Shown here piece by piece: positions 1 to 64,000 of a DNA stretch of 64,000 nt (positions are counted from its first letter, which is position 1; the number at the start of each line of letters is the position of its first letter). Source of the DNA: an uncultured Pelagibacteraceae bacterium (GTDB lineage: Bacteria > Pseudomonadota > Alphaproteobacteria > Pelagibacterales > Pelagibacteraceae); contig CACNFB010000002.1 in assembly GCA_902619665.1 (NCBI GenBank), positions 91,113 through 155,112 on the forward strand. The letters run 5' to 3'. Made by a program: the position numbers and the translations under genes. Below the pieces are notes generated by a model that saw nothing but the letters and a program-made list of their open reading frames with translations, was not told the origin of the DNA and ran no database searches.

Positions 1-597
1 GCCAAAAATGTCATAACCTTTTGCACTATTTAGTTTACCAATAAAAGAAATCAGCTTTTTTTTATTATTAAAATTAATCTTAGTTTTATTTGTCGATTGA
101 TAACAAACAGAAGTTTTTTGTTTTAATAGTTTTTTATTTTCAATTCCAATAAAAAATCTTTCTTGAGACCATTCGCTATTGAATAGTATTTTATCGATTT
201 TATTTAATAGGAATAACCTATCTTCTATAGATTTTGATCCGTTCATTGATAACGGATCATTATGAAAATATAAAATAATTTTTTTATTTTGTAAATTATT
301 TAAAAATTTTATGTAATTAGGTCTGTTATGTATTTCTATAATATCGGAATTTATTATTTTTTCTTTTTCCAAAAATTTTAACACGTAATTTTTTGAATTA
401 CTTCTTATCAATGATCTATTTAATTCAATGTTAACATAATTTTTTAAAAATGGTTTTTTATTAGTCATATTCCCGAAAACAAAAGAATTTTTTGAAAATT
501 TACTATTTTGAATAGTATCCTTAACGAATAATGATACAGCACCAGCATTAACAGATGAAAAATTTTCTTTATATGGAAGGAGTACAGATATCTTCAT
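1..597 (-). CDS. Glycosyltransferase (family 1/4-like), partial, runs off the left edge
   Basis: Manual reverse translation from CAT at 595-597: MKISVLLPYKENFSSVNAGAVSLFVKDTIQ...HNDPLSMNGSKSIEDRLFLLNKIDKILFNSEWSQERFF...KKLISFIGKLNSAKGYDIFG, resembling a GT-B glycosyltransferase; ATG overlaps the stop of the downstream ORF. Confidence 0.7.
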   Translation of the reverse strand, partial: MKISVLLPYKENFSSVNAGAVSLFVKDTIQNSKFSKNSFVFGNMTNKKPFLKNYVNIELNRSLIRSNSKNYVLKFLEKEKIINSDIIEIHNRPNYIKFLNNLQNKKIILYFHNDPLSMNGSKSIEDRLFLLNKIDKILFNSEWSQERFFIGIENKKLLKQKTSVCYQSTNKTKINFNNKKKLISFIGKLNSAKGYDIFG

Positions 598-857
598 GTA
601 TCTAAAAAAATTTTTTTAATTCGGTTTCTTAATTTATAATTATGTTTAAGCATATATTCTTCTTTTAAAGCAATATTTTTAGATTGATACCCCTTTGAAT
701 ATGCTAGTTTCCATAATCTACCTCTTGTGAATTTGGCACCTTTTGAATTGTTATGTAAAAGTAGTCTTTTTTTTATATTATTTGTGTATCCAACATAAGA
801 AATTCCATTTTTATATTTAGATTGAGTGCTTACAATTAAATAAACAAAGTATTTCAT
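594..857 (-). CDS. GIY-YIG nuclease superfamily protein (UPF0213-like)
   Basis: 87 aa with YFVYLIVS...GISYVGYTNNIKKRLLLHN, AKFTRGR, GIY-YIG-like signature. Confidence 0.85.
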   Translation of the reverse strand: MKYFVYLIVSTQSKYKNGISYVGYTNNIKKRLLLHNNSKGAKFTRGRLWKLAYSKGYQSKNIALKEEYMLKHNYKLRNRIKKIFLDT

Positions 858-859
858 AT

Positions 860-934
860 TGGCGGTCCCTAGGGGAATCGAACCCCTCTTTCATGGATGA
901 AAACCATGTGTCCTAACCGATAGACGAAGGGACC
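860..934 (-). tRNA. tRNA-Glu (TTC), CCA encoded
   Basis: Reverse complement GGTCCCTTCGTCTATCGGTTAGGACACATGGTTTTCATCCATGAAAGAGGGGTTCGATTCCCCTAGGGACCGCCA folds as a cloverleaf; anticodon TTC. Confidence 0.95.
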
Positions 935-984
935 AAAAAACAGTCTTTTATTGCAAAAAAAAAAATTAATCAAGTTTAAAGAAT

Positions 985-2670
985 TTATATCAATAAATCT
1001 TTTATAATAATTTGATTTTTTTTTTTACCATCCCAAAAATATTGATCAATAGTCCCAATTAAACTAAATTTTTTTTTATAATTAACTAGATAATTACCAA
1101 TTGACGTATTGACTGCGTCAAATGCGATAGATTGAAATGATCTATTTTCTTTATTTTTCAAAATACAATTTATATGTCGATTATTAATAATTTTTGTTTT
1201 AATAGACTTTAAATTTTCAAATAAAAATAACGGCTGTTGGTTATCGTGACCAAAAGGTTCTAATTTTTTTAAATCATTAAAGATAGAAGAATCATCTTTA
1301 GGTAATAATTTTTTACAATCATAATAAAAAGTGTCTTTTTTTTTGGACTTTCGATATTCTGCATTAATGAATTTTTTTAATTTAATTAAATTTTCTTTTT
1401 TAACTACAAAACCAGCGGCCATATTATGGCCTCCCCCTCTTTCTATTAGTTTAAAATTCAATAATTTATTAAACAAATTATTCAAATTAAATTGATCAGT
1501 GGATCGAACTGAGCCTTTATAAAAATTAAAAGAGTTTGTAATTACAAAAGCAGGTCTATTTAACTTGTCTTTTAGTTTACCTGCAATAATACCTAAAATA
1601 CCTTCATGAAATAATTTATTTTCCTCAAATATAACTTCTTCATTATTCTCATATTTTTTAAAATCTATAAGGTTAATACAAAAATTTTCAATTTTTTTTC
1701 TTTTAATATTTAAAATTTGTATTTCTTCAACAGTTTTTTTAATTTTATTCAAATTTTTTGAACAAAATAATTCAACAGAAAGTTTCGCATCTTTTAGTCT
1801 ACCTGGTGAATTGATCATTGGACCAATAGAATAAGAAATATCTGTATAGCTGATTGGTCTTTTTAAAGATAAGAAATTTAATAATTGTTTGATACCAGGA
1901 TTTTCAATTTTACTAAATTTATTTAATGCAATCTTTGAAATATGTTTATTTGAATGTCTTAAAGGCATAAGGTCACAAATAGTCCCTAAAAGTGCAAAAA
2001 AAAGAAAATCATAAATATTTATTTTTTTTTTTAATTTATTATTCAATAAATTTATTAAATAGAAAGTTAACGCAGCAGCACAAATATTCTGCCCCATATA
2101 ATCTTTGGGATTTTTCATCGGATTTATGATATTTAAAGTTGATCCCAATTTGTTATTAATATGATGATGATCTATTATTAATACCTCTATGTTATTTTTC
2201 TTTAAATAGTTAACTATTTCTATAGAATTACTTCCACAATCGACAAAAATTACAATTTTTGTGTTTTTTTTTAAGTTTTTTTTAATCAACTCTAAATTTG
2301 GACCATATCCATCATTAAACCTATTAGGAATTAAATAATAGTTTGGATTTTTAAAGTAATTAAAAAAATTTACTAAAATTGCAGTAGAAGAGACGCCATC
2401 AACATCATAATCGCCATAAACTAAAACTAATTCTTTTTTTTTAATAATCTTTATTAATAAATTTCTAGCTTTTAAAAAGTCGTTATTTTCCAAAAAGGGA
2501 TTATTTAGTTGAATTTCATTTTCTAATTCATTTATCTCGTCTAATGAATAATTTCTACTTAAAATAAGTTTTGATAAATCATATGATAAACTATTGTCTA
2601 AAGATATTTTTTCAATAATTCTATTATTTAATTTCCTCTCAGACCATTTATTTCCTGAGACAGATATCAT
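985..2670 (-). CDS. recJ: Single-stranded-DNA-specific exonuclease RecJ
   Basis: DHH family motifs: VYGDYDVDGVSSTAIL, IIDHHH, ERGGGHNMAAGF. Confidence 0.95.
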   Translation of the reverse strand: MISVSGNKWSERKLNNRIIEKISLDNSLSYDLSKLILSRNYSLDEINELENEIQLNNPFLENNDFLKARNLLIKIIKKKELVLVYGDYDVDGVSSTAILVNFFNYFKNPNYYLIPNRFNDGYGPNLELIKKNLKKNTKIVIFVDCGSNSIEIVNYLKKNNIEVLIIDHHHINNKLGSTLNIINPMKNPKDYMGQNICAAALTFYLINLLNNKLKKKINIYDFLFFALLGTICDLMPLRHSNKHISKIALNKFSKIENPGIKQLLNFLSLKRPISYTDISYSIGPMINSPGRLKDAKLSVELFCSKNLNKIKKTVEEIQILNIKRKKIENFCINLIDFKKYENNEEVIFEENKLFHEGILGIIAGKLKDKLNRPAFVITNSFNFYKGSVRSTDQFNLNNLFNKLLNFKLIERGGGHNMAAGFVVKKENLIKLKKFINAEYRKSKKKDTFYYDCKKLLPKDDSSIFNDLKKLEPFGHDNQQPLFLFENLKSIKTKIINNRHINCILKNKENRSFQSIAFDAVNTSIGNYLVNYKKKFSLIGTIDQYFWDGKKKNQIIIKDLLI

Positions 2671-3617
2671 GTAATTTTTTGTACTTTCTCTTGTATATTT
2701 TTTTTGATTTTCATACTTTTGTGAGTAACAAAAGTATCTGTCATAAAATAATCTCCAGATTTTTCTATACCTTTGACTAGTTCGCCATTTGTAATTCCCG
2801 TAGCACAGAAAATGCTATCCCCTTTAATAATATCTTTTAATTCATATTTTTTTTCAAAATCAACAATGCCCATATCTTTGGCTCTTTTTTTGGATATATC
2901 ATCATCAAATATAAATTTTCCTTGAAACCCACAATTATAAGCATCAAGTGCGCAAGCAGCCAAAACACCTTCTGGTCCACCACCTATACCTAAAAAAAGA
3001 TCTACTTCATACTTTTCATCTGTTACTAATAGCGCCCCTGATACATCTCCGTCAGAAATTAATTTAGTTTTAAGTTTTAATTTCTTAGCTTCTTCAATAA
3101 TTTCTTTATGTCTAGGTCTGTCTAAAATACATATAGTTATATCTTCAAGTTTTTTTTTTTTAAAATCAGACAGATTTTTTATATTTTTTGAAAAATTATA
3201 GTCTAAATCTATAACACCTTTTTCTATATTAGAACCGTAAGCTATTTTATTCATATAAGTTTCTGGTGCATTTAATAAATTATTTTTATATGAAACAGCA
3301 ATAACGGATAAAGCACCAGGTAAATTATTCGCAGCAAAATTTGTTCCTTCTAAGGGGTCGACAGCAATATCAATTTCTGGGCCATCGTTATTTCCTAAAA
3401 TTTCCCCAATATATAACATTGGGGCTTCATCTATTTCTCCCTCTCCTATTACTACTCTTCCCTTCATTTTAATATTGTTTAACACTTTTCTCATGGCGTC
3501 TGTCGCAAGCTTGTCCACCTCATTTTTGTCTTTTTTTCCAATTTTAGGAAGTGTTGCTATTGATGCTTGTTGTGTAACTTTAACAAATTCTTTTAGAAAT
3601 TTTTCGTCAATCTCCAT
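2667..3617 (-). CDS. glpX: Fructose-1,6-bisphosphatase class II (GlpX)
   Basis: GRVVIGEGEIDEAPMLYIGE, AVDPLEGTN, GIGGGPEGVLAA. Confidence 0.95.
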   Translation of the reverse strand: MEIDEKFLKEFVKVTQQASIATLPKIGKKDKNEVDKLATDAMRKVLNNIKMKGRVVIGEGEIDEAPMLYIGEILGNNDGPEIDIAVDPLEGTNFAANNLPGALSVIAVSYKNNLLNAPETYMNKIAYGSNIEKGVIDLDYNFSKNIKNLSDFKKKKLEDITICILDRPRHKEIIEEAKKLKLKTKLISDGDVSGALLVTDEKYEVDLFLGIGGGPEGVLAACALDAYNCGFQGKFIFDDDISKKRAKDMGIVDFEKKYELKDIIKGDSIFCATGITNGELVKGIEKSGDYFMTDTFVTHKSMKIKKNIQEKVQKIT

Positions 3618-4606
3618 TAAGCTTTTACTTCATCAGGAACATTATTCAATTTAGTTTCAAATTCTGACAATCTTCTTTGAACAGAAATTAACTCTACTAT
3701 TATTGGCCAACTTCTTACCAAATATTGCAATGAGTTCTCTACTTTATTAAAAGCTCTTGCAATTTGTTGAACAAATCCCAACGTGATAGCTCCAGTGACT
3801 ATTGTTGGGGCTAAAGCTACATATGGAACAATTACCATGCCTTGTAAATAACTCCATTTAACTGCATTAAAATATAAATAGTGAAAATACATTTTAAAAT
3901 GAATTTTACGAACGTTTCCATACAAAAAATTTACACTACTTGATCCTGCATTATTTATATTATCTTCACCTAATACAAGCTCTTTTCTATAAGCAGCCTC
4001 TTCTTTTTGAATATCATATTCAATTCCAGGTAATTTAAAACCAACAGCAGCTAGTAATAACGTTCCACCTAAGGCCGATACTATAGCTACCCAAACTAAA
4101 GCGTGATTAACTTCGCCGAAAAAAGGTAACATAGTTATTTGTTTGGATAATCCCCACAATATTGGTAAAAATGCAACAAGTGTCATTAAACTTCTTAGAA
4201 GCTCCACACCCAAACCTTCCATAATCCTCGCAAATTTTAAAGTATCTTCTTGAACTCTCTGTGAAGCCCCTTCTGTTAAACGAGCTTTATACCAATTTTC
4301 GTGGTAATAATCTGCCATGGCTGTTCTCCATCTAAACGTCCAATGACTAGTAAAATAATCTGTAGCAACAGAAATAACCATCCACACACCAGCAATTTTA
4401 GCAAATGTTAAAAGATATGAAATAAACTCTTTCTCTGATACCGAGTTAGGGGTTGTTAAGGCCTTTTGTAAAGTATCGTAAAATTCACCGAACCATTCAT
4501 TAATCATTACATCAAGTTGAACTTGGTACCATGTTGAAACTAATATTATTAATGAACCAAATATGCTCCAAGGATACCATCTTCTATTTGTAAAAAATTT
4601 AAACAT
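3617..4606 (-). CDS. SbmA/BacA-like peptide transporter
   Basis: NRRWYPWSIFGSLIILVSTWYQVQLDVMINEWFGEFYD...WRTAMADYYHENW, SbmA/BacA family pattern. Confidence 0.85.
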   Translation of the reverse strand: MFKFFTNRRWYPWSIFGSLIILVSTWYQVQLDVMINEWFGEFYDTLQKALTTPNSVSEKEFISYLLTFAKIAGVWMVISVATDYFTSHWTFRWRTAMADYYHENWYKARLTEGASQRVQEDTLKFARIMEGLGVELLRSLMTLVAFLPILWGLSKQITMLPFFGEVNHALVWVAIVSALGGTLLLAAVGFKLPGIEYDIQKEEAAYRKELVLGEDNINNAGSSSVNFLYGNVRKIHFKMYFHYLYFNAVKWSYLQGMVIVPYVALAPTIVTGAITLGFVQQIARAFNKVENSLQYLVRSWPIIVELISVQRRLSEFETKLNNVPDEVKA

Positions 4607-4894
4607 TTATTCTAAAAAATTGTCAGTATACGATTTTTTAACAAAAGATCTTTGATTATTTTCAATTAAAACAAATTCAATTTTATTTTTGTTTGCGTAT
4701 TCTATTGCTTGATCTTTGGTATCAAAAAAAAGTTTTAATTCAGATAGTGTATTTGAGGAACTTTCCCAACCCATTAAAGGGTTTATAGATATCGAATCGT
4801 CAATATATTCAAGTATCCACCTTTTAGTTTTGCCAATACCCGATTGCATTGACGTTTTGGTCGGTTTATATATTTTTGCTTTTTTCTTTGTCAT
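4607..4894 (-). CDS. ETC complex I subunit (NDUFS4-like)
   Basis: AKIYKPTKTSMQSGIGKTKRWILEY...PLMGWESSSNTLSELKLFFDTKDQAIEYANKN, family motif. Confidence 0.85.
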   Translation of the reverse strand: MTKKKAKIYKPTKTSMQSGIGKTKRWILEYIDDSISINPLMGWESSSNTLSELKLFFDTKDQAIEYANKNKIEFVLIENNQRSFVKKSYTDNFLE

Positions 4895-4897
4895 AAA

Positions 4898-4974
<77 letters not shown>

Positions 4975-5069
4975 AATTTGAATACTATTACAGTAGATAA
5001 ACTAATTTTTAAAGTATAAAGAGATCAAAAATAAAAGTATTTTAAATAGAATCTGGTATATAGGAAATT

Positions 5070-5534
5070 ATGATTATTGTTTGTCCCTGTGATCAAAAAA
5101 GTTTTAATATTGATGATAAATTAATACCTAAAGAAGGCCGATTGGTAAAATGTGGAGTATGTAATCATACATGGTTTTTTAAGCCATCGGAAAATATTGA
5201 AAAAAAACAAGATACTGCGACAGCGAATACAACTATTAACGAAGATGAAAAAAGAGAGTTTATACGGGTTAAGCGGACTAAAGAAACTATAAAACCAAAA
5301 GTAGATAAAACAATAGGGAATAAGAAATATTTACCAGCAATCAAGAAAGAAAAAAGTAAAAATTTTTCTAAATTATTTTTGGTTTTCTTAATATCAATAA
5401 TAGCTATTGTTATCTTAATAGACACTTTCAAGGTTCCCTTGAGCTATATAATTCCAAATATCAACTTTTATTTAGACAATTTATATCAAAGTTTGATAGA
5501 TATAAAATTATTTACAATAAATTTAATTAATTAA
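5070..5534 (+). CDS. MJ0042-type zinc-ribbon membrane-anchored protein
   Basis: N-terminal CPxC...VKCGVCNHTWF zinc-ribbon pattern plus one TM segment. Confidence 0.75.
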   Translation: MIIVCPCDQKSFNIDDKLIPKEGRLVKCGVCNHTWFFKPSENIEKKQDTATANTTINEDEKREFIRVKRTKETIKPKVDKTIGNKKYLPAIKKEKSKNFSKLFLVFLISIIAIVILIDTFKVPLSYIIPNINFYLDNLYQSLIDIKLFTINLIN

Positions 5535-5536
5535 AA

Positions 5537-6709
5537 ATGTTAAGATACTTATCAAGTCCGTTTAAGTGGTTCTTTAAATTAGAAGCTGCAAGTGGGTTAG
5601 TTTTATTAATAAGTGCAATATTAGCTTTAATAGTAAGTAACTCAGATTTATCCAAAATTTATTTTGAAACCTTGGATAAATATTTATTTATTGGAATAAA
5701 TAATTTTGGAATAAAATTATCTGTTCTGCATTGGATTAATGACGCCTTAATGGCGATATTCTTCTTTTTTGTTACACTAGAAATAAAAAGAGAATTTATT
5801 GAAGGAGAACTATCTAATTTTAAACAAGCAATGCTTCCAATAATGGGTGCAATTGGAGGTATGGTTGTACCAGCGCTAGTTTATATTTTTATAAATTATG
5901 GTGATACGGAAACATTAAGAGGATGGGCAATACCATCAGCTACAGATATTGCTTTTTCTTTGGGAGTTTTGTCATTATTAGGATCAAGAGTTCCTATATC
6001 ATTAAAAGTTTTTTTAACAGCTTTAGCAATAATTGATGACTTAGGAGCAATCATTATAATTGCTTTTTTCTATACTGGTGACTTGAAAATTCATTATTTG
6101 GGATTAATTGTTGTAGCTTTCATATTATTATTAATTTTAAATAAATTTAACATTAAAAACTTTATACTTTATCTTTTAATCGGTATTGTAATGTGGGATT
6201 TTACTCATCAATCAGGTATACATGCCACAATAGCTGGAGTTTTATTAGCAACAACTATTCCTCATAGAAAAAAACCTAAGGAATTCTCTTTATTAATCAA
6301 GATTGAACATGCAATAAGTCCTTATGTTGCATTTGGTATAATGCCATTGTTTGCTTTTGCCAATGCAGGTGTTTCTTTAGAAGGATTGTCTTTATCATCC
6401 TTCATGTCAAAAGTTCCATTGGGTATTTTATTAGGATTATTTTTAGGAAAACAATTTGGTGTTTTTATTTTTTCATACCTTTCAATTAAATTTAAATTAG
6501 CGCAAATGCCATCGAAAGCTAACTGGATTAATTTTTACGGTGTAGGGGTTTTAACTGGTATCGGATTTACTATGAGTTTGTTCGTAGGTAATTTAGCATT
6601 TATAGATAACATGAGTTATATGGATGGTGTTAAAATTGGAGTTTTAGGTGGGTCATTATTATCAACATTATTTGGATATTTTCTTATATTATTATCTCCA
6701 AAGAAATGA
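5537..6709 (+). CDS. nhaA: Na+/H+ antiporter NhaA
   Basis: ASGLVLL, LALIVSNS, WAIPSATDIAFSLGVL, TALAIIDDLGAIIIIA. Confidence 0.95.
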   Translation: MLRYLSSPFKWFFKLEAASGLVLLISAILALIVSNSDLSKIYFETLDKYLFIGINNFGIKLSVLHWINDALMAIFFFFVTLEIKREFIEGELSNFKQAMLPIMGAIGGMVVPALVYIFINYGDTETLRGWAIPSATDIAFSLGVLSLLGSRVPISLKVFLTALAIIDDLGAIIIIAFFYTGDLKIHYLGLIVVAFILLLILNKFNIKNFILYLLIGIVMWDFTHQSGIHATIAGVLLATTIPHRKKPKEFSLLIKIEHAISPYVAFGIMPLFAFANAGVSLEGLSLSSFMSKVPLGILLGLFLGKQFGVFIFSYLSIKFKLAQMPSKANWINFYGVGVLTGIGFTMSLFVGNLAFIDNMSYMDGVKIGVLGGSLLSTLFGYFLILLSPKK

Positions 6710-7272
6710 AATTTTCAAATTTTACTAAATTATTAGCAATTGTATTTTTAATGATCTCTTTTTTTTCTACAAAAACCTTAGCGAATTATGAAAAGGTTTT
6801 TTTTGATTTTTCTGTTGAACTTGTTAATGGAAAATTAATTGATTTAAAAGAATATAAAAATAAAAAAGCAATATTATTGGTAAACACTGCGAGTTATTGT
6901 GGTTTTACAAAACAATATAATGATATGCAAAATATTTGGGAGAAATATCAGAATAAAGGTCTATTAGTTTTAGCTGTTCCATCGAATTCATTTAATCAAG
7001 AAAAAAAAACAGAAAAAGAGGTAAAAGAATTTTGTGAAGTGAATTTTAATATCACTTTTCCAATTACTTCTATTTATGATGTTAAAGGTGATAGTGCACA
7101 TGATATATTTAAATGGGCAAAAGAAAATCATGGAAAATCAGCAATACCTAAGTGGAATTTTCATAAAATTTTAATTAATAATGAAGGTAAAGTTGAGGAT
7201 ACATTTTCATCTTTTACAAACCCTACTTCAAATAAAATTATTTCTAAAATAGAATCTTTGCTAAATATTTAG
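6706..7272 (+). CDS. Glutathione peroxidase family protein with signal peptide
   Basis: LVNTASYCGFTKQYNDMQNIWEKY, WNFHKILINNEGKV; N-terminal hydrophobic signal. Confidence 0.9.
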   Translation: MKFSNFTKLLAIVFLMISFFSTKTLANYEKVFFDFSVELVNGKLIDLKEYKNKKAILLVNTASYCGFTKQYNDMQNIWEKYQNKGLLVLAVPSNSFNQEKKTEKEVKEFCEVNFNITFPITSIYDVKGDSAHDIFKWAKENHGKSAIPKWNFHKILINNEGKVEDTFSSFTNPTSNKIISKIESLLNI

Positions 7273-8034
7273 AGTTAAACCATCATAAGCTGGTATAACA
7301 TTATTTGGTAATTTTTTTTTAATCTGGTTGTAGTCAATAGAACTTGCTAAATTTGTTAAAATTGTTTTTTTTGGCTTTATTTTTTTAATTAGTAATAGAA
7401 TATCTGTTAGACAATAATGTGATGGATGTTGATTATATTGAAGGCAATCAATTACTAGATATTTTAGATTATTAAGTGATTTTAAATCCTTTTTATATAT
7501 TTTACTTACATCACTAGCGTAAGCTAACTTATTGTTAATTACATAACATATACTGTCAATATTTCCATGTTCGACCTTTATAGATTTGAGACTAATAATC
7601 TTTCCATTATCTTTATATGAATGTTTTTTTTTTAAAGAATTGTTCTGTAATATGGGTGGATATTCTCTATTTTTTTTAAAACAATATCCAAATGAATTGA
7701 GTAGATACTTTTTAGTTAAATTATTGGTATATATATCTATCTTTTTTCTATTCTTTAAATAAAAAAAACGTAGTTCATTTATACCATGAGTTTGATCAGC
7801 ATGATGATGAGTGTAAAAAACTTTATCAATATTATTAATTTTATTCTTGATTAGTTGCTGTTTTAAATCAGGCGATGTATCAATCAAAACATTTTTATTT
7901 TTTGATTTTATTAATGCACAGCATCTAGTTCTATAATTTTTTTTATTTTTTGGATCACAATTACCAAAAAAACCATCAATTCTAGGAACTCCTAATGAAC
8001 TACCGCACCCTAAAATTATAAATTTTATTGACAT
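7261..8034 (-). CDS. MBL-fold metallohydrolase (PhnP-like)
   Basis: ILGCGSSLGVPRIDG, VLIDTSPDLKQQL, VFYTHHHADQTHGINELR. Confidence 0.85.
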   Translation of the reverse strand: MSIKFIILGCGSSLGVPRIDGFFGNCDPKNKKNYRTRCCALIKSKNKNVLIDTSPDLKQQLIKNKINNIDKVFYTHHHADQTHGINELRFFYLKNRKKIDIYTNNLTKKYLLNSFGYCFKKNREYPPILQNNSLKKKHSYKDNGKIISLKSIKVEHGNIDSICYVINNKLAYASDVSKIYKKDLKSLNNLKYLVIDCLQYNQHPSHYCLTDILLLIKKIKPKKTILTNLASSIDYNQIKKKLPNNVIPAYDGLTLNI

Positions 8035-8798
8035 TAATTTACTTCAAATAATTTTTTGAAATTTTGTGAAGTTATCAATTCTATTTCTTGTGGAGAAATA
8101 TTCTTTATTTTTGCCATATGTTCTAAAGTATACTTTAAATAACTAGGTTCATTAGTTTTTCCCCTTTTTGGTACCGGAGCAAGAAATGGGCTATCTGTTT
8201 CAATTAATATTTTATCTGAAGGGATAAAATTAAAGGTATTATTTAGATCTGTGCTCTTTTTAAAAGTTATAATACCACTTGCAGAAAAATATGAATTCAA
8301 ATCAAGCATTTTTTTTGCAAGTTCTAAACTTCCAGTATAACAGTGCATCAAAATTTTTATATTTTTATTTTTATATTTGTTTAATAATTCAAATGTTTCA
8401 TCTTCTGCATTTCTAGAGTGTATAATAATTGGTTTATTCAATTCAATGGATGCAAGTATATGTTCTTCAAAACTATTAATTTGTGAAACTTTGTCACTAT
8501 TGTTGTAGTAAAAATCTAAACCTGTTTCCCCTACCCCAATAATTTTTTTATTCTTAGAAACATTTTTAATTATTTGGTCCTTACTTATACTGTTAGTATT
8601 AGCTTCATGGGGGTGTATACCAAATGTGCCGTATATTATTTGATCTTTTTTTACCAAATTTTCTACTTCAGAAAAGTTTTTGTTAGTTGTGCAAATAGTT
8701 AAAATTTTTTCTATACCAACATTTTTAGCCCTTTGCATAACTTCTTCAAAATTATTAATCAGTGGTTCACGGTCTAAATGGCAATGAGAGTCAATCAT
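8034..8798 (-). CDS. tatD: TatD family metal-dependent hydrolase
   Basis: MIDSHCHLDREP, TFGIHPHEA, GETGLDFYYN, ILIETDSPFLAP. Confidence 0.93.
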   Translation of the reverse strand: MIDSHCHLDREPLINNFEEVMQRAKNVGIEKILTICTTNKNFSEVENLVKKDQIIYGTFGIHPHEANTNSISKDQIIKNVSKNKKIIGVGETGLDFYYNNSDKVSQINSFEEHILASIELNKPIIIHSRNAEDETFELLNKYKNKNIKILMHCYTGSLELAKKMLDLNSYFSASGIITFKKSTDLNNTFNFIPSDKILIETDSPFLAPVPKRGKTNEPSYLKYTLEHMAKIKNISPQEIELITSQNFKKLFEVN

Positions 8799-10326
8799 TT
8801 ATTATCTTTTTAATAAGTATATTAATTTTATTTATTTTCATACCTTGTTTTAAAAACTCATTATTTAGCAATGAATTAAAGATGATATCTTTTTCTTTAA
8901 TATTAAAAATATTTAAGGCTTTTAAAGAAGTTTCAGGTATAATTGGATACATTAAAATAGAAATTTTTCTAATTAATTCTAAGCTGACATAGATAATAGT
9001 ATTTAATCTATTAGTATCGTTTTTTTTATTCCAGGGTTCTTGGTCATTAAAATATTTATTAGCTCCAAACAAAGTCTCCATTAAAAAATTCATATAAAAA
9101 TTTATATCTTGTTTATTTACCGCATTTTCAATTTTACTGTAATTTTCTTTAAATCTATTTAATATATTTAAATCTTCATTATTAAATTTTATATTTTTTG
9201 GGATTTCTAAATTTAAATTTTTTTCATTAAAAGATATTACTCTCTGACATAAGTTACCGTAATTGTTAGCAAGATCACTATTGATACAATTTTCTAATTT
9301 TTCTTTTGATATATTGCCATCGTTGCCAAAAGAAACTTCTTTTAATAAATAAAATCTTAAAGGATCAAGACCATATTTATCAATAATTTCTAAGGGGTCT
9401 AATATATTTCCTTTCGATTTAGACATTTTTTCCTCATTAGATAAAATCCAACCATGACCGTATATAGTTTTAGGTAACGGTAAATTTGCTGCTAACAAAA
9501 AAGCTGGCCAGTAAACAGCGTGAAACCTTAATATGTCTTTACCAATTATGTGGACAGATGCAGGCCAGAAATTCTTATATTTATCATTATCAATATTAGG
9601 ATAATCAAGTGCGCTCAAATAATTTGTTAGTGCATCTAACCATACGTAAATAATATGGTCTTTTTGAGAGGGAACATTTATCCCCCAAGATATAGATTTT
9701 CTACTTACAGATAAATCTTTAAGTCCTCCTTTAACAAAACTGATAACTTCATTTCTTCTACTTTCTGGTCTTATAAATTCAGGATTTTTATCATAATAAT
9801 CCAGTAATTTTTTTTCCCAATTTGATAATTTAAAGAAAAAAGACTCTTCTTCAACCCATTCGACTTTTGAACCTGATAATTTGTTTACTTTAACATTATC
9901 TTTGTCTTCAATTTCATTTTCAGAATAAAAGGCTTCATCAGATACAGAATACCAACCTGAATATTTAGATAAATATATCTCATTTTTTTTTTCTAAAATA
10001 TTCCATAAATTTTCAACTGCCATTTTATGACGTTTTTCAGTTGTTCTAATAAAATCATCATTTGAAAGATTTAAAATAGCAGACAAATCTTTAAAATTTG
10101 AGCTTATTTCATTACAAAAATCTAAGGGATCTTTTTTTGCTTCTAATGCTGCTCTTTGGATTTTTTGGCCATGCTCATCTGTACCAGTTAAAAAAAAAAC
10201 ATTATGTTCGCTGATTCTTTTAAATCTTGCAAAAAAATCAGCAACTATACTTGAGTATGCATGTCCCATATGAGGTTTTGCAGATGGATAATAAATTGGT
10301 GTAGTGATATAATAGTTATTTTTCAT
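8791..10326 (-). CDS. metG: Methionyl-tRNA synthetase
   Basis: YYITTPIYYPSAKPHMGHAY, TGTDEHGQKI, KMSKSKGN. Confidence 0.97.
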   Translation of the reverse strand: MKNNYYITTPIYYPSAKPHMGHAYSSIVADFFARFKRISEHNVFFLTGTDEHGQKIQRAALEAKKDPLDFCNEISSNFKDLSAILNLSNDDFIRTTEKRHKMAVENLWNILEKKNEIYLSKYSGWYSVSDEAFYSENEIEDKDNVKVNKLSGSKVEWVEEESFFFKLSNWEKKLLDYYDKNPEFIRPESRRNEVISFVKGGLKDLSVSRKSISWGINVPSQKDHIIYVWLDALTNYLSALDYPNIDNDKYKNFWPASVHIIGKDILRFHAVYWPAFLLAANLPLPKTIYGHGWILSNEEKMSKSKGNILDPLEIIDKYGLDPLRFYLLKEVSFGNDGNISKEKLENCINSDLANNYGNLCQRVISFNEKNLNLEIPKNIKFNNEDLNILNRFKENYSKIENAVNKQDINFYMNFLMETLFGANKYFNDQEPWNKKNDTNRLNTIIYVSLELIRKISILMYPIIPETSLKALNIFNIKEKDIIFNSLLNNEFLKQGMKINKINILIKKIIND

Positions 10327-11248
10327 TATAAATTAAATTCTTAAATTCTAAAACATACGACTCAAAATCTAAATTAAATTTAGTAACATCATCAAATCTT
10401 TGTGTAAAATACTTCAATAAATAAAAATATTTATTATTATGTTCCTTTTTAATTTTTTTATAAAGAAATAATTGAACTAATAAAAAAAAATTTTTTAAGA
10501 CAAATTCATTTTTTTTATAATCTTTTTTTTTAAGTATATCGGATAAAAGATTATCTAGATTAATATCGTTTATCTGTAAATTATTTTTATTACAATATTC
10601 TAACAAACTTTTAAAAAAAAGAGGGCTGATATATTTATTTTTAAAATCAGAACTTAAATCATTAAATTGATTATTTAGTATTTCATTTATTCTTTTTTCA
10701 CGATCCTCATTATTCAGAAAAAATTTAAATTGTATACATCTGGATTTGATTGTAGTTAACAGTTTTTTTTTAATGTCATGAACCAATATAAAAAAAACAT
10801 TATCTAAATTTTCCTCTAACGATTTAAGTAAAGAATTTGAGGAAGACAAATTCAAATATTCACTTCCATCTATCAACACAATCTTTGGCTTATTGCTGAA
10901 TGATGTTATATTTAGAAAATTTTTCATATTTTTGATTTGTTCAATATCAATATTCTTTTTTTTATCTTTTAATGAAATTAGAAATAGATTTGGGTGAATA
11001 TTTTTGAGCAAAAGATTATAAGTTTTGTTATTAGAATTAATTTTGTTAGTAGTTATACAATATTCATTATCCTCATCTTTTGACAATATGAAATTAATTA
11101 AATGGTAAGCCACGTTTAATTTGCCAATACCTTTTTCTCCAGTAAATAATATTGTTTGTGGTAATTTTCTATTAATATATAAATTAGAAATAAAATTTAT
11201 TTCTTTTTTAAATGTAGATAGTTCTTTGCTAAAAATTTCTTCACCCAT
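10316..11248 (-). CDS. holB: DNA polymerase III delta' subunit-like ATPase
   Basis: ILFTGEKGIGKLNVAYHL Walker A, NSLLKSLEE, position between tmk and metG. Confidence 0.85.
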   Translation of the reverse strand: MGEEIFSKELSTFKKEINFISNLYINRKLPQTILFTGEKGIGKLNVAYHLINFILSKDEDNEYCITTNKINSNNKTYNLLLKNIHPNLFLISLKDKKKNIDIEQIKNMKNFLNITSFSNKPKIVLIDGSEYLNLSSSNSLLKSLEENLDNVFFILVHDIKKKLLTTIKSRCIQFKFFLNNEDREKRINEILNNQFNDLSSDFKNKYISPLFFKSLLEYCNKNNLQINDINLDNLLSDILKKKDYKKNEFVLKNFFLLVQLFLYKKIKKEHNNKYFYLLKYFTQRFDDVTKFNLDFESYVLEFKNLIYNEK

Positions 11249-11858
11249 TAATTTTTAATATTTTATTTATTCTATTTTTAATTAATTCTATATTGTATTT
11301 CTTATTTTTAGACGAATCTATTAATAACTTATTCTTATTTTTTTTTAAAATATTCAAAAATCCATTTTGTACTTTATTATAAAAATTTTTGCTAAAACTG
11401 TCGTATTTATTCTTTTTTCCTGAAATATTCTTTTTTATTCTTTTAATTGGCACATAATGAAAAAAAGTAAAATTAGGTTTTAGATTACCTAGTATGAAAT
11501 TGTTTAATTCCTTTATAACTCTTTTATTTATCTTAAAACCATAATGCTGGTACGCTATGGTTGAGTCTATAAATCTATCAATAAGTATAACTTTTCTATT
11601 TAAATATGGCTTAATCAAATTTTCATAATTTTCATTTCTAGCAGCTAAATAAAGTAATAAATCTGTTTTTTTTTTAAAAGTTGATTTTTTATTTAATATA
11701 ATATTTCTTATAATTTCTGAATTTTTAGTGCCACCTGGTTCTCTTATTTTTATAAATTTTATTTTTTTTTTAGATAAGTACTTTGCTACTTCATTAAGAT
11801 GAAATGTTTTTCCAGACCCATCTATACCTTCGAAAACTATTATTTTCTTATACATCAC
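11241..11858 (-). CDS. tmk: Thymidylate kinase
   Basis: IVFEGIDGSGKTFHL, REPGGT, LIDRFIDSTIAYQHYG. Confidence 0.95.
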   Translation of the reverse strand: MMYKKIIVFEGIDGSGKTFHLNEVAKYLSKKKIKFIKIREPGGTKNSEIIRNIILNKKSTFKKKTDLLLYLAARNENYENLIKPYLNRKVILIDRFIDSTIAYQHYGFKINKRVIKELNNFILGNLKPNFTFFHYVPIKRIKKNISGKKNKYDSFSKNFYNKVQNGFLNILKKNKNKLLIDSSKNKKYNIELIKNRINKILKING

Positions 11859-13008
11859 CCCAGATAAGATAATTTATAGATTTTATAATTCTAGAAATAA
11901 CATTGAGTTTTTTTATATCTTCAAATGCATAAACTTTAAATTCATTGATAATTTCATCCTTATATAAAATTTTTAAAATTCCTAACTCTTGATCCTTTTC
12001 TATTGGTGCAAGTATGGGTCCATTGTATTCAATATATGCCTCTAGGTGTTTTTTTCTAGCTTTTGGAATTGTTTTATATATATCGTTTTTTACGTAAACT
12101 TGAACTTTATCTTTTTTACCTAACCATACATCTAAATTGGAAATTTCTTCATCAGTTTTAGCTATTTGAATTGTATCAAAGTTAGTTAAACCCCATGTTA
12201 AAAGTTTTTTTGATTGCCTAGATCTTGAATTTTTAGTTTCAAATCCACTACCTACTGCTATTAATCTTCTCTCTCCTTTTTTAATAGAACTAGCTAATGA
12301 ATATTTTTCTACAGCAAGATAGCCGGTTTTAATACCATCGGCACCATAATTTTTATATAATAAAGGATTTCTATTTCCTTGCGTAATCGGATCTCCCCCA
12401 GTTCGATCCCATGTAAAAGTTTTTTCTTTAAAATAAGAATAATAAACAGGATAGTTTTTAATTAAATAATTTGACATTAATAGAATATCTTCAACAGTAG
12501 AATAATTATCTGGATCATTTATTCCAGAGGAGTTTGTAAAATTAGTATTTATCATTCCAATTTCTGCAGCTTTAGAATTCATCATTATCGCAAATTCTTC
12601 CTCCGTACCAGCAACACCTTCCGCTAAAGCAACACAGGCATCATTACCAGATGCAATTATTATTCCTTTTAATAAATCTTCTATTGATACTTCATCTCCA
12701 ACCATAATAAACATTGATGAATATCCTGACTGTGAAAGTCTCCATGCATTTTCTGAAACCATTACTTTGTCATCAAGATTTAGGTCCCCACTTTTTAACA
12801 AATCAAATACAACTATTGACGTCATTATTTTTGTCATTGATGCAGGATAAATGGATCTTTGAATATCTTTTTCATAAAGAATTTCACCTGACAAATAATC
12901 TTGTAAAATTGCAGTTCTAGCGTTTATATCAAAAGCAGAAATAGAGGCAGTCGTTAAACAAAAGTAAGAAAAAAAATAATAAAGTAAAAATTTTTTAAAT
13001 TTATCCAT
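11848..13008 (-). CDS. D-alanyl-D-alanine carboxypeptidase (DacA/PBP5-like); start chosen at MDKFKK
   Basis: SIYPASMTKIMT (SxxK), SGNDA, DGIKTGYL motifs. Confidence 0.92.
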   Translation of the reverse strand: MDKFKKFLLYYFFSYFCLTTASISAFDINARTAILQDYLSGEILYEKDIQRSIYPASMTKIMTSIVVFDLLKSGDLNLDDKVMVSENAWRLSQSGYSSMFIMVGDEVSIEDLLKGIIIASGNDACVALAEGVAGTEEEFAIMMNSKAAEIGMINTNFTNSSGINDPDNYSTVEDILLMSNYLIKNYPVYYSYFKEKTFTWDRTGGDPITQGNRNPLLYKNYGADGIKTGYLAVEKYSLASSIKKGERRLIAVGSGFETKNSRSRQSKKLLTWGLTNFDTIQIAKTDEEISNLDVWLGKKDKVQVYVKNDIYKTIPKARKKHLEAYIEYNGPILAPIEKDQELGILKILYKDEIINEFKVYAFEDIKKLNVISRIIKSINYLIWGDV

Positions 13009-13759
13009 TTTTAATAATTTCAATATTTTCAAAGCCTAAAGTTCTTATACTATAAAATACCTTTTGTAGAGAATTAATATTATTATAAGGACCTAATATA
13101 ATTCTATGTGTATTCTTGGAGATAGACAAAATATTCACTATTTGTATGTCTGTTTCAGTTATTATTCTTTTTTTTAGATCTTTGGCATTTTCAAAAAAGT
13201 AAAATTCAGCTACTTTAATTACATATGAAAACTTGCTAACTTTTGTATCTTTTACTTTTTCATTCTTAGATGAGTTTAAATCATTAATACTTATTGTATC
13301 GACTGGGGCTTTATTGGCTACATTTTTTTCTTCTTCAAAAGTTTTGGATTTCTTTGCTAAAAAAATTGAATTGTTTTTAATTTCTTTTATCTCAATATAA
13401 GGTTGGTCATAATTTATGTTTAACTCATCTGAAATGCGTTTAGACACAATTGAATTATAAAAGTCTAAATTTTTTATTTTTCTTGAAACATTTCCAACTA
13501 GAGATTTATTGTTTAAAAGGTTGGTAATTTTAACTTTTGTACCTTTAGATAAATAGCTATGATGAATATCTAAACTTCTTATATCAATCTTTTTTTTTGT
13601 TATTTTATCTTTTATGAGTTCATCTGAGTAGATTAGTGTAAATCCTTTGTTAACATAAATATTATTATCATAATTAACTTTTTTGTTAACAGTTTCTAAT
13701 TTACATCCTGATAATATAAAAAATATTAAAATTATAAATATTTTATAATTCATTTTCAA
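13001..13759 (-). CDS. Degenerate RlpA-like (DPBB) lipoprotein with SPOR domain
   Basis: Lipobox FILSGCK, DPBB-like KGTKVKITNLLNNKSLVGNV, C-terminal SPOR-like VAEFYFFENAKDLKKRI...IILGPYNN. Confidence 0.7.
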   Translation of the reverse strand: MKMNYKIFIILIFFILSGCKLETVNKKVNYDNNIYVNKGFTLIYSDELIKDKITKKKIDIRSLDIHHSYLSKGTKVKITNLLNNKSLVGNVSRKIKNLDFYNSIVSKRISDELNINYDQPYIEIKEIKNNSIFLAKKSKTFEEEKNVANKAPVDTISINDLNSSKNEKVKDTKVSKFSYVIKVAEFYFFENAKDLKKRIITETDIQIVNILSISKNTHRIILGPYNNINSLQKVFYSIRTLGFENIEIIKNG

Positions 13760-14744
13760 ATTTGTTTTTTAGTGTGCAAACCGCAATGGCAAATCTTAAT
13801 GATCTATTCCATTTCAAAACTCTATCATAATTTGGAAATACTAAATAAGCAGGTTTTAACTTATTATTATCTTTAACTATATCACTATCAGGTGTTATTA
13901 TAGCTACTTTTACGTTTTCAGCTATATTCAAATTTTCGAATTCTTTAATATATTTTTTATAATACTTGAATTTTTTTTTATGTTTTATTTTTTTTGCTGA
14001 AGTATTTAATAATTTCTTAGGGATATTTTCATTTAAATCAATCTTAAAAAAACATGGCTCATTTTTTTTCCAACCAATTTTATTTAAATAATTTGCAGCA
14101 GAGGCAAAAGAATCATCTGCTTCTTTTAATTCAATAATCGAATTATTATTATAGTCTATAGCATAATTAGAGATTGTAGTTGGCATAAACTGAAAATTAC
14201 CAAAGGCACCAGCCCATGAGCCAAATAAAATGTCTTTATCAACTTTATTTTGGTCAATCAACCTCAGTATTGTAATTAATTCGTTTGAAAAAAATTCACT
14301 TCTTCGTTTATCGTAACTTAAAGTTGCTAATGATGAAATTATATCCATTTTGCCTAAATACGTACCATAGTTTGTCTCAATACCCATTAAAGCCAGCAAA
14401 AGTTCTTTTTCAACTTTGAATTCTTTATCAACAATATTAATTAAATTTTTATTTTTTTTATAAATTTTTTTACCTTTTTTGACTTTATCTTTAGATGTTC
14501 TTTTTGAAACATAAGTTTTTGTATCTTCATAAAATTCAGGTTGATATCTGTCATACTCAATTACTTTAGGAAGAAAAATTGCATTATTCATGACTACATC
14601 AACAGTTTCCTCTGAAATACCTTCATTAATAGCTTTTTTTTTAAATTCTATAATCCAAGAGCTAAATTTTTCATCAGAATTAACCTTGGTAAAAGTTATT
14701 AACATTAAAAGTAATGACGAGATTATAATACTAATTTTTCTCAT
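13743..14744 (-). CDS. Lytic murein transglycosylase (MltB-like)
   Basis: LLALMGIETNYGTYLG, SWAGAFGNFQFMPTTISNYAID. Confidence 0.9.
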   Translation of the reverse strand: MRKISIIISSLLLMLITFTKVNSDEKFSSWIIEFKKKAINEGISEETVDVVMNNAIFLPKVIEYDRYQPEFYEDTKTYVSKRTSKDKVKKGKKIYKKNKNLINIVDKEFKVEKELLLALMGIETNYGTYLGKMDIISSLATLSYDKRRSEFFSNELITILRLIDQNKVDKDILFGSWAGAFGNFQFMPTTISNYAIDYNNNSIIELKEADDSFASAANYLNKIGWKKNEPCFFKIDLNENIPKKLLNTSAKKIKHKKKFKYYKKYIKEFENLNIAENVKVAIITPDSDIVKDNNKLKPAYLVFPNYDRVLKWNRSLRFAIAVCTLKNKFENEL

Positions 14745-15603
14745 ATAAATTATTTAAATAAATCAATACGGCAATCCATATTATTATAAAACTAATAAAC
14801 TTTTCAAAAGAAAATATCTCTCCATAATAAAAGTATCCTAACAAAAATTGAAAGGTTGGTGTTATATAAAATATCATACCTGTGGGTCCAAGACCAGATA
14901 ACTCAACACCTTTCACATACAAAAATAGTGGTATAACAGTTATAGGTCCAGCTAAAACTAATAAAAACATCATTGAAATATTGTCTGTAGAAAAATAATT
15001 AACCTCAATTTTAAATAAATAAATTAGGGCTATAAGTGCAAAAGGAAAAATAAAAAAACTTTCTACCAATAAACCAATATCAGTATCAACTTTTATTAAT
15101 TTTCTACAAACATTATATAATGACCAAGATATAGCAACTGTTAAACCTATCCAGGGTATAGTCTTAAATTCATATAGCATATAAAATATTGAGCATAAAA
15201 CTAATATGATTGATAAAATTATTTTAAAATTTAGTTTTTCCTTAAAAAATAAATGACCAAAAAAAACACTCATAATAGGCATTATGAAATAGCCAAAACT
15301 AGCATTTATAATTTGATTAGTTGAAACTGCATATATCCAAACAGACCAATTTGTAAGAATTAAGATTGAGGATAAAAATAATACAAATATTTTTTTTGAT
15401 GATTTTAGAATAAGAAGAAGCTTTTGCCATTTAAATAAAAAAAAGGTTGTAATTAATAAAAATATTGTTGTCCATAAACATCTATGTATAACTAATTCGA
15501 GCGGACCTACAAAAGATAAAGATCTAAAATAAATTACTCCGATTACACCCCACCAAAAAGATCCTAAACTACTGAGAATAATACCTTGATTAAATTTTTT
15601 CAT
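14731..15603 (-). CDS. EamA/RarD-family transporter; start at MKKFNQG
   Basis: Multi-TM, LSSLGSFWWGVIGVIYFRSLSFVGPLELVIHRCLWT, RarD pattern. Confidence 0.88.
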   Translation of the reverse strand: MKKFNQGIILSSLGSFWWGVIGVIYFRSLSFVGPLELVIHRCLWTTIFLLITTFFLFKWQKLLLILKSSKKIFVLFLSSILILTNWSVWIYAVSTNQIINASFGYFIMPIMSVFFGHLFFKEKLNFKIILSIILVLCSIFYMLYEFKTIPWIGLTVAISWSLYNVCRKLIKVDTDIGLLVESFFIFPFALIALIYLFKIEVNYFSTDNISMMFLLVLAGPITVIPLFLYVKGVELSGLGPTGMIFYITPTFQFLLGYFYYGEIFSFEKFISFIIIWIAVLIYLNNLYEKN

Positions 15604-15708
15604 ATAATTATGACTTATTAGGGACAATTACACTTAAAATATCTTAAGATATAGTAAAAAACTTATTATGTTGTAGAAATGTTTTTTTTAAATATAAATG
15701 TCTGGAGT

Positions 15709-15798
15709 GGAGAGATGGCTGAGCGGTTGAAAGCACCGGTCTTGAAAACCGGCAAAGGGGCAACTCTTTCCTGGGTTCGAATCCCAGTCTCTCCGCCA
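15709..15798 (+). tRNA. tRNA-Ser (TGA), long variable arm, CCA encoded
   Basis: GGAGAGATGGCTGAGCGGTTGAAAGCACCGGTCTTGAAAACCGGCAAAGGGGCAACTCTTTCCTGGGTTCGAATCCCAGTCTCTCCGCCA. Confidence 0.95.
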
Positions 15799-16056
15799 CT
15801 AAAACTTTTTAAACCTATCAATTATATCTAGCAAATTTTTGTCTTTAATATTATCTAATGATTCTTTTTTTTTAAAAGAAATTAATGTTTCATCATCCAT
15901 ATTAACAAACGTGTCTAATATTTTTAGTGTGTCCTCATTCAACTCGTCTATAAAAGATTTAACAAAAGCGGTCATTAATATGTCCATTTCTTTTGTACCT
16001 CTATAAGAAGCTCTATAAATAATTTTATTTTTAAGATCTTCTTTATTTTGTGACAT
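15799..16056 (-). CDS. sdhE: Succinate dehydrogenase assembly factor SdhE-like
   Basis: IIYRASYRGTKEMDILMTAFV (RGxxE motif of SdhE/DUF339). Confidence 0.88.
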   Translation of the reverse strand: MSQNKEDLKNKIIYRASYRGTKEMDILMTAFVKSFIDELNEDTLKILDTFVNMDDETLISFKKKESLDNIKDKNLLDIIDRFKKF

Positions 16057-16072
16057 GGATATATAAGTAAAT

Positions 16073-18112
16073 ATGTCTAATTATGAATACTTGTTATCAG
16101 ATATCAATAAAATTAATGGTATTGGTACCAAAACAGCCAAATTATTTAGAAAAAAAAATATTAATACAATTTTTGACTTATTATGGAATTTGCCAAGAGA
16201 TATAATAGATAGAAGTGATTTAAGAAAAATAAATCAACTTCAAATTGGTAAAATACAAACTATATCAGTAAATGTAAGGAAATATAATTTTCCCAGAGTT
16301 AGGAATTTACCTAACAGGGTATTATGTGAAGACGAAACAGGAAAATTAGATTGTATTTTTTTTAATAGTTACGAAGGATACATCAGGAAAATACTACCTT
16401 TAAACTCAAGGGTAATTATAAGCGGTAAAATTAATTTTTATAAAAACAGATATCAAATTACAAATCCAACATACTTAGGTAATAACATAAATAGTATCAA
16501 AAAGGTTGATACAAAATATAGCTTAACAGAGGGATTAAATGAAAAAAAATATAACAAAATTATTAGTCAGGTTTTAAATAAAATTCCAGATTTAAATGAA
16601 TGGTTAAATAAAAATATTAGTAATAAATTTGAAAATATAAAATGGAAAGATGCAGTTATTCAACTACATGATCCAAAGAATTTAAATAAGAAGGGTTCTT
16701 TTTACAAAAGATTGGTTTTTGATGAAATTTTATCAAGTTTTTTAATTAATTCTAAAATAAGAAAATCGGTAAAAAAACTAAAGAAAACTAAAAAAAAATT
16801 TAGCTCTAATAACATTAAACGTATAACAAATAAAATAGATTTTGAACTGACAAAAGATCAATTAAAGGCAATAAATGAAATTAACGATGATTTAAGATCT
16901 GAACAAAAAATGTTCAGACTTTTACAGGGTGATGTAGGAAGTGGAAAAACAATAGTCGCTCTAATATCAATTTTAAATGTTATAAATAGCAAATTTCAGG
17001 TTGCTTTTATGGCACCAACCGAAATATTGGCGCAACAACATTATAACTTAGCTAAAAGCTTACTGCCTGATAATGTAAAAATTGATATATTAACAAGTAA
17101 AACAGATAATAAAATTAGAAAAAAAATTATTAATGATCTTGAAAATCATCAAATTGATTTATTAATAGGAACGCACTCTTTATTCCAAAATAAAATTAAT
17201 TACAGAAAATTGGGATTAATCATTATTGATGAACAACATAAATTTGGAGTAAAACAAAGAAAGAAGCTATCTGATAAGGGTGGTAAAAATTGCGATATAT
17301 TAGTTATGTCAGCAACACCAATTCCTAGAACTATGATTATGACAATTTTTGGCGATATGGATGTTTCTATTATAAAAAGCAAACCTAAAAATCGGAAAGA
17401 AATAACCACATTAAGTAAATTAGATAAAAAAATAAACGAAATATTAGCATTTTTAAAAAAACAAATAAAAAATGGAAATCAAATTTTTTGGGTGTGTCCA
17501 TTGATCGAGGAGTCAAAAAAAGTAGATCATCAATCATCTGTTAGTAGATACGAATATTTAAAAAAAAACTTTTCAAATAAAGTTGGTATACTTCATGGAA
17601 ATTTAGATAAATATAAAAAAGAAAAAATTTTAAATGACTTTCTAAATAAAAAAATTGATATATTGGTTTCTACAACTGTAATTGAAGTAGGTATAGATTT
17701 TCCAAACGCTAATGTAATAGTAATAGAAAATGCAAATAAATTTGGATTGTCGCAACTACATCAATTAAGAGGTAGAGTTGGTCGTGGTGATAAAGAGGCA
17801 TATTGTATATTAATGTTTAAATCTAACTTGAGTGAGAATGCAAAAAAAAGGATTAAAATATTAAAAAGCAGTAATGATGGTTTTAAGATATCAGAAGAAG
17901 ATATGAAGCTAAGGGGGTATGGAGATTTGTTAGGTTTCAAACAAAGTGGAATACAAAGTTTTAGAATTGCTGATCCAATACTAAATGAAGATCTTTTTTT
18001 TCTTGCTGAACAAGAAGTTAAAAGAATTGAAATTACAAATGAAAATATTGATAACTATATGCCCTTACTAAAAATGTATGATAGGGCTGATATTCTCAAC
18101 GACCTAGTTTAA
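16073..18112 (+). CDS. recG: ATP-dependent DNA helicase RecG
   Basis: LLQGDVGSGKTIVAL, MAPTEILAQQHY, IIDEQHKFGVKQR, LRGRVGRG. Confidence 0.97.
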   Translation: MSNYEYLLSDINKINGIGTKTAKLFRKKNINTIFDLLWNLPRDIIDRSDLRKINQLQIGKIQTISVNVRKYNFPRVRNLPNRVLCEDETGKLDCIFFNSYEGYIRKILPLNSRVIISGKINFYKNRYQITNPTYLGNNINSIKKVDTKYSLTEGLNEKKYNKIISQVLNKIPDLNEWLNKNISNKFENIKWKDAVIQLHDPKNLNKKGSFYKRLVFDEILSSFLINSKIRKSVKKLKKTKKKFSSNNIKRITNKIDFELTKDQLKAINEINDDLRSEQKMFRLLQGDVGSGKTIVALISILNVINSKFQVAFMAPTEILAQQHYNLAKSLLPDNVKIDILTSKTDNKIRKKIINDLENHQIDLLIGTHSLFQNKINYRKLGLIIIDEQHKFGVKQRKKLSDKGGKNCDILVMSATPIPRTMIMTIFGDMDVSIIKSKPKNRKEITTLSKLDKKINEILAFLKKQIKNGNQIFWVCPLIEESKKVDHQSSVSRYEYLKKNFSNKVGILHGNLDKYKKEKILNDFLNKKIDILVSTTVIEVGIDFPNANVIVIENANKFGLSQLHQLRGRVGRGDKEAYCILMFKSNLSENAKKRIKILKSSNDGFKISEEDMKLRGYGDLLGFKQSGIQSFRIADPILNEDLFFLAEQEVKRIEITNENIDNYMPLLKMYDRADILNDLV

Positions 18113-18723
18113 TTTGATGGGTCTGATGTTCCTGCAGAAACTATAAATTTTGAAGCTTCTTCAAATGACATATCTAAATAGATAACTTCGTCTTTAGGAT
18201 ACATTAGTAAAAAACCACTAGTAGGATTAGGAGTGGTTGGCACAAATACATTAATCATTTGTTTGTTAACTTTTTTGCTAATCTCTCCTTCATTTTCTTT
18301 TGTTGCAAAACCAACTGCCCAAGAGCCTTTTTTTGGGTACTCAACTAAGACAACACTTTTTTTATCTTTGCCTGTTGAAGTAAAACTTTGTGTCATTTGA
18401 CCTATGGCTGAATATATTGTTCGTAAAATTGGAATCTTTTTAAATATGTCATTAATTAATGAAACAATTCTTTTTCCAAAAAAAGATAAAGAAATTCCAC
18501 CAACAATAATTATTATAACAACAGATAATAAAATTTCTAAACCTGGTATCGAAAAAGGTAAATAACTATTTGGATTAATTTCATTTGGAAGGAGTTTAGA
18601 TGAAATTTTAATTAAAAAAATTGTTAAATATAAAGTAAATCCAATCGGGACAAGAACCACAATGCCAGCTAAAAAATAATTTCTTAATCTAGCCAAAATT
18701 GAGATTTTTTTTTTATCAGACAT
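18109..18723 (-). CDS. DUF502 family membrane protein
   Basis: LRNYFLAGIVVLVPIGFTLYLT...IPILRTIYSAIGQ. Confidence 0.85.
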   Translation of the reverse strand: MSDKKKISILARLRNYFLAGIVVLVPIGFTLYLTIFLIKISSKLLPNEINPNSYLPFSIPGLEILLSVVIIIIVGGISLSFFGKRIVSLINDIFKKIPILRTIYSAIGQMTQSFTSTGKDKKSVVLVEYPKKGSWAVGFATKENEGEISKKVNKQMINVFVPTTPNPTSGFLLMYPKDEVIYLDMSFEEASKFIVSAGTSDPSN

Positions 18724-18724
18724 A

Positions 18725-18802
18725 TTAATTGTAAGATGAATAAATAACGAAAATTAATGCGATAATAAACAAAAATAACAATATTTTATTGTTTAAATTC
18801 AT
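18725..18802 (-). CDS. Putative 25-aa single-TM peptide, MNLNNKILLFLFIIALIFVIYSSYN (not in supplied ORF track)
   Basis: Manually translated intact ORF (ATG to TAA) immediately upstream of the DUF502 gene on the same strand. Confidence 0.4.
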   Translation of the reverse strand: MNLNNKILLFLFIIALIFVIYSSYN

Positions 18803-18844
18803 ATATATTTTATAAATCATCATTAATACAAGAAAATAATTATT

Positions 18845-19663
18845 ATGGATAGAAGAAAATTTTTAAATTTAGTTGGTTGTGGTTGTTGTGGTTATTTTCT
18901 TACATCATGTGGATCCGCGCCAATTACAGATAGAAAACAATTAAAATTAGTACCAGAATCAAAAATAAATGCACAAGCAGCAAATTTATATGAAAAAATT
19001 AAAGAAAAAGAGAAACTAAGTGACGATATAAAGTCCCTTAATCTTATTAAAGAAATAGGAAAAAAAATGGAAAACTCAATAAGTCTTTATTTTGATAATA
19101 AAAATATTCCAGATCCAACAAATAATTTTCAATGGGAATATATATTAATAGATAACAAAAAGATTAAAAATGCATGGTGTATGCCTGGAGGAAAAATAGC
19201 TGTTTATACAGGTATGCTAGAAATCACAAAAAATGAAGATGGACTTGCTGCTGTTATGGGTCATGAAATTGCACATGCAGTTGCAAAACATGGTGTCGAA
19301 AGAGCAAGTAGGACTGTTGTATTAAAAACTAGCACCCAGTTAATAGATATTTTATCTGGTGGTAAGCTTTCACAAGTAAATAGAACTACGGGTATGGATA
19401 CTGTTGGTTTGTTATCTAAAATAGGTATTATGAATCCTTTTAATCGTAAACAAGAATCTGAAGCTGACTACTTGGGATTAATTTTTTCATCTTTATCAGG
19501 ATATGATATTAGGGAAACTACAAAAATATGGGAGAGAATGAAAGAGGCAAATAAAGGTAAAGAGCCGCCCATATTTTTAAATACACATCCATCATCCTCG
19601 AAAAGAATTGAAAATATAAATGGTTGGATTGATAAGATAAGATATGAGTTTCCACCAATATAG
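18845..19663 (+). CDS. M48 family metallopeptidase, probable lipoprotein
   Basis: N-terminal MDRRKFLNLVGCGCC..., VMGHEIAHAVAKHG (HExxH), ESEADYLG, THPSSSKRI. Confidence 0.92.
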   Translation: MDRRKFLNLVGCGCCGYFLTSCGSAPITDRKQLKLVPESKINAQAANLYEKIKEKEKLSDDIKSLNLIKEIGKKMENSISLYFDNKNIPDPTNNFQWEYILIDNKKIKNAWCMPGGKIAVYTGMLEITKNEDGLAAVMGHEIAHAVAKHGVERASRTVVLKTSTQLIDILSGGKLSQVNRTTGMDTVGLLSKIGIMNPFNRKQESEADYLGLIFSSLSGYDIRETTKIWERMKEANKGKEPPIFLNTHPSSSKRIENINGWIDKIRYEFPPI

Positions 19664-19676
19664 TATGTAGTTAATA

Positions 19677-19752
<76 letters not shown>

Positions 19753-19803
19753 ATAAAGAATTGACTTTTATAGTGATTATTTTTTAATTATCAATGCGAA
19801 ATT

Positions 19804-20916
19804 TTATAACTTATTAGCATATTTCCTATAAAACTTGGTAAAAGTACCTCTTTTAATATTTTTTCTAATTTCATACATTAATTCTTGATAAAAATTAATA
19901 TTATTTAATGTAAGAATCATAGAGCCCAACATTTCATTGGTGTTGAATAAGTGATTAATATAATTTTTAGAGTATTTATTTAAATCGAATATTTTTACTG
20001 ATTCATCTAGTGGTTTGTTGTCTTTTTTGTATTTTGCGTTTCTAATATTCACTTTTCCATTCCAAGTAAATGCTAGGCCCGTTCTTCCAGCCCTAGTTGG
20101 TAATACACAATCAAACATATCAACACCGCGCATTACAGATCCAAGTATATCTGAAGGTGTTCCAACACCCATTAAATATCTAGGTTTATTGATAGGCATG
20201 TAATTCTTAAGATAATCTAAAACCTTAAACATCTCTTTTTGAGAGTCTCCTACGGCCAATCCACCTATAGCATATCCATCAAACCCGATTTTTATTAGTT
20301 CTTTTAATGACTTTAATCTTAGATCATTAAATAAACCTCCTTGAACAATACCAAAGAGGGCCTTGTGTTTATTTCTTCCAAATTCTTTTTTTGATCTCTT
20401 GGCCCATTCAGTTGATAGATTTACAGCATTCAAAATCGTGTCATAGCTTAATGTTTTTCTTGGACATTCATCTAGTACCATAACAATATCTGAGTTTAGT
20501 TTTTTTTGTATTTTAATACTTTGTTCTGGGCTTAATATGAATTTTTTTCCATCAATATGAGAATTAAATATTGCACCTTTAGATCTATCAATTTTGTTTA
20601 ACTTAGATAATGACATAATTTGATATCCACCAGAATCAGTTAAGATTGGCACTTTACAGTTCATAAAATTATGTAGACCACCAGCTTTTTTAACTCTGTC
20701 TGCACCAGGTCTAATCATTAAATGATAGGTATTAGATAAAACAATTTGACTTCCAGCCTTAATAACATCTTTAATAAATGTAGCTTTAACAGTTGCCTGG
20801 GTCCCAACTGGCATAAATACTGGAGTATCTATTGTACCACGACTAGTAATTATTTTTCCAAGTCTTGCAAATTTTTCTTTTTTAAGAACATTAAAATTAA
20901 ATTTTTTTAATGTCAT
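19804..20916 (-). CDS. tgt: tRNA-guanine transglycosylase
   Basis: TPVFMPVGTQATVKA, LTDSGGYQIMSL, GIVQGG, GGLAVGD. Confidence 0.97.
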   Translation of the reverse strand: MTLKKFNFNVLKKEKFARLGKIITSRGTIDTPVFMPVGTQATVKATFIKDVIKAGSQIVLSNTYHLMIRPGADRVKKAGGLHNFMNCKVPILTDSGGYQIMSLSKLNKIDRSKGAIFNSHIDGKKFILSPEQSIKIQKKLNSDIVMVLDECPRKTLSYDTILNAVNLSTEWAKRSKKEFGRNKHKALFGIVQGGLFNDLRLKSLKELIKIGFDGYAIGGLAVGDSQKEMFKVLDYLKNYMPINKPRYLMGVGTPSDILGSVMRGVDMFDCVLPTRAGRTGLAFTWNGKVNIRNAKYKKDNKPLDESVKIFDLNKYSKNYINHLFNTNEMLGSMILTLNNINFYQELMYEIRKNIKRGTFTKFYRKYANKL

Positions 20917-20925
20917 TAATTAAAA

Positions 20926-21477
20926 TTATTCTGATTTAAAAGATATTATCTTATCTGGATCAGTCACAGCTCCGTTATTATTCGAGTCGCCTCTTTTAAT
21001 TTTATCAACAAATTCCATTCCACTAATTACTTTACCGAATACAGTATATTGTCTGTCTAAAAATGGAGCTGGTTGAAAACAAATAAAAAACTGGCTATTA
21101 GCACTATCTGGGTTTTGAGATCTGGCCATAGATAATGTGCCTCTCTCATGTGGTAAATTATTAAATTCAGCTTTTAGATCTGGTAAATCAGAACCACCCA
21201 TACCTGCTCTATTTAAATCAAATTCTTTGCTCTCTGTATTACCAAATTGCACATCACCTGTCTGCGCCATAAATCCATCTATTACTCTATGAAATACAAC
21301 ACCGTTGTATTTTCCTGAATTTGCTAATTCTTTTATTCTGTTAACATGACCTGGGGCAACATCTGGAAATAATTCAATTTTCACCTCCCCGTCTTTTAAT
21401 TTTAAAATCATAGTATTTTCCTCCGCTGATAAATTAGAACTAATAAATAAAAATATTAAGATTAATACTCTAATCAT
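20926..21477 (-). CDS. Peptidyl-prolyl cis-trans isomerase (cyclophilin), exported
   Basis: GVVFHRVIDGFMAQTGD, NSQFFICF, FGKVISGME; signal peptide. Confidence 0.95.
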   Translation of the reverse strand: MIRVLILIFLFISSNLSAEENTMILKLKDGEVKIELFPDVAPGHVNRIKELANSGKYNGVVFHRVIDGFMAQTGDVQFGNTESKEFDLNRAGMGGSDLPDLKAEFNNLPHERGTLSMARSQNPDSANSQFFICFQPAPFLDRQYTVFGKVISGMEFVDKIKRGDSNNNGAVTDPDKIISFKSE

Positions 21478-21964
21478 TTAATTTTAGTTTTAAATGTTTT
21501 AATACACTTTTTGTAGTAAATTTCTTCACATTTCCTTTTAAATCGGCAATCTCTTTTACTAATTTAGATGAAATAATTTGATTTTGAGGGTCAGACATTA
21601 AAAATACAGTTTCAATTTTATCATTTAATTTTTTATTCATTCCAGAAAGTTGAAATTCATATTCAAAATCCGAAGTTGCTCTAAGTCCCCTAAGGATCAC
21701 GTTGGATTTCATTTTTTTACAAAAATCAGTCGTTAAAGTATTAAATGTTACTACCTTTATTTGCTTCTTTTTAAATTTAAGATCACTAAAAAGAGATTTT
21801 TTTACTAAATATTCTCTCTCTTCAGCTGAAAATAAATATTCTTTATTATTACCATCTGAAATCGCAATTATAAGGTTATCAAAAATATTTAATGCTTTTT
21901 TGATTAAATCTATATGGCCAAAAGTAATTGGGTCAAATGTTCCTGGATAAATAACTTTTTTCAT
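21470..21964 (-). CDS. coaD: Phosphopantetheine adenylyltransferase
   Basis: YPGTFDPITFGHIDLI, ILRGLRATSDFEYE, ISSKLVKE. Confidence 0.97.
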   Translation of the reverse strand: MKKVIYPGTFDPITFGHIDLIKKALNIFDNLIIAISDGNNKEYLFSAEEREYLVKKSLFSDLKFKKKQIKVVTFNTLTTDFCKKMKSNVILRGLRATSDFEYEFQLSGMNKKLNDKIETVFLMSDPQNQIISSKLVKEIADLKGNVKKFTTKSVLKHLKLKLND

Positions 21965-24507
21965 TATAGTAAGTTATCATCAATTTTAATTGCTGAAACA
22001 ACTTTTTCATCTCCTGATAATCTGATTATTCTAACTCCTTGTGTATTACGTCCAGCAATTCTTATTTCTTTAACCGCAACTCTAATCACTCTTCCCTTGT
22101 TTGTAGATATCAAAATTTCATCACCCTCAAAAACTGGGAACGAAGAAGACACATTTCCATTTCTAGAGGAATTAACTATACCTATTATTCCTTTTCCTCC
22201 TCTATTTGTTACCCTAAAATCATTTGAAGCAGTTCTTTTTCCAAAGCCGTTTTCGGTGATTGATAAAATAAATTTATCACCTTTTTTTCCATTTTTTGTA
22301 TCTTTATCAATAGTTGATAAAGATACGATCAAATCTTTTTCTTTTAGGTTTATACCTCTTATTCCCTTAGAGGATCTGCCTTTAAATAATCTAATCTTTT
22401 CAACGTTAAATCTTATAGATTTCCCGTTTAGTGAACTAAGTATAATATCTTGATCCTCTCTACATATTTTTACGCCGATAATTTTGTCGTCAGGATCAAG
22501 TTTCATCGCAATTTTTCCAGATGCGTTTATATTAATAAAATCTTCAAGAGAGTTTTTTCTTATTTTGCCTTTTGAAGTTGCAAAAACTATATTAAGATTT
22601 TTCCACTCTGATTTTTCTTCAGGCAAAGGCATTATAGAGCTTATAGATTGATGGTTTTTTAAAGGTAAAATGTTGTACAAAGACTTACCTCTTGAAATAG
22701 AAGTGCCCTCAGGTATTTTCCACGCTTTTAATTTATATACCAATCCTTCTGTTGAAAAAAAGAGAACTGATGTATGTGTGTTCACGGATAAGGTTTGCAC
22801 AACAGAGTCTTGTTCTCTTGTTTTAATTCCAGCCTTTCCCTTTCCACCTCTTTTCTGTGCCCTTACACTACTTAAGGCTCCGCGTTTGATATAACCTTGT
22901 AGAGTTACTGTTATAATTACAGATTCTTTTTGAATAGTTTCCTCAATATCGTAATTTAATATCGCATCAATTATTTTTGTTCTTCTTGGATTAGAGTATT
23001 TTTCCTTAATTAAATTCAAATCATTATTGATTACTTTTAATAATTCTTTTCTAGAAGATAAAATCTTTTTATATTGGATAATTAAGTCAGACAATTTTTT
23101 AATCTCAGCTTCTATTTCATTTATACCCAAAGCTGTAAGTTTTTGTAATCTTAATTCTAAAATAGAATTTACTTGATCAATTGAAAAAGAATATACTGCA
23201 ATAGTATTTTTTTTCTCTATAAGTTTAATAAATTTTTGAGTTGATTTAATTTTCCATTTTGTTTTAACTAATGTTTCTTTTGCAATTTCAGGATTTTTTG
23301 AATTTCTAATTATCTTAATAATCTTATCAATATTTTCTACAGCTACCGAAAGACCAATTAAAATGTGAGCTCTGTCTTCTGCTTTTTTTAAATCAAATTT
23401 TGTTTTCTTTGTGACAACATCTTCCCTAAATTTTAAAAAAGACTCTAAAAAATCCTTTAAATTACAGTTTTTTGGTTTTTTATCTACGATAGCTAAAGTA
23501 TTAAAGCTGAATGAAGACTCTAGTGATGTATACTTATAAAGTTGTCTTTTGACAGTTTCTGGTTCAGTATTTCTTTTTAAATCTATAGCAACTCTGATCC
23601 CTTCTCTATTTGACTCATCTCTGATATCACTAATACCTTCAATTTTTTTATCTCTTATTAATTCTACAATCTTTTCATTTAATACAGATTTGTTTATTTG
23701 ATAAGGAATATTTGTAATTACTAATCTTTCTTTGCCATTTTTTAACTGCTCTATATTGATATCACCTCTAATTTTAAAAGAACCTCTGCCTGTTTTATAA
23801 CCCGTTTTAATAATATCTTTACCAATGATTGTTCCGCCAGTAGGAAAATCTGGACCGGGTATATGTTTCATTAATTCATTAATTTTAATATCTTTATTAT
23901 TAATTAAAGCTTGTGTTGCATTTATTACTTCGCCAAGATTATGTGGCGGTATACTAGTCGCCATTCCGACCGCAATTCCTCCGGCACCATTAACTAATAA
24001 ATTCGGATATTGAGCTGGTAAAACAACTGGTTCTTTTTCTGTTTCATCATAATTGCTTTTAAAATCTACAGTATTTTTTTCTATATCCTCAATTAAATAC
24101 TCAGCTATTTTAGAAAGTCTGGTTTCTGTATATCTCATTGCAGCAGGTGGATCTCCGTCGACAGAACCAAAGTTTCCTTGTCCATCAATAAGTGGTACAC
24201 TCATTGAAAAATCTTGTACCATTCTAACTAAAGCATCATAAACAGCTTGATCTCCATGAGGATGATATTTACCAATAACATCACCGACAATTCTGGCTGA
24301 TTTTCTAAATTGTTTTGACCAATCAAAACCTCCTTTGTACATGGCATAAATTATTCTTCTGTGTACTGGTTTTAATCCATCTCTAATATCAGGTAATGCC
24401 CTACTAACAATAACGCTCATCGCGTATGATAGGTATGACGAACTCATTTCGTCGTACATAGCAATAGGTTTTATTTTAGATTTTTGATCTATTTCACTTT
24501 TGTCCAT
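21964..24507 (-). CDS. gyrA: DNA gyrase subunit A
   Basis: [48 protein letters not shown]-terminal beta-pinwheel repeats. Confidence 0.97.
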
Positions 24508-24512
24508 AAAAG

Positions 24513-24956
24513 TTAAAAAGGTATATCATCGTCAAGATTGCTATCTGTAATTTGCGATACTTCTTGATTGTTATTTGATGAAGTTAAATTAGAAGCGCCA
24601 CCACCACCCCCTAACATTGTCAGTGATGAGTTGTAACCTTGTATAACAATTTCAGTAGAATACTTATCTTGGCCAGATTGTTCATCTTTCCATTTTCTAG
24701 TTGTCAATTGTCCTTCAACATAAATTTGAGCACCTTTTTTTAGATATTGTTGAACCACGTTTACTAAGCCCTCATTAAATACAACCACACGGTGCCATTC
24801 AGTTTTTTCTTTTTTTTCTCCAGTGTTTTTGTCTTTCCAGCTTTGACTTGTAGCTAAACTAAGTCTAGCAACACTTTTGCCATTAACCATTTGTTTAATT
24901 TCAGGATCTGCGCCTAATCGTCCAATTAATAGTACTTTATTTAAACTTCCAGCCAT
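24513..24956 (-). CDS. ssb: Single-stranded DNA-binding protein
   Basis: [25 protein letters not shown]-terminal acidic DDDIPF tip. Confidence 0.97.
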
Positions 24957-25030
24957 AATATTTTAATGATTTTATTATATCATAGAAAAGGTTTGATTAT
25001 TAATAATATTGAAGTAAAGCAACAAAAAAG

Positions 25031-27907
25031 ATGATTAAAAAGATAGTTATTAAAGGGGCAAAAGAACATAATTTGAGGAATATTTCTTTGGATATTCCAA
25101 AAGATAAATTTGTAGTAATAACTGGTCTGTCAGGATCAGGAAAATCATCTCTAGCTTTTGATACTATCTACGCCGAAGGACAAAGAAGATATGTTGAAAG
25201 TTTATCAGCTTATGCAAGACAATTTTTAGATAAAATGAAAAAGCCTAAAGTTGATTTAATCGAAGGCTTAAGTCCCGCAATATCAATTGAGCAAAAAAAT
25301 ACATCAAAAAATCCTAGATCAACAGTAGCAACTGTTACTGAAATATATGATTATATGAGAGTATTATTTGCAAGAGTTGGTATCCCCTACTCACCATTTA
25401 CTGGTAAAGAAATAAAATCACAAACAGTAACTCAAATTGTAGATAAAATTAAAACATTACCAAAAAAAAGTACTATTTATCTTTTTTCACCAATTGTAAG
25501 AGGTCGTAAAGGTGAATATAAAAAAGAAATTTTATCTTATAAAAAAAGAGGTTTTCGAAAAATTAAGATTGATGGAAAAATTTACGAGATAGATAACATC
25601 CCAGAATTAAATAAAAAAATAAAACATGAAATAGAAATATTAGTTGATAGGATAATACTAAATTCTGATTTAGGCAATCGTTTAGCTGAAAGTATCGAAA
25701 CCTCACTTAATTTGTCTAATGGATTATTATATGTAGAATACGAAAATGAAACGTTACCAGCTAAATTTAGAAAAAAAGAAAAAATAATATTTTCTTCTAA
25801 ATTTGCATGTCCTGAAAGCGGTTTTACTATAGAAGAAATTGAGCCAAGATTATTTTCATTTAATAGTCCATATGGAGCATGTGTCGAATGCGATGGTATT
25901 GGTATAAAATTAAATGTAGATCCTAATCTTGTTATTCCAAATGAAAAAAAGACAATTGCAGAAGGTGCGATTGAACCATGGTCTAAATCAAGCTCACTAT
26001 ATTATGCTCAAACACTATCATCCTTAGCAAAACACTATAACTTTTCTTTAGATGAAAAATGGTCAAAATTACCAAAAAAGATAAAGGATATAATTTTATA
26101 TGGTTCAGATGAAGAGGAAATTAAATTTTCTTACGATGATGGATATGAAAAATATTCGCATAAAAAAACTTTTGAGGGTGTAGTAAATAATCTTGAGAGA
26201 AGATATTTAGAAACTGATAGTGATTGGAAAAGAGAGGAAATATCACAATATCAATCAGATACTAAATGTGAGGCTTGTAACGGGTATAGATTAAAAGAAG
26301 AAGCATTATGTGTGAAAATAGACAATCAACACATAAGTGAAATATCTGAAAAATCTATTATAGATGCAGAAAAATGGTTCAAGTCTTTAAATGAAAAATT
26401 AGATGCAAGGCAAATAAAAATTGCAGAGCACATTCTAAAAGAAATAAATGAAAGACTAAATTTTTTATTAAATGTTGGATTGGATTATTTAACTTTATCA
26501 AGAGAGTCAGGTACTTTATCTGGTGGAGAGTCACAAAGGATAAGATTAGCTTCGCAAATTGGCTCTGGTCTGACCGGTGTACTTTATGTTCTTGATGAAC
26601 CATCTATAGGTCTTCACCAAAAAGACAATGTAAAATTAATTAATGCTTTAAAAAGATTAAGAGATTTAGGTAACACTGTAATTGTAGTAGAGCATGATAC
26701 TGAGACAATTGAAAATTCAGATTACATCATTGACTTAGGCCCAGAGGCTGGAAGCAAAGGTGGAGAAGTCATAGCTCACGGTGGATTAGAAGAGATAAAG
26801 AAAAATGAAAAAAGTATAACTGGTAAATACTTATGTAATAAATTTTATATACCAATACCAAAGAAAAGAAGATTAAGTAAGAATGGAAGATTTTTACAAA
26901 TTCTTGGTGCTTCAGGTAATAATCTAAAAAACGTTGATCTAAAAATTCCTTTTGGGACTTTTACTTGTATTACTGGAGTATCAGGTAGCGGTAAATCTAC
27001 TTTAATTTTACAAACTTTATTTAATGCTTTGAATATGAGTTTAAATAATAACAAATCAAGAAAAATTCCTATGCCGTTTAAAGGATTTAAAGGAATTGAA
27101 CTGATAGATAAAGTAATTGATATTGATCAATCACCAATAGGCAGAACTCCAAGATCTAACCCTGCTACTTACACTGCTGCTTTTGGACCTATTAGAGATT
27201 GGTTTACTAATTTACCAGAGTCTAAAAGTAGAGGATATAAACCAGGTAGATTTTCATTTAATGTTAAAGGAGGTAGATGTGAAGCCTGTGAAGGTGATGG
27301 TGTTATAACTTACGAAATGCACTTCCTTCCTGATGTATATGTAACATGTGATGAATGTAAAGGAAGTAGATACAACAGAGAAACTTTAGAAATTAAATTT
27401 AAAAATAAAAGTATAGCTGATGTATTAAACATGACCGTTGACGAAGGTTGTGATTTTTTTGAAAATATATCAAATATTAGATCAAAGTTACTGACACTTA
27501 AAAAAGTAGGACTTGGTTATATAAAAATTGGACAACAGGCAACCACATTATCTGGCGGAGAAGCACAAAGAATTAAACTAGCTAAAGAATTGTCAAAAAG
27601 ATCAACAGGTAGAACTATATATATTCTTGATGAACCTACTACAGGATTACATCAACATGACATTAAAAAACTTTTAGAAATTTTGCATACCTTTGTTGCA
27701 ACGGGCAATACAGTTATAGTTATAGAGCACAATTTAGATGTGATAAAAACAGCAGATCATATTATAGATATGGGTCCTGATGGTGGTGTAAAGGGTGGAG
27801 AAATTATCGCAGAGGGAAATCCAGAGAGCATTTGCAATGTTTCAAAAAGCTATACAGGTAAATTTTTAAAAAATTTACTAAACGGTAAATTTAAAAAAAT
27901 TGCATAA
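25031..27907 (+). CDS. uvrA: Excinuclease ABC subunit A
   Basis: [47 protein letters not shown], CEACxGDG zinc finger, [12 protein letters not shown]. Confidence 0.98.
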
Positions 27908-27933
27908 ATAATTAAATTTTGTTATAATTAAAT

Positions 27934-28536
27934 ATGGGAAATATCTTAAGTTCATTATCAAGAACTGTACATCTATCACTTGCTTTATCTATTGTATTGT
28001 TTTTGATTTTATTTTTTCAAAATGGTGGTTTTGACTTTGACACATTGTTCTGGAGTTGGTTATTCAGATACATCCATGTTTTAGTTGGAATAATGTGGAT
28101 AGGATTATTGTGGTATTTTAACTTTGTTCAAATACCGAATATGTCTAAAATTCCAGATGAACATAAACCTGCGATAAGTAAGGTAATTGCTCCAGCTGCA
28201 CTATTTTGGTTTAGATGGGCGGCTCTTGCAACAATCATTTCAGGTTTAATATTAGGTTACATAAACGGATATATTCATGATGCCATGACACTAGGTATTA
28301 TGTCAGGCGGTGGAAAAAGTACTGCGATAGGAATTGGAATGTGGCTGGGTATAATAATGGCATTCAATGTTTGGTTTGTTATATGGCCAAATCAAAAAAA
28401 AGCATTAGGCATTGTTGAGGTAGATGCAGACACTAAAGCAAAATCAGCTAGAGTTGCAATGTTGTTTTCTAGAACAAATACTTTGCTTTCGTTACCTATG
28501 CTTTTAAGCATGGTTGTAGCGCAAAATCTTTATTAA
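27934..28536 (+). CDS. PuuD-like (urate hydroxylase membrane domain-like) protein, function uncertain
   Basis: FWSWLFRYIHVLVGIMWIGLLWYFNFVQIP, FNVWFVIWPNQKK; no cytochrome c CxxCH present. Confidence 0.65.
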   Translation: MGNILSSLSRTVHLSLALSIVLFLILFFQNGGFDFDTLFWSWLFRYIHVLVGIMWIGLLWYFNFVQIPNMSKIPDEHKPAISKVIAPAALFWFRWAALATIISGLILGYINGYIHDAMTLGIMSGGGKSTAIGIGMWLGIIMAFNVWFVIWPNQKKALGIVEVDADTKAKSARVAMLFSRTNTLLSLPMLLSMVVAQNLY

Positions 28537-29426
28537 TCTTCCTCTTTAATCAAAGTTTTTTGAGATACCTTAAAGTAAACAAGTACTGGATTTGCAATGA
28601 ATATAGATGAGTAAGTTCCAAGTATAACTCCTAGGATCATTGCAAAAGAAAAACCTTTAAGGATTTCTCCTCCAAAAAAGAAAATAGATAAGAGTGCTAA
28701 AAGTGTAGTGACTGATGTTATTAAGGTTCTAGATAATGTTTCGTTAATAGATAGGTTTGTTAAATCAAAAATTTTTATATCTGCATATTTTTTTAAGTTT
28801 TCTCTTACTCTATCAAAAATTACAACAGTGTCGTTCATTGAATAACCAACAATTGTTAATACGGCAGCCACAATTGATAAATTTATCTCTAAACTCAAAA
28901 GAGAAAATATACCAAGTGTTATTATAACATCATGGAATATAGCTACTATTGCGCCAATGCTGAATTGCCATTCAAATCTAAACCAAATATAAATTAACAT
29001 AGCAGCTAATGCTATTGCTATCGATGTTACACCATCTTGCAATAGTTCTGCACTTACTTTTGGGCCAACATTTTCAACTCGTCTAAAACTGTAATCCTCG
29101 AGGTAATTATCTAAATCATTTTTTAAATTTTTAATAAAGTCAGGTTCATTAAGATCTGATCTTTTAAATTTAATTACATAATCTCCTTCAGCACCAAATT
29201 TTTTAACAGAAAGATCATCCAAATTAAGTTTATTAAACGCACCTCTAATATCTTCAGTTTTATAATTAGTATTATCAGATCTTAATTCAATTAAAGTTCC
29301 ACCTTTAAAGTCTACACCATAATTTAAACCTTTAAATGTTAGAAAGAAAATAGACATTATGAATAATATTAATGAAATTATATTTGATAGATTATAATAT
29401 TTGTTAAACAAGTATTTTCCGGTCAT
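28533..29426 (-). CDS. secF: Protein translocase subunit SecF
   Basis: GVDFKGGTLIELR, VGYSMNDTVVIFDRVREN. Confidence 0.96.
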   Translation of the reverse strand: MTGKYLFNKYYNLSNIISLILFIMSIFFLTFKGLNYGVDFKGGTLIELRSDNTNYKTEDIRGAFNKLNLDDLSVKKFGAEGDYVIKFKRSDLNEPDFIKNLKNDLDNYLEDYSFRRVENVGPKVSAELLQDGVTSIAIALAAMLIYIWFRFEWQFSIGAIVAIFHDVIITLGIFSLLSLEINLSIVAAVLTIVGYSMNDTVVIFDRVRENLKKYADIKIFDLTNLSINETLSRTLITSVTTLLALLSIFFFGGEILKGFSFAMILGVILGTYSSIFIANPVLVYFKVSQKTLIKEED

Positions 29427-30976
29427 TTGATAGTCACTTTATTATTTTTATTTTTAATTACATAAAGAGATGTAAGCAATCGCGCAATGTAATAAACGGA
29501 GAATAATGTTGTTAAAATTCCAATTGATAGTGTTACTGAAAAGCCCTTTACAGGACCAGAGCCAAAAACAAATAGAATTAATGCTGCAATTATTGTTGTT
29601 ATATTTGCATCTAAGATCGCGGTTCTTGATAAGGTGTATCCGTTATCAAATGCAATTACTTTATTTTTTTCTTTTTTTAATTCTTCCTTAATTCTTTCAA
29701 AAATCAAAACGTTAGCATCAACAGCCATACCAACTGTAAGAATAATACCAGCGATGCCAGGTAGTGTTAATGTAGCTTCAAATATGGTTAAGAAACCAAG
29801 TAACATGAATAAATTTATTATTAGAGCGAAATTTGAAATTAAGCCAAATAACCTATACTTATAAATCATATATAAAATCACTAAAATAAATCCAATTATT
29901 AGAGATAAAACTCCAGCTTTAATAGAGTCCTCTCCTAAATCTGGTCCAACAGTTCGCTCTTCAATTATATCTAAAGGCGCTGGCAAAGCACCTGATCTAA
30001 GTAATAATGCAAGGTCAGTTGCTGACTGGAATGTAAATCCGCCTGAAATTTGACCTGATCCGCTTGCAATTACATCTCTAATTACAGGTGCACTAATAAT
30101 CTGATTATCTAATACTATTGCTAATTGTTTACCAATTCCGTTTTTTGTAGCTCTTCCAAATTTTCTTGCACCTAACCTATCTAAAGTAAAACTTACAACC
30201 GTTTCATTATTAATATTATCCATCTGAGGTTTGGCATCTATTAAATTGTCACCACTAATAATAATTCTTTTACTAACATTCAGTTCTTCACCTGTATCAA
30301 GATCTTTTAATTTTTCTGAACCAAAAGAGGCATCTGTATTTTGAGTTACAAATCTAAACGTTAAATTTGCAGTCCTTCCTAATAATGATTTTATTCTATC
30401 GGGATTATCTAAACCGGGTAACTCTACAGCAATTCTATTTGAACCACTTTTTGTAATACTAGGTTCGTTAGTTCCAACCTCGTCAACTCTTTTTCTGACA
30501 ATCTCTATTGCTTGATCTAACAAAGATTGCTCAATTTCAATAATACCATATTTTGTAAGTGTTAATTCAAATATATTATCAATTAATTCAACATTGTATT
30601 GATTGGATTTGTAAACATCGAAATAAGGATTTAATTCGTTATCATTTTTAAATAATTCTAATATTTTTTCTTGATCATTTGTATTTGACTTAAATAAAAC
30701 TTTTTGTTTTCCTAATTTATAATCAAAAGTTTTTATTTCTTTTTTTTTAAAATAATTACGTACTTGTGTAAGTTTAGATTGAAGTGTTTGATTAATTACT
30801 GGATTTTTATCTACTTCCAAAAGCAAATATGATCCACCTTGCAAATCAAGACCCAGGTTTACTTTTTTTTTCAAAAAGAAATCCTCGTTATTAATAAAAT
30901 TAGAAATACTAAAAAATATTAAAGAAAAACAAAAAACTATTATTGAAATTATTTTTAATCTCGAAAAATATAACAC
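29423..30976 (-). CDS. secD: Protein translocase subunit SecD
   Basis: LGLDLQGGSYLLLEVD, LPGIAGIILTVGMAVDANVLIFERIKEE. Confidence 0.97.
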   Translation of the reverse strand: MLYFSRLKIISIIVFCFSLIFFSISNFINNEDFFLKKKVNLGLDLQGGSYLLLEVDKNPVINQTLQSKLTQVRNYFKKKEIKTFDYKLGKQKVLFKSNTNDQEKILELFKNDNELNPYFDVYKSNQYNVELIDNIFELTLTKYGIIEIEQSLLDQAIEIVRKRVDEVGTNEPSITKSGSNRIAVELPGLDNPDRIKSLLGRTANLTFRFVTQNTDASFGSEKLKDLDTGEELNVSKRIIISGDNLIDAKPQMDNINNETVVSFTLDRLGARKFGRATKNGIGKQLAIVLDNQIISAPVIRDVIASGSGQISGGFTFQSATDLALLLRSGALPAPLDIIEERTVGPDLGEDSIKAGVLSLIIGFILVILYMIYKYRLFGLISNFALIINLFMLLGFLTIFEATLTLPGIAGIILTVGMAVDANVLIFERIKEELKKEKNKVIAFDNGYTLSRTAILDANITTIIAALILFVFGSGPVKGFSVTLSIGILTTLFSVYYIARLLTSLYVIKNKNNKVTIK

Positions 30977-30985
30977 TTAAATTGA

Positions 30986-31273
30986 CTATTTTTTTGGTTC
31001 TGTTCCACTAATCAAGGCTTGTACGCCTGTAGATTTGATCACTTCAACTTTTACATTGTCTGCTATAAGTATTTCTGCTCTATCGTTTTCAATAATTCTT
31101 TCTACCGTACCAACTATACCACCTGAAGTAATTACCTTGTCACCACGTTTTAAGCCTTCGACCATGACTTTATGTTCTTTTACTTTTTTTTGCTGTGGCC
31201 TAATTAAAAAGAAATAAAAAATGATAAAAATTAGTATTAAAGGTATTAGTTGTGCTATTCCAGACTCTGACAT
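30986..31273 (-). CDS. yajC: Preprotein translocase subunit YajC
   Basis: FFLIRPQQKKVKEHKVMVEGLKRGDKVITSGGIVGTV. Confidence 0.95.
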   Translation of the reverse strand: MSESGIAQLIPLILIFIIFYFFLIRPQQKKVKEHKVMVEGLKRGDKVITSGGIVGTVERIIENDRAEILIADNVKVEVIKSTGVQALISGTEPKK

Positions 31274-31326
31274 AAATTAAATTTTGTTAAAGTACCTATT
31301 ATACCATTAATATTATTTTAACAACT

Positions 31327-32586
31327 CTAAATCTTAGAAATAACTTCCAAATTGTTCATATATGGTCTTAGAATATCAGGAATTAGAATAGACCCATCCT
31401 CTTGCTGATAGTTTTCTAATATTGCAATCAAAGTTCTCCCTACTGCTAGACCGCTACCATTTAGAGTGCCTAAAAATTCTTTTTCATTATTAGATTTTTT
31501 AAATCTAGCTTTCATTCTTCTAGCTTGAAAAGTTCCACATGTAGAGCAGCTAGAAATTTCTCTATAAATATTTTCTGATGGTAGCCATACTTCTATATCA
31601 TAAGTTTTTTGGGCGCTAAAACCCATATCTCCTGTGCAAAGTGTTATTACTCTGTAAGGTAATTTAAGTTTTTCTAATATTTTACAAGCTGAACTAGTCA
31701 TCCTTTCAAGTTCATCTTTACAATTAACTGGGTCAACAATACTAACTAACTCAACTTTATAAAATTGATGCTGCCTTATCATGCCTTTGGTGTCTTTTCC
31801 GTAACTCCCAGCTTCTTTTCTAAAACATGGTGTTGACGCAACAAATCTTAAAGGTAAATCAGAATGATTTAGTATAGTATCATTAACCATATTCGTTAAT
31901 ATTACTTCAGCAGTTGGTATAAGAAATTTTCTTCCAGATTTATTATCAAGTTTTATTTCAAACTGATCATCCTCAAATTTTGGCATTTGTCCTGTACCAA
32001 ACATACTATTTTCACTTGCAAATAATGGTGGGGAAATTTCTTTATAACCATTTTCATTTATATGTGTATCAATCATAAAATTTGATATTGCTCTTTCCAA
32101 TTGAGCTAATTTATCTTTAACAAATACAAATCTTGATCCAGTTGTCTTGGTTGCTAGTTCAAAATCAAGCATATTCAAATTTTCACCTAATTCGTAATGT
32201 GATTTAGGTTTAAATTTAAAATTAGGAATGTTGCCACTTTTCTTTATTTCTTTATTAGATTTTTCATCTTTGCCAACAGGTACATCTTCAAGAGCTATAT
32301 TGGGAATTTGAGATAAAATTTGATTTAGCTTTTTACTTTCATTTAATTGATCTTCACTAATTTTATCTATTTTTTTAGATAAATCTTTTGATTTTGCAAA
32401 TAAACTTTTGTCATTTTGTTTTGAAAGGGTTTTTTTTTCTGATTCAAGTTTTTCTTTTTCTTGTATCAAAGATCTGTTTTTGGTGTCTAATTCTAAAATT
32501 TTATCAAGATTAACTTCTGTATTCCTATTATTTACTTGTTTTTTAAATTCAGAAAAATTATTTCTAATATATTTAATATCATGCAT
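31327..32586 (-). CDS. serS: Seryl-tRNA synthetase
   Basis: MHDIKYIRNN, FRKEAGSYGKDTKGMIRQHQFYKVE, GSGLAVGRTLIAILEN. Confidence 0.97.
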   Translation of the reverse strand: MHDIKYIRNNFSEFKKQVNNRNTEVNLDKILELDTKNRSLIQEKEKLESEKKTLSKQNDKSLFAKSKDLSKKIDKISEDQLNESKKLNQILSQIPNIALEDVPVGKDEKSNKEIKKSGNIPNFKFKPKSHYELGENLNMLDFELATKTTGSRFVFVKDKLAQLERAISNFMIDTHINENGYKEISPPLFASENSMFGTGQMPKFEDDQFEIKLDNKSGRKFLIPTAEVILTNMVNDTILNHSDLPLRFVASTPCFRKEAGSYGKDTKGMIRQHQFYKVELVSIVDPVNCKDELERMTSSACKILEKLKLPYRVITLCTGDMGFSAQKTYDIEVWLPSENIYREISSCSTCGTFQARRMKARFKKSNNEKEFLGTLNGSGLAVGRTLIAILENYQQEDGSILIPDILRPYMNNLEVISKI

Positions 32587-33343
32587 CTTTTTTTTCTGCC
32601 TTTTTTTCTATAACTTTTACAGATATTATTGATAATTCATACAATAATAACAATGGAACCGCTAATCCAATTTGAGTGACAGGATCTGGCGGAGTCAGTA
32701 CAGCTGCAACGGCAAAAATAATAATCACAACATATTTACGTCTCTCTCTTAAAAAAATCGAATCAATAAATCCAATTCTTGCTAATAAAGATAAAATAAC
32801 TGGAAGCTGAAAGCTTATACCAAAAGCAAATATTAACTTCATAACTAATGATAAGTATTCATTAACTTTAGCTTCAAGCTGTATAGGTAGGGCTGTTGTT
32901 AAACCAGTGCTTTCAAAAGAAAGAAAAAATTTAATAGCAAGAGGCATTATTAAATAATAAACAAGCATTCCACCTAATAAAAAAAGAATTGGTGTAAGAA
33001 CTAGATAAGGCATTAAAGCAGATTTTTCATGCTCATACAGACCTGGTGCAATGAATTTCCATATTTGAATTAAAATATATGGACAAGTTAAAAAAAATGC
33101 TGCGAAAAAAGCAACCTTGATATAAGTTAAAAAAGTTTCTTGTAACGCTGTAAATATTAATCTTCTTTCTATTTGACTATCTTTAACAGCTTCTGCATAA
33201 GGCGAAACTAGAAAACCATAAATCTCTTCAGAAAAAATGTAACATACAACAAATAAAATAGTTAAAAATATAAAGGAGTGAATTAATCTTTTTCTTAATT
33301 CAGTTAAATGACTTATGAATCCCTCTTCTTTATTTTCCTTCAT
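32579..33343 (-). CDS. tatC: Sec-independent translocase TatC
   Basis: FISHLTELRKRLIHS, FGISFQLPVIL, LTPPDPVTQ. Confidence 0.97.
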   Translation of the reverse strand: MKENKEEGFISHLTELRKRLIHSFIFLTILFVVCYIFSEEIYGFLVSPYAEAVKDSQIERRLIFTALQETFLTYIKVAFFAAFFLTCPYILIQIWKFIAPGLYEHEKSALMPYLVLTPILFLLGGMLVYYLIMPLAIKFFLSFESTGLTTALPIQLEAKVNEYLSLVMKLIFAFGISFQLPVILSLLARIGFIDSIFLRERRKYVVIIIFAVAAVLTPPDPVTQIGLAVPLLLLYELSIISVKVIEKKAEKKDA

Positions 33344-33584
33344 TTTTATCTACTTTTTTTTCTTCATTTTCACTCGGATTATTTATGTCAAAGGTTTGAT
33401 TATTAATCTCAATACTGTTTTCCTCCAAACTTGTCATTTCGTTTTGCAAGTTACTTACGTATCTTTTTACAGAACCAAACCAAGATCCAATTTTTTTCAA
33501 CACGACAGGAAAATCTTTAGGCCCAATTATTACAATTGAAAGACCGATTATTATAATAAGTTCTAGCCAGCCAATTTGTGGCAT
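33330..33584 (-). CDS. tatB: TatB
   Basis: IGWLELIIIIGLSIVIIGPKDFP; position in tatABC. Confidence 0.9.
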   Translation of the reverse strand: MPQIGWLELIIIIGLSIVIIGPKDFPVVLKKIGSWFGSVKRYVSNLQNEMTSLEENSIEINNQTFDINNPSENEEKKVDKNEGK

Positions 33585-33586
33585 TT

Positions 33587-33799
33587 TTATTCTTTATTTG
33601 GAGAGTCTTGATTGTTGTTGTCTTCAGTATTTTCTGAAATATTTTTTGGTTTTTCATCACCAGGATCAGTAGCCATCCCTTTTTTAAAACTTTTAATGCC
33701 TTTTGCAACATCTCCCATTAAGCTTGAAATTTTTCCTCTTCCAAAAAGAAGAACTACTAAGATAACTACGATTGCAATTTGCCAAAAACCTATACTCAT
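33587..33799 (-). CDS. tatA: TatA
   Basis: [39 protein letters not shown]. Confidence 0.93.
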
Positions 33800-33842
33800 A
33801 AAATATATATAACCTCTTTGTAGCTGATTTTAAAGTAGAATT

Positions 33843-34538
33843 TTACTCTTTAGCGTCATCATTTAAGGTGCTATTGAGCATTTCATCAATATTAGAATAA
33901 ATATTTTCTTTTTTCTCATCTTGTTTTTCTTTATAAAATTTTCCAGTTCCAAATATAGATGAGTCAATAGTTGAGCTGTCAATCAATCCTGCTGATCCTA
34001 GTTCATCAACGGTTGGTAAATCAGACAATTTTTGTAAATTAAAATGGCTCAAAAAATCCTCTGTAGTTCCATACTGTATTGGTTTCCCAGGAATTTCTTT
34101 TCTGCCCATTGGTTTTACCCAATTAAGTTCCATTAGAATATCAAGAGTATTTGTACCAAAAGCAACACCTCTAATTTCTTCTATTTCAGCTCTAGTTACC
34201 GGCTGGTGGTATACAATAATTGATAGTGTTTCAATAGCAGCCTTTGAAAGTTTTTTCTCAACTGTTTTTTGTTTGGACATTAAAGACGACAAATTTGATG
34301 CTGTTCTAAATGACCATTTATTTGAGATGCAAACTAAATTAATTCCCCTATTTTTATAAACATCTTCTAATTTTTTTAAAATTTTCTTAACATCAATTTT
34401 TTTTGAAATTCTATCTTCTATGGTTTCTATTTCTAAAGGTTCTGCTGCAGCAAATAAAATAGCTTCAACTTCCCTCTCTCCAGTAGATAATTGGCCTGGA
34501 AATGAAATTACGTTATTTTTTTCCTTTTCGTTCTTCAT
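33843..34538 (-). CDS. scpB: SMC-Scp complex subunit ScpB
   Basis: EREVEAILFAAAEPL, ALETLSIIVYHQPVTRAEIEEIRGV-like. Confidence 0.93.
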   Translation of the reverse strand: MKNEKEKNNVISFPGQLSTGEREVEAILFAAAEPLEIETIEDRISKKIDVKKILKKLEDVYKNRGINLVCISNKWSFRTASNLSSLMSKQKTVEKKLSKAAIETLSIIVYHQPVTRAEIEEIRGVAFGTNTLDILMELNWVKPMGRKEIPGKPIQYGTTEDFLSHFNLQKLSDLPTVDELGSAGLIDSSTIDSSIFGTGKFYKEKQDEKKENIYSNIDEMLNSTLNDDAKE

Positions 34539-35272
34539 TTTTGTTTAATATAAATCTCATCAAATAATTTGTCTTGTTTTAAAATAACAGTCCCCTCTTT
34601 TACTAATTCTAATGATCCAGCAAAAATACTAGCACGTCCAGTTTTTTTTAAATTTGATTTTTTAAAGGCTTTCGGAATAATGTCCTCAAGGTTTTTCCAA
34701 TCTTCTAGTTTTTTTATAATGCTTTTAATTAATTTTATACCTTCTTCTGTTGTGCAAACTGGTAATTTGGGAATATTCATTCTTTGAAAATCCTTTTGCA
34801 TGACAATTGCAGAATAAGTTTTTAGAAGTTCGTATAAAGATAATTTATATGTAGAACTATAAATAGAACGAATTCTACCTTTAACACCTCTTACAAAGAT
34901 ATCTTTTCCAAGTCTTTTTCTCTTAAGCATTTGATCAGACAGTAATCTTATTAATTCTAATTTTTTTAATTGTAATTTTAATCTTTCAGCAACTTCATGA
35001 ACTTTAAACTCTTCTTCATCAGTTATTGGAAGTAGTAATTTTGATTTTAAATACGCAAGCCAAGTTGCCATAACTAAATATTCTGAAGCAATATCTAAAT
35101 TAATATCTTTAACCTTATTAATATATTCTAAAAATTGATCAGCCAATAAAGTAATTGATATGTTTTCTAAATTAACTTTTTGAGATTTTGCTAAATCTAA
35201 AAGTAAATCTAAAGGACCATTAAATTGATCTAGATTTACCTGAAAACTGTTAGTTGAATCTTGATTCTCCAT
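34535..35272 (-). CDS. scpA: Segregation/condensation protein ScpA
   Basis: FNGPLDLLLDLAKSQKVNLENISI, EYLVMATWLAYLKSKLLLP. Confidence 0.95.
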   Translation of the reverse strand: MENQDSTNSFQVNLDQFNGPLDLLLDLAKSQKVNLENISITLLADQFLEYINKVKDINLDIASEYLVMATWLAYLKSKLLLPITDEEEFKVHEVAERLKLQLKKLELIRLLSDQMLKRKRLGKDIFVRGVKGRIRSIYSSTYKLSLYELLKTYSAIVMQKDFQRMNIPKLPVCTTEEGIKLIKSIIKKLEDWKNLEDIIPKAFKKSNLKKTGRASIFAGSLELVKEGTVILKQDKLFDEIYIKQK

Positions 35273-36224
35273 TGGAAACTAGCTTATAATATTTATTTGT
35301 AATTTTTATTATAAATTTACTCAATTTTGGTGAATTTTCTGCAACTATATGCATTTCTTTTAAATTAGCATTACAATGTAAAACTAAATCACAACCTGCG
35401 GTAAATGCTTTAATAACATTATTTTTAATACCATATGGTAGAGCTTTCATTGATATATCGTCTGACATTATTAAATTTTTAAAATTTATTTTATTTCTTA
35501 TTAATTTAATTATTTTTTTTGAATGAGTTACAGAATTTAGATTATCAATTTTTTTAAAAAGTAAATGACCAGTCATAGCAAAAAGAGAGTTTTTATTTTT
35601 AAACGTCAAAAAATCATTTTTTAGTAAATATTGATTACTATTGTTTATAATTGGTAGTTTGTAGTGTGAGTCAACTTTGCCTAGGCCGTGACCTGGTATA
35701 TGTTTAATTACAGTTGCTATATTATTCGTATGAAATTGATCGATCGTAAAATTACCAAAAATATTAACTATTTTTTTATTTTTCGAAAATGATCTGTCGC
35801 CTATTACTTTAGAAGTTTTTTCTCGAGCTATATCCAGAACAGGCACAGTATTAATATTTATGCCTAAGTTGTTTAATAAATAGCTTATTTGATCAATGTA
35901 AATTTTATAATAAAGAAGTGATTTTTTTTTATCTTTTTTATACATATCACCAAAAAATTTCGAAGAATGTAATTTGGTGTCTATTATTTTTTTTAGTCTA
36001 TTAACTCTTCCTCCTTCTTCATCAATAAGAATGGGATAGTTTTGATCTTTAAATATCTTTTTAATTGATTGGATCAGCTTTTTGGTCTGATCTAAACTCC
36101 TAATATTTCTCTCAAACAATATTATTCCCCATGGTTTATATTTTTTAAGAAATAAAATTTCTTTATTTGACAAATTTGTAGACTTCAAACCAGATATAAA
36201 TGCCCTCTTTTGACTAATCTTCAT
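35250..36224 (-). CDS. nagZ: Beta-N-acetylhexosaminidase NagZ-like (GH3)
   Basis: WGIILFERNI, LIDEEGGRVNRLK, VIKHIPGHGLGKVDSH, MSDDISMKAL. Confidence 0.93.
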   Translation of the reverse strand: MKISQKRAFISGLKSTNLSNKEILFLKKYKPWGIILFERNIRSLDQTKKLIQSIKKIFKDQNYPILIDEEGGRVNRLKKIIDTKLHSSKFFGDMYKKDKKKSLLYYKIYIDQISYLLNNLGININTVPVLDIAREKTSKVIGDRSFSKNKKIVNIFGNFTIDQFHTNNIATVIKHIPGHGLGKVDSHYKLPIINNSNQYLLKNDFLTFKNKNSLFAMTGHLLFKKIDNLNSVTHSKKIIKLIRNKINFKNLIMSDDISMKALPYGIKNNVIKAFTAGCDLVLHCNANLKEMHIVAENSPKLSKFIIKITNKYYKLVSNGESRFN

Positions 36225-36474
36225 TTTTGATCAGGTCCCAAAATGATAATTTTTTTTCCTTGTTTTCTTTTTCATCAATATACTCAATAATATTATCTGT
36301 ATCACTATCTAACTTTATTAAACTATTTTTCTTTAAATCTAATTTAGAGTCTAGATTGTTAATTGATTTATAATACTTTTTTTCAAACTCATCAGATATG
36401 TAGTATTTAACAGTAAAAAATATAAATAAAGAAATTATAAATACGAAAAAAATATATTTAATTTCTTTAATCAT
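36214..36474 (-). CDS. Short membrane-anchored protein between argS and nagZ, function unknown
   Basis: 86 aa with an N-terminal TM segment and charged tail. Confidence 0.65.
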   Translation of the reverse strand: MIKEIKYIFFVFIISLFIFFTVKYYISDEFEKKYYKSINNLDSKLDLKKNSLIKLDSDTDNIIEYIDEKENKEKKLSFWDLIKNED

Positions 36475-38195
36475 TACATAGTTTCCGGCGTATCTACATC
36501 TAATATTTTCATTCCAGTGCCAATAGTTTTTAAAACACTATTTAATAGAACCGCTTTGTTTTTATTTAGTTTTTTACTCTTATCTAAAAACCTCATTGAC
36601 TCATTATCTTTTCCCATGTTCCAATATGAATGAAATAAAGCTGACAGTTGATATAAATAGATAGGTATTCTGTGTGGCTCTAGTTTTTGTGAGGATACCT
36701 CTACACATTTAGGCCATTCAGAAATTTTATTTATTATTTTTATTTCCTCATCATTAAATTCATAATTTTTTTCAACTTCAGTTAGGTCATTTTCTATTTT
36801 TTCATCAGCATTTTTAAAAACAGAACAAATTCTTGCATAACAATATTGAACATAATACAGGGGGTTATCTTTTGATTTCTCTTTAACTTTTTCAAAGTCA
36901 AACTCTAATTGGACATCATTACTTCTACTCAACATTATAAAACGAGTTGCATCCTTACCTACTTCGTTAACTAAATCATCAACAATTATATAATCACCTT
37001 TTCTTTTTGACATTTTGAAGGGTTTGCCGTCTTTAATCAATTTTACAAGCTGGGTAACTTTACAAATTAGATTTTTCTTTTTATTAGAGAGAGCATCTAC
37101 AACAGAATTAATTCTTTTAATATAACCAGCATGGTCTGCACCAAGAATATTTATGTATTCATCAAAATTTCTTTTTAATTTATTGTTGTGATAAGCAATG
37201 TCGCCAGCAAAATATGTCCAAGAATTATCACTTTTTGTTAAAGCTCTATCTTTATCGTCACCATAATTTGTGGATTTAAATAGTAACTGCTCTCTTTCAA
37301 CCCATTTGGACTTATCTTCACCTTCAGGCGCCTCGATCTTGCCTTTAAAAACTAAATTGTTCTTTTTTAAATTATCTATAGCTTCATCAACTTCTTTTGA
37401 ATTAATAATATTATTTTCACTTACAAAATTATCGTGAACAACACCTAAAGAATTTAGATTTTTTTTTATTATTTCTAAAGAAGCAACAACACTCAATTTA
37501 GAGAGTTCATCTGAAATTTTTTCATAATTTTCATAATTCTTAATATAATTTTTACTAATAATTTGCTCTGCTATTTCAATTATATAATCTCCTGGATATA
37601 AATCCTCATTTTCTGGGTATTCTTCATTAAATAATTTTTCCTTAATTCTAAAGTATACAGATAAAGAAAAGTTTTTGATCTGATTACCGTGATCATTAAC
37701 ATAATATTCTTTTGTAACTTTATGATCACAAAATTTTAAAAGATTGCACAAAGCATCTCCATATATGGCACCACGACAATGGCCAACATGTAAGGGGCCT
37801 GTTGGATTAGCAGAAACAAATTCAAGTAAATAATTTTTTTTATCATTTTTAAGACTTGCTCCATATTTTTGATCATTGAGCATTTTTGTTAAAAAAGTAT
37901 TCCAAAATTTCTTAACAAATTTTATATTAACAAAACCTGGTTTAACAAACTCAATATTTTCAATATCTTTATCATTTTTTAGATCATCTAAATTAAGTTG
38001 TTTGTAAATCTCAGTTGGTGGCAATTTATTTAATGAGGAAAGAACCATACAGACATTTGTTGATATATCAGCTTTAAATTTAGAAGGAGTTGTATCTACG
38101 TTAATACCTGATAAATTTTGAGGAATTTTTAAATTGGCAGAATTATTAGTAACTATATTTTTAATTTTGTTAAGATAAATGTCGAAAATGTTCAT
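36474..38195 (-). CDS. argS: Arginyl-tRNA synthetase
   Basis: FVSANPTGPLHVGHCRGAIYGDAL, FKMSKRKGDYI. Confidence 0.97.
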   Translation of the reverse strand: MNIFDIYLNKIKNIVTNNSANLKIPQNLSGINVDTTPSKFKADISTNVCMVLSSLNKLPPTEIYKQLNLDDLKNDKDIENIEFVKPGFVNIKFVKKFWNTFLTKMLNDQKYGASLKNDKKNYLLEFVSANPTGPLHVGHCRGAIYGDALCNLLKFCDHKVTKEYYVNDHGNQIKNFSLSVYFRIKEKLFNEEYPENEDLYPGDYIIEIAEQIISKNYIKNYENYEKISDELSKLSVVASLEIIKKNLNSLGVVHDNFVSENNIINSKEVDEAIDNLKKNNLVFKGKIEAPEGEDKSKWVEREQLLFKSTNYGDDKDRALTKSDNSWTYFAGDIAYHNNKLKRNFDEYINILGADHAGYIKRINSVVDALSNKKKNLICKVTQLVKLIKDGKPFKMSKRKGDYIIVDDLVNEVGKDATRFIMLSRSNDVQLEFDFEKVKEKSKDNPLYYVQYCYARICSVFKNADEKIENDLTEVEKNYEFNDEEIKIINKISEWPKCVEVSSQKLEPHRIPIYLYQLSALFHSYWNMGKDNESMRFLDKSKKLNKNKAVLLNSVLKTIGTGMKILDVDTPETM

Positions 38196-39301
38196 TTTAA
38201 ATTATTGTAAAGGTTTATAGCATATCTGTCTGTCATTCCTGAAATAAAATCAGAAACAGATCTAAAATTATCCTTATTTATTTTTTGGTTTTTAATAAAC
38301 TTTTTTGGATTTTTACAGATATAAGCAAATAAATATTTTATAATTTTTTGGCCTTTAATATTTTTAGATAATACTTTTTTGTTATTATACATTTTACTTC
38401 TTAAAAATTTTTTAATTTCACTATCGATTTGTTGAAAATTTTCAGAAAAATTTATTATTTTAGAATTATTTTTTTTGATATCACTCAAATTTTTAATTTT
38501 ATACTTCTTGAGATTTTTTTTGCTGTTAGAAATAATATCTTTTACCATTAAATCTATTGAATCTCTTATTATTTGGTAAATCAAAATTTTGTTTTTTTTA
38601 ACATTTTTATATCTTTTAAAAATTTCTTTAAAAAAATTGATTTCTAAAATTTCCTCGAGTTTAAATAAATTTGCGTTTAATCCATCTTGAATATCATGAT
38701 TATTATAAGCTATATCGTCAGAGATATTTGAAATTTGTGACTCTAAAGATGAATATTGATTAAAATTAAATTTATTTTTTAAATTTTTAATACCTATTAT
38801 ATTATTTACTCTACTGACATTTAATATAGGTCCATTATGTTTTAATAAACCGTCTAAAGTTTCAAATGTTAAATTAAGACCTTTAAATTTTAAATATTTA
38901 TTTTCAAGAAACATTACAATTCTTAAAGTTTGCAAGTTATGATCAAAACCTCCGTGATTAATCATGCATTCTTTTAGGCTATTTTCTCCAGCGTGACCAA
39001 ATGGTGTGTGACCAAGATCATGAGCAAGACTTAGTGTTTCTGCAAGATCATCATTTAATTTCAAATACTTTGCAATTGATCTTGCTATCTGTGAAACCTC
39101 AATTGAATGAGTGATTCTGGTTCTAAAGTGATCACCTTCTGTATTAACAAAAACCTGCGTCTTATGCTTAAGTCTTCTAAAAGAGGCAGAGTGAATTATT
39201 CTATCTCTATCTCTTTGAAAAGGCGTTCTGTATGAGCTATTTTTCTCATTAAAAAATCTTCCAGTTGACTTAAATTGTCCAAGTTTTTTGAAATTATTCA
39301 T
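38192..39301 (-). CDS. dgt: dGTPase-like HD-domain triphosphohydrolase
   Basis: RDRDRIIHSASFRRLKHKTQVF, RTRITHSIEVSQIAR, LAHDLGHTPFGHAGE. Confidence 0.95.
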   Translation of the reverse strand: MNNFKKLGQFKSTGRFFNEKNSSYRTPFQRDRDRIIHSASFRRLKHKTQVFVNTEGDHFRTRITHSIEVSQIARSIAKYLKLNDDLAETLSLAHDLGHTPFGHAGENSLKECMINHGGFDHNLQTLRIVMFLENKYLKFKGLNLTFETLDGLLKHNGPILNVSRVNNIIGIKNLKNKFNFNQYSSLESQISNISDDIAYNNHDIQDGLNANLFKLEEILEINFFKEIFKRYKNVKKNKILIYQIIRDSIDLMVKDIISNSKKNLKKYKIKNLSDIKKNNSKIINFSENFQQIDSEIKKFLRSKMYNNKKVLSKNIKGQKIIKYLFAYICKNPKKFIKNQKINKDNFRSVSDFISGMTDRYAINLYNNLK

Positions 39302-39351
39302 ACTTTAAAAAAGGTAAATTATAATTATATTACTATTATCAGCCTTACGAG

Positions 39352-39669
39352 ATGATTAAAGAAATTAAATTTACTGATAATGCGATAAAACAAATAAACC
39401 ATTTGTTATCAAAAAAGGAAAAAGGATCTTTTTTTAGAATCGCTATCAAGGGTGGTGGGTGTTCTGGTTTTCAATACAATTTTTCAGTTGATACTGAAAA
39501 AGAGGATGATGATATTCAATATAACAATATTCTAATTGATAAAACTTCAGCTGATTTATTAAAAGGATCTGAGGTTGACTTTGTTAAAGAATTAATTGGC
39601 GAACAATTTAAAATCAGCAATCCACAAAGTAAGTCATCTTGTGGTTGCGGTGTCTCTTTCTCTCTATAA
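39352..39669 (+). CDS. erpA: Iron-sulfur cluster insertion protein (ErpA/IscA family)
   Basis: IAIKGGGCSGFQYNF, NPQSKSSCGCGVSFS. Confidence 0.92.
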   Translation: MIKEIKFTDNAIKQINHLLSKKEKGSFFRIAIKGGGCSGFQYNFSVDTEKEDDDIQYNNILIDKTSADLLKGSEVDFVKELIGEQFKISNPQSKSSCGCGVSFSL

Positions 39670-40445
39670 TGATAATAAGCTCTTGGAATGTTAATTCTGT
39701 AAGAGCTAGAGTAAATAATATTAAAGAATATCTTAAAAAATCTTCTCCTGAGATTGTAATGATGCAAGAAATAAAAACTGAAGAAAAAAATTATCCTTTT
39801 GATGAATTTAAAAGCCTTAAATATGAAAGTTATGTTTTTGGACAAAAAAGTTACAACGGTGTTGCCTTCCTATCAAAGAGTAAATTAAACAATATAAAAC
39901 AAAATATCTTTAAAGATAAAATGAAACAATCAAGAATAATTTCAGGTGAATTAACTCATAAAAAGAAAAAAATTAGTTTAATAAATATTTATACTCCAAA
40001 TGGAAATCCAGTAGATACAGAAAAATATGATTACAAATTATATTGGTTAGATAGTTTTATAAAAACAATAAAAAAAAATTTAAAAGAAAATAGTAATATT
40101 ATTATAGGTGGAGATTTTAATATTATTCCTGCTGCTGAAGATGTTCATAATCCAAAATCATATGAAAATGATGCTCTGTTTAGATTAGAAATAAGAAAAA
40201 AATTTAGAGAAATTATTAATTTAGGTTTCTTTGATACTTACAGGTACATTTATCCCGATAAGGAAGGTTATACTTTTTGGGATTATATGAGTGGAGCATG
40301 GCAAAAAAATAATGGTATGAGAATTGATCATTTTTTAGTCTCAAGCTCTTTAATAGATAGTATTAAAGATGTTAAGATAAATAAATACCCAAGAGGAAGA
40401 GAAAAACCCTCAGACCATACACCTATAGAAATAACAATCGATTAA
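39669..40445 (+). CDS. xthA: Exodeoxyribonuclease III; start re-set to MIISSWNVNS (TAATG overlap with erpA)
   Basis: SWNVNSVRARVNNIKEYL, MMQEIKTEE, GGDFNIIPAAEDVHNP, SDHTPIE. Confidence 0.95.
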   Translation: MIISSWNVNSVRARVNNIKEYLKKSSPEIVMMQEIKTEEKNYPFDEFKSLKYESYVFGQKSYNGVAFLSKSKLNNIKQNIFKDKMKQSRIISGELTHKKKKISLINIYTPNGNPVDTEKYDYKLYWLDSFIKTIKKNLKENSNIIIGGDFNIIPAAEDVHNPKSYENDALFRLEIRKKFREIINLGFFDTYRYIYPDKEGYTFWDYMSGAWQKNNGMRIDHFLVSSSLIDSIKDVKINKYPRGREKPSDHTPIEITID

Positions 40446-40451
40446 ATTTAA

Positions 40452-41447
40452 TTAAGAACAATCCTTTAATGCGTTAGACAAATCTTCAATTAAATTAAAA
40501 TACATATTTTTACTTTTATTTATAGTTGCACCTAATGGATCAAGAACACCAGTTTTAACACCTGTATCACTTGCAATAGATTTAATTATCGCTGGGTTAA
40601 ATTGAGGCTCTGAAAATATACATTTTACTTTTTTCTCTTCGATAACTTCTCTAATTTCTGATAATTGTTCGGCACCTGGCATGACGTCTGGGTTAACTGT
40701 TAAAGCGCCTATAACAGATAGACCAAATCTTTTTTCAAAATATTGGTAAGCATCATGAAAGACAACAAAGCTTGCATTTTTATTTAGATCTTTTTTTATA
40801 GTGCTAGTTAAATTATCTAAATCTTTTAAAAGCTTTTTAGAATTTGCTTTATAAGCGGAGCTATTATCAGCATCTATTTTAACTAACTGATTTGTAATTT
40901 TTTTAACAATAACTTTTGCATTTAAAGGATCTAACCAAATATGTGGGTCATACTCTCCATGCGCGTGGCCATGTTCATCATGTCCATGATCGTCGTGACC
41001 TTCTTCTTTTTCTGCATGTTCATCATGATCATCCTCTTTTTTACCATGTTCATCGTGTCCATGATCATCATGACCTTCAAAAATATTTTTTTCTCTAAAT
41101 TTTAATTTCTTTAAACCACTTTGTTCTAATAAAGGAAAAACAACAGAATTTTTTGGTATGGATTTCAAAGCTGTTGGTAAAAAACTCTCTAAATCCTCAC
41201 CTACCCAAATAACTAAATCAGCTTTTTGAAGCATCTTTGCATGTGAAGGTTTTATTTGAAAATTATGTGGTGATGTAACTCCATCGATAATTAAACCAGG
41301 TTCACCCACTCCTTCCATTATATAGCTTGTTAGTGAATGAAGAGGTTTAATAGATGTAACTACATTAATATCTGCTTTAACAGGCGCAAATACTAAAAGC
41401 ATGCTAATAAATGGAGTTAATAATAAATTTTTGCTAATATTTTTCAT
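40452..41447 (-). CDS. znuA: Zinc ABC transporter substrate-binding protein; start re-set to MKNISKN
   Basis: VVTSIKPLHSLTSYIMEGVGEPGLIIDGVTSPHNFQIKPSHAKML, His/Asp-rich loop, YDPHIWLDPLNA. Confidence 0.95.
   Translation of the reverse strand: MKNISKNLLLTPFISMLLVFAPVKADINVVTSIKPLHSLTSYIMEGVGEPGLIIDGVTSPHNFQIKPSHAKMLQKADLVIWVGEDLESFLPTALKSIPKNSVVFPLLEQSGLKKLKFREKNIFEGHDDHGHDEHGKKEDDHDEHAEKEEGHDDHGHDEHGHAHGEYDPHIWLDPLNAKVIVKKITNQLVKIDADNSSAYKANSKKLLKDLDNLTSTIKKDLNKNASFVVFHDAYQYFEKRFGLSVIGALTVNPDVMPGAEQLSEIREVIEEKKVKCIFSEPQFNPAIIKSIASDTGVKTGVLDPLGATINKSKNMYFNLIEDLSNALKDCS
40963..41078 (-). repeat. Imperfect repeats encoding the His/Asp-rich metal-binding loop of ZnuA
   Basis: Encodes HDDHGHDEHGKKEDDHDEHAEKEEGHDDHGHDEHGHAHG. 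Confidence 0.85.
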
Positions 41448-41462
41448 GATAAATACCTTTTC

Positions 41463-41500
41463 TGTTATTGTTATATTATAACAATGTAATAATATAACAG
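41463..41500. promoter_or_regulatory. Tandem Zur-box-like palindromes
   Basis: TGTTATATTATAACA (41469-41483) followed by TGTAATAATATAACA (41485-41499), in the znuA/znuC divergent gap. Confidence 0.8.
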
Positions 41501-41519
41501 ATAAATACAAGTTTTTTTT

Positions 41520-42269
41520 ATGACACAAATAAATAATTCTCTCGTAAAATTAGAAAATGTAGGGGTGTTTGCTAATGACAAATGGTTAGTAAAAGGGGTT
41601 ACATTTGAAATAAATAAAGGACAGATTGTTACACTCATTGGCCCAAATGGATCTGGAAAAACTACAACAGCTAAAATAACTCTAGGACTATACAAAGATA
41701 TTGAAGGTAAGGTGCAAAAATTTACAGAAAAAATAGCCTATGTACCTCAGAGAATAAACATAGATTGGACATTGCCTATTAGGGTTAATGATTTTATGAA
41801 CCTCACAAATACATTAACTAATGATGAGATAAAAGATGCATTAGAAATAACAGGTACACCTCATTTAATAAATAAAGATCTAAAAAGTTTATCTGGTGGT
41901 GAGTTTCAAAGAATACTTATGGCTAGAGCTATTGCAAAAAAACCAGAACTTTTAGTTCTTGATGAGCCCGTGCAAGGTGTGGATTTTAATGGTGAAATAG
42001 CATTATACGAATTGATAAAAAAAATATCGGATACATTAAACTGTGGAATTTTATTAATCTCACATAACCTTCATGTGGTTATGTCTAAAACAGACCACGT
42101 TGTATGTTTGAATGGACATGTTTGCTGCTCTGGTACACCGATTGATGTAGCTAACAATGAAAAATATCAAGAAATATTTGGTAAAGATATTTCTAAAATA
42201 TTATCTGTTTATGAACACACCCATGATCATATTCATAATATTGATGGATCAATAGAAAAGAAAAAATAA
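41520..42269 (+). CDS. znuC: Zinc ABC transporter ATP-binding protein
   Basis: LIGPNGSGKTTTAK Walker A, LSGGEFQRILMARAIAKKPELLVLDEP. Confidence 0.95.
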   Translation: MTQINNSLVKLENVGVFANDKWLVKGVTFEINKGQIVTLIGPNGSGKTTTAKITLGLYKDIEGKVQKFTEKIAYVPQRINIDWTLPIRVNDFMNLTNTLTNDEIKDALEITGTPHLINKDLKSLSGGEFQRILMARAIAKKPELLVLDEPVQGVDFNGEIALYELIKKISDTLNCGILLISHNLHVVMSKTDHVVCLNGHVCCSGTPIDVANNEKYQEIFGKDISKILSVYEHTHDHIHNIDGSIEKKK

Positions 42270-43072
42270 TGTTAGATGATTTTTTTATAAGAGCTTTATT
42301 GGTTGGCATTGGAATGGCAATAGTAACTGGCCCTCTTGGATGCTTTGTAGTTTGGAGGAGATTATCATTTTTTGGGGATACATTAGCTCACTCTGCTTTA
42401 TTGGGAATAACTTTATCGCACACAACTGAAATTAATATGGCTTTGTCGGTTTTTGTTACATCATCTATAGTTGCATTAATTTTATTGAAATTACAAAAAA
42501 CTACAAATTTACCCTCAGATGCTTTACTAGGATTACTTGCGCATTCATCTTTAGCTATAGGTTTAGTAGTTATTGGTCTCTTAGCAACAATTAGATTTGA
42601 TTTAATGGGGCTTTTATTTGGGGATATACTTGCAGTTAATGCTAACGACATTATTCTTGTATGGATTGGTGGAGCTATAATTCTTATTGTATTAAAAATC
42701 ATCTGGAAACCTTTGTTTGCATCTACTGTTAATTTTGAATTAGCTGAAGCGGAGGGAATGAAACCTGAAAAATATAATGCAATATTTACAATATTGTTAG
42801 CGGCAATAATTGCGATATCCATTAAAATGGTAGGTTTATTATTAATAACAGGAATGCTTATACTTCCTGCGGCAATGGGAAGAAATATTTCGGATAATCC
42901 GATGCAAATGGTGATATTTTCTGTAATTGGAGGCTTGTTATCTGTTTTAATTGGTCTGTTTGCATCTTTAGAATTTAATACACCATCGGGACCATCTATA
43001 ATTACAGCTGGATTGTTTTTATTTATACTTTCATTAAGTAGAATAAAAAAGAAAACTCAATTGAACAATTAA
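42269..43072 (+). CDS. znuB: Zinc ABC transporter permease
   Basis: RRLSFFGDTLAHSALLGITL, MVGLLLITGMLILPAAMGR. Confidence 0.95.
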   Translation: MLDDFFIRALLVGIGMAIVTGPLGCFVVWRRLSFFGDTLAHSALLGITLSHTTEINMALSVFVTSSIVALILLKLQKTTNLPSDALLGLLAHSSLAIGLVVIGLLATIRFDLMGLLFGDILAVNANDIILVWIGGAIILIVLKIIWKPLFASTVNFELAEAEGMKPEKYNAIFTILLAAIIAISIKMVGLLLITGMLILPAAMGRNISDNPMQMVIFSVIGGLLSVLIGLFASLEFNTPSGPSIITAGLFLFILSLSRIKKKTQLNN

Positions 43073-43094
43073 ATGGAAATTAGTAAAATATAAT

Positions 43095-43490
43095 ATGGCT
43101 CAAAAAAAAGAATATTTATCAAAAAATCAAAAAATAGTTTTAGATATTATTGAAAAATCTTCACAACCTATGAAAGCGTATTCAATATTGTTTAATGTCC
43201 AAAAAAAAGGTTTAAAAGCACCTCCTCAGGTTTATAGAGCATTAGATAAATTGGTAGAAATAGGAAAAATCCATAAAATTGAAAGTAGAAATGCATTTAT
43301 TGCCTGTAGAAATTCGGCTTGTACAATTACAAATGCTACAGCATTTTCTATTTGTGAGTCATGCGAAGATGTAAAGGAAATTAGTAGCTCAAAGTTATCG
43401 AAATACCTATCAAATTTTCAAGACAAAGAAGGTATGAAATACAACAAATACAATCTTGAGTTTTTTGGTATTTGTAAAAAGTGTAAATAA
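43095..43490 (+). CDS. zur: Fur-family regulator, probable Zur
   Basis: QPMKAYSILFNVQKKGLKAPPQVYRALDKLVEIGKIHKIES, CxxC pairs (CESCED, CKKC), located after znuCB. Confidence 0.9.
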   Translation: MAQKKEYLSKNQKIVLDIIEKSSQPMKAYSILFNVQKKGLKAPPQVYRALDKLVEIGKIHKIESRNAFIACRNSACTITNATAFSICESCEDVKEISSSKLSKYLSNFQDKEGMKYNKYNLEFFGICKKCK

Positions 43491-43498
43491 TCCTTTAT

Positions 43499-43527
43499 TT
43501 TAATAAATTCTTAACATAACTGAAATA
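43499..43527 (+). promoter_or_regulatory. Candidate weak Pho-box-like triplet
   Basis: TTTAATA-AATT-CTTAACA-TAAC-TGAAATA, 11-bp phased, resembles the element upstream of pstS. Confidence 0.3.
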
Positions 43528-43533
43528 ATAATA

Positions 43534-43770
43534 ATGAAAGGAAATTTTATGTTTATAAAAAAATACCTAAAATGGATTAGTACGTTTTTAGTTTTAGTAG
43601 GAATACTGCTAACAAATTTAAATATATATCCATTAAATATATATTTTCATGGTTTGGGAGTTGTTGGATGGACTATAGCTGGATTTATAAGTAAGGATAA
43701 GGCAATTTTAACTAACTTTGGTCTGCAAATACCGCTATTCGTGATTGGTATTTATAAAGTTATTTTTTAA
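43534..43770 (+). CDS. Small membrane protein, unknown function (start may be 43549)
   Basis: Two to three hydrophobic segments; stop directly precedes arsC ATG. Confidence 0.75.
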   Translation: MKGNFMFIKKYLKWISTFLVLVGILLTNLNIYPLNIYFHGLGVVGWTIAGFISKDKAILTNFGLQIPLFVIGIYKVIF

Positions 43771-44202
43771 ATGAAGAATATATTGTTCGTATGCACAGGT
43801 AATTCAGCAAGAAGTATTATTGCTGAAAGTATTATAAATAATGAGTATGACGATTTGTATAAAGGTTTTAGTGCTGGGAGTAATCCGACAGGAAAAATTA
43901 ACGAAGATGTGAAGAATTATTTATTATCAAAACATTATGATCTTTCAAATTATAAATCTAAAAATTTTAATGAATTTATTAATGGTCAAATTAAAATGGA
44001 TTACGTAATTACAGTTTGTAATAACGCCAATAGCGAAGTCTGCCCTATTTGGCCAAATAAAGATAAGATAATTCATTGGGATATAGAGGATCCTATTAAA
44101 ATACTTAATGAAACAAATGACTTAAATAAAAAAGATGAAATAATAGAAAAAGTTTACAATAATATTCATAAAAGAATAAAGGAACTTATAAATGAAAAAT
44201 AA
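43771..44202 (+). CDS. arsC: Arsenate reductase (LMW-phosphatase/thioredoxin-type ArsC)
   Basis: ILFVCTGNSARSIIAESIIN (CX5R), VCNNANSEVCPIWP cysteine pair. Confidence 0.9.
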   Translation: MKNILFVCTGNSARSIIAESIINNEYDDLYKGFSAGSNPTGKINEDVKNYLLSKHYDLSNYKSKNFNEFINGQIKMDYVITVCNNANSEVCPIWPNKDKIIHWDIEDPIKILNETNDLNKKDEIIEKVYNNIHKRIKELINEK

Positions 44203-44851
44203 AAATCGTTATTTTCTTGCTGAACTGTTAGGCAGTTGTTTTTTAGTAATGATTATTGTTGGCTCAGGTTTAATGGCTGAAAACTTAACTAATGACGTTG
44301 CTGTGATGTTAATAGCGAATACCATAGCAACAGGTGCAGGTTTATTTGTGCTTATTACAGTATTTGCTGACGTATCAGGAGCTCATTTTAATCCATTTGT
44401 AAGTATAGCTATGACAATAACAGGTAAATTAAAAAAGAAACTGTTACCCTACTATATCATTGCTCAATTGATTGGTTGCTTGATTGGTGTTGGTTTAGCC
44501 AATTTCTTTTTTGAAAATGAAATTTATGAATTATCTACTAAGTCAAGAGATGGAATTTATATTTTAACCTCGGAGACAATAGCTACATTAGGACTTATAG
44601 TGATAATTTTTGGTTCAATGAGTTCAGGTAAAATTGCTGTTGCTGCTAGTGTTGGTCTTTATATTACTGCCGGTTATTGGTTTACTTCTTCGACTTCTTT
44701 TGCAAATCCAGCTGTTGCAATTGCTAGAACATTTACAGAGTCTTTTACAGGTATTAGTTATTTAAACACTCCTTATTATATCTTGGCTGAGCTTATCGGA
44801 ATGTTAATTGCTGTATTTATTGTTAAAAAGTTATTTTTAGAGAAAAATTGA
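44192..44851 (+). CDS. MIP-family channel (aquaporin, AqpS-like)
   Basis: FLAELLGSCFLVMIIVGSGLMAE, SGAHFNPFVS (NPF in place of NPA), FANPAVAIART (second NPA). Confidence 0.9.
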   Translation: MKNKNRYFLAELLGSCFLVMIIVGSGLMAENLTNDVAVMLIANTIATGAGLFVLITVFADVSGAHFNPFVSIAMTITGKLKKKLLPYYIIAQLIGCLIGVGLANFFFENEIYELSTKSRDGIYILTSETIATLGLIVIIFGSMSSGKIAVAASVGLYITAGYWFTSSTSFANPAVAIARTFTESFTGISYLNTPYYILAELIGMLIAVFIVKKLFLEKN

Positions 44852-45339
44852 AAGACTTAAAGCTTACCAATCAAATAAGTTTAATTAACAAAAAATTTAA
44901 GAAAAAAGAATTTTATCATTATTTTAAAACTTCTAATCTTTCATTAGTAATTGCAAAGATAAAAAATAAATATATATTAGTTTCTCAAAAAAGAGTTCCG
45001 ATTAATAAAATTAATTATGAGTTTCCTTCCGGTATAGTAGAAAAAAATGAAACAACCTTGCGATCAGCTCAAAAAGAATTAACAGAAGAAACAGGATACA
45101 AATCAAGATCAAAATTGATTAAAATGATAACATTTTATACTGAGCCTGGACGATTAACTACTAAAATTACTGGTTATTATACAAAAAAATTGATTAAAAT
45201 TTCAAAGCCAGAAAAAGGTATTAAAGTTCATCTGTTAAGTCAAAACGATATATTTAAATTAATATTAAAACAAAAGTTTAATAATAGTTCTCATATAGCA
45301 ATGTTTTTATATTTAATCAGAAATCATAAAAATTTTTAA
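44848..45339 (+). CDS. NUDIX hydrolase, apparent TTG start
   Basis: NYEFPSGIVEKNETTLRSAQKELTEETGY Nudix box; TTG at 44848 overlaps the TGA of the aquaporin gene. Confidence 0.88.
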   Translation: MKDLKLTNQISLINKKFKKKEFYHYFKTSNLSLVIAKIKNKYILVSQKRVPINKINYEFPSGIVEKNETTLRSAQKELTEETGYKSRSKLIKMITFYTEPGRLTTKITGYYTKKLIKISKPEKGIKVHLLSQNDIFKLILKQKFNNSSHIAMFLYLIRNHKNF

Positions 45340-45419
45340 ACTTAAAGTTGTATTAAAATAACTTTTAGATTTATGAATTTTATGGTTAAATAATTTAAAT
45401 TAAATTTTTGGGGGGTGTA

Positions 45420-45629
45420 ATGAAAAAAAAATTGAAAAAAAGAGAAAAGAAAAGACTGAAGATTTTAAAAACAATAGATGGATTGAAAAATAAAATAACT
45501 GCTAAAGAAAAAAAACTATCTAATATTAATGTTAAAATTGCTGATTTAGAAAAAAAGGTTGCAGAAAAAAAAGCAAGAAAAATGGCAAAAAAACAAGCTA
45601 GTGAAAGCACTGCATCTTTAAACAATTAA
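45420..45629 (+). CDS. Lys-rich small coiled-coil protein
   Basis: MKKKLKKREKKRLKILKTIDGLKNKITAKEKKLSNINVKIADLEKKVAEKKARKMAKKQASESTASLNN; strong purine leader ggggggtgta upstream. Confidence 0.65.
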   Translation: MKKKLKKREKKRLKILKTIDGLKNKITAKEKKLSNINVKIADLEKKVAEKKARKMAKKQASESTASLNN

Positions 45630-45637
45630 CAACTTGT

Positions 45638-45679
45638 ATGGGGTCTTTCTTCCCCATCGACAAAGACAAGGAAGAAAGA
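45638..45679 (+). other. GC-rich intergenic element with two mutually exclusive hairpins, or a 22-codon ORF
   Basis: ATGGGG(TCTTTCTT)CCCCAT stem at 45638-45657; alternative perfect 10-bp pairing TCTTTCTTCC (45644-45653) with GGAAGAAAGA (45670-45679). Confidence 0.45.
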
Positions 45680-45755
45680 AGGAAGTTAACAAAATTAAAT
45701 CTTTAGAGGAAGAATAAATATAAATTAAAGAATAATTTTGTAGATAAACTTTAAG

Positions 45756-45776
45756 ATATTTTTGTTACAAAAATAT
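45756..45776. terminator. Candidate AU-rich hairpin between convergent genes
   Basis: ATATTTTTG-TTA-CAAAAATAT perfect 9-bp inverted repeat between the small plus-strand ORFs and ppx (-). Confidence 0.35.
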
Positions 45777-45808
45777 TTACCTATTATTACAATTTGATTA
45801 ATATAAAT

Positions 45809-47320
45809 TCATTTTGAATTATTTGAATAAATAACTCTTGGTTCTAAAAATAATTCTCTAGCAAGAGCCTTAAATCTTTTTGTTACCTGTTTGGAAATAA
45901 TTTCTTGATGTTGAGATGGAATTTTTAGAAAAATTGAATTACCTCTTTTATACAATTTAAATTCCTCAAGAAAAATTGTTGATATAGATGTTAAAGATTG
46001 TGAGAATCTCAAAGCAGCACCAACTTGTTTACTTGAAAATATTTCGTTATTATTTAAAAAAGTAAGATATTCAAATTTTGGATTGTATTTAATACTACAG
46101 TATCTCCAGTAACAAGAGAGAGCTAGTTGTATCCTTTCTTTATGTGTAAGTCTTAGCAAAGGCGTATTAAGGGTTTCTTGAAACACTAGTTCTGCTTTTT
46201 GAAAAGCACCAAGACCCCAATCCATATGACTTAAAACACAAGCTAGATATAATAATTTTTTGTTATAGTGCTCATTACCATCAAATACAGGTAGTATAAA
46301 TTTAAAATATTTTTGGTAGGTAGATCCTAAATCCCCCCTTTTTAATGCAATATATTCAATTGATTTATTAAAAATTTCTGCCTCTTTTATATTTTTTAAA
46401 TGATCAATTGATAAAGAACCTTCCCTCAAACCACTTATTGAACATAATATTTTTTTTGGATTTGTTATAGTCATTATCTCATTTAAAATAATAGAACTAT
46501 ACGGTAAATATTGTGTTCTAGATTTTGAAATATACTCCACAGTTTTAAGTTTTGATTTGTTAAAGTTTGAAATTTTTTCAACAAATTTAGTCAATGTAGA
46601 TCTATTTATAGAATATTGATGAATAATATGAACCGGATGATTATTTTGGAAAAGATGTAATTTAAATAAAGATCTCCATGTTCCACCCACTAAATATAAA
46701 TTATTAAATTTTTTTTTAGATAACCATTTTTCCTCTCTTAATAATTTCTTTACATACTTAGGTAAATTTCTTTTTTTAACAATTGGATTATTCATTAATC
46801 TAAGAACACCAATTGGCAAAGAGGTTTTGTTCGTAACAATATTATTTTCAACTCTAGCTAATTCTAAACTTCCTCCACCAAGATCTGCTACTAATCCATC
46901 AACATTATCAAACCCGATTTTTACACCTTCGGCAGAAAAATTTGCTTCTTCTTCACCACTTAGAATATTAATTTTTGTTTTAAAAAGAGTTTCTACTTCG
47001 CTGATAAATTGTTTTGCATCTGTAGCCTCTCGCAAAACAGCAGTCGCAATTATTTTCAAATTTGTAATTTTTGATACATTCAAAATTTCTGAAAATCTTT
47101 TTAAAATTTTTAATGCATATTCTGATCCAGATTTATGAAGCTTTCTTGATTTGTCTAAATTTTTTCCAAGTTCACATACTGCTTTTTCATTAAATGACGG
47201 AACTCTTGTTGAGCTAAAATCATCATAAATCAACATTCTTATAGAATTTGAACCAATATCAATAATTGCTAATTTTAAATGTTTTGATGCAGATTGTTGT
47301 TTTGTATTAATTACTTCCAC
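45809..47320 (-). CDS. ppx: Ppx/GppA family exopolyphosphatase
   Basis: AIIDIGSNSIRMLIYD, LVADLGGGSLEL, ISGLREG. Confidence 0.93.
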   Translation of the reverse strand: MEVINTKQQSASKHLKLAIIDIGSNSIRMLIYDDFSSTRVPSFNEKAVCELGKNLDKSRKLHKSGSEYALKILKRFSEILNVSKITNLKIIATAVLREATDAKQFISEVETLFKTKINILSGEEEANFSAEGVKIGFDNVDGLVADLGGGSLELARVENNIVTNKTSLPIGVLRLMNNPIVKKRNLPKYVKKLLREEKWLSKKKFNNLYLVGGTWRSLFKLHLFQNNHPVHIIHQYSINRSTLTKFVEKISNFNKSKLKTVEYISKSRTQYLPYSSIILNEIMTITNPKKILCSISGLREGSLSIDHLKNIKEAEIFNKSIEYIALKRGDLGSTYQKYFKFILPVFDGNEHYNKKLLYLACVLSHMDWGLGAFQKAELVFQETLNTPLLRLTHKERIQLALSCYWRYCSIKYNPKFEYLTFLNNNEIFSSKQVGAALRFSQSLTSISTIFLEEFKLYKRGNSIFLKIPSQHQEIISKQVTKRFKALARELFLEPRVIYSNNSK

Positions 47321-49463
47321 TTTTAATTAGTTTTAGATGCAATTTTTTAGGTTGCATAGTTAGTTTAGCTTTACCTCTTCCAGATAAGCTCGGATTATTC
47401 ATAAAATATTCATGAGCCGAAAAGGAATCGTACTTACTATATTTAATTTTTTTATAATTACCATCAGCTTTAAGTTCCCAACTCTGATTAGTATCAAGAT
47501 AATTTGCTAACATTATTTGATCTAAAATCTGTTCATGAACAGTTTCATTTTCAATTGGAACTAGAAGTTCTACTCTTCTATTTAAATTTCTTGGCATTAA
47601 ATCAGCTGAAGAAATATATACTTTCGCATTTCTATTAGGCATTTTTTTTGTACCGTTACTAAAACAATAAATTCTAGAATGCTCTAAAAATCTTCCTATT
47701 ATACTTTTTACAACTATGTTTTCAGATCTATCTTTAACTCCTGGTCTTAAACAACAAACACCCCTCACAAATAAATGAATTTTTACACCAGCATTCGAAG
47801 CTTCATAAAATTTGTCAATAATTTCTGGATCTACTAATGAATTCATTTTTGCCCAAATAGCTGCAAATTTACCATTTTTAGAATTCTTAATTTCAGCATC
47901 AATATTTTCATTTAAAGTTTGCCTCATATTTATTGGCGAAATTGAAATTTTATTTAAATTTTTTGGTTTTGCGTATCCTGTTACATAATTGAAAAACTTT
48001 TCAACATCTGATGCCATTTTCTTATCACAACTAAATAAAGATAGATCAGTATAAATTTTAGCATTTACAGGATGATAATTACCAGTTCCTAAATGAAAAT
48101 AAGTTTGTATTTTTCCTTGTTCTCTTCTTAAAACTAATGATGATTTTGCATGAGTTTTATATTTAGCAAAACCATAAACAATTTGAACACCTACTTTTTC
48201 TAAACTTCTTGATAGTTGAATATTAGCCTCCTCATCAAATCTAGCTTTAATTTCAATTAAAGCGGTAACTGTTTTTCCGTTTTCTGCTGCTGTTATTAAA
48301 GCTTTAACAATAGGTGAGTCTAGAGTTGTTCTATATAAAGTTTGTTTAATAGCTATAACTTTTTTATCATTTGCTGCTTGGTTTAAAAATTCAATTACAG
48401 CATCAAATGTTTCAAAAGGGTGATGCACAACTAAATCTTTCTTTTTGATAGTTTCAAAAAAATTATCATTATATTCTTTTAATCTTTCAACTTCTCTGGG
48501 TATAAAATGTTTGAATCTTAATTTTGGATTTTTTACCTTACATATTTGATCTATATCTTGAATTCCAACAAGGCCAGCTACATTATAAATATAGTCAGGA
48601 TTTATGTCTAATTTATTTGTAATAAATCTTATCAATTCATTATCACTATTTTCAAGGACCTCTAAACGAACAATATCACCCGTTCTACGTCTTTTTAAAG
48701 CCAATTCAAAAGATCTAACTAAATCTTCTGCTTCTTCTTGAATCTCTACATCGCTATCTCTTATTACTCTAAAAATCATTTTCTTTTCTAAATCATGATC
48801 TGGAAAAATTTCATTAGCAAAAAAACTTATTACATCATCTAAAATAACAAACTTCTTATGATTTTTGGAAGACTCTATTTCAATAAATCTAGATAATGCT
48901 TTTGGTATTACAATTATCGAGTTTAAAATCCTTTTTCTATTTTTCTTCCTTAGCTTCATTACAAGTGCTCTTCCCTGGTTGATTATAAACGGAAATGGGT
49001 GGGCAGGATCAATAGCTGATGGTGTTAATAAAGGATAAATCTCTTCTATAAATATTTCTAGAAGTTTTTTTTTATCCTTAGTATTTAAATTAACTGGTTT
49101 TACTAAACTGATATTATTTTTTTTTAATTCCATAATCAGTTGAATAAAAATTTTGTTCTGTTTTTTTAATAGACTCTTAGTTTCAAGAACTACTTCATCC
49201 ATTTGCTCATCAGGTGTCAAACCATCAGAACTTAATGAGTCAACTTCTTGTTTTATTTGACTATATAGACCAGCTACACGAACCATAAAAAATTCATCAA
49301 GATTAGAACCCGCAATTGATAAAAATTTTACCCTTTCATATAAGGGATTTTCAATATTTTGTGATTCAAAAAGTACTCTATCATTAAATTTTAACCACGA
49401 AAGTTCTCTATTGATATATTTATTCTTAAGTTCTTCTTTTTGTTGTTTTTTTAAAGCAGTCAT
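47307..49463 (-). CDS. ppk1: Polyphosphate kinase 1; start probably MTALKKQQ (49463), alternatively 49496
   Basis: YINRELSWLKFNDRVLFE, LTPSAIDPAHPFPFI, YFHLGTGNYHPVNAK, YTDLSLFSCD. Confidence 0.96.
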   Translation of the reverse strand: MTALKKQQKEELKNKYINRELSWLKFNDRVLFESQNIENPLYERVKFLSIAGSNLDEFFMVRVAGLYSQIKQEVDSLSSDGLTPDEQMDEVVLETKSLLKKQNKIFIQLIMELKKNNISLVKPVNLNTKDKKKLLEIFIEEIYPLLTPSAIDPAHPFPFIINQGRALVMKLRKKNRKRILNSIIVIPKALSRFIEIESSKNHKKFVILDDVISFFANEIFPDHDLEKKMIFRVIRDSDVEIQEEAEDLVRSFELALKRRRTGDIVRLEVLENSDNELIRFITNKLDINPDYIYNVAGLVGIQDIDQICKVKNPKLRFKHFIPREVERLKEYNDNFFETIKKKDLVVHHPFETFDAVIEFLNQAANDKKVIAIKQTLYRTTLDSPIVKALITAAENGKTVTALIEIKARFDEEANIQLSRSLEKVGVQIVYGFAKYKTHAKSSLVLRREQGKIQTYFHLGTGNYHPVNAKIYTDLSLFSCDKKMASDVEKFFNYVTGYAKPKNLNKISISPINMRQTLNENIDAEIKNSKNGKFAAIWAKMNSLVDPEIIDKFYEASNAGVKIHLFVRGVCCLRPGVKDRSENIVVKSIIGRFLEHSRIYCFSNGTKKMPNRNAKVYISSADLMPRNLNRRVELLVPIENETVHEQILDQIMLANYLDTNQSWELKADGNYKKIKYSKYDSFSAHEYFMNNPSLSGRGKAKLTMQPKKLHLKLIKSGSN

Positions 49464-49476
49464 GTATTTAGAATTT

Positions 49477-50001
49477 ATGTTTGAATTATACGTCATGAGG
49501 CACGCAAAATCCAGTTGGGAAGATTTGAATATTAATGATTTTGATAGACCGCTGAATAAAAGAGGTAAAAAAAGTGCAAAAAAAATTTGTGAATTTTTTG
49601 TTAAAAGAAAATACAGATTTGAATTTGCTTTGATATCATCAGCTAAAAGAACCCGAAGTACTTTTGAAATTTTGTCAAAAGGAATTCCTGAGCCAAAAAC
49701 AACAGAATATTCAAAGAGTTTATACTTAGCAGATGAATTTACAATTATAAATAAAATTAAAAAAATATCGAGTAACTACAAATCAATTTTATTAATAAAT
49801 CATGAACCCACAGTTAAAAATTTAGTAAGGTATCTAACCAAAAATCATGAAACCAATAATTTCAAATTAATGAATTATAAATTTCCTACAGCTGCATTTG
49901 CTTTAATTAATTTTGATATTAAAGGTTGGGACGAAATAGAAAAAAAAGGAATGTTAAAAAAATTTATAAGACCCAAAGATCTTCAAGACTCTAAAGAATA
50001 A
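49477..50001 (+). CDS. sixA: SixA-like phosphohistidine phosphatase; start at MFELYVMRH
   Basis: ELYVMRHAKSSWEDLNINDFDRPLNKRGKKSA (RHG motif), LLINHEPTVKNL. Confidence 0.9.
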   Translation: MFELYVMRHAKSSWEDLNINDFDRPLNKRGKKSAKKICEFFVKRKYRFEFALISSAKRTRSTFEILSKGIPEPKTTEYSKSLYLADEFTIINKIKKISSNYKSILLINHEPTVKNLVRYLTKNHETNNFKLMNYKFPTAAFALINFDIKGWDEIEKKGMLKKFIRPKDLQDSKE

Positions 50002-50666
50002 CCTGCAGATCTAACCGTTCTAATTAAAGGTTTTACGTTTTCAATATTTATAGCTTGTCTTAATCTTCTAATATGGACATCTACAGTTCTAGACTCAACG
50101 TATATATTCTCTCCCCATACATTGTTTAAAAGCTGTTCTCGTGAATAAACTCTTTTAGGATTTTTGATAAAAAAATCTAAAAGTTTAAATTCAGTTGGGC
50201 CTAAAGTAATTTCTTTATCTTTTCTATAAACTCTTTTTGTAATCCGGTCTATTTTTAAATCAGTAAATTCTACAATATCTGATGATGATTGAGGTTTAGA
50301 TCTTCTCAATAAAGATTTAATTCGAGCATTCAATTCTTTTTGACTAAAAGGTTTAGTCACATAATCATCTGCACCAGTATCAAATGCTTTTAATTTGTCC
50401 TCTTCCTCCCCTTTTGCAGTTAACATAATGATAGGAATATCATTAAACTTATTATTTTTTTTTAAATTTTTACAAATTTCAACACCAGATAATTCAGGTA
50501 ACATCCAATCCATTAATATTAAATCTGGGTGTTTTAATTTTATTTGTTTAAGAGCATCTTCTCCATTTTCTGAATGACTAACTTTATAACCTTCTTTTTC
50601 AAGATTATACTTTAACAAACTAACAATTGATGCTTCATCTTCAGCTATAAAAACATGAGCTGACAT
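49983..50666 (-). CDS. phoB: Phosphate regulon response regulator PhoB
   Basis: DLILMDWMLPELSGVE, GADDYVTKPFS, winged-helix SREQLLNNVWGENIYVESRTVDVHIRRLRQA; co-located with pst. Confidence 0.95.
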   Translation of the reverse strand: MSAHVFIAEDEASIVSLLKYNLEKEGYKVSHSENGEDALKQIKLKHPDLILMDWMLPELSGVEICKNLKKNNKFNDIPIIMLTAKGEEEDKLKAFDTGADDYVTKPFSQKELNARIKSLLRRSKPQSSSDIVEFTDLKIDRITKRVYRKDKEITLGPTEFKLLDFFIKNPKRVYSREQLLNNVWGENIYVESRTVDVHIRRLRQAINIENVKPLIRTVRSAGYSLES

Positions 50667-50669
50667 AAA

Positions 50670-51377
50670 TCATTTTTCTCCAGTTACAATTGGCTCTGTG
50701 CCCTTAGGTCTTTCACCTTCTAAATATTCACCTTTAACTAAATAATAAATTTGTTCTGCAACATTTGTAGTATGATCACCAATACGCTCAACGTTTTTGG
50801 TCACAAACAACAAGTGAGTTCCATCCTCTAAATTTTTTTCATCTTCTTTAAGATATTTTATAACTTCTTGCATACAAAGATTTGTTAGATCATCTATTTG
50901 CTCGTCACTTTCCCAAACATTTACTGCCATTGACGCAGATCTTTCTAGATAAGCGTCTAATGTTGATTTTAATTGTTTTTGAACACTAGTAGATACTCTA
51001 TTTAATGCATCTACCAAATTCTTTGGAAGATTTTCATTAAGCAAAAGTGTTCTCTTGGATATATTTTTTGCTAAATCACCTATTCTCTCTAAATCCGAAG
51101 ACATTTTCAGAGCCGTTACAGTCTCTCTTAAATCAATTGCCATAGGTTGTCTCAATGCAATTAAATTTACAACTTGCTGTTCAACTAAAGTCTCAAATTT
51201 ATCTATTTTTTCATCGTCTTGAATTACAGTTTCTGCAATATCGCTATTTCTTGTTGTAATGGCTTGAATAGCTTTACCTAAAGCATCCTCACACGCACTT
51301 CCCATTTTAATTATATTCGCATTAAGATTTTTGAGTTCTTCTTCGTAAGATTTAACTGTATGTGGCGCTTCACCCAT
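50670..51377 (-). CDS. phoU: Phosphate signalling protein PhoU
   Basis: PhoU repeats: DLRETVTALKMSSDLERIGDLAKNI, KNVERIGDHTTNVAE. Confidence 0.96.
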   Translation of the reverse strand: MGEAPHTVKSYEEELKNLNANIIKMGSACEDALGKAIQAITTRNSDIAETVIQDDEKIDKFETLVEQQVVNLIALRQPMAIDLRETVTALKMSSDLERIGDLAKNISKRTLLLNENLPKNLVDALNRVSTSVQKQLKSTLDAYLERSASMAVNVWESDEQIDDLTNLCMQEVIKYLKEDEKNLEDGTHLLFVTKNVERIGDHTTNVAEQIYYLVKGEYLEGERPKGTEPIVTGEK

Positions 51378-52132
51378 TATCCAAACCTCCCGGTTATATA
51401 ATCCTGTGTTTTTGTGTTATCAGGATTCTTAAATATCTTATCAGTTGATCCATGTTCAATCAAATGTCCTAGGTGAAAAAAACCTGTATTTTGAGAGACA
51501 CGTGCAGCTTGAGCCATAGAATGAGTTACAATTATTATTGTATGCTCCTTTTTTAACTCATCAATCAATTCTTCAATTTGTGCTGTTGCTATTGGATCTA
51601 ATGCTGAACAAGGCTCATCCATTAATATAACTTCTGGTCTTACGGAAATTGCTCTAGCAATACAAAGTCTTTGTTGTTGTCCTCCAGATAAACCAGTTCC
51701 AGGTTCATGTAACCTATCTTTTACCTCTTCCCATAGTGCAGCCTTTTTTAAGCTAGTTTCAACAATTTCATCCATTTCTTGCTTTGATTGAGCCATACCG
51801 TGAATTGTTGGGCCGTAAGATATATTTTCATATACAGTTTTTGGGAAAGGATTAGGTTTTTGAAAAACCATACCAATTTTTTCTCTAAGTCTTACTACAT
51901 CGCAACTTTTATCATTTATATTAAAGTCATTAATTAAAATTTCTCCTTTAACACTACAGATATCAATTACATCATTCATTCTATTAAGACATCTAAGAAA
52001 AGTTGATTTACCACAACCAGATGGACCAATTAATGCAGTTACTTGGTTTTCTTCAATATCTAAACCTATATTATAGAGGGCCTGTTTTTTTCCGTAAAAA
52101 ACATCTACATTTTTTGCTTTAATCTTTATCAT
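51377..52132 (-). CDS. pstB: Phosphate ABC transporter ATPase PstB; start at MIKIKAK
   Basis: [38 protein letters not shown]. Confidence 0.97.
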
Positions 52133-52133
52133 T

Positions 52134-53402
52134 TTAACTCCATTTTTTTTCAAACTTATGTCTAATTATTTGGGCAAATAAATTCATTATTATTAAAAAA
52201 CCAAGTAAAACCATTATACATGCCGAGACTTTTTCAACAAATCCTCTCTCAGCACTTTCAGCCCAAATATAGATTTGAACTGGTAAACTTGCTGCAGGAT
52301 CCATTGGTGACCCAGGTATCGTGTTAACAAAAGCAACCATTCCAATTAAAATTAGGGGTGCAGTTTCTCCTAAAGCTTGAGCTAAACCAATTATTGTACC
52401 TGATAAAGTCCCAGGCATTGAAAGAGGAACGGTATGATGCATTGTGGTTTGCATTCGACTTGCGCCCATAGCAAGTGCTGCCTCTCTTATACTTGGAGGA
52501 ACCGCTTTTAAAGATGCCCTCGCAGCTATAATTATTGTTGGTAAAGTCATCAATGATAAAGTGATACCTCCAACTAAAGGGGTAGACCTAGGAAGGTGAA
52601 ATATAGCCAATAAAACACCTAATCCGAGTAACCCAAAGACAATAGATGGTACTGCAGCCAAGTTATTTATATTTACTTCAATAAAATCAGTAAATCTATT
52701 TTTAGGTGCAAACTCTTCAAGATAAATTGCTGCAAGCACCGCCACAGGAAAAGCTATCATTAAGCATACAAGTATAGAAAAAATTGAGCCCATAAATGAA
52801 CTAGCTATACCAGCAAGTTCTGGTTCTCTAGAGTCAGCATATGTAAAAAAACTGATATTAAATTTACTTTCAACTTTACCTTTTGCAACAAGTTGATCGA
52901 AAATTTTTAATTGATAATCGCTTACCCTTCTTTGATCTTCCGGTAAATCTCTTGGATAATTTCCTTTAAAGACTTGATCTAAATCATCTGAAGCGGTTAG
53001 ATAAACTTCTTTTGTTTTTCCTATTAAACCAGGGTTATTTAGAAGTTCATTTTTAATTTCTTTTTCAAAAAAATAAGACACCATTCTCTTCAATTCATTT
53101 TCTTGATCTTCATTGGCATTTGGATCTAAGTCAGCCATTGATTTTAATGCTATATCGTAATAATCAGCATCCTTTAAATCCTCATTAGAAGGATTTTGTT
53201 CTAACATCATTAATTCAGCATCAAAAGTTACTGGAACAATGAGCCACGTTTTTTGAAAAGCAGTATAGCCAGTTGAAAAAATTTTAAAAATAAAGATTGT
53301 TAAAAATAAAAGTGCCATAAAAATTGCACTCAGACCGTATAAGCGAAATCTCTGTTCAGCTTTGTATCTTTTATTTAATAATTGTTCTTTATTTTTATTC
53401 AT
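52134..53402 (-). CDS. pstA: Phosphate ABC transporter permease PstA
   Basis: [41 protein letters not shown]. Confidence 0.95.
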
Positions 53403-54780
53403 ATTTTTCTCTATATTTTTTAACTACTCTTAAGGCCACGATATTTAAACAAAGCGTTACTAGAAATAATGACATACCTAAAGCAAAAGCGGCTTGCGTT
53501 TTTGGGTCGCCAAAAGCTTGGTCTCCAATTAAAATTACCACAATTTGCGCGGTAATTGTTGAAGTAGATTCTAATGGATTTAAAGTTAAGTTAGCAGCTA
53601 AACCCGAGGCCATAACAACTATCATTGTTTCTCCAATAGCTCTTGAAACGCCAAGTAAAATAGATCCAACTATCCCGGGCAAAGCTGCGGGAAAAATAAC
53701 TCTCTTAATTGTTTCTGATTTAGTTGCTCCCATAGCGTAACTTCCATCTCTTAAACTTTGAGGCACACTTGTAATTACATCGTCACTTAAACTTGAAATA
53801 AATGGTATGATCATAATACCCATTACCCCTCCTGCTGCTAAAGCACTTTCAGCTGAAACTTCAAGACCCATTGAGGTTCCTAATTCTTTCAAAAATGGTC
53901 CAACTGTTAGGGCAGCAAAAAAACCATAAACAACTGTTGGTATACCAGCTAAAATTTCAATTAAAGGTTTTGCATATTGTCTAACTTTGCTAGATGCATA
54001 TTCAGCTAAATAAATTCCACTCATTAATCCAATTGGGATAGCAACGCACATAGCAATAAATGCAATAAAAAAAGTACCTGCAAAAATAGGGACCGCTCCA
54101 AAAGTATCTGAATACATTGATGGATCTAAAGCCTCAGAAGAATCTCTTACAAAAGCTTTTGCTGGATACCAATGAGTTCCAAAGACAAAATCAAATAATG
54201 GAATTACTTTAAAAAAATCTATAGTTTGAAATATAAGTGAGAAAACTATTCCAACAGTAGTTAATATTGCAGCTAAAGAGGCTGTAAATAAAACTGCATT
54301 CAAAAATTTTTCAACTGGTTCTCTTGTTCTAGAATTAGATGAAATTCTTTTATACGCATAAGCAACTGAAGCAATAATTATAGATAATACTATAACAGCT
54401 TTTGAACTTTGAGCTATTGATCGAAGACTTAAATATTTTTCTGCTGAAGCCTCAATAAAAGGTGTAATTTCTCCGGTAAATTGTCCTCGCGACAATGATT
54501 TTGTTTTTTCGTATATTAAATTTAATTCATCATCAAGATAACCTTGATTTGAATAATCGCTCAAGACTAATAACTTTACAATTGTAGGCTCAAAAATTGC
54601 CCATAAAGAAAAAATTATAAAGGCTGGTATTGCGCACCAAATTGCAAGATAATAACCATAAAATTGTGGTAATGCAGTTAATCTTTTATTTGAAGATTGA
54701 ATTGTATATGCTTTTTTGCGTCCAAAATAATAGCTTGTGAAACCAAGAAGAACAATAAATGTAAACAATATTAAGTTCAA
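53395..54780 (-). CDS. pstC: Phosphate ABC transporter permease PstC
   Basis: IEILAGIPTVVYGFFAALTVGP, RDGSYAMGATKSETIKRVIFPAALPG. Confidence 0.95.
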   Translation of the reverse strand: MNLILFTFIVLLGFTSYYFGRKKAYTIQSSNKRLTALPQFYGYYLAIWCAIPAFIIFSLWAIFEPTIVKLLVLSDYSNQGYLDDELNLIYEKTKSLSRGQFTGEITPFIEASAEKYLSLRSIAQSSKAVIVLSIIIASVAYAYKRISSNSRTREPVEKFLNAVLFTASLAAILTTVGIVFSLIFQTIDFFKVIPLFDFVFGTHWYPAKAFVRDSSEALDPSMYSDTFGAVPIFAGTFFIAFIAMCVAIPIGLMSGIYLAEYASSKVRQYAKPLIEILAGIPTVVYGFFAALTVGPFLKELGTSMGLEVSAESALAAGGVMGIMIIPFISSLSDDVITSVPQSLRDGSYAMGATKSETIKRVIFPAALPGIVGSILLGVSRAIGETMIVVMASGLAANLTLNPLESTSTITAQIVVILIGDQAFGDPKTQAAFALGMSLFLVTLCLNIVALRVVKKYREKYE

Positions 54781-54819
54781 AAGAATCTCCTTTATTGGGA
54801 CTTTACTATTGTTTGAAAA

Positions 54820-54845
54820 AAAAGGGGTCTAAAAAGACCCCTTTT
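54820..54845. terminator. Rho-independent-type hairpin after pstS, before pstC
   Basis: AAAAGGGGTCT-AAAA-AGACCCCTTTT inverted repeat in the pstS-pstC gap. Confidence 0.85.
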
Positions 54846-54870
54846 TAATCATTTGTTAACTGAGAAATAA

Positions 54871-55902
54871 TTAATTACCCATAGCAACTAGCTTCGTAGC
54901 ATTAGTTCTAGTTGTTTTATACAACTTAGAGTCTAATGGCACCAAACCAATGTCTGCTAGATAACCACCTTTTCCTATAGCTTTCTTAGTTGTGAATTCT
55001 TTCACAAACTCATGTAGGCCTGGAATTACTCCAACGTGGGCTTTTTTCACGTAAAAGAATAAAGGTCTAGCAACAGCATAACTGTAGTCTTGAATAGACT
55101 TCAATGATGGTTGTCCACCATCAATACTTGCTGCTTGTAATTTATCTTTTGCAGCTAGGAAATAACTGAAGCCAAAGAAACCAAACATTTCTTTATCTTG
55201 AGTTAACTTTTGGATGATTAAACTATCGTTTTCTCCTACTTCAATAGCAGCACCATCTTCTCTGTAAAGTTTTTGAGGTTTTTTGTATTTTTTATTTCCA
55301 GCTTCAAAACCAGCTTTATAAAGAGCTTTAGCTTCTTTAGTCATACCTTTTTTCATTACTAAAGAATTCCAAGCATCTCTAGTTCCTGATGTTCCTGGTG
55401 GGATCATCACTGAAATTTTTTGTTTTGGTAAGCTAGGGTCAATTTGATCCCAAGTTTTATAGATATTTGGAACTAATTTACCATCAACAACTGTATGAGC
55501 GGCTAGTGCTAAGTATAATTGTTCTTTTGTAAAGTTTACTGGTTTTGCATCTTTACTGTAAGCTAATGTAATACCGTCGTTTCCAATTACGATTTCAACG
55601 ATATCATTAACACCATTTTTCTTACATAGTGCTTTTTCTTTATCTTTCATAGCTCTTGATGCATTTGTAATATCTGGATGTTGTTCACCTACACCAGCGC
55701 AAAATAGTTTAGCTCCACCACCAGTACCAGTAGACTCAATAACAGGAGTTTTAAATCCTGAACCACCAAATCTTTCAGCAACAACAGTCGCATAAGGGAA
55801 TACCGTAGAAGAACCAACTATCTTAATTTGATCTCTTGCTTGAGCAACAGTTGCTATTGATAAAGCAACTAATGAAGCAATTATTATAGTTAGTTTTTTC
55901 AT
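54871..55902 (-). CDS. pstS: Phosphate-binding periplasmic protein PstS; start at MKKLTII
   Basis: IKIVGSSTVFPYATVVAERFG, ESTGTGGGAKLFCAG, PPGTSGTRDAWNSL. Confidence 0.96.
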   Translation of the reverse strand: MKKLTIIIASLVALSIATVAQARDQIKIVGSSTVFPYATVVAERFGGSGFKTPVIESTGTGGGAKLFCAGVGEQHPDITNASRAMKDKEKALCKKNGVNDIVEIVIGNDGITLAYSKDAKPVNFTKEQLYLALAAHTVVDGKLVPNIYKTWDQIDPSLPKQKISVMIPPGTSGTRDAWNSLVMKKGMTKEAKALYKAGFEAGNKKYKKPQKLYREDGAAIEVGENDSLIIQKLTQDKEMFGFFGFSYFLAAKDKLQAASIDGGQPSLKSIQDYSYAVARPLFFYVKKAHVGVIPGLHEFVKEFTTKKAIGKGGYLADIGLVPLDSKLYKTTRTNATKLVAMGN

Positions 55903-55971
55903 TATCTTTAATCCTTTCATTATTTATTAATTAAAAGATGACAGACTCGTATAAATTTATTGAATCTTTAA

Positions 55972-56000
55972 TATTACAGAATTGTTACACTTTTGTTAAA
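55972..56000 (-). promoter_or_regulatory. Pho-box-like triple direct repeat upstream of pstS
   Basis: Minus strand TTTAACA-AAAG-TGTAACA-ATTC-TGTAATA, three heptamers with 11-bp phasing. Confidence 0.65.
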
Positions 56001-56034
56001 AATGTAACTTTATAGTTGAAACTTAATAAAACTT

Positions 56035-56643
56035 TTAGTTGTATTTTTTTGATATAATTATCTTTTCAACATCAGTTTCTAGGCCACCACTACATGACAC
56101 GGGGTTTACCTTTTCACTAAGAGCTAGTTCATTGCTTGGACGTAAAGTTATTTCAAGTTTTACCAAGTTTACTAATTCTTCTCTAATATCTTCATCATAT
56201 CTCCAGCTAGGCCATGAACTTGGTGTTGAAAATATAGAGGTTAAATAACTTGTAGCCATAGTATATCTGTAATTACTCAAGTTTTCATTCCTTAATAAAA
56301 AATCTCTTACAGAACTAAAAATATTTCTACATCTAAAAGAATCCGAAAAGTAATTTTCCTCCTTAAGATTTTTACTCATAGGAACAGAAACAATTAAATC
56401 AATTGAGTTTTTAGAATATGAGGTAACTACGTTAGTATAAAATTCAGATTCAGAAATCTCTAAATGATCTTTTATAGAAGGATATGAAGTTTTTAAATCT
56501 GCTTCTAGTCTAAAAATCCCAATATCAAAAACTGTAAGTTGCTGATTTCTTAATAATGTTGTTATATCTTTGGAAAAAACACTTGTTGTTAAAGAGCTTA
56601 ACAAAAAAGCAAAAATTAAAATATTTTTAAGTATTCTAATCAT
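56035..56643 (-). CDS. Unknown secreted protein between phoR and pstS; start at MIRILKN
   Basis: Signal-peptide-like N-terminus MIRILKNILIFAFLLSSLTTSVFSKD, about 200 aa, no motif recognised. Confidence 0.75.
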   Translation of the reverse strand: MIRILKNILIFAFLLSSLTTSVFSKDITTLLRNQQLTVFDIGIFRLEADLKTSYPSIKDHLEISESEFYTNVVTSYSKNSIDLIVSVPMSKNLKEENYFSDSFRCRNIFSSVRDFLLRNENLSNYRYTMATSYLTSIFSTPSSWPSWRYDEDIREELVNLVKLEITLRPSNELALSEKVNPVSCSGGLETDVEKIIISKKYN

Positions 56644-56733
56644 GCTTAAAAATAATAAAAAGACTAACATTAATCAAGTAAAGAAATGTTATAAAAACAT
56701 TCTAAAATTATTATAAATCAATACTTTTTAAAT

Positions 56734-57879
56734 CTAAGTTTTTGTTGGTAAATAAATCTGAACTTCAGTTCCTTTATTTTCCTCACTTAGAATCTCATAA
56801 TGTCCACGATGTTGAGTAACAATATGTTTAACAATAGCTAATCCTAAACCAGTTCCACCAACCTTGTTACTTTGTTCAAGATCTACTCTAAAAAATCTTT
56901 CTGTAATTCTAGAAATATATCTTTGGGGAATACCAACACCTTCATCTTTAATACTGATCATAAAATTTTTTTCTAACAATTTACCAACACTAATTTTGCT
57001 TGATATAAAAATAGACTTGTTTTCATTTGAATACTTAATTGCATTATCTAAAAGATTAGAAAAAACAGTTTGTAATTTTTTTTCATCTCCAATAACAATT
57101 GTTGGATTTGCGAGAGATAAATTAATATTTAATTTCTTTTTTTTTAAAACAATTTCAAAATTACTGATGATTGTTTTGAAAAGATCATTTATATTAACTA
57201 AAGAGTTTGGCCTTATGTGTTCTTCTAATTCAATTCTTGTGAGTATTAGAAGATCATTAATTAAATTTTCCATTCTATTTGATTGATCAGTCATTATTTT
57301 CATAAATTTTTTTTTAGCCTTTTCATCATCAGACGCTGGGCCCTCAATTGTTTCTAATGATCCTTTGATTGCCATTAAAGGTGTTCTTAATTCATGGCTT
57401 ACATTAGCGACAAAATCAGTTTTAAATTTTTGTGCTTTTGTAATTTCAGTAAAATCTTTTAAAAATAACACAACAGAATCTGGTTCAGTAAATAAATGAG
57501 TTGGACCAGGAATAATATAAATTTTATAAAATTGATATGATGGGAGGTCTATTTCAATGTCAATATTTTTTGTTTTATTTTCAACTATAGCTTTTTCAAT
57601 ATTTTCTATTAATTCTGGCTTTCGAATTACAGCAGATATGTTTTTATCAACTAAACTACTTCCAAATCTTTTTAATGCACTTGGATTAGCATATTTAATT
57701 ATATTAAATTTATTTAATGCGAAAAACTGATCTTCAAGCTCGTCTATAATTACTCTTTTTGTTTTTTCCTCTCTTTTATTAACTATTATGGCAGTATTTA
57801 TTGGTTTGTTTTTTTTTTGATTAAGTAAATATAGGAGATAAATTATAACAATTACAAGTAGGATGACTAAATATTCCAT
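56734..57879 (-). CDS. phoR: Phosphate regulon sensor histidine kinase PhoR
   Basis: KTDFVANVSHELRTPLMAIKGSLET H-box, DEGVGIPQRYISRITERFFRVD, GTGLGLAIVKHI. Confidence 0.93.
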   Translation of the reverse strand: MEYLVILLVIVIIYLLYLLNQKKNKPINTAIIVNKREEKTKRVIIDELEDQFFALNKFNIIKYANPSALKRFGSSLVDKNISAVIRKPELIENIEKAIVENKTKNIDIEIDLPSYQFYKIYIIPGPTHLFTEPDSVVLFLKDFTEITKAQKFKTDFVANVSHELRTPLMAIKGSLETIEGPASDDEKAKKKFMKIMTDQSNRMENLINDLLILTRIELEEHIRPNSLVNINDLFKTIISNFEIVLKKKKLNINLSLANPTIVIGDEKKLQTVFSNLLDNAIKYSNENKSIFISSKISVGKLLEKNFMISIKDEGVGIPQRYISRITERFFRVDLEQSNKVGGTGLGLAIVKHIVTQHRGHYEILSEENKGTEVQIYLPTKT

Positions 57880-57903
57880 AAATTAGATAGTTTAATTTTG
57901 CAA

Positions 57904-57921
57904 TATTACACTTTTTAATGC
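57904..57921. promoter_or_regulatory. Candidate weak Pho-box-like element upstream of phoR
   Basis: Plus strand TATTACACTTTTTAATGC shares TTACACTTTT with the pstS element (GTTACACTTTTGTTAAA). Confidence 0.3.
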
Positions 57922-57941
57922 AAACAAATTGAGAAAAATAA

Positions 57942-58949
57942 CTAATGGTTAGGTGAAATATTGTTAAAAAATATTTTTGCTGTTTCTTCCCAAGTGAATT
58001 TTTTTGCAAATTCAAGACAATCATTTCTATCAACTTTTAAAGCTTTTTGGGCTGAAACTTTAAGATTATTGTCTAAACAATTTATTTTGGATCCTTCAAA
58101 TATATCTTTAGGACCTGGAACAGGATACGCTGCAACAGGTGTTCCACAATTTAAAGCCTCGGTAACCACAATTCCAAATGTATCTGTTTTACTAGGGAAT
58201 ACAAAAACATCGGAGGATGCAAAATGTGATGCTAATTCACCGTTGGTTTTTTCTCCTAAAAAAATATCTTTAGGGAATTCTTTTTTTAATTTTTTTAAAT
58301 CAGGTCCTTTTCCTATTATTATTTTTGTACCTTCTAAATCACATTCTAAAAAAGCTCTTATATTTTTCTCAACTGCAACTCTTCCAACATAAATCCAAAT
58401 TGGTCTTTTGTGGGGTAAATCAATTTTTTTAGGGTTCTTAAATGCTCCGTGATTTCCACCTCTGGTCCAAGTAATCATTTTATTATCATCTATACCTATA
58501 TTAATTAATTCTCTTCTCATAGACTCTGTTGTTACTAAAATTCTCTCAGCCTTATTATGAAAATTTGCTAAAAATTTTTCAGCCCATTTTGCAGGTATAA
58601 TTGGAAAATATAATTTAAGATATTTATCAAACCTTGTATGAAAACTTGTAGTAAACTTTAGATTATTCTTTAAACAATATCTTCTTGCCATAGTTCCTAT
58701 AGGACCTTCAGTAGCGATATGAATTGCATCAGGTTTTATTTTTTTTATCAAACTACCAACTCTTGGCCAAACATTAATAGATAATCTAATTTCATTATAT
58801 TTGGGCATCGGAAAAGTTAAAAATAAGTCTGGAGTGATATATTCTACTAAATGACCCTGTTTTTTTAAAACTTGCCCTGTTTCATGAAGAGTTCTTACTA
58901 CACCATTAACTTGAGGGAAATATGCATCTGTCGCAATTAAGATTTTCAT
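57942..58949 (-). CDS. agt: GT4 glycosyltransferase, Agt-like (diacylglycerol glycosyltransferase of the PlcP-Agt pathway)
   Basis: DAYFPQVNGVVRTLHETGQVLKKQGH, FVFPSKTDTFGIVVTEALNCGTPVAAYPVPGP; directly downstream of plcP-like gene. Confidence 0.82.
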   Translation of the reverse strand: MKILIATDAYFPQVNGVVRTLHETGQVLKKQGHLVEYITPDLFLTFPMPKYNEIRLSINVWPRVGSLIKKIKPDAIHIATEGPIGTMARRYCLKNNLKFTTSFHTRFDKYLKLYFPIIPAKWAEKFLANFHNKAERILVTTESMRRELINIGIDDNKMITWTRGGNHGAFKNPKKIDLPHKRPIWIYVGRVAVEKNIRAFLECDLEGTKIIIGKGPDLKKLKKEFPKDIFLGEKTNGELASHFASSDVFVFPSKTDTFGIVVTEALNCGTPVAAYPVPGPKDIFEGSKINCLDNNLKVSAQKALKVDRNDCLEFAKKFTWEETAKIFFNNISPNH

Positions 58950-58952
58950 TTT

Positions 58953-59801
58953 TTAAGATGCTTTTTTAAGATTTTTTGTTTTTAAAGTTTGTGAAATTTC
59001 CTCATTATTGAAATATTTATCTCTTATTTTATCCCAATAAATAATTTCGAATTTTCCATTGTAATTTTCTACTAATGCGGTGCATGACTCAACCCAATCA
59101 CCACAATTAAGATAATTTATTCCATTAAACTCTTGATCTTCCGCATGATGAATATGACCACAAATTATTCCATCATATTTTTTGTTTTTTGCATAATCTG
59201 AAAGTGTTTTTTCATATTCACCAATATATTTTACTGCATTTTTAACTTTATATTTTAAGAATTTAGCAAGTGACCAGTAATCTTTGCCTCTTAATTTTCT
59301 AAAGAAATTTATAACCACATTAATTCTTAGTAATAAATTATAAGCAACAGATCCAATTTTAGATAACCATTTAGCGTGTTTCATTACCCCGTCCCACGCA
59401 TCACCATGTACAATTAAATATTTTTTTCCTAAATTAGTTTCGTGAACAATTCTATTTAACATGTGTATGTCACCAAAATTCATAGGAATAAATTTTCTAA
59501 ATAATTCATCATGATTGCCTACTATGTAGAAAACTTTAGTACCATGTCTTGCTTTTCTTAATATTTTTTGAATTACGTCATTATGTTCTTGAGGCCAATA
59601 AAAATTTTTTTGCATCGCCCAAACATCAACAATATCTCCAACAAGATAAAGATTTTCTGATCTAGAGTTTTTAAAAAATTCTAAAATCTTACTTGCCTGA
59701 CACCCCTTTGTTCCAAGATGTAAATCTGAAATAAATATACTTCTATACTTTAATAAAGGTGATTTATTTGTCATATAAACTTGTTTTATTTTTTGATTCA
59801 C
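58953..59801 (-). CDS. plcP: Metallophosphoesterase, PlcP-like phospholipase C
   Basis: IFISDLHLGTKGCQASKILEFF, GDIVDVWAMQKNFYWPQEHNDV, GNHDELFRKF, ICGHIHHAE. Confidence 0.82.
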   Translation of the reverse strand: MNQKIKQVYMTNKSPLLKYRSIFISDLHLGTKGCQASKILEFFKNSRSENLYLVGDIVDVWAMQKNFYWPQEHNDVIQKILRKARHGTKVFYIVGNHDELFRKFIPMNFGDIHMLNRIVHETNLGKKYLIVHGDAWDGVMKHAKWLSKIGSVAYNLLLRINVVINFFRKLRGKDYWSLAKFLKYKVKNAVKYIGEYEKTLSDYAKNKKYDGIICGHIHHAEDQEFNGINYLNCGDWVESCTALVENYNGKFEIIYWDKIRDKYFNNEEISQTLKTKNLKKAS

Positions 59802-59837
59802 TTATAAGTAGAAACATAATTATCTTGTACATAATAA

Positions 59838-59855
59838 TGTTACAGAATTATTAAA
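59838..59855. promoter_or_regulatory. Pho-box-like element in the plcP / DAG-kinase divergent gap
   Basis: Plus TGTTACA-GAAT-TATTAAA (minus TTTAATA-ATTC-TGTAACA); shares TTACAGAATT with the pstS element. Confidence 0.5.
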
Positions 59856-59857
59856 TT

Positions 59858-60748
59858 ATGAAATTTTGTTTGATATATAATAAAAAATCTGCCGGTGGAA
59901 GAAAGACTAATTTTATTAAGAAGATTGTTTATGAAATTCGAAAACAATACCAGGTTGATTTTTTTGAGACAAAAAGTGAGAACCAAGCATCAGAAATAAT
60001 AAAAAATATCCCAAAAAATCAATATAACAGATTATTATTAGCTGGTGGAGATGGGTCAGTTTCATTTGCTATTAACGAACTTATAAAAAATAATTTTAAT
60101 TTTAATAAAGATTTTGCAATTGGATATATTCCAGCAGGAACAGCTAACATTCTACAAGCTGAATTGGGTATGTCTAAAAACATTAAACAAATTGCAAAAA
60201 CATTAACCTCAAATAATTTTAATAAATCTAATTTAATGAAAATAAATGAAAAACATTTTGTTTTGATGGCAGGATTAGGATGGGATGCTCAAATAGTTCA
60301 ATCAATTAATTCCTCGATTAAAAAAATAATGGGAAAATTAATATTTGGTATTAAAGGTTTACAAAAATTTTTATTTATGAAGAATAATAAAATCAAGATA
60401 TTTATCGATAATGAAACTATTTATGCAGATTGGGTTCTATGTACAAATAGCAAATATTATGCAGGTCATCATTCAATAGCAAAAACAAATATCTTTGATG
60501 ATAAAGTTGTTACATACATCTTTGAAAACTTAAATCGATTAAAATTATTATATTACATATATTTAGTAGCTATTTATGGTAATTTAGAAAAATCAAAATC
60601 AGTGATTACAAAATATGATGATAATATTAAATTTGAAGGTATGAATAGTAAAATACCAGTGCAAATTGATGGTGACAATTTTGGTAATTTCAAAGAAGTT
60701 TTAATTTCAAAATCAGAAAAAAAAATAAATATATTAAAGTCTGCTTAA
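59858..60748 (+). CDS. Diacylglycerol kinase-family lipid kinase
   Basis: IYNKKSAGGRK, LLLAGGDGSVSFAINEL, IPAGTANILQAELG (DAGK catalytic domain). Confidence 0.88.
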   Translation: MKFCLIYNKKSAGGRKTNFIKKIVYEIRKQYQVDFFETKSENQASEIIKNIPKNQYNRLLLAGGDGSVSFAINELIKNNFNFNKDFAIGYIPAGTANILQAELGMSKNIKQIAKTLTSNNFNKSNLMKINEKHFVLMAGLGWDAQIVQSINSSIKKIMGKLIFGIKGLQKFLFMKNNKIKIFIDNETIYADWVLCTNSKYYAGHHSIAKTNIFDDKVVTYIFENLNRLKLLYYIYLVAIYGNLEKSKSVITKYDDNIKFEGMNSKIPVQIDGDNFGNFKEVLISKSEKKINILKSA

Positions 60749-60750
60749 TA

Positions 60751-61953
60751 CTATTTTACCCTACCATATACATCCTGATATCTAACAATATCTGTTTCTT
60801 TAAGGATTGAGCCTATTTGTGCTTCAATAATTTTTACCGGTTTTTTAAATGGATTTTCAATTCTATGAACAGCTCCTAATGGAATATAAATAGTTTCACC
60901 AGGTTTCTTTAAGAATTTACTTTTATTTAGAGTAATTCTTGGAATTCCATGAGTAACTACCCAATGTTCTGATCTATGAAAATGTTTTTGAAGACTTAAA
61001 ATGCCTTTAGGTTTAACAAATAATTCTTTAATTAAGAATTCTTTGCCTTTAAATAAGTTTGTGTAGCTGCCCCATGGTCTATGAAATACGTTTTTCTTTT
61101 TAAAGTATTTATTTTTAATCTTTCCATACATTTTGCAGATTTCTTTCCAGCTCCCTAGATCTGACCATGAAATATCAAGCTTGATCGCATTAATATTTTT
61201 AGTTTTTTCTAGTATTGCATAATCAAAAGATTTTGCTGTAGTTTTAGAAAACGATTGTTTATTTAAATAATACACATTGCTTTTATATTTAGCTTTTATT
61301 ACAGCTTTTTTACAGTTTCGAAAAATATTAGGCTGATATTTCTTAAAATTATTAATAATTGAGTCTTTTCTCAAAAAAAACATCCCAGAGTTCCAGTATC
61401 CTTTTTGTCTAATTATTTGTTTTGCTCTCGATGTTTTAGGTTTTTCAATAAATTTGGTGACTTTATTAATACTCTTTTTTTTCTTAGTAATGAAATATCC
61501 ATACTCACTAGATGGACTTGTTGGCTTTATGCCAAATATAAATATATTTTTTTCATCTAAATTTGACTTATTTTTATTAATAGCTGTAATTAATTTGTTA
61601 GGCTTTTCAATTAAATGATCTGCAGTAAAATACATTAATGGCTGATTATACGGTACATCTTTAATTAATGCTGATGCTAAAATTGCTGGAGCAGTATTTT
61701 TTTTTGCTGGTTCTAAAATAATTTTATATTTTGTAATTCTGCTTTTCTTTAAAGCTTTTTTTACATCCTTAATATACTTTGAATTAGTGCTTATAATTGG
61801 ATAATCAAAAACTTTACTTTTAACTCTTTCAAAAGTTTTATTAATTAAAGTCCAGCCTCCAAAATCTATGAATTGTTTTGCTTGATGATTAGATTTTTTG
61901 GGCCAAAGTCTAGTACCTGCCCCACCGCATAAAATAACCGGTCTAATTTTCAT
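60751..61953 (-). CDS. Mannose-1-phosphate guanylyltransferase with C-terminal cupin
   Basis: PVILCGGAGTRLWPKKSNHQAKQFI, FIEKPKTSRAK, FHRPWGSYTNL, LSLQKHFHRSEHWVVTHG. Confidence 0.92.
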   Translation of the reverse strand: MKIRPVILCGGAGTRLWPKKSNHQAKQFIDFGGWTLINKTFERVKSKVFDYPIISTNSKYIKDVKKALKKSRITKYKIILEPAKKNTAPAILASALIKDVPYNQPLMYFTADHLIEKPNKLITAINKNKSNLDEKNIFIFGIKPTSPSSEYGYFITKKKKSINKVTKFIEKPKTSRAKQIIRQKGYWNSGMFFLRKDSIINNFKKYQPNIFRNCKKAVIKAKYKSNVYYLNKQSFSKTTAKSFDYAILEKTKNINAIKLDISWSDLGSWKEICKMYGKIKNKYFKKKNVFHRPWGSYTNLFKGKEFLIKELFVKPKGILSLQKHFHRSEHWVVTHGIPRITLNKSKFLKKPGETIYIPLGAVHRIENPFKKPVKIIEAQIGSILKETDIVRYQDVYGRVK

Positions 61954-63668
61954 TAAATATCAGCGTATACTTTAACCTCGTTTTTACCACCAGGATGTGT
62001 TGGTGCTCCTAAATATGCTGGACCAACAGTTTGTGCATACTTCCAAAGAGTTCCATTACCAAAGTTAATCTTTTTAGGTCTCCATTTTTTACGTCTTTTT
62101 TGCAATTCTTTTTTAGACAATCTAACATTGATAGTTCCTTTTTTAGCATCAATGTCTATTACGTCTCCGTTTCTAAGTAATGCAATTGGTCCTCCAACAG
62201 ATGCTTCTGGACCAACGTGACCAATACAAAAACCCCTTGTTGCACCTGAAAATCTACCATCAGTAATAAGTGCTACCTTCTCCCCTTTTCCTTGGCCGTA
62301 AATTGCACCAGTTGTCTGTAACATTTCTCTCATACCAGGACCACCTTTTGGACCTTCGTATCTAATAATAATTATGTCTCCGTCTTTATATTTTTTATTC
62401 TTAACAGCTTTATAAGCAGACTCTTCAGTATCAAAACATCTTGCTCTTCCTGTAAATTGTAATTTTTTTAATCCTGCAACTTTCACAATTGCTCCTTCTG
62501 GTGCAAGATTTCCTTTTAAACCTACGACACCTCCATCATTAGAAAGTGGATTGTTATATTTTCTCATAACTTTTTGTTTTGGATTAAACTTGATATTTTT
62601 AAGATTTTGTCTCATAGTTTTTCCTGTAACAGTCATACAGTCACCATGGATATATCCACCGTCTAACAATGTTCTTAATAACATTGGTACACCACCTGCT
62701 AGCCACATATCTTTTGCAACATATCTTCCACCTGGTTTTAAATCTGCAAGATAAGGAGTTCTTTTAAAAATTTTAGCAACATCCATTAAATCAAATTTAA
62801 TTCCTATTTCATTTGCTATTGCTGGTAAATGTAATGCAGCATTTGTTGAGCCTCCAGTTGCTGCAACAATTGTTGCTGCATTTTCTAATGCTTTTCTTGT
62901 AACAATATCTCTTGGTCTAATATTTTTTGCTAATAAATTCATCACAGCTTTTCCACTTTGTAATGCAAATTTATCTCTTTGTTCGTAGGGTGCTGGGGTT
63001 CCAGCTGAATAAGGTAATGCTAATCCCATCGCCTCTGAGACACATGCCATAGTGTTTGCTGTAAATTGACCTCCACAAGCACCTGCACTTGGACAAGCTT
63101 TTAATTCTAATTTTCTTAAAGCATGTGCATTCATTTGTCCTGAAGAATATTTTCCTACACCTTCAAAAACATCTACTACAGTTACATCTTTACCGTTAAA
63201 TCTTCCAGGAAGTATAGAGCCTCCATAAATAAATACACTTGGTACATTTAATCTAACCATTGCCATCATCAAACCGGGTAAAGACTTATCACAACCTGCA
63301 ACACCAACTAGGGCATCGTAACAATGACCTCTTACAGTGAGCTCAGTTGAATCCGCAATTACATCTCTTGAAACTAATGAAGATTTCATTCCTTCATGTC
63401 CCATTGCAATACCATCAGTAACTGTGATTGTACAAAATTCTCTTGGTGTTCCTCCAGATGATTTAACACCTTTTTTAACTGATTGAGCTTGTCTCATTAA
63501 AGCAATGTTACAAGGTGCAGCTTCATTCCATGTTGAAACTACTCCTACAAAAGGTTTTGCAACATCTTTTTCTGTCAGTTTCATAGCATAATAAAAAGAT
63601 CTTTGAGGTGCCTTATCTGGACCTAGCGAAGTATGTCTACTTGGTAATTTTTTCTTATTAAATTTCAT
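61953..63668 (-). CDS. ilvD: Dihydroxy-acid dehydratase
   Basis: [77 protein letters not shown]. Confidence 0.97.
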
Positions 63669-64000
63669 TACAAACCTTTAACTGTGATTGATATTTTATC
63701 AATATTTTTCTGTAATTCATTATAGTTATTTTTCTCTTGATCAACAATATTTTTTGGTGCCCTGTCGACAAAACTTTTGTTTGATAATCTTTTTGATATT
63801 ACATCTAATTCTGCCTCGTATTTGCTCTGTCTTTTAAGTAAATTCTCTTTAATTAATGATAGATCAACTGACTGGTCAAAGTAAATTTTAAATATATCAC
63901 CTGCAATTACAAGATTTGCAGATGGTTTGTTTTTTTCACTATCAAAGAAGTTATTAATTCTACCTAATCTTTTTAGTACAATTTCGTTTTTAATAATAAA
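63668..64000 (-). CDS. valS: Valyl-tRNA synthetase C-terminus, partial, runs off the right edge
   Basis: Manual translation ...[64 protein letters not shown], ValS C-terminal coiled-coil. Confidence 0.9.

Follow-up and report, generated by a model that had tools for sequence, protein, structure and literature searches.

A putative PhoB operator facing plcP-agt in a Pelagibacteraceae genome, and two regulatory layouts of plcP and dgk that appear to have been exchanged between close relatives

Replacement of phospholipids by glycolipids is the way in which SAR11 bacteria lower their phosphorus need in the phosphate-poor gyres. The arrangement of plcP followed by agt has been described for SAR11, and putative Pho boxes were inferred in plcP clusters in the same work (Sebastian et al., PMC4796936); the PlcP enzyme of SAR11 HTCC7211 was found by others to complement a plcP mutant. 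The locus studied here resembles the type 2 plcP context of that work in its gene order and its putative Pho boxes, and the proposal of a Pho box before plcP in SAR11 is as such not new; the divergent dgk gene was not treated there, nor was the question of how many boxes the plcP/dgk gap contains and where they lie (PMC4796936). A DAGK_cat protein, a metallophosphoesterase and a group 1 glycosyltransferase figure among the HTCC7211-only SAR11 clusters over-represented at BATS, in the phosphate-poor Sargasso Sea (PMC3686209), and thus include genes of the dgk/plcP/agt type, although that comparison concerned gene abundance and not regulation. The phosphate islands of HIMB59 similarly bring together Pst, PhoBR, a diacylglycerol kinase, an LpxH-like phosphoesterase and an RfaG-like glycosyltransferase, but in a different lineage and without operator analysis (PMC10734472). 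As for the operator, the PhoB Pho box of E. coli (CTGTCAT-N4-CTGTCAT) and of alphaproteobacteria is an 18-bp, 7-4-7 direct repeat with an 11-bp period found before pstS and other phosphate genes and near phoB/phoR, all of which holds for the locus described below; in contrast, the half-sites here are AT-shifted (TKTAAYA), pstS carries three of them in tandem, and the box is known here from sequence. Finally, the dgk product shares the DAGK_cat domain with the soluble DgkB/YegS lipid kinases, from which it departs in its motifs. Provisionally, we found no description in the open-licence literature of the two regulatory layouts reported here or of their exchange between lineages.

The DNA analysed, hereafter the window, is a 64,000-nt stretch of contig CACNFB010000002.1 from an uncultured Pelagibacteraceae bacterium [Table 1]. 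A sequence-only reading of it had proposed a plus-strand Pho motif at 59838-59855, sharing a 10-mer with the pstS upstream region, as one operator common to plcP and dgk in a gap of 56 bp. The plus-strand letters at these positions are indeed TGTTACAGAATTATTAAA, and the 10-mer TTACAGAATT is present both there and upstream of pstS (55974-55983), but the Pho-box reading of the element lies on the minus strand and points towards plcP. The gap was also found to be wider. The figure of 56 bp depended on a GTG start at 59801, whereas relatives favour the ATG at 59774 (MTNKSPLLKYRS compared with MPNLLKYRS, with an in-frame stop immediately before it in relatives), so that plcP and dgk lie 83 bp apart. 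The plcP product combines a metallophosphoesterase fold with the plcP-agt context, and LpxH models matched it below cut-off only; it is predicted to hydrolyse phospholipids to diacylglycerol. PhoB is encoded in the genome, its TIGR02154 score lying above cut-off.

Table 1. Positions of the elements and genes discussed in the text (window coordinates).
Feature	Position	Strand	Basis or remark
Pho box of plcP-agt, TTTAATA-ATTC-TGTAACA (two 7-bp half-sites, 11-bp period, aimed at plcP)	59838..59855	-	pstS-only matrix and conservation
Half-site TGTAACA, promoter-proximal for plcP	59838..59844	-	matrix; heptamer also in pstS triple repeat
Half-site TTTAATA, distal	59849..59855	-	pstS-only matrix
Candidate dgk promoter TTGTTT-N16-TATAAG, with GANTC site 59795-59799 in spacer	59781..59808	+	consensus match; shared by most members of the window's clade
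pstS Pho box, upstream pair TTTAACA-AAAG-TGTAACA	55983..56000	-	22.7 bits; conserved in relatives
pstS Pho box, downstream pair TGTAACA-ATTC-TGTAATA	55972..55989	-	23.8 bits; one half-site common to both pairs, three in tandem
pstS, start MKKLT as in relatives	54871..55902	-	PF12849
plcP, calcineurin-like phosphoesterase, predicted PlcP-type phospholipase C	58953..59774	-	PF00149 E=2.3e-12; plcP-agt order; ATG at 59774
agt, GT4 glycosyltransferase, 3' of plcP, apparent operon	57942..58949	-	PF13439/PF00534; synteny in named loci
phoB response regulator	49983..50666	-	TIGR02154 PhoB 329 bits, cut-off 296
phoR-like histidine kinase	56734..57879	-	TIGR02966 282 bits, below cut-off 334; HisKA/HATPase_c
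dgk, DAGK_cat lipid-kinase-like protein, divergent from plcP	59858..60748	+	PF00781; DgkB 2qv7

Four copies of TTACAGAATT occur in the window against 0.69 expected, and as many were seen in one of 100 shuffles; the 10-mer alone is too common to be other than weak evidence, and an extended copy elsewhere in the genome falls within a coding frame. A weight matrix was therefore derived instead, with its training set limited to pstS promoters of same-genus genomes (11 sequence variants). Every one of these presents three half-sites at 11-bp spacing, e.g. TTTAACA-AAAC-TGTAACA-ATTC-TGTAATA; the distance from pstS boxes to pstS is 69 bp, or 51 bp to an upstream ATG. Scored with this matrix, the minus strand at 59838-59855 yielded 20.1 bits and ranked third among the ~128,000 positions of the window, behind the two pstS pairs and ahead of an unrelated fourth site at 14.5 bits. 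Its score of 20.08 was reached in none of 200 dinucleotide shuffles of the window and in one of 20,000 shuffles of the gap. The element thus has the structure of a Pho box, with a 4-bp spacer between its 7-bp direct repeats, and matches the pattern of other phosphate-gene promoters, namely that of pstS and, in relative G054, that of a phosphonoacetaldehyde hydrolase gene (TIGR01422 above cut-off), which is preceded there by tandem TKTAAYA-N4-TKTAAYA boxes (L198 1501-1529). Its half-sites agree with the E. coli heptamer CTGTCAT at five (CTGTAAC) and four (ATTTAAT) of seven positions, that consensus being the E. coli one and the Pho-box consensus varying between species (review PMC4415409). In the 979-kb genome, the relaxed pattern TKTAAYA-N4-TKTAAYA has five matches, three of which are the two overlapping pstS boxes and the plcP box. 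Background matches occur in other genomes, the reversed control being similar or slightly lower in several, so that the argument rests on the matrix, on conservation and on positions. The motif is usable for finding more members of the SAR11 regulon. It counts against the reading as a PhoB operator that some genes with a Pho box show no phosphate response and that clear regulon members may have no box (review PMC4415409).

plcP was found in 18 of the same-genus genomes searched, each with a dgk relative (18/18, two being cut by contig ends), and one further genome of the genus carries dgk at a contig end with plcP beyond view. Eighty named loci were fetched with the dgk alignment, and in all of the 78 that reach plcP the two genes are divergent and the gap between them contains a plcP-oriented box (43 distinct sequences), with the proviso that relatives within one genus are non-independent samples. 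Among the 20 sequences of the window's own clade, the half-sites do not differ at any of their 14 bases, whereas the spacer varies at three of its four, as would be expected for a tandem-repeat operator. The box also keeps its distance from plcP: it lies 63 bp from the plcP ATG in the window and 58-64 bp in all sequences with a correctly called start (L146 and L155, for which a nearer in-frame ATG had been taken automatically, and L113, for which none was given, are left out of this range), and other Pho boxes in the set stand about 50-70 bp upstream of the gene served. One could still ask whether an AT-rich genome might produce such an element by chance or through its composition, given how common the 10-mer is by itself and how close the relaxed pattern comes to its reversed control in several relatives. 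The shuffles, the presence of the box in every gap and its agreement with the pstS and phosphonatase promoters speak strongly against this, and we regard an origin by chance as hardly credible. The conserved pstS-type box before plcP instead points to phospholipid turnover being tied to PhoB, as the sequence-only reading had it. In the other family (f2), plcP-agt occurs but has no dgk next to it, and most members show a weaker box, at about 10.7 bits.

The part assigned to dgk in that reading found no support in this genome. A single operator at which PhoB would activate both plcP-agt and dgk is suggested by the location of the box between divergent genes, by the co-occurrence of dgk in virtually all same-genus genomes with plcP, and by E. 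coli divergent pairs reported to be served by one common PhoB site (PMC3465305). The box, however, has a direction, and in the window only 2 bp separate its edge from the dgk ATG; this distance is 1-2 bp across the window's clade (clade A), 7 bp in clade C and 19-20 bp in clade B, compared to 58-67 bp for the boxes that face plcP or dgk. Since the DAGK_cat domain of the dgk product begins at residue 2, the dgk start cannot lie further downstream, and with its edge so near that start codon the box cannot place bound PhoB at the -35 position for dgk. Where dgk does look PhoB-controlled, moreover, it has a box of its own: clade B gaps contain another box, which faces dgk (TTTAATACAACTGTAACA, TTTAACACAACTGTAACA or TGTAACACAACTGTAACT), scores 16-19 bits and ends 66-67 bp before the dgk ATG. 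Such a dgk-directed box is present in 11 of 17 same-genus genomes and absent from the other six, the window's genome included, and was counted in 20 of the 78 named loci. None was found in clades A and C, where dgk-sense scores are mostly near or below zero (L113 reaching 8.4), and none lies at promoter distance in the gap of the window, where the best dgk-sense score is -1.9. A shared operator is accordingly improbable. As the box abuts the dgk start codon and faces away from it, we consider it probable that 59838-59855 is the PhoB operator of plcP-agt and is not an activating operator of dgk in this genome.

On this preferred reading, in which the box would serve plcP-agt, phosphate starvation would load phospho-PhoB onto the minus-strand tandem half-sites, where the bound regulator would stand in for a -35 element and recruit sigma70 polymerase towards plcP; PlcP would then cut phospholipids and Agt would turn the diacylglycerol released into glycolipids. 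By eye, only weak AT-rich candidates for a -10 hexamer (TACAAG and GATAAT) are seen ~10-11 bp downstream of the box; no strong -10 hexamer occupies the expected spot 3' of it, and a generic promoter scan returned no fitting site there. dgk, for its part, would be transcribed in the window from a separate promoter further upstream, the candidate being TTGTTT-N16-TATAAG. This arrangement or near variants of it recur in most clade A sequences with GATTC in the spacer, a resemblance to consensus only. It is absent from the output of the generic scan, which demands a final T in the second hexamer and which returned 14 sites where 11.4 were expected, hence no excess.

If dgk is read from a separate promoter, its expression would either not depend on PhoB or be held back by PhoB bound in its leader. 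The sequence is best read as a lack of coupling between PhoB and dgk in this genome, or perhaps as a block of dgk by PhoB. The second of these options would amount to opposite control, the PhoB-bound box activating plcP-agt while blocking dgk, such that released diacylglycerol would be directed to glycolipid and not to phosphatidate. Were dgk to start at the TATAAG-type promoter (59803-59808), the box would indeed fall within its leader, 2 bp from the ATG; phosphorylated Pho regulators are known to repress as well as to activate (review PMC4415409), and the metabolic logic, as we infer it, is favourable. The two-box relatives, on the other hand, suggest co-induction, and the box may stand beside dgk simply because the gap is short. 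We hold opposite control possible, in a tentative way. The reading of the box as an operator for plcP-agt that does not activate dgk is common to both options. In the two-box relatives, plcP and dgk are probably both induced. The fate of diacylglycerol, whether glycolipid or recycling to phosphatidate, depends on the timing of dgk expression, and two layouts of the same three genes, apparently swapped between close relatives, offer a direct and testable natural contrast.

The comparison of these relatives revealed a sharp mosaic at window 58850-60740, where the plcP-gap-dgk segment diverges between genomes whose flanks are ~90-95% identical. In an alignment with L143, the identity of the window is about 90-95% across phoR and the larger part of agt, 72-87% in plcP, 64-70% over the gap and dgk, and 86-95% again directly after dgk. 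In the dgk tree, layouts A, B and C each form one clade (starred support); in the agt tree, in contrast, A and B are intermixed, and layout A requires four changes, two of them forced by starred branches. It appears that recombination has carried the dgk allele, along with its regulatory layout, from one lineage to another. Most simply, homologous recombination would have replaced the stretch that runs from plcP to dgk, regulatory layout included. Carried further, one box would turn plcP-agt on and dgk off here, the exchangeable two-box segment of sister lineages would turn both on, and recombination would toggle the re-phosphorylation of diacylglycerol in starvation; we consider this extension speculative and rather unlikely.

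The dgk product is, by sequence, a DgkB-type lipid kinase. It scores 82 bits with PF00781 against a gathering cut-off of 23.6, and a profile search returned DgkB as the best solved relative (2qv7, E=4e-19); with TIGR00147, the model of the YegS/Rv2252/BmrU subfamily, it scores 90.8 bits, below the curated cut-off of 118.65. GGDGS and IDGD are invariant in the family where the usual motifs are GGDGT and DGE, the latter C-terminal in DgkB, which suggests altered catalysis or an altered substrate. The predicted structure was poor (mean pLDDT 67, pTM 0.52), and although a fold search with it placed DgkB-type kinases first, their TM-scores were about 0.3, so that the search adds nothing beyond the sequence match.

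A few further observations were made in and around the locus. A Pho-like match at 61297-61314 (minus strand, 14.5 bits) falls inside the manC-like coding sequence of the next gene and was taken as a coincidence; in some relatives a copy sits at the same place. One relative has an additional Pho-box copy just 3' of dgk, beside a short insertion between dgk and manC (G029:C3:53545-53562). Every plcP/dgk gap contains at least one GANTC (CcrM-type) site (window 59794-59826; gaps of L083-L162), and most clade A gaps show an inverted pair, GATTC-N11-GAATC, around TATAAG. A GcrA-type extension of this site, YGAKTCK, has been reported for Caulobacter; most of the gap sites fit it, whereas the copy in the window, TGATTCA, does not. 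Genes for GcrA and for an N6/N4 methyltransferase similar in size to CcrM are present in the genome, and a cell-cycle input to dgk is possible. A GATTC likewise lies ~5 bp downstream of the pstS Pho box in most same-genus genomes (window 55940-55970).
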